Below are positions 1 through 44,366 of a DNA stretch of 44,366 bases, one piece after another. Position 1 is the stretch's first letter. Each line of letters opens with the position of its first letter. This DNA comes from Bdellovibrionales bacterium. Its GTDB lineage: Bacteria; Bdellovibrionota; Bdellovibrionia; Bdellovibrionales; UBA1609. Under the pieces are notes generated by a model. That model searched no databases and was not told where the DNA came from. It saw only the letters and a program-made list of their open reading frames with translations. Location of the stretch: the NCBI GenBank assembly GCA_020630675.1, contig JAHDIR010000022.1, forward strand, positions 1 through 44,366. The letters run 5' to 3'. A program made the translations under genes and the position numbers.

Positions 1-620
1 TTCAAAAAAAAAATATCCTTAACTGCTCATGCGCATGGTCTTGAGGGAATAGCAAATGCTGTAAACGCAGGAGTAGATTCTGTTGAGCATGCGACGGAAC
101 TTTTTCTTGATATCGATAAAAAAAGAAAAGGGGATATTTCTAGAAAAGATCTTCGTTTTAAACTACATAATTTAATGCGAGAAAAAAAGTGTACATGATT
201 CCAACATTATTGGCATGTGATACGGTTGTTAATTTAGCAAAAAAAAATAAATTACCTAAGAATATTGCCAAAAAAGCAATTTCTGTCGGTAATATTACTT
301 TTGAAAACTTTAGACTCGCTGTTAAAAATAATATTCCGATTGCTTTTGGATCAGACACTGGAATTTCTCCTCATGGTGATAATTGGAAAGAGTTTTTGTT
401 AATGGTAAAGTACAGTGGTATGTCGCCCTTTCAAGCCCTTCAAACAGCAACAATAAATGCATCTAAAGTTCTTGGGCTAGAGAATAAAATTGGAAGTTTA
501 GATGTGGGTAAGCAAGCAGATATTATTGGAATTAAAGGTCAGCCGGATATAAAAATAAATGATATTGAGAATGTCAGTTTTGTAATGAAAGGTGGGCGTA
601 TATTTAAACACCCAAATTAA
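1..620 (+). pseudogene. Amidohydrolase (imidazolonepropionase-like), 3' part, frame disrupted at an A7 tract
   Basis: The 5' end lies outside the window. Frame 1 is open from base 1 and encodes a metal-dependent amidohydrolase segment with HAHG, then GVDSVEHATEL. It ends at TGA 196-198. The rest of the protein continues one frame back from about 189 (VYMIPTLLACD, then PIAFGSDTG with the likely metal-binding Asp, then GSLDVGKQADIIGI and VMKGGRIF, the usual C-terminal composite beta domain). The two halves join exactly if the A7 run at 182-188 were A8, giving REKKVYMIPTL. In frame the site reads A AAA AAG, a dnaX-type slippery heptamer. Family assignment is solid. Whether this is a pseudogene, a sequencing error in a homopolymer, or a programmed -1 frameshift cannot be decided here; the first two are the simpler explanations. 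Confidence 0.7.
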
Positions 621-691
621 TTTTTAAGCGACTTTGAGTCTCAAGGCGCTTCATTTATAATAGTTTTTTTAACCGGTTAACTTTTGCCCTC

Positions 692-726
692 AACGTGCCT
701 TTTTTAGTAAAGGCACGTTTCATTTT
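692..726. terminator. Intrinsic terminator between convergent genes
   Basis: An inverted repeat pairs AACGTGCCT (692-700) with AGGCACGTT (711-719). It is flanked by T/A-rich sequence on both sides, so it could serve both the amidohydrolase gene on the plus strand and the serine hydrolase gene that ends at 745 on the minus strand. Confidence 0.75.
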
Positions 727-744
727 TAGGAAAATCAAATGCTC

Positions 745-2580
745 CTACTGAAAAGGAAAACTTTTAACTCTTACCTTTTTGGCATTAGGAAAAACATCTA
801 TAGGAGAGCTTAGGTCGCTAAGCTTTCTTGGGCGTACCTTTTGGTAAAAAGTACGATCAAACACCAAATGATTGATTTTTCCATCATCACCATACGAAAA
901 GTCTAGCTGTTGAAAGGAAAAAAGTAAGAATATTGGTGAAAAACCTTCACGAATAAATGATTCTGTAGGTGATGGGTTTGTATCTTTGAACAGTGGAATA
1001 GATTTTCCATTTTTTTCTCCACGAACCGTAATTTGATTTAAATTCTGGATCGATAAATCCTTTGGGTTCATTTCATTTTCACCTTGCAAGAATACAAACC
1101 TATAAACACTACTTGCTCCAAAAGAACCTGATACAAAATCTACAGAGCCTAATGAAACTAGGTCATCCATTACATTTAGCTTGCCCGATGATCTTTGAAG
1201 CTGATGGTATAGGTCTAAAGCGGTGAGTGGTGTGTCTTCAAGTTGAGGAAATAATTGAGTTTGCTCTGTAGTCAGCTTTATGTCTTTGTTTATCTTGTTC
1301 TGAGCCAATGTATAATTTTTTTGAAATTCATTTTCCATTCGTGATGGTTTAATATCAAGCTGGTCGTGAACAGCATCAAAAAGCAGGTGAGCGATGGCAT
1401 GTCGGTTTGAAGATTTATCGTTAATAATTAAAGAAACACCAATGCCACTTGTTGGGTCTAAAAACATAAGTGCTCTAGAGCCATAACCAGTTCCTGTGTG
1501 TCCTACACCTAAGAATTCTCTTTTATTAGTTTTAATCTTTTCATAAAGAATGGCTCCATTGCCATAACCCCAATTAGTCCCTTTAGCCACTTTATCGTAA
1601 GAGCGTGCTTCCATAGTTGTCATGTCAACAAAACTACCGTGACTTAAAGTCGTGTAAGACTGCCCTGTTACCATTTGATCTAAAATTATATTTAATTTAG
1701 CTAATCCTTCAACATCAGAAATAACCCCAGAGTGAGCAACAGCCATGCCTAAGTTGGGTATGACCGGCCAAACATAACGGTAGGCCCAGGGGTCAGTTTC
1801 AACGTTTCCAAATAAACCTGTATAAACAACTGACTCTTTACTGAAGTCTCTTGAAGGAACCATAAGGTCCATATGCTTTTCCAGTTTCAAAGGTTTGAAG
1901 ATTTTTTTTCGCATATATTCGGCTAGTTTTTCTTCTTCAATTTGGCTTTTAAAAGCAAAGCCATTATCTTCTGCAACTTTAACTATAATACTACCTAAAA
2001 CAGCATACCCAAAGTTTGAGTACTGAGGCATCACTCCAGGCGTTTCATACATTAACTCAATATCTTGCGTGATCTTTTTAATTTCTGAATATAGGGGGCC
2101 GTATTGTTTTTTGTTGTACATTAAATCTAAGTTGGCAATTGAGTCACGGCCTAAGGATCTTTGCAGTCCTGAGGTGTGAGACAAAAGATGCCGAACTGTA
2201 ATTTCAGAAAGATCATTACGATTAAACCAGGGTAGTATATCAGAAACTTTCAAATCAATATTAAAACTTTTGTACTCTTCTGATAAATTAAAGACACCAA
2301 AAGAAATAACAGTTTTAGTGATTGATCCAATAGAGGTTCTTGTTTTTTTTGAAAAAGGAAGGTTATTTACAACATCTTTTAAGCCTTGTGACCCTTGATG
2401 TATTATCCGTCCATCTTTTGTGATAGCGTAAGATAAGCCTGCAATCTTTTGATTCTTAATTTCTTCTTTTATTTTTTTATCAAGAGATTCAATTGTTAAA
2501 GGACTTAATTTGCTTAAAGAGGCATGAGTAAACAGCCCAAAACAAATACTGACTATAAAAAAACTTAAACGCAAAAACAT
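745..2580 (-). CDS. Secreted serine hydrolase, class C beta-lactamase / DD-peptidase fold
   Basis: This 611-residue protein has a signal peptide (about 1-20) and a serine beta-lactamase-like catalytic domain (about 28-410). Three motifs are visible: S86-I-T-K89 (nucleophile and general base), Y187-S-N189, and H361-T-G363 (the KTG-equivalent). LLSHTSGL and the YSNFGYAVLG context are typical of the family that includes EstB esterases, D-aminopeptidases and peptidoglycan-active PBP4-type proteins. A C-terminal region of about 200 residues follows, with no recognised motif. It probably acts in the periplasm or outside the cell on peptidoglycan, peptides or esters; the substrate cannot be read from sequence. 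The ATG is preceded by a G6 tract six bases upstream instead of a usual AGGAG. It is a single gene with a terminator at its 3' side. Confidence 0.85.
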   Translation of the reverse strand: MFLRLSFFIVSICFGLFTHASLSKLSPLTIESLDKKIKEEIKNQKIAGLSYAITKDGRIIHQGSQGLKDVVNNLPFSKKTRTSIGSITKTVISFGVFNLSEEYKSFNIDLKVSDILPWFNRNDLSEITVRHLLSHTSGLQRSLGRDSIANLDLMYNKKQYGPLYSEIKKITQDIELMYETPGVMPQYSNFGYAVLGSIIVKVAEDNGFAFKSQIEEEKLAEYMRKKIFKPLKLEKHMDLMVPSRDFSKESVVYTGLFGNVETDPWAYRYVWPVIPNLGMAVAHSGVISDVEGLAKLNIILDQMVTGQSYTTLSHGSFVDMTTMEARSYDKVAKGTNWGYGNGAILYEKIKTNKREFLGVGHTGTGYGSRALMFLDPTSGIGVSLIINDKSSNRHAIAHLLFDAVHDQLDIKPSRMENEFQKNYTLAQNKINKDIKLTTEQTQLFPQLEDTPLTALDLYHQLQRSSGKLNVMDDLVSLGSVDFVSGSFGASSVYRFVFLQGENEMNPKDLSIQNLNQITVRGEKNGKSIPLFKDTNPSPTESFIREGFSPIFLLFSFQQLDFSYGDDGKINHLVFDRTFYQKVRPRKLSDLSSPIDVFPNAKKVRVKSFPFQ

Positions 2581-2802
2581 AATATTCCCCCCTGTCTTAT
2601 GTTTGGTATTTTATAAACAAAATAACCGCTTCAAACTTAAGCAGGTAGATTTTTTTGCGCAAATGAAATAACCTTAAATGCAAAGTATTCTGGTTAACGA
2701 GCCATTAAGAGATTCTAAATTTTGCTAACCATACTTTGGGCTTAGTGTGTTTTGGAGGATGAGGCCAGAAAACTTGGCAATAGAGAGTGTATTTAAAGTT
2801 AC

Positions 2803-3837
2803 CTACATATAAATTGAGTTTCTTACAGGAAAAGGTTTCGGTTGCATTTCCTTGGGTTCGCTAAGCAGATGAGAAATTTCAATTTCTAAGGCTCTTGCCA
2901 TGGCCGAAATGGGTACATCATGAATTGTGCCTTCAAAAGGGTTTTCGCCAGCTCGTCCCATTCGTCCCATTGTATGGAAAATCCAAGAGACACAAGCGAC
3001 AAAGGGTACAGAAAACCAAGTAAATACTTCGGGACTCAATGTGGTGTTGGCGCCGAACTCCAGGCCAATTTTGGTAAACTCAGGGGCTATAGCATAGGGG
3101 AGAAGGAATATAAAAGTCCAAGTTAGGTGTAAACCTAAAGTGAAATATTGTCTGGGGTAGGGAAAGTTTTTAATGCGTTCAGATTTTCCTTGCAAGGTAA
3201 AGAGTTCTTTAATCATATTCTCAATTTCAATAAAATTAAACTCCCAAATATTTCCAGATTTTTTGAGTTGGCTAAACTGTTGAGACTGAAGGCTCAATAG
3301 TGTAGATGCTTTGTTGGGAGATTTAGACACAACTTCAAACTCTTCACTAGAAATCAGAGGGCGAAGACTGTCTTCAAGTGATTCTGAACGTTCAGGGTTG
3401 TACCTTAGTTTATCAAAATGAGCTTTTTGCTTTTTAGCCACAACCTCAGGGATCTCCCATTCTTTTTGTTGGCGCATCGAAAAACGTAAAGCGGTTAACC
3501 AGGCTCGGTGTCGATAAAGAATAGTTTTTACCGCTTGGTCATTATTATCCACCATGTCTCTGGTGAAAACGCTAAAGGTTCTTGTTGCATTGACAATGCC
3601 TCCCCAAATTTTTCGAGCCTCCCAAACCCGGTCATAAGCAGAATTATTTTGGAAACTAATAAGAAAGGCAACAGCTGTGCCCACTAAAGCGACGAATGAC
3701 CAAGGTATTTTTAAAAAGTGAAAATCAAAAGCCGTTATTAAAAGTACGGGGGTGATGGCATTTAAAAGTAATAAGAATGAGGTTTTGTAAGTCCATCTAA
3801 AAATCATTTTTAAGGGCATTTGTCTTTTTGCAAACAT
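2803..3837 (-). CDS. Bestrophin-family (UPF0187) anion channel
   Basis: The 344-residue membrane protein carries the bestrophin hallmark near residues 55-85: GTAVAFLISFQNNSAYDRVWEARKIWGGIVN, split here as a TM2 neck segment followed by the N-N-x-A-Y-D-R-x-W-E-A-R signature. Hydrophobic segments lie near 22-40, 47-65, 230-252 and 268-288. The homologous bacterial channels (for example the Klebsiella bestrophin structure) form inner-membrane pentamers conducting ions, so a role as an ion channel is expected; selectivity is not readable. The start is supported by GGAGAG seven bases before ATG. It stands alone, 222 bases from the serine hydrolase gene and divergent from the subtilase-like gene. 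Confidence 0.88.
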   Translation of the reverse strand: MFAKRQMPLKMIFRWTYKTSFLLLLNAITPVLLITAFDFHFLKIPWSFVALVGTAVAFLISFQNNSAYDRVWEARKIWGGIVNATRTFSVFTRDMVDNNDQAVKTILYRHRAWLTALRFSMRQQKEWEIPEVVAKKQKAHFDKLRYNPERSESLEDSLRPLISSEEFEVVSKSPNKASTLLSLQSQQFSQLKKSGNIWEFNFIEIENMIKELFTLQGKSERIKNFPYPRQYFTLGLHLTWTFIFLLPYAIAPEFTKIGLEFGANTTLSPEVFTWFSVPFVACVSWIFHTMGRMGRAGENPFEGTIHDVPISAMARALEIEISHLLSEPKEMQPKPFPVRNSIYM

Positions 3838-4062
3838 ATTCTCTCCTCAATGGGTCTGAACTAACAGCAATGGATTAATAGCCAATACGGTTTAATTTTA
3901 AGCCATAAATAGCAAATTTTTATTACTTATTGCAAAGAAAATAAACAATCCAGCCTATGACTTTTTTCTGTTATTAAAAATCTTTATGTGTTTTGAGTAG
4001 GTTTTACATAAAGGTCTATACAGGTTTTGTAAAAACATTTCTTAAGATTGAAACTATTAGTT

Positions 4063-4090
4063 TTGCCTTGATGAATAAGATAGTTATAGA
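4063..4090 (+). promoter_or_regulatory. Candidate sigma70 promoter for the subtilase-like gene
   Basis: TTGCCT (4063-4068), a 16-base spacer, then TATAGA (4085-4090). A start near 4097 would give a leader of about 23 bases that contains the G6 tract at 4109-4114. The same TTGCC-type -35 is seen before the genes at 21146 and 27628. Confidence 0.4.
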
Positions 4091-4119
4091 GCCCTGGGGA
4101 AATCAAGCGGGGGGAATCT

Positions 4120-5184
4120 ATGAGAAATTTACTTATTTGGTCTATTATTAGTTCTTTTATAACTGTGCCAGTGTTTGCTAAAACACTGATTGTCGAAAAG
4201 TTGGAAGAAGAGTCAAATTACGATAGAGAGCATGGGCAACTTGTGCAAGAGGTGGCTTGTGATCAACGTACCGTAGCTAAATGTCCTGTGGTATATTCTA
4301 AAAGTCTTTATGACAGTGGTTTTCAAATGAATTTGCATGAGTTCATGCCTAGTGTTTCTGTGGTTAATTTTAGTTTTGGATTTTCTTTACCAACTGTGAG
4401 GGACAACACCTTTACGACAGAAGGTTCGAATAAAAATAAACCTCTTAACAAGTACAGACTGAGAAAAGAGTTTTTGTCTGGTTTAATAGACTCTAACCCT
4501 GACAAGCTATTTGTTGTCGCTGCTGGAAATGGGGTTTTTATTTCGAATATGCTGACGCCTCATGGAGCTCCCATTGGCAGTAAATTTAAGTTATACCCGG
4601 CGCAATGGAACAGGCCGAACACACTTAAGGTCACTGCCGTAGACTTTACGCCTCAAGGTTCTTATTATAAAAGAGCTCCTTACGCTAATTATGGAATTGA
4701 TCATGTTGATGTAGCGGCTCCAGTGGTATTTTCTGATCCCAACAAATCTCATGTTGTTGGAACATCTTTTGCTAGCCCATGGGTGGCAAAAATAGCGGAT
4801 GAGCTTTTTGAAGTTTATCCCCGTTTGCGAGTTGAGCAAGTTAAAGAAATTTTACTGAAGTCATGTGATGTTAAAAATATTAAAAGTGCAGTAGTGGCCA
4901 GTCAGGAGAGACACCACCTGGGTGAAGAGTCTAAGCTGTATAAGGCCATGTATGGACGAAAAAGAAAGAACCGTGAACTTTACCAGAAAGAAATTGGTGA
5001 TATAGTTTTGGTGAAAAGTGGGGGCGTGGTTGTTCCTTCTTTGGTCAAAGCCTGCGCTCAAAATTATGGTTCTTACCAATTTGAATCGATTGAAAAAGCT
5101 TGTTTAGAGGCACATAAGCAAAGTGGTAAAACAAAAAAATATCTCGAGCTATTAAAGCAGCTTTGGGCTCTTCGCAAAATTTAA
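4120..5184 (+). CDS. Secreted subtilase-like (S8) protein, atypical: no recognisable Asp block
   Basis: The 354-residue protein has a signal peptide (about 1-20, ending VFA). His38 in EHGQLVQEVA fits the S8 HGTxVA helix. VVNFSFG (81-87) is the conserved VINxSxG strand, AAGN with Asn137 is the oxyanion-hole motif, and GTSFASP (214-220) carries the nucleophile Ser216. The usual V-x-V-x-D-[ST]-G block with the catalytic Asp is absent: only about 17 residues separate the signal-peptide cleavage site from His38. The closest alignable residue is Glu26 in TLIVEKLEE. There is no propeptide. The C-terminal 100 residues are unassigned but hold four Cys in all (Cys47, Cys55, Cys249 and later ones). It may be a divergent active protease or an inactive homologue. 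The leader has a G6 tract five bases before ATG. Confidence 0.75.
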   Translation: MRNLLIWSIISSFITVPVFAKTLIVEKLEEESNYDREHGQLVQEVACDQRTVAKCPVVYSKSLYDSGFQMNLHEFMPSVSVVNFSFGFSLPTVRDNTFTTEGSNKNKPLNKYRLRKEFLSGLIDSNPDKLFVVAAGNGVFISNMLTPHGAPIGSKFKLYPAQWNRPNTLKVTAVDFTPQGSYYKRAPYANYGIDHVDVAAPVVFSDPNKSHVVGTSFASPWVAKIADELFEVYPRLRVEQVKEILLKSCDVKNIKSAVVASQERHHLGEESKLYKAMYGRKRKNRELYQKEIGDIVLVKSGGVVVPSLVKACAQNYGSYQFESIEKACLEAHKQSGKTKKYLELLKQLWALRKI

Positions 5185-5312
5185 ATGTGTTGTTGAGGGG
5201 TTCTTTTTAATCATAATTTTTTTGAATTCATTTAAGAAAACTCTTAAAAGTGTTAAAAAGCGGGAAGTATTTTCAAAAAACGTACTTTATTTTAACAAGG
5301 CAGAAAAATTCG

Positions 5313-5352
5313 AGCTCAAATTAAATATAACAGCTTTTGAGCTATATTTTTT
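5313..5352 (+). terminator. Probable terminator after the subtilase-like gene
   Basis: AGCTCAAA (5313-5320) pairs perfectly with TTTGAGCT (5336-5343) around a 15-base loop and is followed by ATATTTTTTG. It lies about 130 bases after the stop codon. Confidence 0.5.
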
Positions 5353-5401
5353 GTGGGCATGGATTTTTTGGCCACAATAAATTTGCCTAAAAAATAAACA
5401 C

Positions 5402-5449
5402 CAATATTTAGTCAGCGTAGCATTAATTTCAATATTAGTCAGTAATATT
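5402..5449 (+). promoter_or_regulatory. Direct repeat and dyad upstream of the barrel-protein gene (candidate operator)
   Basis: Two near-identical copies of CAATATT(T)AGTCAG start 28 bases apart. The second is the left arm of a perfect 7-bp inverted repeat, AATATTA/TAATATT, with spacer GTCAG. The site is about 90 bases before the start codon, a plausible place for a transcription-factor site; no factor is identified. Confidence 0.35.
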
Positions 5450-5540
5450 AATCACTTGTGTCACAGCATGTATTGTGCCCATTTTCGGCACGGAGCTTGC
5501 TTTTCAAAAGGGCACGCAATCTTTTAGAGGAGGTTTTGTG

Positions 5541-6818
5541 ATGAAACAATTAATCGTTGTCCTGGCATACTTATTTGCAATAGGACAAACATATGCTGAC
5601 CCAGCTTGGGTAAATGAAGATGTTGATGGTGGAGAAATCATTGAAGAAATTAAACGAGAGCAAGTGGTCACTAAAAAAACTAAGCCTAGTGTCACTTCTG
5701 AGGCCGTTAAAAAATCTGATGGCCAAAATATATATATAGTTAATCAAAATAAAAGTCGTAATGATTTAAATAACCAAAACGACGGTGTGGCAAAGAGTAA
5801 CGCCGAAGTGGCGAGTAGCTTAGATAACCAACCGGCAACAGTGGTTGAAGCTAGCCCTTTAGTGGAGTCTTACGCAACTAACTTAAGAGCTGTTCGTCAA
5901 AACGCTGAGATAGAAACAGAACAAAAAATTGTTGAGAAATTAGAAGCCTCTCGTTTGCAAGATGAAAGAGATCGTGCAGCCAGGCTTTTTGGCGACAGTA
6001 AATTTAAACGAGCTCAAGAGCCTAGGGCCGTCGCTCCAGTTCAGCACACGGCAGTAGGAGCTTCTGAGCAAGCACCCATTCAAATTATCCAGGTGGAAAG
6101 AGTTGTTGAGAAACAACCGGCTCCTGTCGTTGAAGTTATAAAAAAGAAAGTCGTAAAGCACCAACCGGCTCCGGCACCAGTAGTTGTAAACGAAGTTTCT
6201 TATGAACGTGAATCCCATGTCAGAGAAAGAAAGTCTTTGCTTTCTGGGGCTTATGTTGGTTTGGGTGTAGGAAACATCAACTACAAAGCATCCAATGTGG
6301 AAAGTAAATATGCTTGGAGTTTAGCGCTAGGTACACAAATTAATCCTAACTTATCAGTAGAAGCTTCATTTATGTACTCTCAACACAGAGTGGATGAGCT
6401 ATACAATGGAAATAGCCGTTTAGGCGGTTATGGCCTAACGGACTTGGACCAATACAATTTGGGTTTAGAGGGTAAGTATAGTTTTGTTGGGCATCAATTG
6501 TTTAAGCCTTACGTGGGGGCCTATGTTGGGGCTACAAAAAGAAACTACTACGGAGTGAGAACTCGTTACAGTCAGTATGGCCGAGCTGGTCAGGATAGCG
6601 ATGCCTCCACTCGAGCATTTAACCTAGCCCCTGTGGTTGGTGTCGACTTTGCTGTTAATAAAGGCTTATCCATCGGTTTAGATTATCGATATATGATGAG
6701 TATGGCTCAAAAATACAGCACTGATGAGCTTAAGCACTCAAGAGGTTATGTTGATGCTGTTCCTTTAGAGGAAATCAATTACTCGGTGCTTTCGGTACAA
6801 GGGAAAATTAAATTTTAA
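5541..6818 (+). CDS. Outer-membrane beta-barrel protein with long periplasmic N-terminal region
   Basis: I choose ATG 5541 because AGAGGAGG (5525-5532) lies just upstream and the protein then begins with a clean signal peptide, MKQLIVVLAYLFAIGQTYA. The 425-residue product has a charged, low-complexity region (about 20-230) with coiled-coil-like stretches and a Pro/Val-rich linker (PAPVVEV, QPAPAPVVV). A C-terminal barrel domain of about 190 residues starts at GAYVGLGVGNINY. Alternating strands, GLDYRYMM and a final SVQGKIKF ending in Phe are typical of OmpA/OmpW-like 8-stranded barrels. It is predicted to sit in the outer membrane with its N-terminal arm in the periplasm. It is monocistronic with a strong terminator. 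The exact family is not recognised. Confidence 0.8.
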   Translation: MKQLIVVLAYLFAIGQTYADPAWVNEDVDGGEIIEEIKREQVVTKKTKPSVTSEAVKKSDGQNIYIVNQNKSRNDLNNQNDGVAKSNAEVASSLDNQPATVVEASPLVESYATNLRAVRQNAEIETEQKIVEKLEASRLQDERDRAARLFGDSKFKRAQEPRAVAPVQHTAVGASEQAPIQIIQVERVVEKQPAPVVEVIKKKVVKHQPAPAPVVVNEVSYERESHVRERKSLLSGAYVGLGVGNINYKASNVESKYAWSLALGTQINPNLSVEASFMYSQHRVDELYNGNSRLGGYGLTDLDQYNLGLEGKYSFVGHQLFKPYVGAYVGATKRNYYGVRTRYSQYGRAGQDSDASTRAFNLAPVVGVDFAVNKGLSIGLDYRYMMSMAQKYSTDELKHSRGYVDAVPLEEINYSVLSVQGKIKF

Positions 6819-6865
6819 AACTATTTTTTAAAAGACGAGAATGCGTATCATAACAACTCCTCTTT

Positions 6866-6900
6866 AAAAGGGCTAACTGTCAAGTTAGCCCTTTTTTTTT
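6866..6900 (+). terminator. Strong intrinsic terminator after the barrel-protein gene
   Basis: A 13-bp perfect stem, AAAAGGGCTAACT against AGTTAGCCCTTTT, with loop GTCA, runs into a T tract ending at 6900. Confidence 0.92.
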
Positions 6901-6957
6901 CATTTAGGTCTCGCAAAGGTTCCTTGTAATTCAAACTGGCTTTGTTAGACTTAAAAA

Positions 6958-7569
6958 GTGGGGAAAATTTTTGCAACATTTTATTTTTTTATAAGCCTTT
7001 CGGCTTTGGCCGATGAGTTGGTTTTGCAGTCTGTAGCAGAAATTAACTCGCAAGCTTTAACAAGTCGCCAAGTTTTGCTGACATCTTTACTGTCTTCATG
7101 TGCAAGTGGTTCATGCGGCTCAAGTGAGCTTCTTGATGTAAAAGTTCAAAGCGATGAGTTTGCAAGTTTGTTATCAAAATCCATTTTTGAATACTTGGGT
7201 TACCTAGAATCTAAGAGCATTTACTCTCAGTCGGCCCCTCTGTCTCCAGACTTAATTAACAAGGTTTTGTCTCATAAATTGTCAAGAAAACTTCAATTTG
7301 AGCGTAACGAAGTTGTGCGTGCTTTTAAGGTGAAGTCCTTGGCGCAAAAATATATTCAATTTAAAGATAAAAACTTGAGTGTTTATGTCACTTCGGCGGA
7401 TGCAAAAAAGTACTATGAATCTAATAGCGCTAAGTTTGGTGGTCTTGGCTTTGAGCAGTTCGAAACAAAAATTAAGTCTTTTCTAAAGGCTGAAATTAAA
7501 AAAGAGCGGGTGGAAGCTTGGGTGACCAGCATGCAACTCAAATACAATGTAAAACAATTCTTAAATTAA
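6958..7569 (+). CDS. SurA N-domain-like periplasmic protein without a PPIase domain
   Basis: The 203-residue product starts at GTG 6958, which gives a signal peptide (about 1-18, ending ALA). No good ribosome binding site precedes it. SVAEINSQALTSRQVLLTSLL matches the opening helix/strand of SurA- and PpiC-type chaperones (VNDEVITxxDV). The C-terminal helix, FEQFETKIKSFLKAEIKKERVEAWVTSMQLKYNVKQFL, resembles the C-terminal segment of the SurA core ending in the conserved (K)YNVK. The parvulin PPIase domains that normally follow are absent, and the protein is shorter than SurA (about 430). It is likely a periplasmic chaperone-like factor; this is inferred from fold-level resemblance. The next gene follows closely. 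Confidence 0.65.
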   Translation: MGKIFATFYFFISLSALADELVLQSVAEINSQALTSRQVLLTSLLSSCASGSCGSSELLDVKVQSDEFASLLSKSIFEYLGYLESKSIYSQSAPLSPDLINKVLSHKLSRKLQFERNEVVRAFKVKSLAQKYIQFKDKNLSVYVTSADAKKYYESNSAKFGGLGFEQFETKIKSFLKAEIKKERVEAWVTSMQLKYNVKQFLN

Positions 7570-7586
7570 GCTCTGATAAAGAGCTG

Positions 7587-8033
7587 ATGGTTTTAGGGGG
7601 GCAGCATAAAAATATGCTGAAGTCTTTTGCAAATAAGCATTTTAAATGTTTTGGGCCCTTGGCTATTGGTGGTGTTTGTTGGACTGAGGCTCAGCTTTTA
7701 TATGCTTTGAAGCAAGGGCAACTTTTTGGGGTGGCTTCAAGGGTAAGTCCAAATTTACAGGCTGTAATTTCCTTTATTGAAGATAAGTTTCACTTTCATA
7801 TTCTTTATTTGGCGACAAGCCCCGATTTTCTTCGACAAAGAATAATGTTTAGTATAATCAGTGGTTTAGTAGATAAATCTAAGCTTTTGGTTAAGCCTAT
7901 TTGGTTGGAGGTGAGTGTGAAAAATAGGATCGCTCAGAAGTTGTATGCTCAGTTAGGTTTTGAAGTGGTGGGAGAGCGGCTAAATTACTATAAAAACGGA
8001 GATAATGCGTTATTATACAGTTTCACGCCATAA
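7587..8033 (+). CDS. GNAT acetyltransferase, RimI-like
   Basis: The C-terminal half carries the GNAT signature: IWLEVSVKNRIAQKLYAQLGFEVVGERLNYYKNGDNALLYSF. It matches RimI-type N-alpha-acetyltransferases (LEVRxxNxxAxxLYxxxGFxxxGxRxxYYxxxxEDALLM). The N-terminal half is divergent, and the acetyl-CoA binding R/QxxGxG/A loop is hard to see (SPDFLRQRIMFSII lies at that place), so activity is uncertain. The start is ambiguous. ATG 7587 gives 148 residues. ATG 7614 has a G6 tract 12 bases upstream. The GTG at 7518 would overlap the preceding gene by 52 bases. A small hairpin (AGCTCT/AGAGCT, 7569-7585) sits just before 7587. Probably co-transcribed with the SurA-like gene. RimI is only the nearest named relative. 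Confidence 0.7.
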   Translation: MVLGGQHKNMLKSFANKHFKCFGPLAIGGVCWTEAQLLYALKQGQLFGVASRVSPNLQAVISFIEDKFHFHILYLATSPDFLRQRIMFSIISGLVDKSKLLVKPIWLEVSVKNRIAQKLYAQLGFEVVGERLNYYKNGDNALLYSFTP

Positions 8034-8040
8034 TATTTGG

Positions 8041-8069
8041 TTGATTTAATAATAAATTCTTGTTATGAA
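8041..8069 (+). promoter_or_regulatory. Candidate promoter for the rimP-nusA-infB operon
   Basis: TTGATT (8041-8046), a 17-base spacer and TATGAA (8064-8069) lie just after the acetyltransferase stop codon. A start near 8076 would place the hairpin at 8080-8106 at the very 5' end of the rimP mRNA. Confidence 0.4.
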
Positions 8070-8079
8070 GTAGAGCGTC

Positions 8080-8106
8080 AGAGGGCTCAAAAGGCCCTCT
8101 TTTTTT
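8080..8106 (+). terminator. Intrinsic terminator or attenuator abutting the rimP start
   Basis: AGAGGGC (8080-8086) pairs with GCCCTCT (8094-8100) and is followed by a T7 run ending at 8106. The rimP ATG is at 8111, only four bases later, so there is no room for a ribosome binding site between them. Confidence 0.8.
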
Positions 8107-8110
8107 ATGG

Positions 8111-8641
8111 ATGGTTTACAGTTTGAATCAAGATTGGATAGACAAAGTGAAAGATCTTTTAGGACCCATTTGTGAAGGGGAGTCCTGTGAACTTTACGAT
8201 GTAGAATCAACAGGTTCAAGATCTTCACGAGTTTTAAAAGTGTTCATTGATGCCCAAGGAGGTGTCACAATTGAACAATGTGCGAATGTTTCTAATGCTC
8301 TCAGTCTTATTCTTGATGTTGAAGATGTAGTTCCTGGCGGAAAGTATAGTTTAGAGGTTTCTAGCCCTGGGCTGGAGAGGTCTTTAAAGGAGCCTTGGCA
8401 CTTTGAAAAAGCTGTGAACAAAGAAGTGAAAATTAAGACCCAGCAAGGCGTGATGCCAGTGCAAGGGCCAGAAACTAAAAAAGGGTTAAAGCTTTTAAAA
8501 GGTTGTCTAAAAGCGATAAACGGCCAAGTTTTAACTCTTGAAGATGATAAAAGTAGAGTTTACGAAATTGAAATGACCAATGTGACACAAGCTCATACGG
8601 TCTTTGTTTTTGATAAACCAGGTAAGAAAAAAAAGAACTGA
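8111..8641 (+). CDS. rimP: Ribosome maturation factor RimP
   Basis: The 176-residue protein is the RimP family: ELYDVESTGSRSSRVLKVFIDAQGGVTIEQCANVSNALSLILDVEDVVPGGKYSLEVSSPGLERSLKEPWHFEKAVNKEVKIKT is laid out as the N-terminal alpha/beta domain with the conserved SPGL(E/D)R motif, followed by an SH3-like C-terminal domain. RimP assists 30S subunit maturation in the cytoplasm. It heads the conserved order rimP-nusA-infB-rbfA-truB. The ATG has no Shine-Dalgarno sequence and lies four bases after a terminator-like T run. This is odd and suggests either an alternative start, a weakly translated or leaderless message, or attenuation. Confidence 0.93.
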   Translation: MVYSLNQDWIDKVKDLLGPICEGESCELYDVESTGSRSSRVLKVFIDAQGGVTIEQCANVSNALSLILDVEDVVPGGKYSLEVSSPGLERSLKEPWHFEKAVNKEVKIKTQQGVMPVQGPETKKGLKLLKGCLKAINGQVLTLEDDKSRVYEIEMTNVTQAHTVFVFDKPGKKKKN

Positions 8642-8736
8642 GTGTCTCGTTCCTCTCGACTCACCCAATAGAAGTTATTTGTTTATTGGTAAAATGAGAA
8701 TTATTATGAATGAGTACTCACAAGGAGAAAGAAAAA

Positions 8737-10263
8737 ATGTCAGTAGATAATATATTTTCAAACTTGAGTCGTATGATTGAGATGGTGGGAAAAGATAAGG
8801 GGATTGATAAGCAGATCGTCGTAGATGCTGTTGTTCAAGGCATGCTAGTGGCTGCCCGTAAAAAGTATGGAACTTATCGTGAAATCGAAGCCTCATATAA
8901 CGATGAAAGTGGTGAAGTGGAGCTTTTTGAATTTAAAGAAGTGGTGAAAGACGAAGACTTCATTGATGAAGAGGTTGAAATTAAACACACTGACGCTCTT
9001 GAGCTCGACCCTGAGGCACAATTGGATGACTCTATTGGGGTTCGTTTAGAAACAGGAGACTTAGGGCGAATCGCTGCTCAAACAGCAAAGCAAATTATCA
9101 CGCAAAAAGTAAGAGATGCAGAAAGAGACATTATTTTTAATGAATTCGATCAAAGAAAAGGTGAAGTTGTTTCAGGAATAGCAAGAAGAGTTGAACGAGG
9201 AGCTATCGTTGTTGATATGGGCCGTACCGAAGCCTATTTGCCACCTCGTGAGCAAATCCCTGGAGAAGTTTATAAGCCAGGTGATCGTATCCAAGGTTAT
9301 ATTGCCGATGTAAGACAAACCACTCGTGGTCCTCAAATCATTATGTCTAGAGCCGATAGTCGTTATCTCATCAAACTTTTTGAGAGTGAAGTTCCTGAAG
9401 TTTATGATGGTATAGTTGAAATTGTATGTGCAGCTAGAGAGCCTGGGCAAAGAGCCAAGGTGGCTGTTTTAAGTAAAGACCCTGCCGTTGATCCTGTGGG
9501 AGCTTGTGTGGGTATGAAAGGAAGCCGAGTGCAAACGATTGTTCAGGAGCTTCGCGGTGAAAAAATTGATATTATCACTTGGAGTGAAGATCCTACTCGT
9601 TTTGTGAGTAATGCTTTGGCCCCAGCTGAAATTTCAAAAATATTTGTTGATGAAGGGCGCGGGGAAATGGAAGTGGTCGTGCCTGATAGCCAACTTAGTT
9701 TAGCTATCGGTAAGCGTGGACAAAACGTACGTTTGGCCGCCAAGCTTTGTAATTGGAGAATTGATATTTTATCTGATAGTGATGCTGCCGCTAAAACAGC
9801 TGAAGCTATCTTTAACTTAATGTTGCTTCCAAATATGACAGAAACAATGGCTCAGAACATATTTCAGTCAGGTTTTGGTTCATTTTCAGCGATTGCTGAG
9901 GCTGACCCTGCCGATATCATGACTATTCCTGGTTACGGCGAAGAGGATAAAGCTCTTGAGCTTTTGGGCCAAGCGCAAGCCTTAGTCAAAGAGTATGAAA
10001 AAGAAGGAAAAGAAGTTCCTACTTTTGCTAAAAAGCTTTTAAAAGAAGGTGGTGTGGCTCCATCTTCAACGTCAAGTAGTGAAGGCGGAAGCACTAAGCA
10101 ACAAGCTGAAGAAAGATTAAAAGAAGAATTAATGCAGTTGAAAGAACAAGAGGGCTCTGAAGAGGCTGAAGGTTCTGATGACGTTGCCGTAGAGAATATT
10201 GTAGCTGAAGATGCCAGTTCAGATAAAAATGAAGAGGCCAGCGAAAAAGAAGCCAATAGCTAA
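8737..10263 (+). CDS. nusA: Transcription termination/antitermination factor NusA
   Basis: ATG 8737 is chosen because AAGGAG at 8722-8727 is correctly spaced; a nine-residue upstream extension is possible but unlikely. The 508-residue protein has the NusA N-terminal domain binding RNA polymerase (about 1-125), an S1 domain (VVSGIARRVERGAIVVDMGRTEAYLP onward), and two KH domains (VGACVGMKGSRVQTIVQEL; LSLAIGKRGQNVRLAAKL). A Helix-hairpin-helix-like segment follows (IPGYGEEDKALELLG). The end is a long acidic, low-complexity tail (about 440-508) rich in Glu, Ser and Ala. NusA modulates pausing, termination and rRNA antitermination. In many bacteria this operon is controlled by NusA itself. About 95 bases separate it from rimP, with no terminator seen. 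Confidence 0.97.
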   Translation: MSVDNIFSNLSRMIEMVGKDKGIDKQIVVDAVVQGMLVAARKKYGTYREIEASYNDESGEVELFEFKEVVKDEDFIDEEVEIKHTDALELDPEAQLDDSIGVRLETGDLGRIAAQTAKQIITQKVRDAERDIIFNEFDQRKGEVVSGIARRVERGAIVVDMGRTEAYLPPREQIPGEVYKPGDRIQGYIADVRQTTRGPQIIMSRADSRYLIKLFESEVPEVYDGIVEIVCAAREPGQRAKVAVLSKDPAVDPVGACVGMKGSRVQTIVQELRGEKIDIITWSEDPTRFVSNALAPAEISKIFVDEGRGEMEVVVPDSQLSLAIGKRGQNVRLAAKLCNWRIDILSDSDAAAKTAEAIFNLMLLPNMTETMAQNIFQSGFGSFSAIAEADPADIMTIPGYGEEDKALELLGQAQALVKEYEKEGKEVPTFAKKLLKEGGVAPSSTSSSEGGSTKQQAEERLKEELMQLKEQEGSEEAEGSDDVAVENIVAEDASSDKNEEASEKEANS

Positions 10264-10324
10264 AGTATTTTTTTAAAAAAAATAACAGGCTTTTTTAGGT
10301 AAAGTTTAAGAAAGGAGCGAGTAC

Positions 10325-13138
10325 TTGAGTCAACCAAAAGTATATGAATATGCCAAAGAACTTGGAATGGAAACCATTGCCCTCATGGATAAAATTCGTG
10401 AATGGAACCTTCCAGTAAAGAGTCATATGGCTTCTTTAACCGAAGAAATTATTGATCAAATTCAAGCTCAGTTAAATGCTGAGGTAGAAAAAAAAGCGGC
10501 TTCTAAAAAGAAAACAAAAGCAAAAAAGAAGACGGCTAAAAAGAAAACAAAGGCCACTGCTGTCAAAAAAGTAGCCAAGAAAAAAGTCACTAAGAAAAAA
10601 ATTGCAAAGCCAGTGACTCGGGCCACTGGAGCAGCTAGCGAGGGTGAAGAAGCTTCGGCACCTGTGCCTTCGGTTAAAACAGCTGCAAGCTCCGAGGCAA
10701 AGACCACTAAGCGCAGAATCATACGTCGAAAAGCCGGTGAAGTTGAAGCTAAAGCTAAAGAAGAAGAGGCTTTGAAAGCGGCGGCTGAAATTGCACAGCA
10801 GCAAAAAGAAGCAGCAGAAGCTGCATCAGCGGCTGCGGCTAGCACTGAAGGTGAAGTTTCTTCTGAGGCCGGTGCCTCAGGTTCGGAAACCACAGCTACA
10901 AATGAGTCTGGAGCTCAGCCAGCAGTTGCTCCTCGCGCTGAAATAAAACCGAGTGGAAAAATTATTGGAAGAATGGACCTTTCTAAAGTTAGTAAGTCCG
11001 GCCCTGGCGGAGGTTCCCAAAGACCAGCTCGCTCAGCAGCTGGTCGAAATATACGTACGGGCTTCGTAGCCCAAAGTGCTACGGAAGAAAGGCCGCCTGT
11101 CTTTGATTCTGAAAAAGGAAAGGACAGAGAGCGCGTAAAACGCAAGGTGATGGCTCCACCTGCCGGACCTGGTGGCGTCAAAGAAGTTCCTGTTGCAGCT
11201 TTTGCAGCTACTGAGTTTAGAAAAAGAGAAGTTATTTTTCAGCCAAAGAAAAAAAGGATATCAGTGGGCGAAGTCAAGAAAACACAATTAACAACTCCTA
11301 AGGCTCACAAAAGGGTTGTTAAGGTTTTTGGAAATATGACAGTCACAGAGCTTGCTGACAAGATGGGTTTAAAAGCTACAGCTTTAACTCGAAAACTAAT
11401 GCAAGAAGGTGTGATGGCTAAAATCACAACGAGCTTAGATTTTGATACCATTTCTTTGATTGCACCTGAATTTGGGTATGAAGTTGAAAATGTATCAAGA
11501 AGTGTTGAGGATTTAGTTAATGAAGTGGCTTTTGGCAATACTTCGGCTGAACCCGTTTATCGTCCTCCTGTTATTACAGTTATGGGCCATGTTGATCATG
11601 GAAAAACCACTCTCCTAGATGCTATCCGTAAAGCCGATGTTGTTTCTGGCGAAGCCGGTGGAATCACCCAACATATTGGAGCCTATAAAGTAAAGCTAGC
11701 TGGCGGAAAAGTGGCCAGTTTTATCGATACTCCCGGCCATGCTGCTTTTACAGCAATGAGGGCTCGTGGAGCTAATGCAACAGATATAGTGATTATTGTT
11801 GTGGCCGCCGACGATGGTGTTATGCCGCAAACAGAAGAAGCGATTAATCACGCAAAAGCAGCTGGGGTTCCAATTATTGTGGCTGTGAATAAAATTGATA
11901 GACCAGGAGCCAATGTTGAAAAAATTAAACAACAACTCACTGAATATGAGCTTATCCCTGAAGAGTGGGGTGGTGAGACCATTTTTTGTGAAGTTTCTGC
12001 TTTAAAGAAAGAGGGAATTGAAAACCTTTTAGAGCAAATTCACTTAGTGGCTGAAGTTCAAGACTTAAAAGCAAACCCGAAACAATCTGCTATGGGTATA
12101 GTTATTGAGAGTAAAGTCGAAAAAGGAAAAGGAAATGTTGCCACAGTGTTAGTGCAAAATGGAACTTTGAAAAAAGGGGACATTATTGTTGCGGGCCAGG
12201 TTGTTGGTAAAGTAAGAAGAATGAGTAACGAAAGAGGAGATATCCTTAAGCAAGCTCTGCCAAGTGACCCTGTTGAAATCACAGGCCTTCCTGAAACTCC
12301 GGCTGCCGGAGATCGTTTTGATGTTTGTCAAAAAGAGAGTGAAGCTCAAGAAGTTGCTGACCTTCGTATGAAAGAGTCTCAAGATACAGTTGATAATAAA
12401 AAGAAGAGTATTGACGATATTTTCTCTAAAGTTTTAAACCCTAATTTAAAAGAACTTTCAGTGGTGTTAAAGTCAGATGTTGCTGGTAGTAATGAGGCCA
12501 TCAAAGGTATGATTGCCAAATTAGTAAATGACGAAGTGGATGTGAACATTATCCACTCTGGTGTCGGCATGATTAGTGAATCTGACGTTTTACTAGCATC
12601 AACGGCCGGTGGAACGATTATTGGTTTTAATGTTAAAGCAGATTCAAATGCCCAAAGAGTTGCCAAAGAAAAAAATATTCAATTAAAAACTTATACGATC
12701 ATTTACGAGTTAATGGATGATCTTAAGGCCCTTATGAGTGGAATGCTAAACCCTGATATAATTGAAAAACCAATGGGTACAGCAGAAGTCAGAGAAACTT
12801 TTAGTGTTCCTCGCATTGGCTTGATTGCTGGTTGTTTGGTTCAAGAAGGTAAAATCACGAGAAACTCTTTGGCTCGTTTGGTGCGTGATGGAAAAGTTGT
12901 GCATGAGGGTAAGCTGTCGAGTTTAAAGCGATTTAAAGATGATGCGAAAGAAGTAAAAGCCGGAATAGAGTGTGGTATAGGTATTGAGGACTACACTGAA
13001 ATTAAAGTCGGTGACACTATTGAAGCTTATGAGAATGAAGAAATTGCTAGAGAAATAGACGCACTCATTAAGAAAAAAGCAGATGCTTTAAAAGCAGCTG
13101 AGGAAAAAGCTAGCCAGGCGGAGGCCGCAGGCTCTTAA
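10325..13138 (+). CDS. infB: Translation initiation factor IF-2
   Basis: TTG 10325 is the start: AAAGGAG lies eight bases upstream and the IF2 N-terminal domain begins at once ([29 protein letters not shown]). The 937-residue protein then has a Lys/Ala-rich, histone-H1-like stretch (about 56-95), an Ala/Glu-rich region, and a Gly/Arg linker. The second IF2_N fold and the G domain come next: GHVDHGKT at 421-428, [12 protein letters not shown]. Domain II and the fMet-tRNA-binding C-terminal domain complete it. It recruits initiator tRNA to the 30S subunit. It lies 61 bases after nusA in the same operon. TTG as the start of such an essential gene may hold expression down. Confidence 0.97.
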
Positions 13139-13145
13139 GTTAACA

Positions 13146-13172
13146 CCAACACATTGATTCCAACACCTTGAT
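13146..13172 (+). repeat. Short imperfect direct repeat in the infB-rbfA spacer
   Basis: CCAACACATTGAT (13146-13158) and CCAACACCTTGAT (13160-13172) match at 12 of 13 positions with a 14-base period. A small hairpin AAAAGG/CCTTTT (13191-13206) with only four trailing T follows. Function unknown. Confidence 0.5.
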
Positions 13173-13231
13173 AAGCATCCCAAATAATAGAAAAGGCTGG
13201 CCTTTTAATGGCCGGCGTTTATGAGGTTTAT

Positions 13232-13585
13232 ATGGCCGCTAGTCGTCGCGTGCAAAGAGTAGAAAAAGAAGTTCACCAAATTGTGAGCGAGTATATGATT
13301 TCAGGTTTAAAAGTGCCTTTGCATGGAATGGTTTCCATATCAAGAGTGAGTGTTAGTCCTGATTTTAAGTCCGGAAAAATTTATGTCACTGAGCTGTTAC
13401 CTAACCCTGATATGGATAAAAATATTGATATATTGAATGAGTTTGCTCCTTATTTTCAAAAAGAAATTAATAATAAGTTGCGAATGAAGTTTTGCCCCAA
13501 ATTAAAATTTTATAATGATGAGGGTTATAAAAATACACTGGTTGTAGATAAAATATTGAATGATTTAAAGAATAGCGAAGAATAA
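13232..13585 (+). CDS. rbfA: 30S ribosome-binding factor A
   Basis: The 117-residue protein from ATG 13232 (GAGG six bases upstream) fits RbfA length and begins in the family style, MAASRRVQRVEKEVHQIVSEYM. The KH-like fold is seen in MVSISRVSVSPDFKSGKIYVTEL and in the C-terminal LRMKFCPKLKFYNDEGYKNTLVVDKILNDL, including the conserved strand before the two last helices. An upstream ATG at 13208 would add eight residues (MAGVYEVY) with a poorer ribosome binding site. RbfA is a cold-shock-type 30S maturation factor acting on the 16S rRNA 5' helix. It sits in operon order, 12 bases before truB. Confidence 0.95.
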   Translation: MAASRRVQRVEKEVHQIVSEYMISGLKVPLHGMVSISRVSVSPDFKSGKIYVTELLPNPDMDKNIDILNEFAPYFQKEINNKLRMKFCPKLKFYNDEGYKNTLVVDKILNDLKNSEE

Positions 13586-13597
13586 AAAGGTCATCGA

Positions 13598-14521
13598 GTG
13601 TTTGAGAAAAGTGGAATTCTATTAATTGATAAGCCAATCGGGCTCACCAGCCATGATGTTGTTTATAAGGTCAGAAAACATTTGGGGGGATTGGCAGTTG
13701 GTCATGCTGGAACCTTAGACCCTTTAGCTTCTGGCCTGTTGGTTATGCTGATCGGTGAAGGCACCAAGCTTTCTCGTTTAATATTATCACAACAAAAGTC
13801 TTATCATGTTAAGGCTAAGCTTGGCCTAAAAACCGATAGTTGGGATACAGATGGTAAAACATTGTCTCAAGAAGATGTTCAGGTTGATGCCGAACAAATT
13901 CAAAGTGCCTTTCTGCAAACTTTGAGTATGAAGGAGTTTCCTCTTCCCGTATTTTCAGCGGTCAAAGTGAAAGGGAAAAAACTTTACGAATATGCTCGAA
14001 AAGACATTGATATTGAAGTGCCTCTGCGACAGATGAACTTTTTTGATGGTGAACTTTTAAATGTCAGTCACGATCATCTTGAATTTACAGTGTATTGTGA
14101 TAAAGGCGGCTACATAAGGTCTTTAGCTCATGTTATTGGAGACAAACTAGGGGTGGGTGGAACTGTCAGTTTTTTGCGAAGAACAAGATCTCACCCTTAT
14201 GATTTGGCTCAAGCCAAAACTTTAGATGACGTATTGTCTGTAGAACGAAACGAAGTTTTTAAATTGGATTGTTTTCACGGGCTGGCTGATATTTTAAACC
14301 CTTTTAAAGGTCTTACGGTGAGCGGTCGTGATGAACGTTTAATGTTAAACGGAGCAATTCCCAACGAAATTCTACGACGAACCATCTTTGAGCAAAAACA
14401 AGCCAATAAAAACAGGGAAGATACTTACATTAAAGTAATTGGTGCTGATTTGGGTCGCATCATATCTTTATTGCATATAGCTCCCAACACAAGGCCAAAA
14501 GTTTTTAGAACTTTTAATTAA
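13598..14521 (+). CDS. truB: tRNA pseudouridine-55 synthase
   Basis: The GTG start at 13598 is preceded by AAAAAGG. The 307-residue protein has the TruB signature GHAGTLDPLASGLL, with catalytic Asp41 in TLDP. DKPIGLTSHDVV, the KSYHV strand and CDKGGYIRSLA (R-S-L-A motif) complete the catalytic core. The C-terminal region (about 235-307) is short and has no clear PUA domain. TruB makes pseudouridine 55 in the T loop of tRNAs. It is the last gene of this operon segment: the gene beyond it is on the opposite strand, and no clear terminator was found between them. Confidence 0.96.
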   Translation: MFEKSGILLIDKPIGLTSHDVVYKVRKHLGGLAVGHAGTLDPLASGLLVMLIGEGTKLSRLILSQQKSYHVKAKLGLKTDSWDTDGKTLSQEDVQVDAEQIQSAFLQTLSMKEFPLPVFSAVKVKGKKLYEYARKDIDIEVPLRQMNFFDGELLNVSHDHLEFTVYCDKGGYIRSLAHVIGDKLGVGGTVSFLRRTRSHPYDLAQAKTLDDVLSVERNEVFKLDCFHGLADILNPFKGLTVSGRDERLMLNGAIPNEILRRTIFEQKQANKNREDTYIKVIGADLGRIISLLHIAPNTRPKVFRTFN

Positions 14522-14563
14522 TAAACAAAAAATCCACCTTTTAATTTTCACTTTTTGAGATTA

Positions 14564-14577
14564 CGTTAAATTTAACG
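14564..14577. repeat. Perfect 14-base palindrome between truB and cti 3' ends
   Basis: CGTTAAATTTAACG is fully self-complementary and lies in the 58-base gap between the convergent genes. It has no loop or T tract typical of a terminator, and no function can be assigned. Confidence 0.45.
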
Positions 14578-14579
14578 AG

Positions 14580-16949
14580 TTACAGGTTCATATAACGATT
14601 TAAGTCAATCCATCCCGATTCGTTACTTAAAGGCTCGTAAGACTTTTTTGAAAACCATTCGTAATGCTGCCAAAATTCACTACTGCTTCTTGCTATGGCA
14701 TACTTTTTCAAAAGTTCATTCACTTGTTTTTTGGAAGTCGCAGCAATAAGACTTTGCGCAAACTCTTTAAACTCACTTTCTGTGACCGCCATGAATAAAT
14801 TGGCATAAGATGTGTTTATTCCCTTAAGGATATCTATGTTATCACCTTCAAGTCGTCTTCGCTTACTTTCAAAAAAGAGCATGGATACGTTATAATGTTC
14901 TCGGTTCTGGATGATGGTGAATGCCTTGTCTCCACTTTTAGTTTTTAACCTAAGTAAAATGGTGTTGGGGAGGTGGCGAGTTCCCTTGGCTTTATTGCCA
15001 AGAATAGTATCAAAAGTTTTTCGTTGAGAGCGAGTACGCCCCAAAGAAAGAGAGGAGTCATAAATGTCGGTGCTAGAGTTAACTTGTCGAGGGCTAAAAC
15101 GTTTTTGGATGAGTTGTGTTAATAGGCTCGTTTTTGCATCCACTCCGTTAGCAGGTGTAATATTACTTTTTACGGAAAGCCCTAAGTAAGGATAGTCAAA
15201 CTTCATTTTTTCGTCGACATCTCCGCTAATCACTTCCGCCAGCCATTTGAGTTTTGAGTTTTTATTTTGAGGAGTACTAATGCTCCAGGCTTTGCGGACC
15301 TTCAATCTTTCTTGGGTAGGAAGAAAACTAATAAACATATCTTCTGAGGCTATGCGTGAAATTTCCATGAATAGCCTTGAGTTAACTTGGTGGAGTATTG
15401 GGCCAAAAACATCATAACCCGCAGTGAGGTTATAGTAGATGGACTCAAAAACATGGTAATCAATAACCCATATGGTTTTTGGCATTTGCCCACGGAGGCC
15501 ACGCACAATATTAGCGCTATCATGATGGCGATAAATGGTAAGTACAGAGTTGCTATTTCGCTTTCCTCCATTCCAAATAGAAGAAGGGGTTAGCGTGATA
15601 TTATTTTGGGTCATATAAGAGTATTTTTCTTTGAGGCCCTTCCAATACGTTTTTCTGAAGTTAATAAATGGGTTGAAGTCACCTTGTATTTCAGCAGGCA
15701 AAGTCATGGTTTTTGCCACTTTTTCATAAGTGGCCGGTGAGTTCACAAAAACATCTTCGTTGGGATCAATAAACATAACCCAGAAATGATCGTTAATTAC
15801 ATTTAAGGCGGTTTGCCCTCGGCAAACAGGGCCTTTGATGAATGTCATTACATGATAGCCAGCTTCATCCAGAAAAAACTGATAGCGACTTTTAACTGGA
15901 ATAGACTCAAAGGTTTTAAAAGGGTTGCCCCCGGGCTTGCCATAAGGTGGCATTTTTTTGGGGAGAGACGTCCATTTGGAGTCATAAAATAAAGCTTTCC
16001 AGCGTTTCAGCTTAAAAGGGGAGAGAGGAAAAGGGATATGACTTTTATGAGTTAGGGTATTTACAACAGGGCGAAAGCGGTAAAAAAATTCAACTTTAGG
16101 GTCATCAAAGGCATAGGCGGTACCCACTTCTTTAATTTCTCCATGCGGAGTGCTTGATCTGACTAAACGAAAAAATTGCTGAGGTTGAGATTTGAAGTAA
16201 AGATGGGCTAAAAAGAGGTGTTCGTAAATATAACGAGAAGATAATCTTGATTTGATATCTCTTTGGTTGAGCAATTGTTCCCAGTTGTTGAGTTGAGGCT
16301 GTAAAGAGGTGTGTTTATCAAAAAACTCCTTCTCAAGGGTTTTGTAGTTGGGGCCAAAGGCCCCTTCTTGTTGCCAACGACCAATGAGGTTAATTTCGTC
16401 ATTGCTCAGTCTTGGGAGACCAAAAGGCATGCGGCCGGCAGGGTTTTTTTGTAAAAATCGTTCTTGTTCATCTAAGCTGTTTGAAGAGCTACAGTAGCGA
16501 CTGTATTCCGAATTATATTTTTTTTGTTGTCCAGACTCAATTCCAAGAAGTGCAGCGACAGAATGATAGAGAATAGGTGGCGTCTCGTCTTCAGATTTAG
16601 TGACAGAAAAAAACCCTTTTTTCCGCCATTGTTTTTCAGAGTGAGCATCTATATAAAGTCGAGTCGGCGCTTTGGCTTCAAAATTGGAAAAGTCATAAAT
16701 GTTTTCTTTATGAGCTCCACGGTTAGTTCCATCGTAAGAGGTTAAATTGAGCTGGCAGGGCGAGTTAAAGCAAGAATGGCAAGCGACACAGCGGGCGTTG
16801 AAAATAGGTTGAATTTTTTCACTGTAAAGAAGGGAGTTGGCTTCAATGTCCTGGGAGCTCAGGGGAGGTGAGATTTCATCAATGGAATGGCTGTTACAGC
16901 CCAACATGAGAAGTAGCAAGGGTAAAATTAGCAGTAGTCGTACGGTCAT
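14580..16949 (-). CDS. cti: Fatty acid cis/trans isomerase (heme-containing lipoprotein)
   Basis: The 789-residue protein matches Cti. It opens with a lipoprotein signal (LLLLMLGC, Cys18). QPIFNARCVACH follows with a cytochrome-c-type heme site, C54-V-A-C57-H58, then SCFNSPCQLNLTSYDG. Further typical blocks are GRMPFGLPRL, RQSSRYIYEHLFLAHLYF-like text (here LSSRYIYEHLFLAHLYF), a FYRFRPVVNTLTHKSHIPF region, and VFVNSPATYEKVAKTM. Cti isomerises cis- to trans-unsaturated acyl chains of membrane phospholipids in the periplasm, an urgent response to solvents and heat in Pseudomonas. The lipobox is a feature I read here. The gene lies antisense between truB and rpsO, inside an otherwise conserved operon. 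Its leader contains a perfect inverted repeat (16954-16976) with the likely ribosome binding site in the loop. Confidence 0.93.
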   Translation of the reverse strand: MTVRLLLILPLLLLMLGCNSHSIDEISPPLSSQDIEANSLLYSEKIQPIFNARCVACHSCFNSPCQLNLTSYDGTNRGAHKENIYDFSNFEAKAPTRLYIDAHSEKQWRKKGFFSVTKSEDETPPILYHSVAALLGIESGQQKKYNSEYSRYCSSSNSLDEQERFLQKNPAGRMPFGLPRLSNDEINLIGRWQQEGAFGPNYKTLEKEFFDKHTSLQPQLNNWEQLLNQRDIKSRLSSRYIYEHLFLAHLYFKSQPQQFFRLVRSSTPHGEIKEVGTAYAFDDPKVEFFYRFRPVVNTLTHKSHIPFPLSPFKLKRWKALFYDSKWTSLPKKMPPYGKPGGNPFKTFESIPVKSRYQFFLDEAGYHVMTFIKGPVCRGQTALNVINDHFWVMFIDPNEDVFVNSPATYEKVAKTMTLPAEIQGDFNPFINFRKTYWKGLKEKYSYMTQNNITLTPSSIWNGGKRNSNSVLTIYRHHDSANIVRGLRGQMPKTIWVIDYHVFESIYYNLTAGYDVFGPILHQVNSRLFMEISRIASEDMFISFLPTQERLKVRKAWSISTPQNKNSKLKWLAEVISGDVDEKMKFDYPYLGLSVKSNITPANGVDAKTSLLTQLIQKRFSPRQVNSSTDIYDSSLSLGRTRSQRKTFDTILGNKAKGTRHLPNTILLRLKTKSGDKAFTIIQNREHYNVSMLFFESKRRRLEGDNIDILKGINTSYANLFMAVTESEFKEFAQSLIAATSKKQVNELLKKYAIARSSSEFWQHYEWFSKKSYEPLSNESGWIDLNRYMNL

Positions 16950-16953
16950 AATC

Positions 16954-16976
16954 GTTCAAATCTACCTTATTTGAAC
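16954..16976 (-). promoter_or_regulatory. Perfect inverted repeat in the cti leader with the Shine-Dalgarno in its loop
   Basis: Read on the minus strand, GTTCAAAT, loop AAGGTAG, ATTTGAAC, then GATT and the cti ATG. The 8-bp arms match perfectly. The only purine-rich Shine-Dalgarno-like stretch (AAGGTAG) is the loop. In linear form it is 12 bases from ATG, which is long; folding would bring it closer. The element could equally be a DNA operator between cti and the divergent rpsO-pnp promoter. Confidence 0.6.
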
Positions 16977-17012
16977 TGGCGAGTAAATCTGAAATTCCAA
17001 GAACCTAGCCTT

Positions 17013-17041
17013 TTGAAAAAAATCTATTTCGCTTCTAAATA
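17013..17041 (+). promoter_or_regulatory. Probable sigma70 promoter for rpsO-pnp
   Basis: TTGAAA (17013-17018), a 17-base spacer and TAAATA (17036-17041). The predicted start is near 17048, giving a leader of about 115 bases before rpsO. Confidence 0.6.
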
Positions 17042-17045
17042 GGGA

Positions 17046-17087
17046 GGGGGCTTGACCCCCCAAGACAAAGTAGTATAACTACTTGGG
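17046..17087 (+). promoter_or_regulatory. Structured rpsO leader, candidate S15 autoregulatory site
   Basis: CCCAAG (17059-17064) pairs with CTTGGG (17082-17087), enclosing TAGT/ACTA (17071-17074 with 17078-17081). The CCCCC at 17056-17060 can instead pair with GGGGG at 17046-17050 around loop CTTGA, so the two hairpins compete. S15 is known to repress its own message through differently folded leaders in several bacteria; that this is such a site is inference. The predicted transcription start falls within the G run, which may remove the first hairpin. Confidence 0.4.
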
Positions 17088-17162
17088 ATTACAAAAAGCT
17101 CTACCTTTTCGAACGCCAAACGAGTGGTGGGGTGAACTTTAAATATACCGTTAGGAGGTATC

Positions 17163-17432
17163 ATGGCATTGTTAAAAGAAGAAAAAGAAGCAATCATCAA
17201 GCACTTTAAAACATCAGAACTTGATACGGGAAGTTCAGAAGTTCAAATCGCATTATTGACGGTTAGAATTAAGCAACTCACTGAGCATTTCAAAACCAAC
17301 AAAAAAGACCACCATAGTCGTAGAGGTCTTATTCGTATGGTTAATCGTCGCAGAAAATTATTAGATTATTTAAAAAGAAAGCAATTTTCGAAATACAGTG
17401 AAGTCATTAAAGAGCTCGGCATAAGAAAATAA
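17163..17432 (+). CDS. rpsO: 30S ribosomal protein S15
   Basis: This is the full 89-residue S15: four helices with the conserved [36 protein letters not shown] core, split by the helix 1-2 turn, and [12 protein letters not shown] near the end. S15 is a primary binder of the 16S rRNA central domain and forms bridge B4. TAGGAGG ends five bases before ATG. The gene precedes pnp by 15 bases, the usual pairing, and its leader is long and structured, so autoregulation is likely. Confidence 0.98.
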
Positions 17433-17447
17433 CACATCGGAGAAATA

Positions 17448-19553
17448 ATGAAACAAACAGTAAAAATTGAATTAGGTGGGCAAGAAGTCACTATTGAAAC
17501 AGGACGTCTTGCCAAGCAGGCCGATGGTTCTGTTCTTGTGACTTGTGGTAGTAACATCGTTTTAGTCACAGCCGTTTCTTCTAAAAGAGAATCCACTGCT
17601 GACTTTTTTCCTCTCACCGTTGAGTACAGTGAAAAATTCTACGCAACAGGGCGAATTCCTGGTGGATACTTTAAAAGAGAAGGGCGTCCAACAGGTGAGG
17701 CCATTTTAAACTGCCGCCTGATTGACCGACCGATCCGACCTTGTTTTCCAGAGGGTTATAACTCAGAAACTCAAATTGTTGCGACGATACTAAGTTATGA
17801 TGGCAAGTACTCAGCCAACAGTTTAGCCAGCATTGGTGCTTCAGCGGCTTTACATATCAGTGATGCTCCTTTTGGTGGTCCTATTGCAGCCATTCAAGTG
17901 GCTGAGATCGATGGCCAGCTTGTTATCAATCCTAGCTTCGAAGATCTAGGCCGTGCAGACCTTGCCTTATTTATGGCTGGTTCACGCAAAGGTGTTTTGA
18001 TGGTGGAAGGTGAGGCTCAATTTAAAAAAGAGTCTGAGGTTCTAGCAGCCATTAAGTTTGGTCACCAGGCTATGACTCCTATTTTTGACGCTCAAGATGA
18101 GCTTCGTGAAAAAACAGGCAACATCCCTAAGCGTGAGTTTCAAGCTCCGGTAGTTGACCCTGAGTTTTCTCAAGTGGTTAAAGATTTTATTGAAGAAAAA
18201 GTTAAATCTGCTTTAGTAATTAAAGACAAGTTAGAAAGATACTCCACTTTAGACGCCATTAAAGCAGAAGCAAAAACTGAATTACTAGAAAAATTTTCTG
18301 ATGACAAAGACCTAAAAGCAGTAAGAGAAGGCGAGCTTTCTTCTGTTTTTGGCGATGTGAAATATAATTCGGCCAGGTCAATGATATTGAAAGAAGGTAA
18401 GCGTATCGATGGTCGTGATACAACCACCGTTCGACCTATTGCTTGTGAAGTGGCTTTACTTCCTAGGGTTCATGGGTCTGCTGTATTCACTCGAGGTGAA
18501 ACTCAAGTTCTTGGAACTGTCACATTAGGAACTCCTGATGACGTTCAACATATCGATGCCTTAGACGGCCATATAAAAAAGAACTTTATGCTTCATTATA
18601 ATTTCCCACCTTATTGTGTGGGCGAGACTGGTCGCATGGGCGGCACAAGCCGAAGAGAAACGGGGCATGGTTTCTTAGCAGAAAGAGCTTTACACGCTGT
18701 TATACCTGATCAAGAAAAATTCCCTTATGTTTTAAGAATAGTGAGTGAAGTTCTTGAGTCTAACGGTTCGAGCTCTATGGGAACTGTTTGTGCAGGAACT
18801 ATGGCTTTATTAGATGCCGGTGTTCCTATAAAAGGTAATGTTTCTGGAATTGCGATGGGCCTTATTAAAGAAGGTGATGATGTAGCTATTTTAACCGACA
18901 TTTTAGGTGACGAAGATCATTTGGGTGATATGGACTTTAAAGTGGCTGGAACTCGTGAAGGAATCACTTCTTTTCAGATGGATATCAAAATTGACAGTAT
19001 AAGTTTTGATATTATGGATAAAGCTATGGCCCAAGCCAACGTTGGTCGTAACCATATCTTGGATGAGATGGAAAAAGTCATTTCTACTCAGCGCGGTCAG
19101 GTTTCTGAGTACGCTCCTAGAATTGAAACAGTGAAAGTGAAGCCAGAAAAAGTGAGAGACGTTATTGGAGCCGGTGGTAAAACAATCAAAAGTATTGTTG
19201 AAGCAACGGGTGTAAAAATCAATATTGAAGATGATGGAACTATTCAAATTTCTTCTATTGATTCTGAAAAGTCGGCTCAAGCCATTCAGATGATTAAAGA
19301 TATTGTGACAGAGCCTGAAGTGGGTGCAACTTATAACGGTAAGGTTGTTAAAATCACTGACTTTGGAGCTTTTGTTGAAATTCTTCCGAACACGAGTGGT
19401 TTACTTCATATCTCTGAGCTTGCTCATGAAAGAGTTCGTAATGTCACTGATGTGATTAACGAAGGAGATCAAGTGGATGTTAAAGTTTTAGATGTTGATC
19501 GCGCGGGCCGCATGAAACTCAGTCGTAAAGCTTTACTTCCAAAAGATAGCTAA
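17448..19553 (+). CDS. pnp: Polyribonucleotide nucleotidyltransferase (PNPase)
   Basis: The 701-residue enzyme has the full PNPase layout. The first RNase PH domain carries FYATGRIPGGYFKREGRP. The all-helical linker follows at about 210-310. The second RNase PH domain has PRVHGSAVFTRGETQVL, FMLHYNFPPYCVGE and SSMGTVCAGTMALLDAGVP, with the metal/phosphate-site Asp in GDEDHLGDMDFKVAGT. The end holds a KH domain (VIGAGGKTIKSIVE) and an S1 domain (GKVVKITDFGAFVEILPNTSGLLHISE). It degrades RNA 3'-5' with phosphate, trimeric, often in a degradosome. CGGAGAAATA precedes the ATG. Confidence 0.98.
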   Translation: MKQTVKIELGGQEVTIETGRLAKQADGSVLVTCGSNIVLVTAVSSKRESTADFFPLTVEYSEKFYATGRIPGGYFKREGRPTGEAILNCRLIDRPIRPCFPEGYNSETQIVATILSYDGKYSANSLASIGASAALHISDAPFGGPIAAIQVAEIDGQLVINPSFEDLGRADLALFMAGSRKGVLMVEGEAQFKKESEVLAAIKFGHQAMTPIFDAQDELREKTGNIPKREFQAPVVDPEFSQVVKDFIEEKVKSALVIKDKLERYSTLDAIKAEAKTELLEKFSDDKDLKAVREGELSSVFGDVKYNSARSMILKEGKRIDGRDTTTVRPIACEVALLPRVHGSAVFTRGETQVLGTVTLGTPDDVQHIDALDGHIKKNFMLHYNFPPYCVGETGRMGGTSRRETGHGFLAERALHAVIPDQEKFPYVLRIVSEVLESNGSSSMGTVCAGTMALLDAGVPIKGNVSGIAMGLIKEGDDVAILTDILGDEDHLGDMDFKVAGTREGITSFQMDIKIDSISFDIMDKAMAQANVGRNHILDEMEKVISTQRGQVSEYAPRIETVKVKPEKVRDVIGAGGKTIKSIVEATGVKINIEDDGTIQISSIDSEKSAQAIQMIKDIVTEPEVGATYNGKVVKITDFGAFVEILPNTSGLLHISELAHERVRNVTDVINEGDQVDVKVLDVDRAGRMKLSRKALLPKDS

Positions 19554-19564
19554 ATTTCATTCCT

Positions 19565-20848
19565 ATGAATAAAGCTTTTGATTATCAGCCCGAATTTAAA
19601 AAAACGGTACTTTCTAACGGAACAAGGGTGGTGACAGAACACCACCCTTACTCTAGAGCCACCAGTGCTGGTATCTATGTAGATATGGGGTCTCGTGATG
19701 AGTCCCCTTCTTTAAATGGTGCTGCTCATTTTATTGAACATTTAGTTTTCAAAGGAACTAGTAAGCGCTCCGCTTATGAAATTGTTAAATGTCTTGAAGA
19801 GGTCGGTGGAGACCTAAATGCTTACACAACAAGAGAATACACATGTTTTCATGCCTCTTCTTTGCGTGAGCATCTTAACCTTTCAATGGATGTGTTATCA
19901 GACTTAGTTTCAGATGCCCTTTTTGATCCCGCCGAGTTCGATAAAGAGCGTCAGGTTATTTTGCAAGAAATTCTTATGTCTACTGATGATCTTGAAGAGT
20001 ATATCTTTGATCTTTACTTTGAAAAAGCATTCCCTAATAACAGTTTAAGCTTGCCCATTTTAGGAACTGAGTCGTCTTTAAATGCCATGAAACGAGACGA
20101 TCTTTTTAACTTTTATCAATCTAGGTATAAAGCAGAACATCTTATTGTCAGTGTTGCTGGTTTTGTTGAGCATGATGAAGTGGTTGAATTAGTAGAAAAG
20201 AATTTATTACTTCAATCTGAAAAAAAAATCACTTATGATCGAATCTCTCCCAGTATGGGTAGTTTCCAACAGTTTTACAAAAAAGACTCTGAGCAGGTTC
20301 ATTTTTTAATGGGTTTGCCAAGTAGTTCATTTACCAGTGAGCACCGTTTCGATTCTTACATAGTCAATGCTCTTTTGGGTGGAGGAATGACCTCTCAACT
20401 TTATCAAAAAATTCGAGAAGAAAAAGCCCTGGCATATTCAGTATATAGTTACCTTCAGTCTTTTACTGATGGTGGGTTGATGATGTTTTACGTTGGTACC
20501 TCTCAAGATAAGATTGCTCAGGTTTCTGAAATGGTTCTTGATGAAGTGCAAAAATTTATGTCCCAAGGTATTCAGCAAAAAGATTTAGATCTATATAAAC
20601 GCCAAGTGATGGGGCAAATTATGTTGGGTGCTGATGACATAGAAAATAGAATGAACTCACTGGCTGTTAACGAAATGATTTTTGGTGAGTATCGCTCTGT
20701 TGACCATGTATTATCTGAAATTGATCGCGTATCGGTGCATTCTGTGAAAAGCTTTGTTGATCAATACTTTGACTTTAATAAATCAGGGTGTTTGCTACTG
20801 GGTAAATGTGATGAGAACACTCAGAAAAAAGTCTTTTCTTTGTTTTAA
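19565..20848 (+). CDS. M16 family zinc peptidase (insulinase/processing-peptidase-like)
   Basis: The 427-residue protein carries the inverted zinc motif H55-F-I-E58-H59 (HxxEH) in NGAAHFIEHLVFKGT. The third ligand is expected in the downstream ERQVILQEI helix. LNAYTTREYTCFHASSL is the substrate-strand region. The second half has the M16 C-terminal domain with the conserved LLGGGMTSQLYQKIREEKALAYSVYS. Length fits single-module M16B enzymes that act as dimers. There is no signal peptide, so it is probably cytoplasmic. It follows pnp by 11 bases, an arrangement common in bacteria. The substrate is unknown. Confidence 0.93.
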   Translation: MNKAFDYQPEFKKTVLSNGTRVVTEHHPYSRATSAGIYVDMGSRDESPSLNGAAHFIEHLVFKGTSKRSAYEIVKCLEEVGGDLNAYTTREYTCFHASSLREHLNLSMDVLSDLVSDALFDPAEFDKERQVILQEILMSTDDLEEYIFDLYFEKAFPNNSLSLPILGTESSLNAMKRDDLFNFYQSRYKAEHLIVSVAGFVEHDEVVELVEKNLLLQSEKKITYDRISPSMGSFQQFYKKDSEQVHFLMGLPSSSFTSEHRFDSYIVNALLGGGMTSQLYQKIREEKALAYSVYSYLQSFTDGGLMMFYVGTSQDKIAQVSEMVLDEVQKFMSQGIQQKDLDLYKRQVMGQIMLGADDIENRMNSLAVNEMIFGEYRSVDHVLSEIDRVSVHSVKSFVDQYFDFNKSGCLLLGKCDENTQKKVFSLF

Positions 20849-20862
20849 AAATCTTAACAAAA

Positions 20863-20919
20863 TTTCTATTTCTATTTCTATTTCTATTTCTATTTCTATT
20901 TCTATTTCTATTTCTATTT
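20863..20919 (+). repeat. Hexanucleotide microsatellite (TTTCTA)9
   Basis: Nine perfect head-to-tail copies of TTTCTA run from 20863 to 20916, with a partial TTT after. It starts 15 bases after the M16 peptidase stop codon and is pure pyrimidine except for one A per unit. Such arrays change length by slipped-strand mispairing. Confidence 0.97.
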
Positions 20920-21012
20920 TCAGGCTGGTTTATCGCCCTAATTAGTTTCTAATATAAAAACCAATTTTTTATTTAGAAACCTTGCGTAACTTAAAATTAC
21001 TTAAAATTATAA

Positions 21013-21029
21013 AGTGCCAAATTGGCACT
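21013..21029 (+). promoter_or_regulatory. Dyad AGTGCCA-AAT-TGGCACT, candidate regulator site
   Basis: Perfect 7-bp arms with a 3-base centre lie seven bases upstream of a -35-like TTGCCT. Relative to a start near 21070 the centre is at about -49, a common activator position. Confidence 0.45.
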
Positions 21030-21035
21030 AATTTC

Positions 21036-21063
21036 TTGCCTCATTTCATGTAAATAATATAAA
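21036..21063 (+). promoter_or_regulatory. Candidate promoter for the HExxH secreted-protein gene
   Basis: TTGCCT (21036-21041), a 16-base spacer and TATAAA (21058-21063). It resembles the promoter proposed before the subtilase-like gene. Confidence 0.45.
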
Positions 21064-21145
21064 ACCATATAAATTTTACCCGTGGACATCAAAAAGTTGC
21101 TGCCCACGGATAAAGTGACACCGTTATGGACCTGGGGGGGGCTAT

Positions 21146-22609
21146 ATGATCAAACTTGCATTACTTTTGTTGATATCTACTTCATTATTTTCCCAAATGA
21201 CAATGGGCCAGTCGGCAGAAAAAAATTACTTTAATAAACTAGATAATTGTATTCGAACTTCAGATTTAAAAAATATCTCTGGTCACTTCACTCAATTTTC
21301 TCAATTAGTCAGAACAACTAAGTCTGAGCTTTGCGAAAGTGATTTAGGCGAAGATACCCTGCAAATTGCAAGGTCAGTTTTAGCCATGCAACGTATTGAT
21401 GTTGAACCTATTGAAAGAGATGAAGCTGATGATTTCACTCGTCGAGCCATTCAAGAAAAAGATTGGTGGGTCTACTTCAAGCAAAGAGCCAGTAAGTTTT
21501 CTGTTCCAAAAAATTGTCGCCCTGGTGTTGTTGCTTATGTTATAGGTGGGCCTTTTTCTGACGGAACTATTTATCTTTGTCGCCCTTATTTCGAAATGGA
21601 TGTTCCTGGCCAAATTGAAGTTCTTATGCACGAGGTTCGTCATTTTGATGGTCATCGTCATGTAACTTGTTCGAGAGGAGCTGCTAAAGGAAGATCTGGT
21701 GCTTGTGATGAAACTATTGTCAGTAAGGGCTCTTATGCCATCAGTGTTCAAGCCGGAGTAGAACTATCTTTTAATAAACAATTAACCTCTGCTCAACGGG
21801 CGGTGAGTGAAGCCGGAGCCATCTTTCTAATGGTTAATCGCTTCAATAAAGTACCAAAAGTAAAAGCTCAAACTAACGTTTTACTGAGTAACTCTTTGGG
21901 TGAAATTTGGAAAGGTGAGACCGAAAATGGAGCACTGACTGATTTAAGTTTAGTTGGTGAGCTAGATCAGCCCTCTAGAATTTATAGCAATGGATCGGCT
22001 TTGACTGTTTTTCCATTAAATTTGGAAGGTGATGCATATCGTGTTTCTAATGATTTAACAGGTCGCATATCTGCTATAGGATCTTTCGCTAGTAAGTATA
22101 ACTCTGAGTCTATTCCTGAAAGAGCTAAATATAAATCATTTTCATACTCTGGAACGGGTCTAATTGCTAAAGGAAAAGAAATTATTTCTACTTGCAACCC
22201 AGATTCTGAGTTAAATGCGGTGGTGTTTACTCCCGAAAAAATTAGTTCACTAATTACATTTGAAACCAGTCCTTTTAATATATCGACGAGCGTACTCGGC
22301 GAGTCGGGCAGTATATATGTCGTCGATTGTGACAGCTCAAAAGGACAGATCACTATAAAAAAACTAAAAACTAAAATGCCAAGTTTTATTACCGATAGTT
22401 TCACTGTTGATGGCATTCAATATGCTTTAACTGACACAGGTATTTTAGCCTACTTAGATTTTACACTCAGCCCATCAGAGCCAAAGCTGATTCCAGTTTT
22501 TGAAAAACAGCCAGGAGTGGTTTGGGTGAGTGCAGCTACAGTCAGTACATTTGATATTTTTGAAAGAGAAAAAGAATTAGAGCTAGCTAATGTTTTAGCG
22601 GGACTTTAA
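21146..22609 (+). CDS. Secreted putative metallopeptidase with HExxHxxGxxH motif
   Basis: The 487-residue protein has a signal peptide (about 1-22). H162-E163-V-R-H166-F-D-G169-H-R-H172 fits the metzincin zinc consensus HExxHxxGxxH at every fixed position, in the helix QIEVLMHEVRHFDGHRHVTC. Cys175 and Cys187 flank a short Gly/Arg loop and may form a disulfide. A Met-turn, expected in true metzincins, is not seen: the following SKGSYAISVQAGVELSF has no Met. The rest (about 230-487) is beta-rich and unassigned, perhaps a propeller or sandwich. Zinc binding is likely; peptidase activity is inference. A G8 tract lies four bases before ATG. The next gene, 38 bases downstream, is His-rich. Confidence 0.75.
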   Translation: MIKLALLLLISTSLFSQMTMGQSAEKNYFNKLDNCIRTSDLKNISGHFTQFSQLVRTTKSELCESDLGEDTLQIARSVLAMQRIDVEPIERDEADDFTRRAIQEKDWWVYFKQRASKFSVPKNCRPGVVAYVIGGPFSDGTIYLCRPYFEMDVPGQIEVLMHEVRHFDGHRHVTCSRGAAKGRSGACDETIVSKGSYAISVQAGVELSFNKQLTSAQRAVSEAGAIFLMVNRFNKVPKVKAQTNVLLSNSLGEIWKGETENGALTDLSLVGELDQPSRIYSNGSALTVFPLNLEGDAYRVSNDLTGRISAIGSFASKYNSESIPERAKYKSFSYSGTGLIAKGKEIISTCNPDSELNAVVFTPEKISSLITFETSPFNISTSVLGESGSIYVVDCDSSKGQITIKKLKTKMPSFITDSFTVDGIQYALTDTGILAYLDFTLSPSEPKLIPVFEKQPGVVWVSAATVSTFDIFEREKELELANVLAGL

Positions 22610-22646
22610 TAAGTAGAAAATTTATTGAAAAAGAGGGGGAGAACAA

Positions 22647-23327
22647 GTGCGTAAAAATATTATATTTCTATTGATTTTATCGGCAGCTTCTCTTCTTTTA
22701 TTTTTTCATGACTTCAAAACTCCCACTGAGTCTATTTTTCATGAAGCGCATTTAAAAACTCAGCACAAAGGTCTTTTTAAAAAAACAAATTTAACTAAAG
22801 ACGTTATTGTTGAGAAGGAAGAGCCAACCGAGCTTCATGATGACCATTCTCATGAACATCAAGCCAGCTCTTCTTTTAAGAAAAAATCAAAGAGCCAAGT
22901 TTTGAGTGCTAATGATAAAAATGAGAAAGAGCCTTTATCTGATTGGTTACAAAATTCTTCTCGTTCGGTTGAAAGCCGTGTAGCTAAAATGACTGGCCTT
23001 GAAAATAATCAGAGGATTCGCCAAAATATAGTTCAACTTGTTGTCTCTGAAAACCCGCATAAACATAAAGATATATCTCCTCACACTCACGGTGAGTACC
23101 TATATAAACAAGAAGCTGCACTAAGGGTTCATGGCATGCGGTGGTTGGCAAATAAGGTCAGCAATGACATTGAATTTAACACTAGCTTTAAAAATATTAT
23201 TGAAAACTCAAGTGACGAAACGATTCGTAATATTGCCATGGAAGTTTTAGACTATAAAAAAAGGGGCCGATCTTTTTTTAAAGATTCTATTGCAGCTATT
23301 GCTCAGTCAAAAGTTCCACAAGATTAA
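22647..23327 (+). CDS. His-rich exported or membrane-anchored protein of unknown family
   Basis: The GTG start at 22647 follows AGAGGGGGAGAA. The 226-residue product begins with a hydrophobic segment (about 4-20) that may be an uncleaved anchor or signal peptide. Two His clusters stand out: LHDDHSHEHQ (about 64-73) and NPHKHKDISPHTHGEY (about 137-151), suited to binding zinc, copper or nickel. Between them is a Lys/Ser-rich linker. The C-terminal 75 residues are helical, with DETIRNIAMEVLDY resembling a HEAT-type repeat helix pair. It follows the HExxHxxGxxH gene by 38 bases, so the two probably share an mRNA. I do not recognise the family. Confidence 0.65.
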   Translation: MRKNIIFLLILSAASLLLFFHDFKTPTESIFHEAHLKTQHKGLFKKTNLTKDVIVEKEEPTELHDDHSHEHQASSSFKKKSKSQVLSANDKNEKEPLSDWLQNSSRSVESRVAKMTGLENNQRIRQNIVQLVVSENPHKHKDISPHTHGEYLYKQEAALRVHGMRWLANKVSNDIEFNTSFKNIIENSSDETIRNIAMEVLDYKKRGRSFFKDSIAAIAQSKVPQD

Positions 23328-23352
23328 AAACTAAGCGTTATTTGCCCTCGCT

Positions 23353-23964
23353 CTATTTGTTAATAAACTCTTCTTGAAGAATCTCTTGATTTTTTTCATT
23401 CATTTTTATGAATTCTCTTGTTTTGCTGTTGGATTTAATATCAAAATACTGTCCAAGCCAGGCTAATATAAATAATCCATAAAAAAATCCAACAAAAAAT
23501 TGAACAAACTTCCTGCGTAATTGAAACCTTTTAAGGAGTCCAATGGCTAACAATAAAAAACTCATGCTGGCACCAATCAGAAGTATAGCTGGGTGAAAAA
23601 AAGCTAGGGCATAAGTGGTTAGACTGGGAATCAAAATAATAAAAATAAGGTTGCACAGTCTTTTGAAGTTCAAGTGTCTTTTGTGAGTTAAAGCTATGCT
23701 GTGGTAAAGAATCCCTGCAATAAAAACGATAGATAGGGCCGTACTAATAGGTAAAAAAACAACACCAATAAAAATTTGAAGTAGGCTGGCTGAGATTAGC
23801 CCTCGTAGCAGCCCGGTGAGTGCGGCAAAGGTAAAAATAAGTGTAAATAAACTTTTCCAACTCCATGACGGAACACTTTTAACTGTTTTGAAAGGGTCTT
23901 TATAAAAATCAATAATAAATGAAATAATTTCTTTGATTTCATTTTTAAGTTGTTGAGTTTTCAC
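23353..23964 (-). CDS. YIP1-like multi-pass membrane protein
   Basis: I place the start at GTG 23964, because GGAGG (which overlaps the preceding stop) is correctly spaced before it; an ATG at 23991 would overlap the upstream gene by 23 bases. The 203-residue protein opens with an amphipathic region (FIIDFYKDPFKTVKSVPSWSW), then has about four to five hydrophobic segments (about 40-60, 62-85, 103-122, 124-145, 155-172) and a charged C-terminal tail. The PFKTVKSVPSW start and TM pattern recall YIP1/YckC-like membrane proteins of unknown function. Together with the next two genes it forms a minus-strand cluster. Confidence 0.6.
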   Translation of the reverse strand: MKTQQLKNEIKEIISFIIDFYKDPFKTVKSVPSWSWKSLFTLIFTFAALTGLLRGLISASLLQIFIGVVFLPISTALSIVFIAGILYHSIALTHKRHLNFKRLCNLIFIILIPSLTTYALAFFHPAILLIGASMSFLLLAIGLLKRFQLRRKFVQFFVGFFYGLFILAWLGQYFDIKSNSKTREFIKMNEKNQEILQEEFINK

Positions 23965-23968
23965 AGAG

Positions 23969-24598
23969 TCACCTCCAATCGTTTTCAGCAATGCTGATAA
24001 TAGATTTTAAAATCATAGGTTCCACCGTTAAATGTTCGTTCTCTGAATCTGCTCCCAAATAGTGGGAAGGGACGGCGTGTGCAGCTCTTGTGGACTTGTC
24101 ATGGGCCTTTTTCAGCCAATCCTGGCCTCGGCCTGGTTTTTTTAGCTTTTTGATGAGAGGAGTTAGCTCGAGGACATTATCTGGTGTTTTCAGTAAAGGG
24201 CTTTGGTTGATATTTAGCAAGTAGATATGATGGTTTCCGGCAAAGTTTTGTTGTGCAATTTTTCGGGCAAGCTTTATTTGAGTGGGGTCGAAAATAAGGT
24301 GTAAAGAAACAGATTGAGTGCTTTGTTTTTTTAGAAATGAAACCATTGATTCTTCATGAAAAAAAAGACCTTTAATAGAAAATGGTTTTGTAACAACTTC
24401 ATAGCCATGTTCTTTCATAAAATAGGGAATATTGTTCCAGTAATTAAAACAGTAAAAAGGAGTCCATCGGCCCGGAACAAAGAAAATAGGATGTTTTGTC
24501 ATAAGACAATTGGGAGTTAAGGAAAAAGAGATTCTTTTTTGAGATCTCCGTAGGTTTATTGCAATGAGAGCGAGTAAAAAACTAAGTATCAAAAACAT
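23969..24598 (-). CDS. Membrane-anchored protein, possibly a divergent alpha/beta hydrolase
   Basis: The 209-residue protein begins with one transmembrane or signal segment (about 1-16) followed by basic residues. HPIFFVPGRWTPFYCFNYWNNIPYFMKEHGYEV resembles the opening strand and oxyanion loop of lipase-type alpha/beta hydrolases (PVVLVPGxxG...). A G-x-S-x-G nucleophile elbow is not found: the corresponding strand reads SLHLIFDPTQ. Near the end, AAHAVPSHYLGADSENEHLTVEPM could hold a catalytic-His-like region. So it is either a degenerate hydrolase or another fold. Its stop overlaps the ribosome binding site of the YIP1-like gene, so they are probably coupled. Confidence 0.5.
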   Translation of the reverse strand: MFLILSFLLALIAINLRRSQKRISFSLTPNCLMTKHPIFFVPGRWTPFYCFNYWNNIPYFMKEHGYEVVTKPFSIKGLFFHEESMVSFLKKQSTQSVSLHLIFDPTQIKLARKIAQQNFAGNHHIYLLNINQSPLLKTPDNVLELTPLIKKLKKPGRGQDWLKKAHDKSTRAAHAVPSHYLGADSENEHLTVEPMILKSIISIAENDWR

Positions 24599-24614
24599 GG
24601 GTTCGACGATTTGC

Positions 24615-25211
24615 TTAAAAATAAGAAACTAGGTTGAGAGATGGGTTTATATCATCAGAAACCTTGTCACTGGCGTGAAATGAATAGCTGAGTTCAAAGT
24701 TAACATCAAAATTTTTACTGAGTTGGTAGTAAGCAGCAACGGAAGGTGAGAGAAATAAACTTGAGATGTTTTGGTTGCTACTCCTATAGCTGCCAAAGCC
24801 GCCTGAGATACCCATTTTTACATCGACAAGATGACTTTGGTAAATAGAGATGTCGGTTTTTCCTTGAAAAATGGTGGCACGAGTTTGACGGCCAGAAACA
24901 AAATTTACTCTGGCTTTGAGGGGTATTAATAAAAAATTATATACACCTAACTCAATATTAGCACCAACAAGATTTTTTGAAGAGTTATTGATTTTTAAAA
25001 ACTGAGACTGTAAGCCGGCAGCTAAGCTATAAGAGCTTTGCGAAAGTGTCTCGGCGACACTGACTTTTGTTTTTGATCGTAGTTCGGCATTAAGGTTATC
25101 GACAATTTGATTATAACTTTGATAGTCTTCGTTTTCGAGACTTTGACCAAGACTAATGTTAGGGTGAGTAAAAATAGAACAACTGGCGATAAATAATATT
25201 AATTTTTTCAT
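24615..25211 (-). CDS. Small outer-membrane beta-barrel-like protein
   Basis: The 198-residue protein has a signal peptide (about 1-22, ending SLG) and a mainly beta C-terminal part with alternating hydrophobic residues: IELGVYNFLLIPLKARVNFV, DVKMGISGGFGSYR, SVAAYYQLSKNFDVNFELSYSF and a terminal NLVSYF with a C-terminal Phe, the usual BAM signal. This fits an 8-stranded barrel. The N-terminal stretch (about 25-60) is polar and helical. It is probably the first gene of the minus-strand cluster, 16 bases before the next one. Exact family not recognised. Confidence 0.65.
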   Translation of the reverse strand: MKKLILFIASCSIFTHPNISLGQSLENEDYQSYNQIVDNLNAELRSKTKVSVAETLSQSSYSLAAGLQSQFLKINNSSKNLVGANIELGVYNFLLIPLKARVNFVSGRQTRATIFQGKTDISIYQSHLVDVKMGISGGFGSYRSSNQNISSLFLSPSVAAYYQLSKNFDVNFELSYSFHASDKVSDDINPSLNLVSYF

Positions 25212-25295
25212 ATAAATATTGTCTGTTAAAAAAGCTAGTTTTGCAAAACTTGGCCTTTCTTTTTGTTTAAATTAAATGCAAAATTGTAGACAGGT

Positions 25296-25694
25296 ATGGA
25301 ATTTATATATTGCGCATTCTGTAAACATAGACGAAAGGCTTACTTGAAAAAAAGTGTTGGCCTACGTGATATAGGTATGTGTCTTCTTTTGTCGGCTTTA
25401 CTCATGCTATCGGTATGGCAATCCTTTCACTCTGGTGTTTTCTTTATTTTTTTTATTTTATTATCTATATGCGAAGTCGCTATTCATTTTCGTAAAAGAG
25501 TTTCTATGGAGTGTAAAATTTGTGGTTTTGATCCGGTTTTATATGTGAGGTCTCCTCATTTAGCAGAAAAAAAAGTAAAAGACCTATTGGAGCAAAAAAA
25601 ACAATCTCCTGATTTTTATTTAGCTAAAAATAACCCCTTTGCGCATTTACCAACTCGCTCGGTGGATAAAAGTAATTTAAAAAACAATCCGTAA
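25296..25694 (+). CDS. Zinc-ribbon membrane protein of unknown function
   Basis: The 132-residue protein has C6-A-F-C9 near the N-terminus and C-K-I-C near residues 72-75, so four Cys can form one zinc ribbon split by a membrane hairpin. Two hydrophobic segments (about 26-40 and 46-62) separate the pairs, which puts both on the cytoplasmic side. The C-terminal 50 residues are polar. ACAGGT precedes the ATG. It is divergent from the barrel-protein gene at 25211. I do not recognise the family; a membrane-linked regulatory or assembly role is only a guess. Confidence 0.65.
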   Translation: MEFIYCAFCKHRRKAYLKKSVGLRDIGMCLLLSALLMLSVWQSFHSGVFFIFFILLSICEVAIHFRKRVSMECKICGFDPVLYVRSPHLAEKKVKDLLEQKKQSPDFYLAKNNPFAHLPTRSVDKSNLKNNP

Positions 25695-25700
25695 CTTGTG

Positions 25701-25721
25701 CAGGACTAAGATCGAGTCCTG
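25701..25721 (+). other. Hairpin without T tract before the leaderless gene
   Basis: CAGGACT (25701-25707) pairs with AGTCCTG (25715-25721) around AAGATCG. No T run follows, so it is unlikely to be a terminator. Confidence 0.5.
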
Positions 25722-25738
25722 ACAGTCGGGATCGTTTC

Positions 25739-25768
25739 TGGACTTTTATTTGTACCCCTTCGTATAAT
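25739..25768 (+). promoter_or_regulatory. Promoter with consensus -10 touching the start codon
   Basis: TATAAT (25763-25768) is a perfect -10 hexamer and TGGACT (25739-25744) a fair -35 at 18 bases. Transcription would start about 25775, exactly at the second of two in-frame ATGs. Confidence 0.6.
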
Positions 25769-25774
25769 ATGAAT

Positions 25775-26692
25775 ATGAAACTGATTTTATGTTTATTGAT
25801 AGTCGTGAGTTTTTTTGATTTAAGTTTTGCTCATGCTAAGAAAAAAAGAAGAAAACGAAAAAAATCTCAAGTGGCAGTTGTACAGGTCGATGGAGCTGCC
25901 GTTTATAAAGTTCCTAACTTTGACTCTCCTATTGTTTCTTACTTGAATAAAGGAAAAAAAATTAGAGCTTCTAAAAAACTTTACCCTGGCATTGGTGGCT
26001 TAGGAAGTTTTTATAAGGTAAGAATTAAAAAAGGTAAGTATGGTTATGTCACTGATGTTGACCTCTTTCCTGTTAAAACAAAGGCTAAAAAAGAAGAAAG
26101 TGCTGCTATTGATAGTGAGGTTTTTTCAGGCTCATCCCCCGGCGAAGAAAAACCTTTTGTTAGCGAAGAAAGTGGCGCCGGGCTCTATTTAAGTCGATGG
26201 GTCGGGTTGAGCTACAATATGGTGAATTTTTCCGAAGAAATCTCTGGGAAAACATTTTCTGAAAATCGAGGATTTATGGGGCTCAAGTTATCTGGCCCTA
26301 AAGCTCTTTTTACTTCCTTGCCCTTAGAGCTTAATTTAATGGCTTCTTTTTCGCCGGCATCTTATTATGCCGACATTAGTGAGGGGGCTGAGGGTTTTAC
26401 ACTATTGGCTGATTTGCTTTATGTGTTGCCTTTCATTGAAGAGACCAAATATATGATTTATTACGGATTAGGCCCAATGGTTTCTTACAATAGCCTAAGA
26501 ATTAAAGTCACTCGCAATGGTGTGTCTGAACCTGTGGAATTAGACTCGCAAGTTGTTAACTTGGGTTTGAGCGGGGCTCTAGGTTTAGCTTATAAGTTGG
26601 GGCAGAGTTTTATGGTTAAGCTTGAAGCCAAGTATTTGTATGAAAAACAAGGTCATCTCTCTCTGGGCGGTGGTTTGCAAATGAAGTTTTAA
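25775..26692 (+). CDS. SH3-like domain plus outer-membrane beta-barrel protein
   Basis: ATG 25775 gives 305 residues; ATG 25769 would add two. A signal peptide (about 1-21) is followed by a very basic patch, KKKRRKRKKSQ. A bacterial SH3-like fold comes next (VVQVDGAAVYKVPNFDSPIVSYLNKGKKI ... SFYKVRIKKGKYGYVTDVDLF, about 33-100). After an acidic linker, a barrel domain of about 160 residues has repeated aromatic-flanked strands and ends QMKF, with C-terminal Phe. SH3-like domains often bind peptidoglycan peptides, so the protein may tether wall and outer membrane (inference). There is no Shine-Dalgarno sequence, and the -10 box adjoins the start, so the mRNA may be leaderless. Confidence 0.75.
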   Translation: MKLILCLLIVVSFFDLSFAHAKKKRRKRKKSQVAVVQVDGAAVYKVPNFDSPIVSYLNKGKKIRASKKLYPGIGGLGSFYKVRIKKGKYGYVTDVDLFPVKTKAKKEESAAIDSEVFSGSSPGEEKPFVSEESGAGLYLSRWVGLSYNMVNFSEEISGKTFSENRGFMGLKLSGPKALFTSLPLELNLMASFSPASYYADISEGAEGFTLLADLLYVLPFIEETKYMIYYGLGPMVSYNSLRIKVTRNGVSEPVELDSQVVNLGLSGALGLAYKLGQSFMVKLEAKYLYEKQGHLSLGGGLQMKF

Positions 26693-26763
26693 GTAAAAAT
26701 GTTTTTTAAGCTCAATGTGTAAAAAGTAATAAATTTAATTTTAAAAAAACAGGAGGTTTTTTT

Positions 26764-27042
26764 ATGAAAAAAATAAGTCTTTTTATGGGAGTGATTCTGT
26801 TTTCATTGTGTGCATTGAGTATGGCTAATCGGAAAAAAGAAAATTATATAATTAAAAAGAATTCTCACCAAAATGTAGCCCATCGTGACATAAGTAATTC
26901 AGTGACTATTGACCCATCTAGGAATTCAAATTTAGTTTATGAAGAGCTGGATGATGTGGTTTGCTTTTATTTTAAATTTCAGCCGGGGTCTAATAAAAAG
27001 TCGGATCGACAATTTCAATGTCTACATAAAACACAAAAGTGA
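26764..27042 (+). CDS. Small secreted protein
   Basis: ACAGGAGG is well placed before ATG. The 92-residue product has a clear signal peptide (MKKISLFMGVILFSLCALSMA) and a mature part of about 71 polar residues with two Cys (VVCFYF and QFQCLHK) that could form a disulfide. No family recognised. The strong ribosome binding site and signal peptide argue that it is real. Confidence 0.6.
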   Translation: MKKISLFMGVILFSLCALSMANRKKENYIIKKNSHQNVAHRDISNSVTIDPSRNSNLVYEELDDVVCFYFKFQPGSNKKSDRQFQCLHKTQK

Positions 27043-27151
27043 CGTCTTTTTTTTAATACGACACCACTTAGGAATAAAGTGGAATTTAAAGTTTAGCCAT
27101 AACCATAAATATAATTTTGGAAAAGCACCTTTTTTACTTGAAGCTTTGTTT

Positions 27152-27628
27152 TTAAAAACTTTCTTCTAATATGTAAAAACCAAACTCTGCTGAAAAACTC
27201 AAGTTTTGCTCAGATAAATCTTTAGTGATAAAATCTATTTTTAGTTTGTAGAATAAGTCGGGAGCCAGATCATAAAACTGGATTTCTTTAATGCTAATGT
27301 CATAACTTTTACTTTTAATATCTAGTTTTTTGTCGGCGTCATCTTGTTTTAAATCCTCTAGGTTTCCTTTCATGGCCAGAGGTTGAGAAGACAGTCCACA
27401 TATGAACAGGTGTTTTAGCTCTTTATCTTTACTGTAAAAGACAGTTCCTATCCATTTTTGATGTTGAACTATCGGTGTGTTGAGAAACTGGTTTTTTTCT
27501 TTCATTTGATGAATGGCTAGGGCAGTTTCTGGGGCTTGTCGGCAATCAACAATGTCGGCAGCCAAAGAATTAGATGTTGCTATCCAAGTGATGATTAAAG
27601 CAGCTAGCGCAGTTATTTTTTGTAACAT
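27152..27628 (-). CDS. Secreted protein of unknown function
   Basis: The 158-residue protein has a signal peptide (about 1-23, ending LAA). The mature part has two Cys (DCRQAPE near 28 and FICGLSS near 75) and mixed alpha/beta composition, with no motif I recognise. Its upstream region has a good promoter and a G6 tract eight bases before ATG, like other exported-protein genes in this window. It converges with the small secreted-protein gene; no obvious terminator lies in the 109-base gap, only a weak CCACTT/AAGTGG repeat (27064-27082). Confidence 0.6.
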   Translation of the reverse strand: MLQKITALAALIITWIATSNSLAADIVDCRQAPETALAIHQMKEKNQFLNTPIVQHQKWIGTVFYSKDKELKHLFICGLSSQPLAMKGNLEDLKQDDADKKLDIKSKSYDISIKEIQFYDLAPDLFYKLKIDFITKDLSEQNLSFSAEFGFYILEESF

Positions 27629-27969
27629 GATATTTTCCCCCCGGGTTTAGTCATCATGTTATAGAGCCCTAGCTCTTTGGTGGCAAATACATCTGTTAAG
27701 GCTGCTCTGGAAGTGAAGAATTTATAAGCCAGCTTGTGTCCATTGGTGTTGATTTTACAAGAAAAACAAAGCTTTTTGGGGTTTTAGAAAGCCGAAAAAG
27801 GCGTGATGAGCGAGCTTTATGGGTAAAAACAGCTGGTATTTTTTAATTTGAAATGAAAATTAACTTTTAACACCAGTTTACTGTGGCTCATTAATTAGGA
27901 ATTGGATATAAAAGATCAAGCTTTAGCTGCATATGTTACATAATATTTAAAAAGTAAGGGAGATCTTTT
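27629..27969. other. Divergent intergenic region before mutL
   Basis: 341 bases. The left end holds the promoter of the minus-strand secreted-protein gene and a small AGAGC/GCTCT hairpin (27663-27676). The right end has the mutL ribosome binding site AAGGGAG (27955-27961). I saw no convincing mutL promoter and no coding potential. Confidence 0.5.
27658..27686 (-). promoter_or_regulatory. Probable promoter for the secreted-protein gene at 27628
   Basis: On the minus strand: TTGCCA (27686-27681), a 17-base spacer and TATAAC (27663-27658). Five of six bases match consensus in each box. Confidence 0.6.
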
Positions 27970-29976
27970 TTGGATATTCAAAAGTTACCTCAAGAACTCG
28001 TCAATCAAATTGCCGCCGGCGAAGTGGTAGAAAGACCCGCACATATGGTGAAAGAATTAGTAGAAAACTCCATTGATGCTGGAGCCACTGAAGTGGAGGT
28101 TGAGTTTGATCAAGGAGGGCGCTTTGTTCGAGTGTCTGATAACGGAAAAGGAATTTCTCCGGAGCAACTGCCACTGGCTTTAGCTCGTCATGCCACAAGT
28201 AAAATTGATAAAATTGATGACCTTTGGCACTTGAGTAGTTTTGGTTTTCGCGGCGAGGCTCTTGCCAGTATAGCTGCCGTCTGTGACTTTAAAATTATCT
28301 CGAAGCAAAAAGGTCGTGACGAGGCTTTTCAGCTACACAGTCAATTTGGTCAATGGAATGAAGTTGAGCCATGTGGAGGAAAAGAGGGAACTTCAATTGT
28401 AATAAGTGAGCTTTTTACTAATGTTCCTGCTCGCTTAAAATTTTTAAAATCAGAAGGGGCTGAGCACACACAAATTAAACAAACTCTTAAAGCAATGGCG
28501 ATGTCCCACCCTGAGGTTGCCTTTCGTGTAAAAAATAAAAATGAATTGATTTACTTTTGGCCGTCAACGAGTTCACGCAAAGAACGGGTAGAGGCTGTTC
28601 TTGAGCAAGAGCCTATGTATTGTGCACAAGGAGAACTAGAAGGGGCATCTGTCGAAATTATTTTTTCAAGCCCTAACCACACTGTGCGTAGTCGTCGTCA
28701 AATTTGGACCTTTGCTCAAAACCGCTGGGTTCAAGATCGGACAATGGGAGCCGCCGTTGTTGATGCTTATAAAAGTTTACTTATGCATGGAGAGTTTCCT
28801 TTTGTGGCTTGTTTTGTTAAAGCTCAATCAGATGACTTAGATGTTAATATTCATCCAACCAAATCAGAGGTGAAGTTTAAAAACTCTTCGGACATTTATA
28901 AATTAGTTTACAGGGCTTTACGAGGAGAAGTCGAGGCAGCTCCATGGATTGATAAGCTTCTCGGCACCTCTGGTGCTGACTCTTCCGACAGCTACACTTT
29001 AAAGTTAAACGTTCAAAAAAAATCTTCGCAAGAAAAACCTGAATTGAACCTTTCCTTTCAAGAAGCAACTTTAAACCAAACTCAATACGCGCAAAAAACT
29101 TTTATTAAAAAGCCATCATCGCCAGACCAAATGGTCAATAATACCCGTGATCAGCTTCAAACATTGTCGGTGTCTTCCTTTGAAAGTTCGAAAGAAAAAA
29201 GCGTCCTTAGTCAAGATCATGCCAACCCTGAAAGTCATCCTGGAGTTATTGCCGAAAATAAAAAAGAGAATTTGGCTGTTGATGATACCAACATTAAGGC
29301 TTTTGAGGCCGATTCAACTTCGTCAATACCTTCGTTAAACTCCAATGAAGAGAGTTCTCAAAAAGATAACTTAGAGCCAACAGTGTATTCCCAGTGGGGT
29401 CAGTTACAGGTTTTGGGCCAAGTTGATCTTACTTATATTCTTACTCAAAATGAAAGGTCTATGATTCTTGTTGACCAGCATGCTGCTCATGAACGAGTGA
29501 TGTATGAAAAGTTAATGGTTTCTTGGGAAGAGCAAAATTTTGAAGTTCAAGGTTTGTTAATCCCTGAAATTATTAATATGAGCGAAGAACATGTTAAGTT
29601 GCTTTTAACTCATAGTGAAGAAATAGAAAAAATGGGAATAGTGATTGATAGTATGGGAGAAGACTGTTTAGCCATTCGAAGTATCCCTAGTATTATAAAG
29701 TTGGGCTCAATTAAAAATGGTCTTGAGAAGTTAGCTAATGAATTGGCACAAAATGGTGGAAGTGTAGCTTTGCAAGGTGTGGTTGGCGATGTTTTTGCCT
29801 CCATGGCTTGTCACTCGGTGGTTCGAGCCGGCCAAGCTTTGAGTCGTGAAGAAATGAAGTCTTTGTTGGTACAAATGGATGAGTTTCCTTTGTCGAGCTT
29901 TTGCCCTCATGGTCGACCGGTTTTTGTCGAGTACCCTTTTGCAAAAATTGAAAAGGATTTTGGGCGCATTGTCTGA
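27970..29976 (+). CDS. mutL: DNA mismatch repair protein MutL (endonuclease type)
   Basis: TTG 27970 is the start, with AAGGGAG at proper spacing and MDIQKLPQELVNQIAAGEVVERP at once. The 668-residue protein has the GHKL ATPase (VENSIDAGA, DNGKGI, GFRGEAL), the transducer domain (VNIHPTKSEVKF), a Ser/Glu/Gln-rich linker (about 335-470) and the C-terminal dimerisation domain. That domain carries the nuclease motif DQHA(x)2E(x)4E (Asp502 onward), ACH 613-615 and CPHGRP from Cys645. These are the metal-site motifs of MutL proteins that nick DNA themselves in bacteria lacking MutH. miaA overlaps its 3' end. Confidence 0.97.
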   Translation: MDIQKLPQELVNQIAAGEVVERPAHMVKELVENSIDAGATEVEVEFDQGGRFVRVSDNGKGISPEQLPLALARHATSKIDKIDDLWHLSSFGFRGEALASIAAVCDFKIISKQKGRDEAFQLHSQFGQWNEVEPCGGKEGTSIVISELFTNVPARLKFLKSEGAEHTQIKQTLKAMAMSHPEVAFRVKNKNELIYFWPSTSSRKERVEAVLEQEPMYCAQGELEGASVEIIFSSPNHTVRSRRQIWTFAQNRWVQDRTMGAAVVDAYKSLLMHGEFPFVACFVKAQSDDLDVNIHPTKSEVKFKNSSDIYKLVYRALRGEVEAAPWIDKLLGTSGADSSDSYTLKLNVQKKSSQEKPELNLSFQEATLNQTQYAQKTFIKKPSSPDQMVNNTRDQLQTLSVSSFESSKEKSVLSQDHANPESHPGVIAENKKENLAVDDTNIKAFEADSTSSIPSLNSNEESSQKDNLEPTVYSQWGQLQVLGQVDLTYILTQNERSMILVDQHAAHERVMYEKLMVSWEEQNFEVQGLLIPEIINMSEEHVKLLLTHSEEIEKMGIVIDSMGEDCLAIRSIPSIIKLGSIKNGLEKLANELAQNGGSVALQGVVGDVFASMACHSVVRAGQALSREEMKSLLVQMDEFPLSSFCPHGRPVFVEYPFAKIEKDFGRIV

Positions 29977-30889
29977 TTTAAAAAAAGTACTTTTTATTGT
30001 TGGGCCAACCGCCTCGGGAAAATCTCAGCTGTCCTATCAATTGGCCAAGAAGTTTAATGGTGTTATCGTTAACTGTGATAGCTTGCAAGTCTATGAAGGT
30101 TTAAATATTGGCTCTGCCAAACCAACAAAAACTGAAATGGCGTTATGTCCTCATTATCTCTTTGGACATATTGAAAATGGGGATGAGTATACGGCCGGTC
30201 GATTTCGTTCCGATGCCATTAGACTTTTAAAAAACACTTCACATTCCCTGTACATTTTTGTTGGAGGTAGTGGTTTTTACATTAAAGCTCTCGTTGATGG
30301 AATGTTTGAAGAAACTCCCATAAAATTGACGATTCAAAATGAAGTTAAAAATATGAAGAGTAAAATGAGTAAAGAAGAGCTCTTTCAATTTTTAGCTGAT
30401 CGAGACCCCGCATATGCCCACAACATTCACGTCAATGACACCTATAGAGTTTCAAGGGCTTTAGAGCTGGTATTGTCTTTAAATAAAACTATGAAAGAAA
30501 TTCAGGATGAGTTTTCCTCGAAAAGTTCTGATTTTATTTATCCTCATCGCTATTTGGGTGTAAACCCAGGAAGAGAAGTTTTGAGAGAACGAGTGGCTTT
30601 GCGCTTACAAAAAATGCTAGAAGCCGGTTTTCGACAAGAAGTTGAAAAGCTCCTTCAAGACAACTTAAAAACTTGGAAACCTTTAAATTCGGTGGGGTAT
30701 AAAGAAATGCAAGAGTGGTTAGGTGGCCATAGAGACGAAAGAGATTTTCTAAGTGAAGTAATAAAAAACACAATGAGGCTAGCTAAGCGTCAAATGACTT
30801 GGTTTAAAAGAAATTCAGAAATTGAATGGTTAAAAGGCCCCCTAGACCCTTTGTCACAAAAATCTATAGACTTTTTGTCTAGGGATTGA
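29969..30889 (+). CDS. miaA: tRNA dimethylallyltransferase MiaA
   Basis: I take TTG 29969, which overlaps the mutL stop codon (29974-29976) and gives 306 residues, the normal MiaA length. Longer in-frame readings would lie within mutL. Motifs: P-loop GPTASGKS (12-19), NCDSLQVYEGLNIGSAKPT, GGSGFYIKALVDG, and the YRVSRALE helix with the WFKRNSEIEWL end. MiaA transfers the dimethylallyl group to A37 of tRNAs reading U-starting codons. The overlap implies translational coupling; mutL-miaA pairing also occurs in enterobacteria. Confidence 0.95.
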   Translation: MSDLKKVLFIVGPTASGKSQLSYQLAKKFNGVIVNCDSLQVYEGLNIGSAKPTKTEMALCPHYLFGHIENGDEYTAGRFRSDAIRLLKNTSHSLYIFVGGSGFYIKALVDGMFEETPIKLTIQNEVKNMKSKMSKEELFQFLADRDPAYAHNIHVNDTYRVSRALELVLSLNKTMKEIQDEFSSKSSDFIYPHRYLGVNPGREVLRERVALRLQKMLEAGFRQEVEKLLQDNLKTWKPLNSVGYKEMQEWLGGHRDERDFLSEVIKNTMRLAKRQMTWFKRNSEIEWLKGPLDPLSQKSIDFLSRD

Positions 30890-30937
30890 ACAAATGTTAT
30901 ATTTACTTTTAATCACTTTTAGAAAGGAATTAACTTC

Positions 30938-31825
30938 ATGTTGAGTATGACCGGTTTTGGATTAGCTAAAGTAAAAACTCGAGACAGTGAGGTTCAGGTT
31001 CAAGTTAAAAGTGTAAATTCTCGGTATCTGGATGTGAAGATACATATGCCTAGAGAGTACACCGTTTGGGAAAAAGAGGTTCGTGACCAATTAAAACTAA
31101 GTTTACAAAGAGGAACTGTTGAAGTTTATTGTTCGAGAAAATTTAACGGTAAAACCTCTGAAGTGTCTTTGCAAACAGATGAAGTTCTCGCAAAATCTTG
31201 GCTCAAAGAATATTGTAAGTTGTCCAAGCAACTCGGCTTAAAAAGTGACCCAAAAGAAATAAAACTCATTGAAATGCTTAAGTCGGCTCCTGTATTAAGT
31301 GTTCATGAAAAAAAAGGAGCCAGTGCTAGTGAGAAACAGGTTTTTTTCAAAGCCTTGGGTATGGCTCTTAAATCTTGTGTTGCCGAAAGAAAAAGAGAAG
31401 GGGCGGCGCTTAAAGTAGTTTTTAACAGCCTACTCAGTGAACTATCTAAAGAAGTTCTTAAGATTGAAAAAAATCGAACAAAGGCAAATATTGAGCTTCA
31501 AAAACGATGGAAAGCTAAATTGTCTCGACTGAAAGACCAAAAGGGAATAGACCCCAGTCGGCTAGCTCAAGAGGTTTCTCTGCTGATTGAAAAGTCTGAT
31601 ATAAATGAAGAGGTCGTGCGCTTACGTGAACACATCAGTAACTGTAAATCTTTGCTTAAGTCCAAAGGGCGAAGAGGAAAAAAACTTGAGTTTTACACTC
31701 AAGAGCTTTTGAGAGAAATTAATACTGTTGGTTCTAAATCTCAAATTGTTGAGTTGACCAACTCGGTAGTAAATGCAAAAACCATCATTGAACAGATTAG
31801 AGAACAGGTGCAAAACATAGAATGA
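30938..31825 (+). CDS. yicC: YicC family endoribonuclease-like protein
   Basis: The 295-residue protein has the YicC N-terminal block MLSMTGFGLAKVK with EVQVQVKSVNSRYLDVKIHMP and the C-terminal DUF1732 block: DPSRLAQEVSLLIEKSDINEEVVRLREHI, then GKKLEFYTQELLREINTVGSKSQ. E. coli YicC has been reported to be an endoribonuclease acting on small RNAs such as RyhB. AAAGGAATT precedes ATG. Its last four bases overlap gmk (ATGA), so they are coupled. Confidence 0.95.
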   Translation: MLSMTGFGLAKVKTRDSEVQVQVKSVNSRYLDVKIHMPREYTVWEKEVRDQLKLSLQRGTVEVYCSRKFNGKTSEVSLQTDEVLAKSWLKEYCKLSKQLGLKSDPKEIKLIEMLKSAPVLSVHEKKGASASEKQVFFKALGMALKSCVAERKREGAALKVVFNSLLSELSKEVLKIEKNRTKANIELQKRWKAKLSRLKDQKGIDPSRLAQEVSLLIEKSDINEEVVRLREHISNCKSLLKSKGRRGKKLEFYTQELLREINTVGSKSQIVELTNSVVNAKTIIEQIREQVQNIE

Positions 31826-32397
31826 ACTCTAAAGAATTAATTTTTATTGTGGTAGGGCCCAGTGGAGCTGGAAAATCAAGCTTTGTTGATCGTATTATCT
31901 CTGAAGTTTCTAAAATTGAAGATGTTATTACCAATACCACTCGTCCCATGAGAGCTGGTGAAAGTCAGGGAGTTCCTTATGACTTTGTCACCGTTGATGA
32001 GTTTAAAAACCGTTTAAATGATGGTCTTTTTGTCGAATGGGCCGAAGTTCATGGTAATTTGTATGGAACACCTAAGTCGGAAGTAGAGAGAATATCTGGT
32101 AATCAACATGCTCTAATCATGGACATTGATGTGCAAGGAGCTCGCAGCTTCAAAGAGCAATACCCTCATGCTGTGACCTTTTTTATTCTCCCTCCCTCCA
32201 TAAATGCATTGCGTCAAAGGGTGATGGAGCGCGATGGATCGTCTTTAAGTCCAGAAAAACTAGAATTACGAATGAAAAATGCTGAAAAAGAAATTGCTGA
32301 AAGTGACAGTTTTGATCACAAAATTGTAAATGACGACTTTGAGGCTTCTTACAAGGTCTTTAAAAATTTAGTTGAAGGTTACCTCGAAAAATTATAA
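31822..32397 (+). CDS. gmk: Guanylate kinase
   Basis: The 191-residue enzyme has P-loop GPSGAGKSS (12-20), TTRPMRAGESQGVPYDFVT for GMP binding, the GNLYGTPKSEV loop, and the LIMDIDVQGARSFK Walker B region. It phosphorylates GMP to GDP. The start overlaps the yicC stop by four bases. The order yicC-gmk-rpoZ is widespread in Gram-negative bacteria and links GMP metabolism with the (p)ppGpp gene nearby. Confidence 0.97.
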   Translation: MNSKELIFIVVGPSGAGKSSFVDRIISEVSKIEDVITNTTRPMRAGESQGVPYDFVTVDEFKNRLNDGLFVEWAEVHGNLYGTPKSEVERISGNQHALIMDIDVQGARSFKEQYPHAVTFFILPPSINALRQRVMERDGSSLSPEKLELRMKNAEKEIAESDSFDHKIVNDDFEASYKVFKNLVEGYLEKL

Positions 32398-32434
32398 GTA
32401 TATCGTTTGTAAAAGCTTAAATTAGGAGTAAATA

Positions 32435-32656
32435 GTGGCCAGAGTTACCGTAGAAGATTGTCTAGATAAAGTAGAAAACAGATTTATGCTTGTTCACCTT
32501 GTGGCCAAAAGATCAAAACAGCTTTTAAAAGGTGCCACTCCGACCATTCCTTTAAACAAAAATAACAAATATGTTGTGAACTCACTTCGTGAAGTGGCTG
32601 CCGGTAGTGTTTATTTTGACCGATCAGAAGGTAATGTTCCTCAAAAAGATTTTTAA
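32435..32656 (+). CDS. rpoZ: RNA polymerase omega subunit
   Basis: GTG 32435 follows TTAGGAG. The 73-residue protein has [31 protein letters not shown], the conserved omega segment that clamps the beta' C-terminus, then [16 protein letters not shown]. Omega helps fold beta' and, in proteobacteria, completes (p)ppGpp site 1 through its N-terminus (MARVTV). It is followed by a terminator, so rsh is probably transcribed separately. Confidence 0.95.
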
Positions 32657-32687
32657 ATCACTGAGAAACACACAATTAATTTAAATG

Positions 32688-32720
32688 AAAGGGGAGCCCA
32701 AAAAAAGCTTCCCTTTTTTT
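32688..32720 (+). terminator. Intrinsic terminator after rpoZ
   Basis: AAAGGGGAGC (32688-32697) pairs with GCTTCCCTTT (32707-32716), with one G-U, and runs into seven T. Confidence 0.85.
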
Positions 32721-32813
32721 ATAACCAAAGGTCTAGGGGGAGATACACTCCTTTGTGTACCTGGGCGGATTTTCCTTAAAAAAACTCTGACAAGTGGCTT
32801 AAGTTGTAAGCTT

Positions 32814-32842
32814 TTCAAGACGATAGGAGTTTGTGGTAGAAT
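32814..32842 (+). promoter_or_regulatory. Candidate promoter for rsh
   Basis: TAGAAT (32837-32842) is a good -10. The TTCAAG at 32814-32819, 17 bases upstream, is a weak -35. Confidence 0.35.
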
Positions 32843-32883
32843 AGTATATGACACCTTAGGATTATTTAAAAGCAGGTTTGATT

Positions 32884-35088
32884 TTGTCATCAGTAGGTTT
32901 AAGTTCTGAAGTTTTAAAAGGAATTGACGAGTTTGTTGAGAAACTTGAGGGTCATTATTCCAAAGAAAGCATCCAGCAAATTAAAAAAGCTTATACTTTT
33001 TCTAAAAAGGCTCATGAAGGACAAATTCGCCGCAGTGGGGAGCCTTATATTTCTCACCCCCTTGGAGTGGCTGGCATACTTGCTGAGCTTCAGTTGGACA
33101 GTGCCTCTATCATTACTGGTCTCTTGCATGACACTGTTGAAGACACCACAGTCACTTTGGAAGATGTTGAAAGTGAATTTGGAGAGGTGGTTTCTCATTT
33201 AGTTGATGGCGTTACAAAAATTTCGCAAATTAAATACCGCCACTCTCATGAAAAGCAGGGCGAAAATATTCGAAAAATGATTGTGGCCATGGGTAAAGAT
33301 GTTCGCGTAGTTTTGGTGAAACTTGCCGATCGTCTTCATAATATGAGAACTTTAAAACATATGCCGTTTGAAAAACAAGCGAGAATTGCCGATGAAACAT
33401 TGGCAATTTATGCTCCTTTAGCAAGTCGCTTGGGAATAAGCTCTTTAAAAGTCGAGCTGGAAGACCTAAGCTTTCGTTACTCTCAGCCGGAGTCTTATTA
33501 CGAGCTGGCTCAAAAAGTCAGTAAGAAAAGAAAAGACCGTGAAAAATACATTGAAGAAGTAAAGACCGTGCTAAGTGATGAGATCGGTGCACGTTCAAAT
33601 ATAGAATTTGAAGTGTCTGGACGGTCGAAGCATCTGTATTCTATTTACCGTAAAATGAAAAGCCGAAGTGTCGACTACGATCAAGTTTATGACATATTAG
33701 CTTTTCGAATTTGTGTGAATTCCTTGCAAGAATGTTATGAGGCATTGGGAATTGTGCATTCCAAATTTAAGCCTATACCTGGTCGTTTTAAAGACTTTAT
33801 TGCAATGGCTAAAACCAATAACTACCAAAGTCTACATACAACCGTGATTGGCCCTGGAGCTGAACGCATTGAAATTCAGATAAGAACCTTTGAGATGCAT
33901 GATATTGCTGAGTGGGGAATTGCTGCCCACTGGAAGTACAAGCAAGAGTCTCGAGGAGATGGGCAAGTTGATAAAACTGGGGTGGAAAAGTTTAACTGGT
34001 TACGTGAGCTTGTTTCTTTGCATCAGCAAACTCGTGATGCTGATGAATTTTTAGAGAATGTTAAAACGGACTTAATGGAAAGTGAAATTTATGTTTTCAC
34101 TCCTAAAGGGGACGTTAAGGAGTTTCCTGAAGGGGCAACTCCCATTGATTTTGCTTACTCCATTCATACAGATATTGGAAGCCGAGTTGTTGCTGCACGA
34201 GTGAACGGTAAGATGGTGTCTTTAAAGTATCAAATGAAAAATGGTGACAACATAGATGTTATTACGTCTAAAAATCAAACTCCCTCTAAAGATTGGTTAA
34301 AGTTTTGTGTCACCTCTAAAGCAAAGTCTAAAATTAGAACCTTTGTTAAAACTGAGCAAAGAGATAAAGCCTATAATTTGGGGGTAGAGCTTTTAGAAAA
34401 GTCTTTAAGAAAAGAAGGTTTCTCTGTTAATCGTGTCACCTCTATGCCTGAATTTGAACTTTTTTTGAAAGACCAGGGCTGCAATAGTATTGATGATTTT
34501 TATATTCGAATTGGTTACGGAAAAATCACTCCTCTTCATCTATTAAAAGCAATCATGCCTCAAGAGGTGCAAACGGAAGAAGAGCAAGACCAGGGCTTTA
34601 TACAAAAAGCTCTAAAAAAAGTTGTTAGTAAAAAGAAAAGCAGCTCGCCCATTCTTGTTGATGGGGTGTCTGATATGCTGGTGCGTTTTGGTAAGTGTTG
34701 CACGCCCATTCCAGGCGACCCAATTATTGGTTTTATAACTCGTGGTAGAGGTATAACAGTCCATCGGGCCGATTGTGAAAGAGCTTTTGAGATGGATCAA
34801 GATCGACAGTTAGATGTTGGTTGGAGCCGTGAAGAGGTCGCTCACGGTGGTCATGTGCGCCTTAGAGTGATAAGTCATGATACTCCAGGGTTACTTCGTT
34901 TTGTTTCAGAGACCTTTTCATCTCTGGGTGTGAATATATTAAACGCTGAAATAAAAACCACTCGAGATAAAAAAGCTATTTGTCATTTTGATATTGAAGT
35001 GAGAAATACCTCACATTTATTACAAACAACACAAGCCTTAGCAAGAATTAAGGGAATCATCGGTGTTGAGCGGGTTTCTGGCAGTTAA
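32884..35088 (+). CDS. Bifunctional (p)ppGpp synthetase/hydrolase (Rel/SpoT family)
   Basis: TTG 32884 has AGCAGG seven bases upstream; TTG 32878 is the alternative and adds two residues. The 734-residue protein shows the full long RSH layout. The hydrolase domain keeps its HD motif (GLLHDTVEDT, and LADRLHNMRTL). The synthetase domain has YDILAFRICV, RFKDFIAMAKTNNYQSLHTT and ERIEIQIRT. TGS follows (IYVFTPKGDVKEFPEGATPIDFAYSIHT), then a Cys-His zinc-finger-like region (GKCCTPIPGDPIIGF) and ACT (LRVISHDTPGLLRFVSETF). Both active sites look intact, so it should make and break the alarmone. It has its own promoter and terminator. Confidence 0.95.
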   Translation: MSSVGLSSEVLKGIDEFVEKLEGHYSKESIQQIKKAYTFSKKAHEGQIRRSGEPYISHPLGVAGILAELQLDSASIITGLLHDTVEDTTVTLEDVESEFGEVVSHLVDGVTKISQIKYRHSHEKQGENIRKMIVAMGKDVRVVLVKLADRLHNMRTLKHMPFEKQARIADETLAIYAPLASRLGISSLKVELEDLSFRYSQPESYYELAQKVSKKRKDREKYIEEVKTVLSDEIGARSNIEFEVSGRSKHLYSIYRKMKSRSVDYDQVYDILAFRICVNSLQECYEALGIVHSKFKPIPGRFKDFIAMAKTNNYQSLHTTVIGPGAERIEIQIRTFEMHDIAEWGIAAHWKYKQESRGDGQVDKTGVEKFNWLRELVSLHQQTRDADEFLENVKTDLMESEIYVFTPKGDVKEFPEGATPIDFAYSIHTDIGSRVVAARVNGKMVSLKYQMKNGDNIDVITSKNQTPSKDWLKFCVTSKAKSKIRTFVKTEQRDKAYNLGVELLEKSLRKEGFSVNRVTSMPEFELFLKDQGCNSIDDFYIRIGYGKITPLHLLKAIMPQEVQTEEEQDQGFIQKALKKVVSKKKSSSPILVDGVSDMLVRFGKCCTPIPGDPIIGFITRGRGITVHRADCERAFEMDQDRQLDVGWSREEVAHGGHVRLRVISHDTPGLLRFVSETFSSLGVNILNAEIKTTRDKKAICHFDIEVRNTSHLLQTTQALARIKGIIGVERVSGS

Positions 35089-35111
35089 GAAAGCAAAGAA
35101 ATTTTTCATAA

Positions 35112-35146
35112 AAAAAAGCCTAGCGTTTTTTGTGCTAGGCTTTTTT
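35112..35146. terminator. Bidirectional terminator between rsh and the convergent barrel gene
   Basis: AAAAAAGCCTAGC (35112-35124) pairs perfectly with GCTAGGCTTTTTT (35134-35146). A and T runs on both flanks allow use from either strand. Confidence 0.93.
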
Positions 35147-35167
35147 ATTATCGTTGTTATTTGAAAG

Positions 35168-36070
35168 TTAAAACTTATAAGCTAAGCCCAAACGAGCCGC
35201 AATAAAACTGGCGCTGACAGTGTCAGAGGACGGAAATAGATTAAACTCAACTTGAACGGGAACAACCCATTTTGGAGAAAAGTGATAGTCTAAACCTGTA
35301 GAAGCAATAAAGGTGTTAGCAATTTCAATCGAGTCTTCACTTAGGGCCGAAGATTTTTTAGACATAGGAAAAAGTAAAGATATTCCTCCCCCTACCCAAG
35401 GGCGGAATTTTCCAATGCCAAAGACATATCTTGCATGAAGGTCGACGGTGACATAAGTGATTTCAACGATACAGGGAAGAGTAAAAGTGGTGTCTTGTGT
35501 TCCACAAACTAAATTACTGGGATCATCTTCCATAGCTAAAGATTCCATTCCGATAAGGCCGCGAAACCAGATGCTATCAAAAAGTTTGTAATCAACAAGG
35601 CCCTTGGCACTAAAGCCCGTACCTGAAAGTTTTGAGTCGTTAAGGTTATTGGTGTTTTTATCACCAATATCACTCACAGACATATTGGCCATATTTAGGC
35701 CTAACATACCTCCAACGCTTGCTTTTTTAAGGCTTGATCTTGGATCGTACTCATCGTCATTTCTTTTGCGCTTTCTTCGCTTTGAAATTCTTTTGGTTTT
35801 CTTTTTCTTAAGTCCCCAGCCACTGCGTGCTTTACTTTTTTTACTGATGACTCCAATGGCCTTATTTCCTTTAATTTTACGAACCTTTAGGAGCCCTTTC
35901 TTTTTACCTGTCTCAGAGACAATGTAAAATAAGTCGCCCACTTTCATGTTGGTTCCTTCTGTTTTTACCAGAACCTTTCGTCCTTTGACTTTGTAAACAC
36001 TGGCGGCATGGCTTGTTTGAGAAAAAACAAACCCTATCAAAAGGCAGCAAATTATACTTAAAAACCTCAT
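35168..36070 (-). CDS. Periplasmic-domain plus outer-membrane beta-barrel protein
   Basis: The ATG at 36070 is chosen: GGAG is six bases upstream and the signal peptide then starts cleanly (MRFLSIICCLLIGFVFSQTSHA). An ATG four codons earlier is less likely. The 300-residue protein has a small beta domain (about 23-78, SVYKVKGRKVLVKTEGTNMKVGDLFYIV ... KKGLLKVRKIKGNKAIGVI). Next comes an extremely basic linker (KKKKTKRISKRRKRKR), then a barrel of about 180 residues (GGMLGLNMANMSV onward) ending AARLGLAYKF. Its two-Cys loop (NLVCGTQDTTFTLPCIV) may be disulfide-bonded. The layout parallels the protein at 25775. Confidence 0.75.
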   Translation of the reverse strand: MRFLSIICCLLIGFVFSQTSHAASVYKVKGRKVLVKTEGTNMKVGDLFYIVSETGKKKGLLKVRKIKGNKAIGVISKKSKARSGWGLKKKKTKRISKRRKRKRNDDEYDPRSSLKKASVGGMLGLNMANMSVSDIGDKNTNNLNDSKLSGTGFSAKGLVDYKLFDSIWFRGLIGMESLAMEDDPSNLVCGTQDTTFTLPCIVEITYVTVDLHARYVFGIGKFRPWVGGGISLLFPMSKKSSALSEDSIEIANTFIASTGLDYHFSPKWVVPVQVEFNLFPSSDTVSASFIAARLGLAYKF

Positions 36071-36207
36071 TGTCTTCTCCATGGTGCTAGCAATAAACCT
36101 TTGCTAGATTCTTTTAAGATACTAATATTGTAAGAAAAATTTCAATAAGGAGCAAAGTAATCTCAAAGAAGAAGTAAACTATGGTCTAAAGGCTATGCTT
36201 TAGTGAG

Positions 36208-36621
36208 TTAGTTTTCAAAAGCCTTTGTAGTGGCATTGAGTAGGCTGAGTAAGGCTTCTTGATCAAGGTCTGGACTTTTCATCAAAAATACACAAGAAAA
36301 GTTGAGGTTGTTTTGGCTCGAGTGCTGTAGTTTAGTTGTGACCATAAAAGACGAAGGGTTTTGGTGTATGGTGATTTCGCCATCTTCTATGTCTGCTTTT
36401 AAAATAAACAGATCGTTTTTTTCGGTTGTATAATAACCTTGTGTCAAATATGAGCAACTAGCCGTTTCATAAAACTTATTTGCAGAGATGGTGATTTTAC
36501 CATTTTCAAAGTTGGCGTTGTCATCAATAAACTTATGAGCATCTGACTCATAAACGCTGCAGCCAATGGCCAAAGCGATCACTGCAAATATCGGTACGAA
36601 AAAAAAGACTTTATTGTTCAT
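36208..36621 (-). CDS. Small lipoprotein of unknown function
   Basis: The 137-residue protein has a lipoprotein signal: a hydrophobic stretch and lipobox LAIGC with lipidated Cys21, then SVYESDAHK. With no Asp at +2, it is expected to go to the outer membrane by the E. coli rule. The mature part is beta-rich with two further Cys ([15 protein letters not shown]). The sequence gives no family match. The gene is divergent from ssb. Confidence 0.65.
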
Positions 36622-36790
36622 AAGCTTTATTTTAGGTGTTTACACACAAATAACAACTCTTGGGCTCAGCTCGGTGACAAAGCTAAACCAAAGTTTTGGG
36701 GGCGCTGCATTATTGAATTTTTGTATCCGTTTTTTGTACAACAAGCTCGTTGTTGTTGGCTTGCGAGCCCTTATAAAATTGGCAAGAATG

Positions 36791-36819
36791 TTGATGACAT
36801 TGTCTTTCACAGTTTATAT
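36791..36819 (+). promoter_or_regulatory. Candidate promoter for ssb
   Basis: TTGATG (36791-36796), a 17-base spacer and TTATAT (36814-36819), placing the start near 36826 and the ribosome binding site soon after. I saw no LexA-type palindrome. Confidence 0.4.
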
Positions 36820-36853
36820 GTTCATGTTTAATTCAAAAAGAAAGGGGAAGCAA

Positions 36854-37267
36854 ATGTCCGTAAATAAAGTAATGATAATTGGTCGTTTAGGAAATGATCC
36901 TGAAGTTAAAACACTGTCTTCTGGAAGTGCTGTATGTAATTTTAATGTAGCGACAAGCGAGCGTTGGAACGACAAAGACGGGCAGAAGCAAGAGCGCACA
37001 GAGTGGCACCGTATCGTTACTTGGGGCAAGCAAGCTGAGCTTTGTGGAAAATATTTAGCCAAAGGCCGTCAGGTGTTTTTAGAAGGTAAGTTACAAACTC
37101 GTTCTTGGGAAGATCAGCAAGGCCAAAAACGTTACACCACAGAAATCGTTGCCAACTCGGTTCAATTTTTAGGTTCACAACAGCAAAGTCAAAATGCACC
37201 GGCTCCTGGTCCCAATGATTTTGGCCCAGAACCTTCTTTTGATGCTTCAGAAGACATTCCTTTTTAA
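36854..37267 (+). CDS. ssb: Single-stranded DNA-binding protein
   Basis: ATG 36854 has AAAGGGGAAG upstream; the open frame extends further 5' by chance but without SSB-like sequence. The 137-residue protein has the OB-fold: [72 protein letters not shown] short Gln/Pro linker leads to the acidic tip DASEDIPF, the standard partner-docking tail. It coats ssDNA in replication and repair. It is shorter than E. coli SSB (178) in the linker only. Confidence 0.97.
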
Positions 37268-37291
37268 GCCAATTTTTTTTAGTTTTTTAAT

Positions 37292-37323
37292 AGCCTCTGC
37301 TTAAAATGAGTGGGGGCTTTTTT
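37292..37323 (+). terminator. Terminator after ssb
   Basis: AGCCTCT (37292-37298) pairs with GGGGGCT (37312-37318), including G-U pairs, and is followed by six T. It lies 29 bases before the 3' end of the convergent gspN. Confidence 0.65.
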
Positions 37324-37351
37324 GTGCTGTGATTAAGGTGGCAACAATGCC

Positions 37352-38338
37352 TTAAAAGGAAGTGGCATTTCCCATTCGGGGAGTCACACCAAATCGTGAG
37401 GCACTGACGCTAAATAAAAAAGTAGACCCTTTGTTTGTGGCTCTTTTGTATTGATCTAAAGCGCTCAAAAAGAAAAATTGAGCCTCTTGTTCTTTGGTGA
37501 TGTTAAGTGAAATTTTAATATTATAGGCTCCAAAAACAGGGGAGACTTTGGCTCCAGTCCTTCTCACCTTAAATGACATTTTACCCTTAATTTTTCCATT
37601 AATAGGGTCAGAGCCATTTCCAAGTAAAACCTCTTCAATTAAAAAGTCAGAGGCCACCAGTTTTCCTCTCATAGTCACTTGAGAAAACTTAAGTTCAGGA
37701 AGTGGTATTGGGCCTAACTGTGTTTCTACAGAACCAGCAGGGATAGTGAAATTTTTAATTTTAATTTGTGTTGTGCCCTTAGGCTGTGAAGAAAAAGAAG
37801 GGTCGACTTCTGCATCGACCTCACCACTGGCTTTTCCTTTGAGTTTTACAGGCAAAGGAAAGAGGTTTTCAATTTCGGCAAGTTCTAACTTGGAAAAGTC
37901 GGCTTCGATAAATTGCTTACGAACTTTTTTGCCTTTGATTGAATCTCCCTCTTTATAAGTCATGTTTACGGAACCTTTAAGAAAGTCTTTGGCCTTAACC
38001 GCCAAGCCTTTTTTAAAAGATAGTAAAGCACCAATAGAAGGAGACACCGATAAGGCCCCAATTTTGAGGTTGGGAACTTGCGCGGTTTCAACTTGAACCT
38101 TTTCTAAGTCAACAGAGGGGGTGGGGACTAAACCAATGCTCATGTCTTCAAAAGATAAAAACACTTGGTTGCGAGTGAGTTTTGAAACTTGAGCCGTTGT
38201 ATAATCTGACAGGTCTGAATACGGAAATAATAGGACTGTAAAGAAAAGAGCCGAAGTAAAAACTAATAAAATTTTTAGTTTGTGATACTTTAGTAAGTTT
38301 CGCAAAGAGTTGGCAATGGCTGTAATAATAGGGGACAT
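37352..38338 (-). CDS. gspN: Type II secretion system protein GspN
   Basis: The 328-residue protein has one N-terminal transmembrane segment (about 22-42) and a large periplasmic domain. The pattern fits the GspN family, with the AsmA-like beta layout: FLSFEDMSIGLVPTPSVDLEKVQVE, the repeat-like ELAEIENLFPLPVKLKGKASGEVDAEV, and GSVETQLGPIPLPELKFSQV, then DPINGKIKGKMSFKVR. GspN is an accessory inner-membrane component of type II secretion found in some lineages. It is last in the gsp operon, three bases after gspM, and convergent with ssb. Confidence 0.85.
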   Translation of the reverse strand: MSPIITAIANSLRNLLKYHKLKILLVFTSALFFTVLLFPYSDLSDYTTAQVSKLTRNQVFLSFEDMSIGLVPTPSVDLEKVQVETAQVPNLKIGALSVSPSIGALLSFKKGLAVKAKDFLKGSVNMTYKEGDSIKGKKVRKQFIEADFSKLELAEIENLFPLPVKLKGKASGEVDAEVDPSFSSQPKGTTQIKIKNFTIPAGSVETQLGPIPLPELKFSQVTMRGKLVASDFLIEEVLLGNGSDPINGKIKGKMSFKVRRTGAKVSPVFGAYNIKISLNITKEQEAQFFFLSALDQYKRATNKGSTFLFSVSASRFGVTPRMGNATSF

Positions 38339-38340
38339 AG

Positions 38341-39042
38341 TTAACGCCTTTTTTTCGTTCGCTTTCTTTTCTTTTTACTTTTTTTACTTGTTTTACTGGT
38401 GCCTCTATCAATAGCTACTTTTTTGTGGGGAAAGGCATATCCCACTAATTTGAAGTCGACATTAAAGTATTGAGATTTTTCTAAGTCTTCCTTGATGTTG
38501 TAGCCAACAAGTTTGATATGATCTTTAAATTTTTTAAAATGAAAGGAGAGGTTCACAATTTGGTTAAGGTTAAGTTGTTTAAAGCTAGCCATGACAAAAG
38601 TAGATTTAATGGGCGGCTTAGTCAGAGCCTTTCCTGTGTCTTTAGCTTCTATTTCTTTGATAGATAAAATTTGTTCAGGAAGTAAGTTAAAAGCGCCCAA
38701 AGAAGAGCGAATATCACTTGTCATCGCAGCCCCGTTAGCACTTGTCGGAAGAGCGTTGTCCCCAGGGGGAATACGGCCATACTTAAAAAGTTCACGAATT
38801 AAGGTTCTGTTGTTATTGTATTTGGTTACATTTTCACTGGAAGAGCTTATGTATGAGTAAGGAATATAAATTAAAATTAAAAGAAAACAAAACCCAAGAG
38901 CCATTTGAAGAACTTTCTGCGTGCTGGAAGGAAGTGTTTGGTATTTTTCTTTAATAGTATTGATGGTTGGGTTTTCATCCAATTGCTCTTTAACTTGTGC
39001 CCATTTTTCCAGGGCTTGCTCTTTGATGTCCTCAAGGCCCAT
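38341..39042 (-). CDS. gspM: Type II secretion system GspM/PilO-like protein
   Basis: The 233-residue protein has a cytoplasmic N-terminus (about 1-45), one transmembrane segment (about 46-64, VLQMALGFCFLLILIYIPYSYI) and a periplasmic ferredoxin-like domain (about 100-210), the GspM/PilO layout. The end is very basic (SKKSKKKRKRTKKRR), unusual for a periplasmic tail. Position between gspL and gspN supports the call more than sequence does. Its ATG overlaps the gspL stop (TAATG). A G6 run precedes it, but this run also encodes gspL residues. Confidence 0.75.
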   Translation of the reverse strand: MGLEDIKEQALEKWAQVKEQLDENPTINTIKEKYQTLPSSTQKVLQMALGFCFLLILIYIPYSYISSSSENVTKYNNNRTLIRELFKYGRIPPGDNALPTSANGAAMTSDIRSSLGAFNLLPEQILSIKEIEAKDTGKALTKPPIKSTFVMASFKQLNLNQIVNLSFHFKKFKDHIKLVGYNIKEDLEKSQYFNVDFKLVGYAFPHKKVAIDRGTSKTSKKSKKKRKRTKKRR

Positions 39043-40748
39043 TAAGCCCCCCCTTCAATGTTGACGCTTAATCGATAGGAAAAAGGAATTCGCCCAGGTG
39101 TTTTTTTGAATGTCACAGATTTGGACTTTACTTTACCATCAGAGGCAAAACTTTTTAGGCTAGCTTCTACTTTTTTTAGTTCCGAACGACTTGCCACCTC
39201 ACCTTGAATATCCATATAACCATTAACAACGGAGTATACTTTTACATCTAGCTTTACATTCTTTTTACTTGGCATTTGGTTGGAGAGTTTTTTAAGAAGG
39301 TCTAACGAAGATCCAATGTTTTTAACCTTGCCAGCCATTTCAATAGCTTTAATTTCCCCTTTTTGATTTTTTATAAACTTTTTAACATTGCGGGCATTTG
39401 CTTTAGAGCCACTTAATCTAGCAATGACTTTGGCTTGTTTTCGCAAAGCTTTTTTTGAGGCGCTGAGCATATCTGAAGTCATTTGCTCACGAACCATTCC
39501 ATAAATAAAAATAATCACAAAGATGGCAGAGGCATATTTAATGGTAGTAGCCCATGTGCCCCAAAACTTTTGCCAGCGTTCACTTTGTTGGGCAAATTCT
39601 TCCTTAAGTAAGTTGCAGGCGGGGTTTACAGGTTTTTTAAAGGCCTCCATAGCTAAGCCAATGGCAGGGCCTCCGTTAACGCCGTATTTAGAGCCAGCCT
39701 CAAGCTCTACATAAGGGCTCATTGAAAATTCTTTTAATCGATTTACGGGACGTTCTAGTTTTTGAGTTAAATACGGGCCTATATTTTTTATTCGACTAAC
39801 ACCGCCAACGATAAGGACTTCCTTTAAGTTGACATGAAACTTTGATTCAGTGGCGATAATAATGAGTTGTAACTGGTGATGAAGTTCGTCGATAGATTTC
39901 TTAAGAGTGTTTGAGTAAACGGTTTGTTCTTTATCGGCATCTTCATTGCTTAAGAGAATAAATGACTTGGTGATCAGTTCTTTATTGGCTTCTGAAGCTT
40001 GAATTTTGTACTTACCAGCTAAGGCCTTGCAAAGTTGTTTTCCACCCCAGTCTAAACTGCGAGTGTCTATAAGACGTTTTCCTTGTAGAAACAAAACAAT
40101 GGTTTGGCTGTGACCAATGTGAAGGACTATATGAGCGTCACTTCTAGGGAGAGACTGTTCGGGCTCTTTGTTAGAAGAGGCTTCAGCGTCATCGTTGTCT
40201 ATTTCTTCGTAAGGGTTAAAGTTTTCTTTGTCATCAATGGGGGCATCTTGCCAGCTAGCAAAAAGATTGGCAAAAGCAAGGCCTTCAACGCTGAGTAACG
40301 ACAGCGGAAGTCGACTGTCTTTGGCAATTTGGATATAATTGGCAATAGCCTCTTTAGGAGCGGCATAGGCCAAAACTTCAGATATACTTTTAAAGTAACG
40401 ATTAATTTTGGCATCAAAAATGGCGTCTTCAGAGGTAAAAGGAACGTCATCTTCCAATTCAAAAGCCACTGATTTTAAAATTTTATGCCTTTCTTTAAAA
40501 GGGAAACTGCAAATTCTCGAGCTTACAAACTTTTGAGGCAAACCTAAGATAAACTGAGTTTTACCGTCATCATACTTTTCGCCAATTTTACGAAGGCCAT
40601 CAATGATTGCAATTTGGTTATCGGCTGTTGGTGAAGAATCGAGAGGAATTTCATGAAAATCATCAAACCAGTACTGTTTGTTTCTTTGATTAACGACAGC
40701 CACTTTAATGCTGAAAGTTCCAATATCAATTCCGACTGATCTACTCAA
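39042..40748 (-). CDS. gspL: Type II secretion system GspL (PilM-like actin fold plus PilN-like domain)
   Basis: A TTG start with GGAAGG upstream. The 568-residue protein begins with an actin-like ATPase fold in PilM/GspL style (VGIDIGTFSIKVAVVNQRNK; LHIGHSQTIVLFLQGKRLIDTR; VLIVGGVSRIKNIGPYL). Inserted at about 178-205 is an acidic, low-complexity loop (DDKENFNPYEEIDNDDAEASSNKEPEQ, in two parts). A transmembrane segment near 408-425 precedes a periplasmic PilN-like domain with a coiled coil. GspL links the ATPase GspE to the inner-membrane platform. The fused PilM-PilN form is typical of GspL. Confidence 0.9.
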   Translation of the reverse strand: MSRSVGIDIGTFSIKVAVVNQRNKQYWFDDFHEIPLDSSPTADNQIAIIDGLRKIGEKYDDGKTQFILGLPQKFVSSRICSFPFKERHKILKSVAFELEDDVPFTSEDAIFDAKINRYFKSISEVLAYAAPKEAIANYIQIAKDSRLPLSLLSVEGLAFANLFASWQDAPIDDKENFNPYEEIDNDDAEASSNKEPEQSLPRSDAHIVLHIGHSQTIVLFLQGKRLIDTRSLDWGGKQLCKALAGKYKIQASEANKELITKSFILLSNEDADKEQTVYSNTLKKSIDELHHQLQLIIIATESKFHVNLKEVLIVGGVSRIKNIGPYLTQKLERPVNRLKEFSMSPYVELEAGSKYGVNGGPAIGLAMEAFKKPVNPACNLLKEEFAQQSERWQKFWGTWATTIKYASAIFVIIFIYGMVREQMTSDMLSASKKALRKQAKVIARLSGSKANARNVKKFIKNQKGEIKAIEMAGKVKNIGSSLDLLKKLSNQMPSKKNVKLDVKVYSVVNGYMDIQGEVASRSELKKVEASLKSFASDGKVKSKSVTFKKTPGRIPFSYRLSVNIEGGA

Positions 40749-40811
40749 TTTTTTATACCTTCCTGGCCAGTAAAACTAAAAGTTCTTAATAGTTTATATT
40801 ACAAAATTGTA

Positions 40812-42089
40812 TCAATTCTCTTCCCAAAACACTATCGTTGGTCGACCGGAAGGAATTTTTTTCTGGACCTCTGTCGAGTTGGCGGTGCTGTTTGTGTTGT
40901 TATTCGTATTGGAGTTGTTGGTATTGTTGTTGTTCGAAGAATCATCATCCGATTGGTTTTCTTCCTCTTCTTCTTTTTCAAGAATACTGACAAATCGTTC
41001 TTTTAGATATTCAAGATCAAATGTTATGGCTGTTATGGTTCGGCTGGCGCCAGCAAAGACTCCTTCGCTATTAATCACAAAGCTATGTTCAAAGCCAAAC
41101 AACAGAGGGATTCCATCTTTATTAAATTCTGAGGTGTCGATGTTTCCCTCGGACTCTAAAAAAGCTAAGAAATCTTCTTCATTTTTAAATGGTCCGCCTT
41201 TTTCTTTGTTTTCGATGCGTTCAATAATACTTCCGGCCACTTCGTTGGTAATTCTTGAATCTAAAGATTTTAGCACATCGCTATCGGCAGTATTGATGTT
41301 GATTCCTTTGACGCCGTAAATAGTCACGCGACTTTTTAGAAGATCAAAAAGTTCGTCGGTCATATTGGCCACCATATGAAGTTCATCAATGGTTTTAAAG
41401 GATTGGTTGGGGGGCATAAAATCTAGGTTGCTAAGTTCGTACTGAGAGCGAAAATCAGGATAAGCCGACTTTTCATCTCCACCATTTGCACTGGTTTTGT
41501 CTTCATCCACCCAGTCTTGAATATTATTAACCAGTTGTTCAAAGTCAAAATTAGCATACTCTTCGTTAAACTTATCATTATTTTCAAGTTCAATATTAAA
41601 TATTTTTAAAATTTGTTGTCGAGTAGCCTTTTGAATCGACTCAGAGGTAGACCCAAGGTCGTTAATATCAATTTTACCAGCCTCATCAGAAATATTTGTT
41701 ATAAACTCTGCATTCATCAGTGATTCTGTTTCTAGTTTGGTAATTATGCTGGCATCAACAGCATTGAGGCCTTCAGGTAAAAATTTGCTCGGGGGCCAAG
41801 CAAAGGGAAAGGCCCAAATGGGGTCGAGCATAGACTCGTTTCCTTTAATTTTATCTCCTAACATAGCGAGAGCTTTTCGGTAAATAAGAATTCGCAGCAA
41901 GGAAAGTTCCACTCCAGATTTAGCGGCATAGTAAGAGCGCAAACGATTCACAGACTGCGCCGAAACATTGTATTCAATTAAAGTGTCATAAGAAATAGAG
42001 GTGGCTAAAAAGCTCATAATGACTACAAAAAACAGAGCCATTAAAATAGCGACACCTTTTTGCGATTTCTTTTTTTGAAAGGAGATCAA
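40812..42089 (-). CDS. gspK: Type II secretion minor pseudopilin GspK
   Basis: A TTG start following AAGGAGG, overlapping the gspJ stop (TTGA). The 425-residue protein has the prepilin leader KKSQKG^VAILMALFFVVIMSFLA, without the Glu at +5, as expected of GspK, the pilus-tip pseudopilin. The SRLRSYYAAKSGVELSLLRI-like region (VNRLRSYYAAKSGVE) and the long helical insert domain (INDLGSTSESIQKATRQQIL ... QDWVDEDKTSA; GININTADSDVL) match GspK. The C-terminal tail is extremely Asn/Ser/Thr-rich (about 385-412). It caps the pseudopilus with GspI and GspJ. Confidence 0.93.
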   Translation of the reverse strand: MISFQKKKSQKGVAILMALFFVVIMSFLATSISYDTLIEYNVSAQSVNRLRSYYAAKSGVELSLLRILIYRKALAMLGDKIKGNESMLDPIWAFPFAWPPSKFLPEGLNAVDASIITKLETESLMNAEFITNISDEAGKIDINDLGSTSESIQKATRQQILKIFNIELENNDKFNEEYANFDFEQLVNNIQDWVDEDKTSANGGDEKSAYPDFRSQYELSNLDFMPPNQSFKTIDELHMVANMTDELFDLLKSRVTIYGVKGININTADSDVLKSLDSRITNEVAGSIIERIENKEKGGPFKNEEDFLAFLESEGNIDTSEFNKDGIPLLFGFEHSFVINSEGVFAGASRTITAITFDLEYLKERFVSILEKEEEEENQSDDDSSNNNNTNNSNTNNNTNSTANSTEVQKKIPSGRPTIVFWEEN

Positions 42090-43069
42090 TTTGTTCCTCC
42101 TTGTTGTGTTTGAGAGTTACTTGTTGTTCCCGAAGTTCCAGCTGCTTTTGCTGCTTCTGCCTCTTGAACTTTCTGCGCTTCTCTTTCTTTTTTGATATTA
42201 TTAGGAAAGCGAATCGGGGCAACAACTGTCATTGCAAATTTTTTTCCTTTGGAGCTATTTTTTATTTTTTCTTTCACTCCTAATGTGATTTCAACAGCAA
42301 AAGGAAAGGCATCTTTAGTTACGGCATCTCCCTTTTCATTCGTGAACCAATTTTTGACCCATTCGTTTTCTTGTTTGCCGGGGCCCAAGTACTTAAGTTC
42401 AAAGCGATCAATATTTTCAATTAAGACCATTTTTTTTCCATCTTTGGTCACGTCGTCATCTATGTAAGCTGAGCTTCGTCGCCATAGGCATTGGCTGACC
42501 GACTTGCGAGTAATTCGTGACTTGCAGCTGTCTAAATAATAGCCCACCTCAGCTAAGTCACTTTGAGGAGAGTCAAGGCTTGGGCGAATATTACTTTTAG
42601 TTGTGAAGTGCAGAGAGTCGTTATCGCCAACAAAATGAGTAAGAACAGTTTGTTTTTTTTCTTTAAAGTCTTCTTTTAATTTAGCGCAAGGATCAGGAGT
42701 GTTGGCGTTTTGCGTTGAAGAGGGGGTAGAGCTACTACTGCCTGTGTCTGTGTCTGTGCCTGTTCCTGTGTTATTGCTCGTCGATTTATTTCTATTGGCT
42801 TCGCAGCGAGAGATTCGTTCTTTGTAAGATTCGTTATAAAGTTCGACATGGAAGTCAAAATAGTGAAAAGCTTTTTCAATGTCTCGTTTCATGACTGTCA
42901 AACCATCACGAACGAGAGATTGTCGATCAATCTTTCCTTGAATTTGTTTTTTGGAGCGTAAAGATCCTTGGATGGAGCGGGAAGAGGCGAGGGCAAGAAT
43001 TGATAGTAAAGCCAAGGCAATCATTGTTTCTAGTAAGGTAAAGCCTTGAGATGAGGACTGGGTTTTCAT
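42086..43069 (-). CDS. gspJ: Type II secretion minor pseudopilin GspJ
   Basis: ATG 43069 is chosen: GGAGG is five bases upstream and the leader then reads MKTQSSSQG^FTLLETMIALALLSILALA, with Glu at +5. The 327-residue protein continues with the GspJ-type DGLTVMKRDIEKAFHYF helix and a beta domain. A Thr/Ser/Gly/Asp repeat-like loop (TGTGTDTDTGSSSSTPSS) interrupts it near 95-112, and an Ala/Glu/Gln-rich tail ends it. GspJ forms the tip complex with GspI and GspK. Its stop overlaps gspK. Confidence 0.9.
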   Translation of the reverse strand: MKTQSSSQGFTLLETMIALALLSILALASSRSIQGSLRSKKQIQGKIDRQSLVRDGLTVMKRDIEKAFHYFDFHVELYNESYKERISRCEANRNKSTSNNTGTGTDTDTGSSSSTPSSTQNANTPDPCAKLKEDFKEKKQTVLTHFVGDNDSLHFTTKSNIRPSLDSPQSDLAEVGYYLDSCKSRITRKSVSQCLWRRSSAYIDDDVTKDGKKMVLIENIDRFELKYLGPGKQENEWVKNWFTNEKGDAVTKDAFPFAVEITLGVKEKIKNSSKGKKFAMTVVAPIRFPNNIKKEREAQKVQEAEAAKAAGTSGTTSNSQTQQGGTN

Positions 43070-43070
43070 A

Positions 43071-43589
43071 TTAACCTCCGCCTCCGCCAAAAGCGCCTAA
43101 AGAAAGTTCTTTGGTGTAATCGACAAAAAAAGTGGTGACGGCATAGCGGACCTCTTTCTTTTTATATTTTACCAGTACAGAAACTTTGACTTCTTTGACA
43201 GACTTAGAAATATATTCGCTCATAGTCCTAATCATGGTGATCATTAGCTCGTCGGCACCGCCATCTTGGCCAACAAGAATAGGGGTGAGGTCAGGCATTT
43301 CAAAGTCTTGGCTTTCCATTTCCCAACGATAATTAGGGTAACCTTCAAAAGCTCCACCATCAGATTCTTTAATTTCTGCTAAAGGTTTATTTCTGTAGAA
43401 AACCTCAAGCTCTGTGATTTTTTTTTGTAAAAGTTCAGCAACATTATGGTTAATTTGTGCCTTGTTAATACGGGAGTAGTTACCAGACCAAGAGGAGTTG
43501 AGAGTTACAATCGCCCCGGCTAAAATCACCATAGCCACCATAACTTCAATGAGGGTAAAACCATTTTTGTTTTTTAAGAGAGCTTTCAC
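43071..43589 (-). CDS. gspI: Type II secretion minor pseudopilin GspI
   Basis: The 172-residue protein starts at GTG 43589, with AAAAGG almost touching it. The prepilin leader is VKALLKNKNG^FTLIEVMVAMVILAGAIVTLNSSW, with Glu at +5. ELLQKKITELEVFYRNKPL matches the conserved helix of GspI (A-x-x-L-A-x-x-K-M-x-E). The C-terminal end is Gly-rich (GAFGGGGG). GspI starts assembly of the pseudopilus tip. It overlaps the gspJ ribosome binding site, so translation is probably coupled. Confidence 0.9.
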   Translation of the reverse strand: MKALLKNKNGFTLIEVMVAMVILAGAIVTLNSSWSGNYSRINKAQINHNVAELLQKKITELEVFYRNKPLAEIKESDGGAFEGYPNYRWEMESQDFEMPDLTPILVGQDGGADELMITMIRTMSEYISKSVKEVKVSVLVKYKKKEVRYAVTTFFVDYTKELSLGAFGGGGG

Positions 43590-43653
43590 CTTTTAAGTAT
43601 GACAAAGCTAGAAATTAAAGTCATGTAAATTAAATGTCAGAAAGAAAACAAGC

Positions 43654-44280
43654 TTACTCGTTAAGGTCGTCAAGAGTGATATATTCAGAGGTAATATAGG
43701 ACTTACCTGTAAGAGGGTGGATACTAATACTCCAGCGTAAGTTTTTATTGTACTTTAAGTGAATAATCGACTCATCGACAAAGCCTTCAGGACGAAAATG
43801 AATAAAAACGCGTCCTGAGGTTACGGGATCTTCCAGTTGTCTGACTTCGACATCTTCAAAATAAACCCCAGAAGGAAGGCTTTTTGCCGACTTACCAAAG
43901 CGATCATCTCTTTCAAAATCGCTAGGGTCAGAGGGGCTGTTGTCCTTGTCACTTTTTTTCTTTTTATCATAAGGGGAGCTTAGCGACTCTTTATTGGAAA
44001 GTCGACTTCCTGAAGCGCTTTCAACCCAATAAGAGTGGTCACCTTTGTTGGTTTCGCCCTCTTTAAGGTCAAGTACCAGGCGAAAGGTTTTATTTTGCAG
44101 CTTAGCTCTATTGTGTAGGTCTCGAGTTAAGACGCCAAACTGTCGGACGGCCTCTTTAATTTTTGAATTTGTATTTTTTATTTTTGAAAAAAAAAGGGTC
44201 GCACTCCCGCCAATGATGAGCATAACAATCATGACCTCCATGAGAGTCATACCGCTTTTATTTTTAAAGGGATTCATCAT
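43654..44280 (-). CDS. gspH: Type II secretion minor pseudopilin GspH
   Basis: AAGGAG is eight bases before the first of two adjacent ATGs. The 208-residue protein has the prepilin leader MMNPFKNKSG^MTLMEVMIVMLIIGGSA, with Met at +1 and Glu at +5. The middle (RQFGVLTRDLHNRAKLQNKTFRLVLDL) is the GspH/FimT fold. A highly charged loop, KKKKSDKDNSPSDPSDFERDD, precedes the C-terminal beta sheet (SGRVFIHFRPEGFVDESIIHLKY). GspH is a minor pseudopilin of the fibre below the tip. A strong terminator lies between it and the upstream gene, presumably gspG. Confidence 0.9.
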   Translation of the reverse strand: MMNPFKNKSGMTLMEVMIVMLIIGGSATLFFSKIKNTNSKIKEAVRQFGVLTRDLHNRAKLQNKTFRLVLDLKEGETNKGDHSYWVESASGSRLSNKESLSSPYDKKKKSDKDNSPSDPSDFERDDRFGKSAKSLPSGVYFEDVEVRQLEDPVTSGRVFIHFRPEGFVDESIIHLKYNKNLRWSISIHPLTGKSYITSEYITLDDLNE

Positions 44281-44297
44281 ATCAGTGGCTCCTTAAT

Positions 44298-44334
44298 AAA
44301 AAAAAGCGAAGGGAGTAAACCTTCGCTTTTTTTT
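44298..44334. terminator. Strong hairpin terminator just upstream of gspH
   Basis: A 15-bp perfect stem, AAAAAAAAGCGAAGG (44298-44312) with CCTTCGCTTTTTTTT (44320-44334), and a 7-base loop. In the minus-strand direction it is followed by T8, then the gspH ribosome binding site. It lies inside the expected gspG-gspH interval. Confidence 0.93.
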
Positions 44335-44366
44335 AATTTAACAAAAGGCTTTTGCTTATCCTTCGT

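Follow-up and report, generated by a model that had tools for sequence, protein, structure and literature searches.

The gene for the foldase Lif adjoins that of its client lipase. Lif is described as having a membrane helix, an unstructured variable linker and an 11-helix client-binding domain (PMC7046727). In Bdellovibrio, the ankyrin repeat protein Bd3460 is encoded after the exported endopeptidase Bd3459 and, by the published account, inhibits it (PMC4686830). Listeria is reported to encode the secreted metzincin Mtz together with a TIMP-like lipoprotein, Tim (PMC8235301). On the enzyme side, aspzincins are described by the motif HEXXHXXGXXD, in which the Asp is the third zinc ligand (PMC3890501), and fungal peptidyl-Lys enzymes are described as carrying pro-peptides (PMC11985622).

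The locus considered here lies in a window of 44,366 nucleotides from a Bdellovibrionales bacterium (contig JAHDIR010000022.1 of assembly GCA_020630675.1). Two open reading frames on the plus strand form an operon-like pair, as a preliminary description of the sequence had it. Gene A (21146-22609, ATG start) encodes a 487-residue protein predicted to be an exported metallopeptidase with a propeller, and gene B (22647-23327, GTG start) encodes a predicted membrane-anchored partner of 226 residues. The gap between them counts 37 nt rather than the 38 bases given earlier. New here are an enzyme that has diverged from a known family and carries an unusual propeller, and its conserved pairing with the B family. 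A search of the open-access literature found nothing on aspzincins in Bdellovibrio or on a HEAT-repeat protease inhibitor from Bdellovibrio; print outside it may differ. For HEXXH metalloproteases and metallopeptidase propellers in Bdellovibrio it brought up work on RTX proteins, on Leptospira c-di-GMP and on the lipocone superfamily.

The pair resembles each of the described systems in part. As with Bd3459 and Bd3460, which come from the same group of predators, an exported enzyme precedes an exported repeat protein of small size (~23 kDa), but the enzyme is a different one, the repeat fold there is ankyrin, and B would be membrane-anchored and its inhibitory action is a proposal (as far as described in PMC4686830). 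The B model has the membrane helix, unstructured linker and helical domain described for the Lif/LipH foldases, whose client is a lipase; the likeness seen is one of layout (PMC7046727). Mtz and Tim likewise combine a secreted HExxH-type protease with a membrane-linked inhibitor-like protein, but in the account available Tim is a TIMP-like lipoprotein with no helical domain, encoded at a phage-derived locus in a Gram-positive host (PMC8235301).

Upstream of gene A, after a gene for an M16 peptidase, lies a perfect hexamer repeat (ATTTCT, 9.7 copies, 20862-20919), followed by the palindrome AGTGCCAAATTGGCACT (21013-21029), which is terminator-like on both strands. Terminator-like sites are at the level of shuffled sequence (2 vs 1.7 expected), and no RNA element in the window matched Rfam at the gathering score.

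The exported enzyme and its family

The predicted structure of A is confident (mean pLDDT 90.5, pTM 0.86) and shows a mainly helical N-terminal domain followed by a beta domain at about residues 239-468. The protein opens with a signal peptide of about residues 1-24 (21146-21217), recognized from a hydrophobic helix at residues 3-16 in the model, with the cleavage site placed by eye; the model gives A no membrane anchor of its own. The catalytic domain, at about residues 34-235 (21245-21850), begins so soon after the signal peptide that a long pro-region would not fit. The short bacterial aspzincins compared with A have none either, their HExxH lying near residue 160, so its absence from A is weak evidence for a propeptide acting in trans.

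The beta domain (21860-22549) accounts for the beta-rich C-terminal half in the preliminary description and is predicted to be a beta-propeller. Its best match in a fold search is the propeller 1npe_A (Z 13.9, rmsd 3.9, 212 aligned residues), followed by propellers of the LRP/LDLR (YWTD) type, and a count of six blades, borrowed from these matches, is probable. The propeller is probably an extra, binding domain. Metallopeptidases were absent among the 50 matches listed by each of two fold-search programs when the whole of A was the query and propellers filled the lists.

The motif at residues 162-172 (21629-21661) is HEVRHFDGHRH, an exact HExxHxxGxxH that agrees with the metzincin zinc motif at all fixed positions, as first noted. 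In 200,000 shuffles of its residues, A, which has five His in total, never gave this motif. The exact motif is found in 56/59 distinct A homologues of at least 400 aa and is invariant in a 39-row alignment. The looser pattern HExxH..HxxC..C-D/E occurs in 58/59, and the single exception, L099, has an insertion yet retains HExxH, HxxC and CD. In the model, a helix predicted with confidence (residues 153-166) has HExxH at its C-terminal end. The positions invariant in all 39 aligned proteins are C35, C63, H162, E163, R165, H166, G169, H172, C175, G178, C187, D188 and G195. Among these are both cysteines of the Cys-flanked loop remarked on earlier (C175-C187, 21668-21706), here proposed to form a disulfide, and two residues of the stretch from D188 to GSY at 195-197 (21707-21736). 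From this conservation, H162, H166 and H172 are proposed as zinc ligands and E163 as the catalytic residue; H172 is most likely the third ligand, with the invariant D188 as the alternative. Of the alignments used, A3 and A4 omit L063 and L064 as well as some proteins that are only partial, and A6 consists of 27 of the 39 rows of A3.

The catalytic domain is traceable to the aspzincins (M35-related) by sequence comparison. Window A has a single Pfam match, Aspzincin_M35 (PF14521), at E 0.0013 and 19.6 bits, below the cut-off of 30, and no match in NCBIfam. Twelve of 39 A proteins match PF14521 at E<=0.1 (best 5.8e-7), and two homologues, L099 and L101, reach the cut-off. The segment AYV...C...HExxH aligns to the peptidyl-Lys metalloendopeptidase 1g12 (E 0.0045), and in hhalign the A domains match five short bacterial proteins, all above the PF14521 cut-off, over 48 columns (prob 96.3, E 1.6e-9). 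The core around HExxH is thus the homologous part that A has in common with aspzincins such as 1g12. It differs from them at the third ligand, where aspzincins have Asp and A has a His that is probably a ligand, and further along, where A reads HxxC...GACD...GSY and aspzincins read GTxDxxYG. A also differs in its added propeller and its partner gene.

Metzincins have in common with window A and 56/59 of its homologues the exact HExxHxxGxxH, but assignment to that family is not supported. The Met-turn of metzincins, which the preliminary description had been unable to see, has no conserved counterpart: after the motif, window A has Met at positions 229 and 411 only, and no Met other than the start is conserved in the 39-row alignment. 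The second and third His are 6 residues apart in A vs about 10 in the propeller-less form described below, a variation that speaks against a strict metzincin motif, and the homology that can be traced is to aspzincins. An aspzincin-related enzyme with a metzincin-like signature shows that HExxHxxGxxH by itself is an unsafe basis for naming a family. A different kind of HExxHxxGxxH protein (HEMGHVLGLHH) is encoded upstream of A in genome G045 (L002, 3058-4341, minus strand).

The partner and the inheritance of the pair

B is predicted to begin with a membrane helix at residues 3-21 (22653-22709), in agreement with the membrane or secretion segment proposed at the outset. There follow a disordered linker of low pLDDT (22710-22925) and a helical, HEAT-like domain at about residues 94-220 (22926-23306), modeled with seven helices from residue 97 on. 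The positive residues at the N terminus suggest that the C-terminal part would be periplasmic. Homologues of B are only 9-26% identical to it, and by sequence no Pfam model appears to match the family convincingly. Window B has no Pfam match at E<=1 and two weak NCBIfam matches, both far under cut-off. Among 38 B proteins, HEAT_2 matches five weakly (best E 0.024), and no ankyrin family is among the Pfam matches at E<=0.1. No solved fold matched B at E<=0.001. A second fold search returned designed helical repeats, HEAT-like proteins and alphaRep, with Z at most 9.6, and these matches may reflect only a common arrangement.

Homologues of A occur in 17/58 related genomes (E<=0.001) and, in an alignment search at E<=1e-5 that includes weak, short and solo forms, in 153/368 genomes of the phylum. 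Adjacency, defined as lying within 600 bp on the same strand, was counted over the listed A matches as far as E 2.8e-20 (120 rows) and the B matches as far as E 1.6e-9 (90 rows). The best 90 B matches include 79 that adjoin an A, with B first in 43 and A first in 36. Among the best 75 A matches, 64 adjoin a B and 11 do not; past these, 15/45 do, for 79 of the 120 in all. By genome, tallied from the best 75 A and best 90 B rows with related genomes counted singly and uncorrected for kinship, 56 of 368 hold both genes, four A only, 12 B only and 296 neither. Conservation of the pair in other genomes had been named beforehand as a test, with free separation of the genes as the opposite outcome. 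The genes do not separate freely, which bears out the suggestion of a previously undescribed two-gene system, and the pair is usually found in bacteria related to the predator Bdellovibrio. In three loci, B homologues have no A within the 6 kb examined (L106, 2849-3631; L107, 2776-3513; L108, 2675-3385).

In named genomes, a scan located 43 loci, of which 39 are under Bdellovibrio- or Bacteriovorax-type names. The others comprise two unspecific bacterial MAGs (L026 and L043) and two weak matches, in a Gammaproteobacteria MAG (L063, 3470-5263) and an Acidobacteria MAG (L064, 3368-4174). These last two proteins carry HEARHxxGxxH, and no B match was found in the loci examined. The scan rests on one motif pattern with a tblastn check, so a wider spread is possible; the 43 loci came from alignment A1, while the single protein A found no match in the named-genome contigs. 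Plasmids gave no match to A. A search for a third gene in the window and 41 named loci returned, as families common to at least three loci, only an overlapping antisense ORF, generic-looking domains and synteny of close relatives, as judged by eye.

Gene order switches once in the tree built from 45 A proteins. Groups I (n=10) and II (n=8, including the window pair) have the order A-B, and group III (n=27) has B-A; the branch dividing the two orders has a support of 51. The B tree recovers the identical three groups with two changes, the fewest possible, over the 45 pairs. Both trees are quick searches with SH-aLRT support only. For all pairs together the mirror-tree correlation is 0.70; taken separately, groups I, II and III give 0.67, 0.88 and 0.49, and in each case none of 2000 permutations was as high. 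Genomes such as G014, G021 and G228 hold two pairs of opposite gene order, each with its own B, so co-inheritance does not follow from species descent alone.

Simplified forms of the system help to narrow down the target of B. Short A homologues of ~210-250 aa lack the propeller and match the catalytic domain of A over 148 columns (hhalign prob 99.4, E 3.1e-21). At 9/14 sampled loci (13 plus L105), which make up alignment A7, the short gene is followed by a gene for a protein of ~235-263 aa with a membrane helix. This partner family matches B over 120 columns (prob 93.2, E 3e-7), while nine other neighbor families and ten column shuffles used as controls reached at most 1.0. Across the 368 genomes, 40/42 matches to this distant B family lie directly after a short A, and for the other two, the short A of the same genome is on another contig. 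Counted from the enzyme side, over 58 of 66 short-A rows, 18/58 have no such neighbor, these two split-contig cases included. One short form lies in the window's own genome, where a 223-aa propeller-less A overlaps a 239-aa membrane-helix B homologue (L105, contig C35, 925-2299, plus strand). All paired forms have the catalytic domain and B in common. The catalytic domain, rather than the propeller, is therefore the most likely target of B.

The same genome also encodes a solo A paralogue of 632 aa with a longer C-terminal part (L104, contig C85, 465-2363, minus strand). It keeps the motif HEATH, with no B match in the stretch examined. Solo paralogues of this kind (~630 aa) retain HExxH in the absence of B, indicating that B is not universally needed.

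Possible functions of the partner

Our leading interpretation, held tentatively, is that B is a membrane-tethered keeper of A, either an inhibitor or a propeptide acting in trans. It starts from what was computed here, namely the domain anatomy, the catalytic residues, the pairing, the congruent groups and the B homologue beside propeller-less enzymes. We infer from these that A binds zinc and is active, as an exported, aspzincin-related metallopeptidase that has an extra propeller but lacks a long pro-region. The inner membrane would anchor B, whose helical domain would lie in the periplasm and there physically bind the catalytic domain of A. B would hold A inactive, perhaps also aiding its folding, until A is exported, and so spare the cell from its own enzyme. 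The HExxH glutamate is present in 59/59 A homologues, which suggests an active enzyme that would need control. Inhibition of Bd3459 by Bd3460 provides a precedent for a keeper within the same bacterial group. Against a keeper stand the 11/75 best A matches and the 18/58 short A without an adjoining B, as well as the existence of the solo paralogues.

A histidine in B offers a plausible zinc plug. H146 (codon 23082-23084) sits in a loop, within the second His cluster of the preliminary description, and outside group I no other column of B is as conserved. In the 28 rows that remain when group I and L051 are excluded, 27 have His here, the next columns reach 25/28, and the sole exception, L022, has His in a neighboring position. 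In the distant B family (nine members) a single His is invariant, in a loop before the same helix; hhalign sets it five columns off H146, and equivalence of the two does not follow. Group I B proteins are without the H146 loop, which speaks against a keeper (nine rows, with eight gaps and one Ala). In group I A, the residue after GS is His (GSH, 10/10), and in all others it is Tyr (GSY, 35/35). Gain of GSH alongside loss of the loop is a correlated change, but it is suggestive only because it is one event on the tree. In the most specific version of the keeper, a long shot in our estimation, B would be the founding member of a new class of propeptides that act in trans on HExxH peptidases while tethered to the membrane. 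Its loop His, H146, would sit on the active-site zinc of A and be released on export, and in group I the loop would have been lost and GSH gained, as though the residue had passed from the partner to the enzyme.

A somewhat unlikely alternative is that B is a membrane-anchored steric chaperone comparable to Lif, which folds A in the periplasm and releases it for export and is not mainly an inhibitor. Cognate genes adjoin, as a foldase would lead one to expect. The layout of B is also that described for Lif, with a membrane helix, an unstructured variable linker and a helical client-binding domain, but the helical domain of B is much smaller, with seven helices vs 11 (PMC7046727). The solo A paralogues, which apparently manage without B, are a further difficulty for a foldase.

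It is distinctly unlikely that B does no more than tether A to the outer face of the inner membrane, this being the workplace of A. The modeled parts would allow it, as B has a membrane helix and a flexible linker and A has a signal peptide and no predicted anchor of its own. A tether, however, has no need for two genes or for a conserved loop His, and in most such cases the anchor would be expected to be fused to the enzyme.

Supply of zinc to A by B, part of the original proposal for the pair, is very unlikely. The description of B as His-rich holds for the window protein, which has 13 His in 226 residues and two clusters, and two other group II members have His-rich tails or linkers; the conservation of H146 could be added on this side. 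Strong His-richness, defined as four or more His in 12 residues, is nonetheless confined to three of the eight group II proteins, with none among the 37 of groups I and III (n=45), and this speaks against metal supply as a general role. The first cluster (residues 64-71, 22836-22859) moreover falls in the predicted disordered linker. Of the partner roles first suggested, inhibitor and anchor are still among the best readings and general metal supply is not. That A and B are co-expressed only and make no contact is scarcely credible: the mirror-tree signal within groups, being uncorrected, may partly follow species descent, but the pair outlasts both the flip in gene order and the loss or gain of the propeller, no other neighbor family stands out in 42 loci, and genomes with two pairs of different order, such as G014, G021 and G228, keep a separate B for each.

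The A-B pair recurs across a phylum known for predators, and little has been charted of the enzymes that these bacteria secrete or of how they protect themselves. Should B guard or fold A, the pair would join Bd3460 as a further case of self-protection, constructed in a different way. It would also give access to a family of protein-digesting enzymes whose propeller is unusual.
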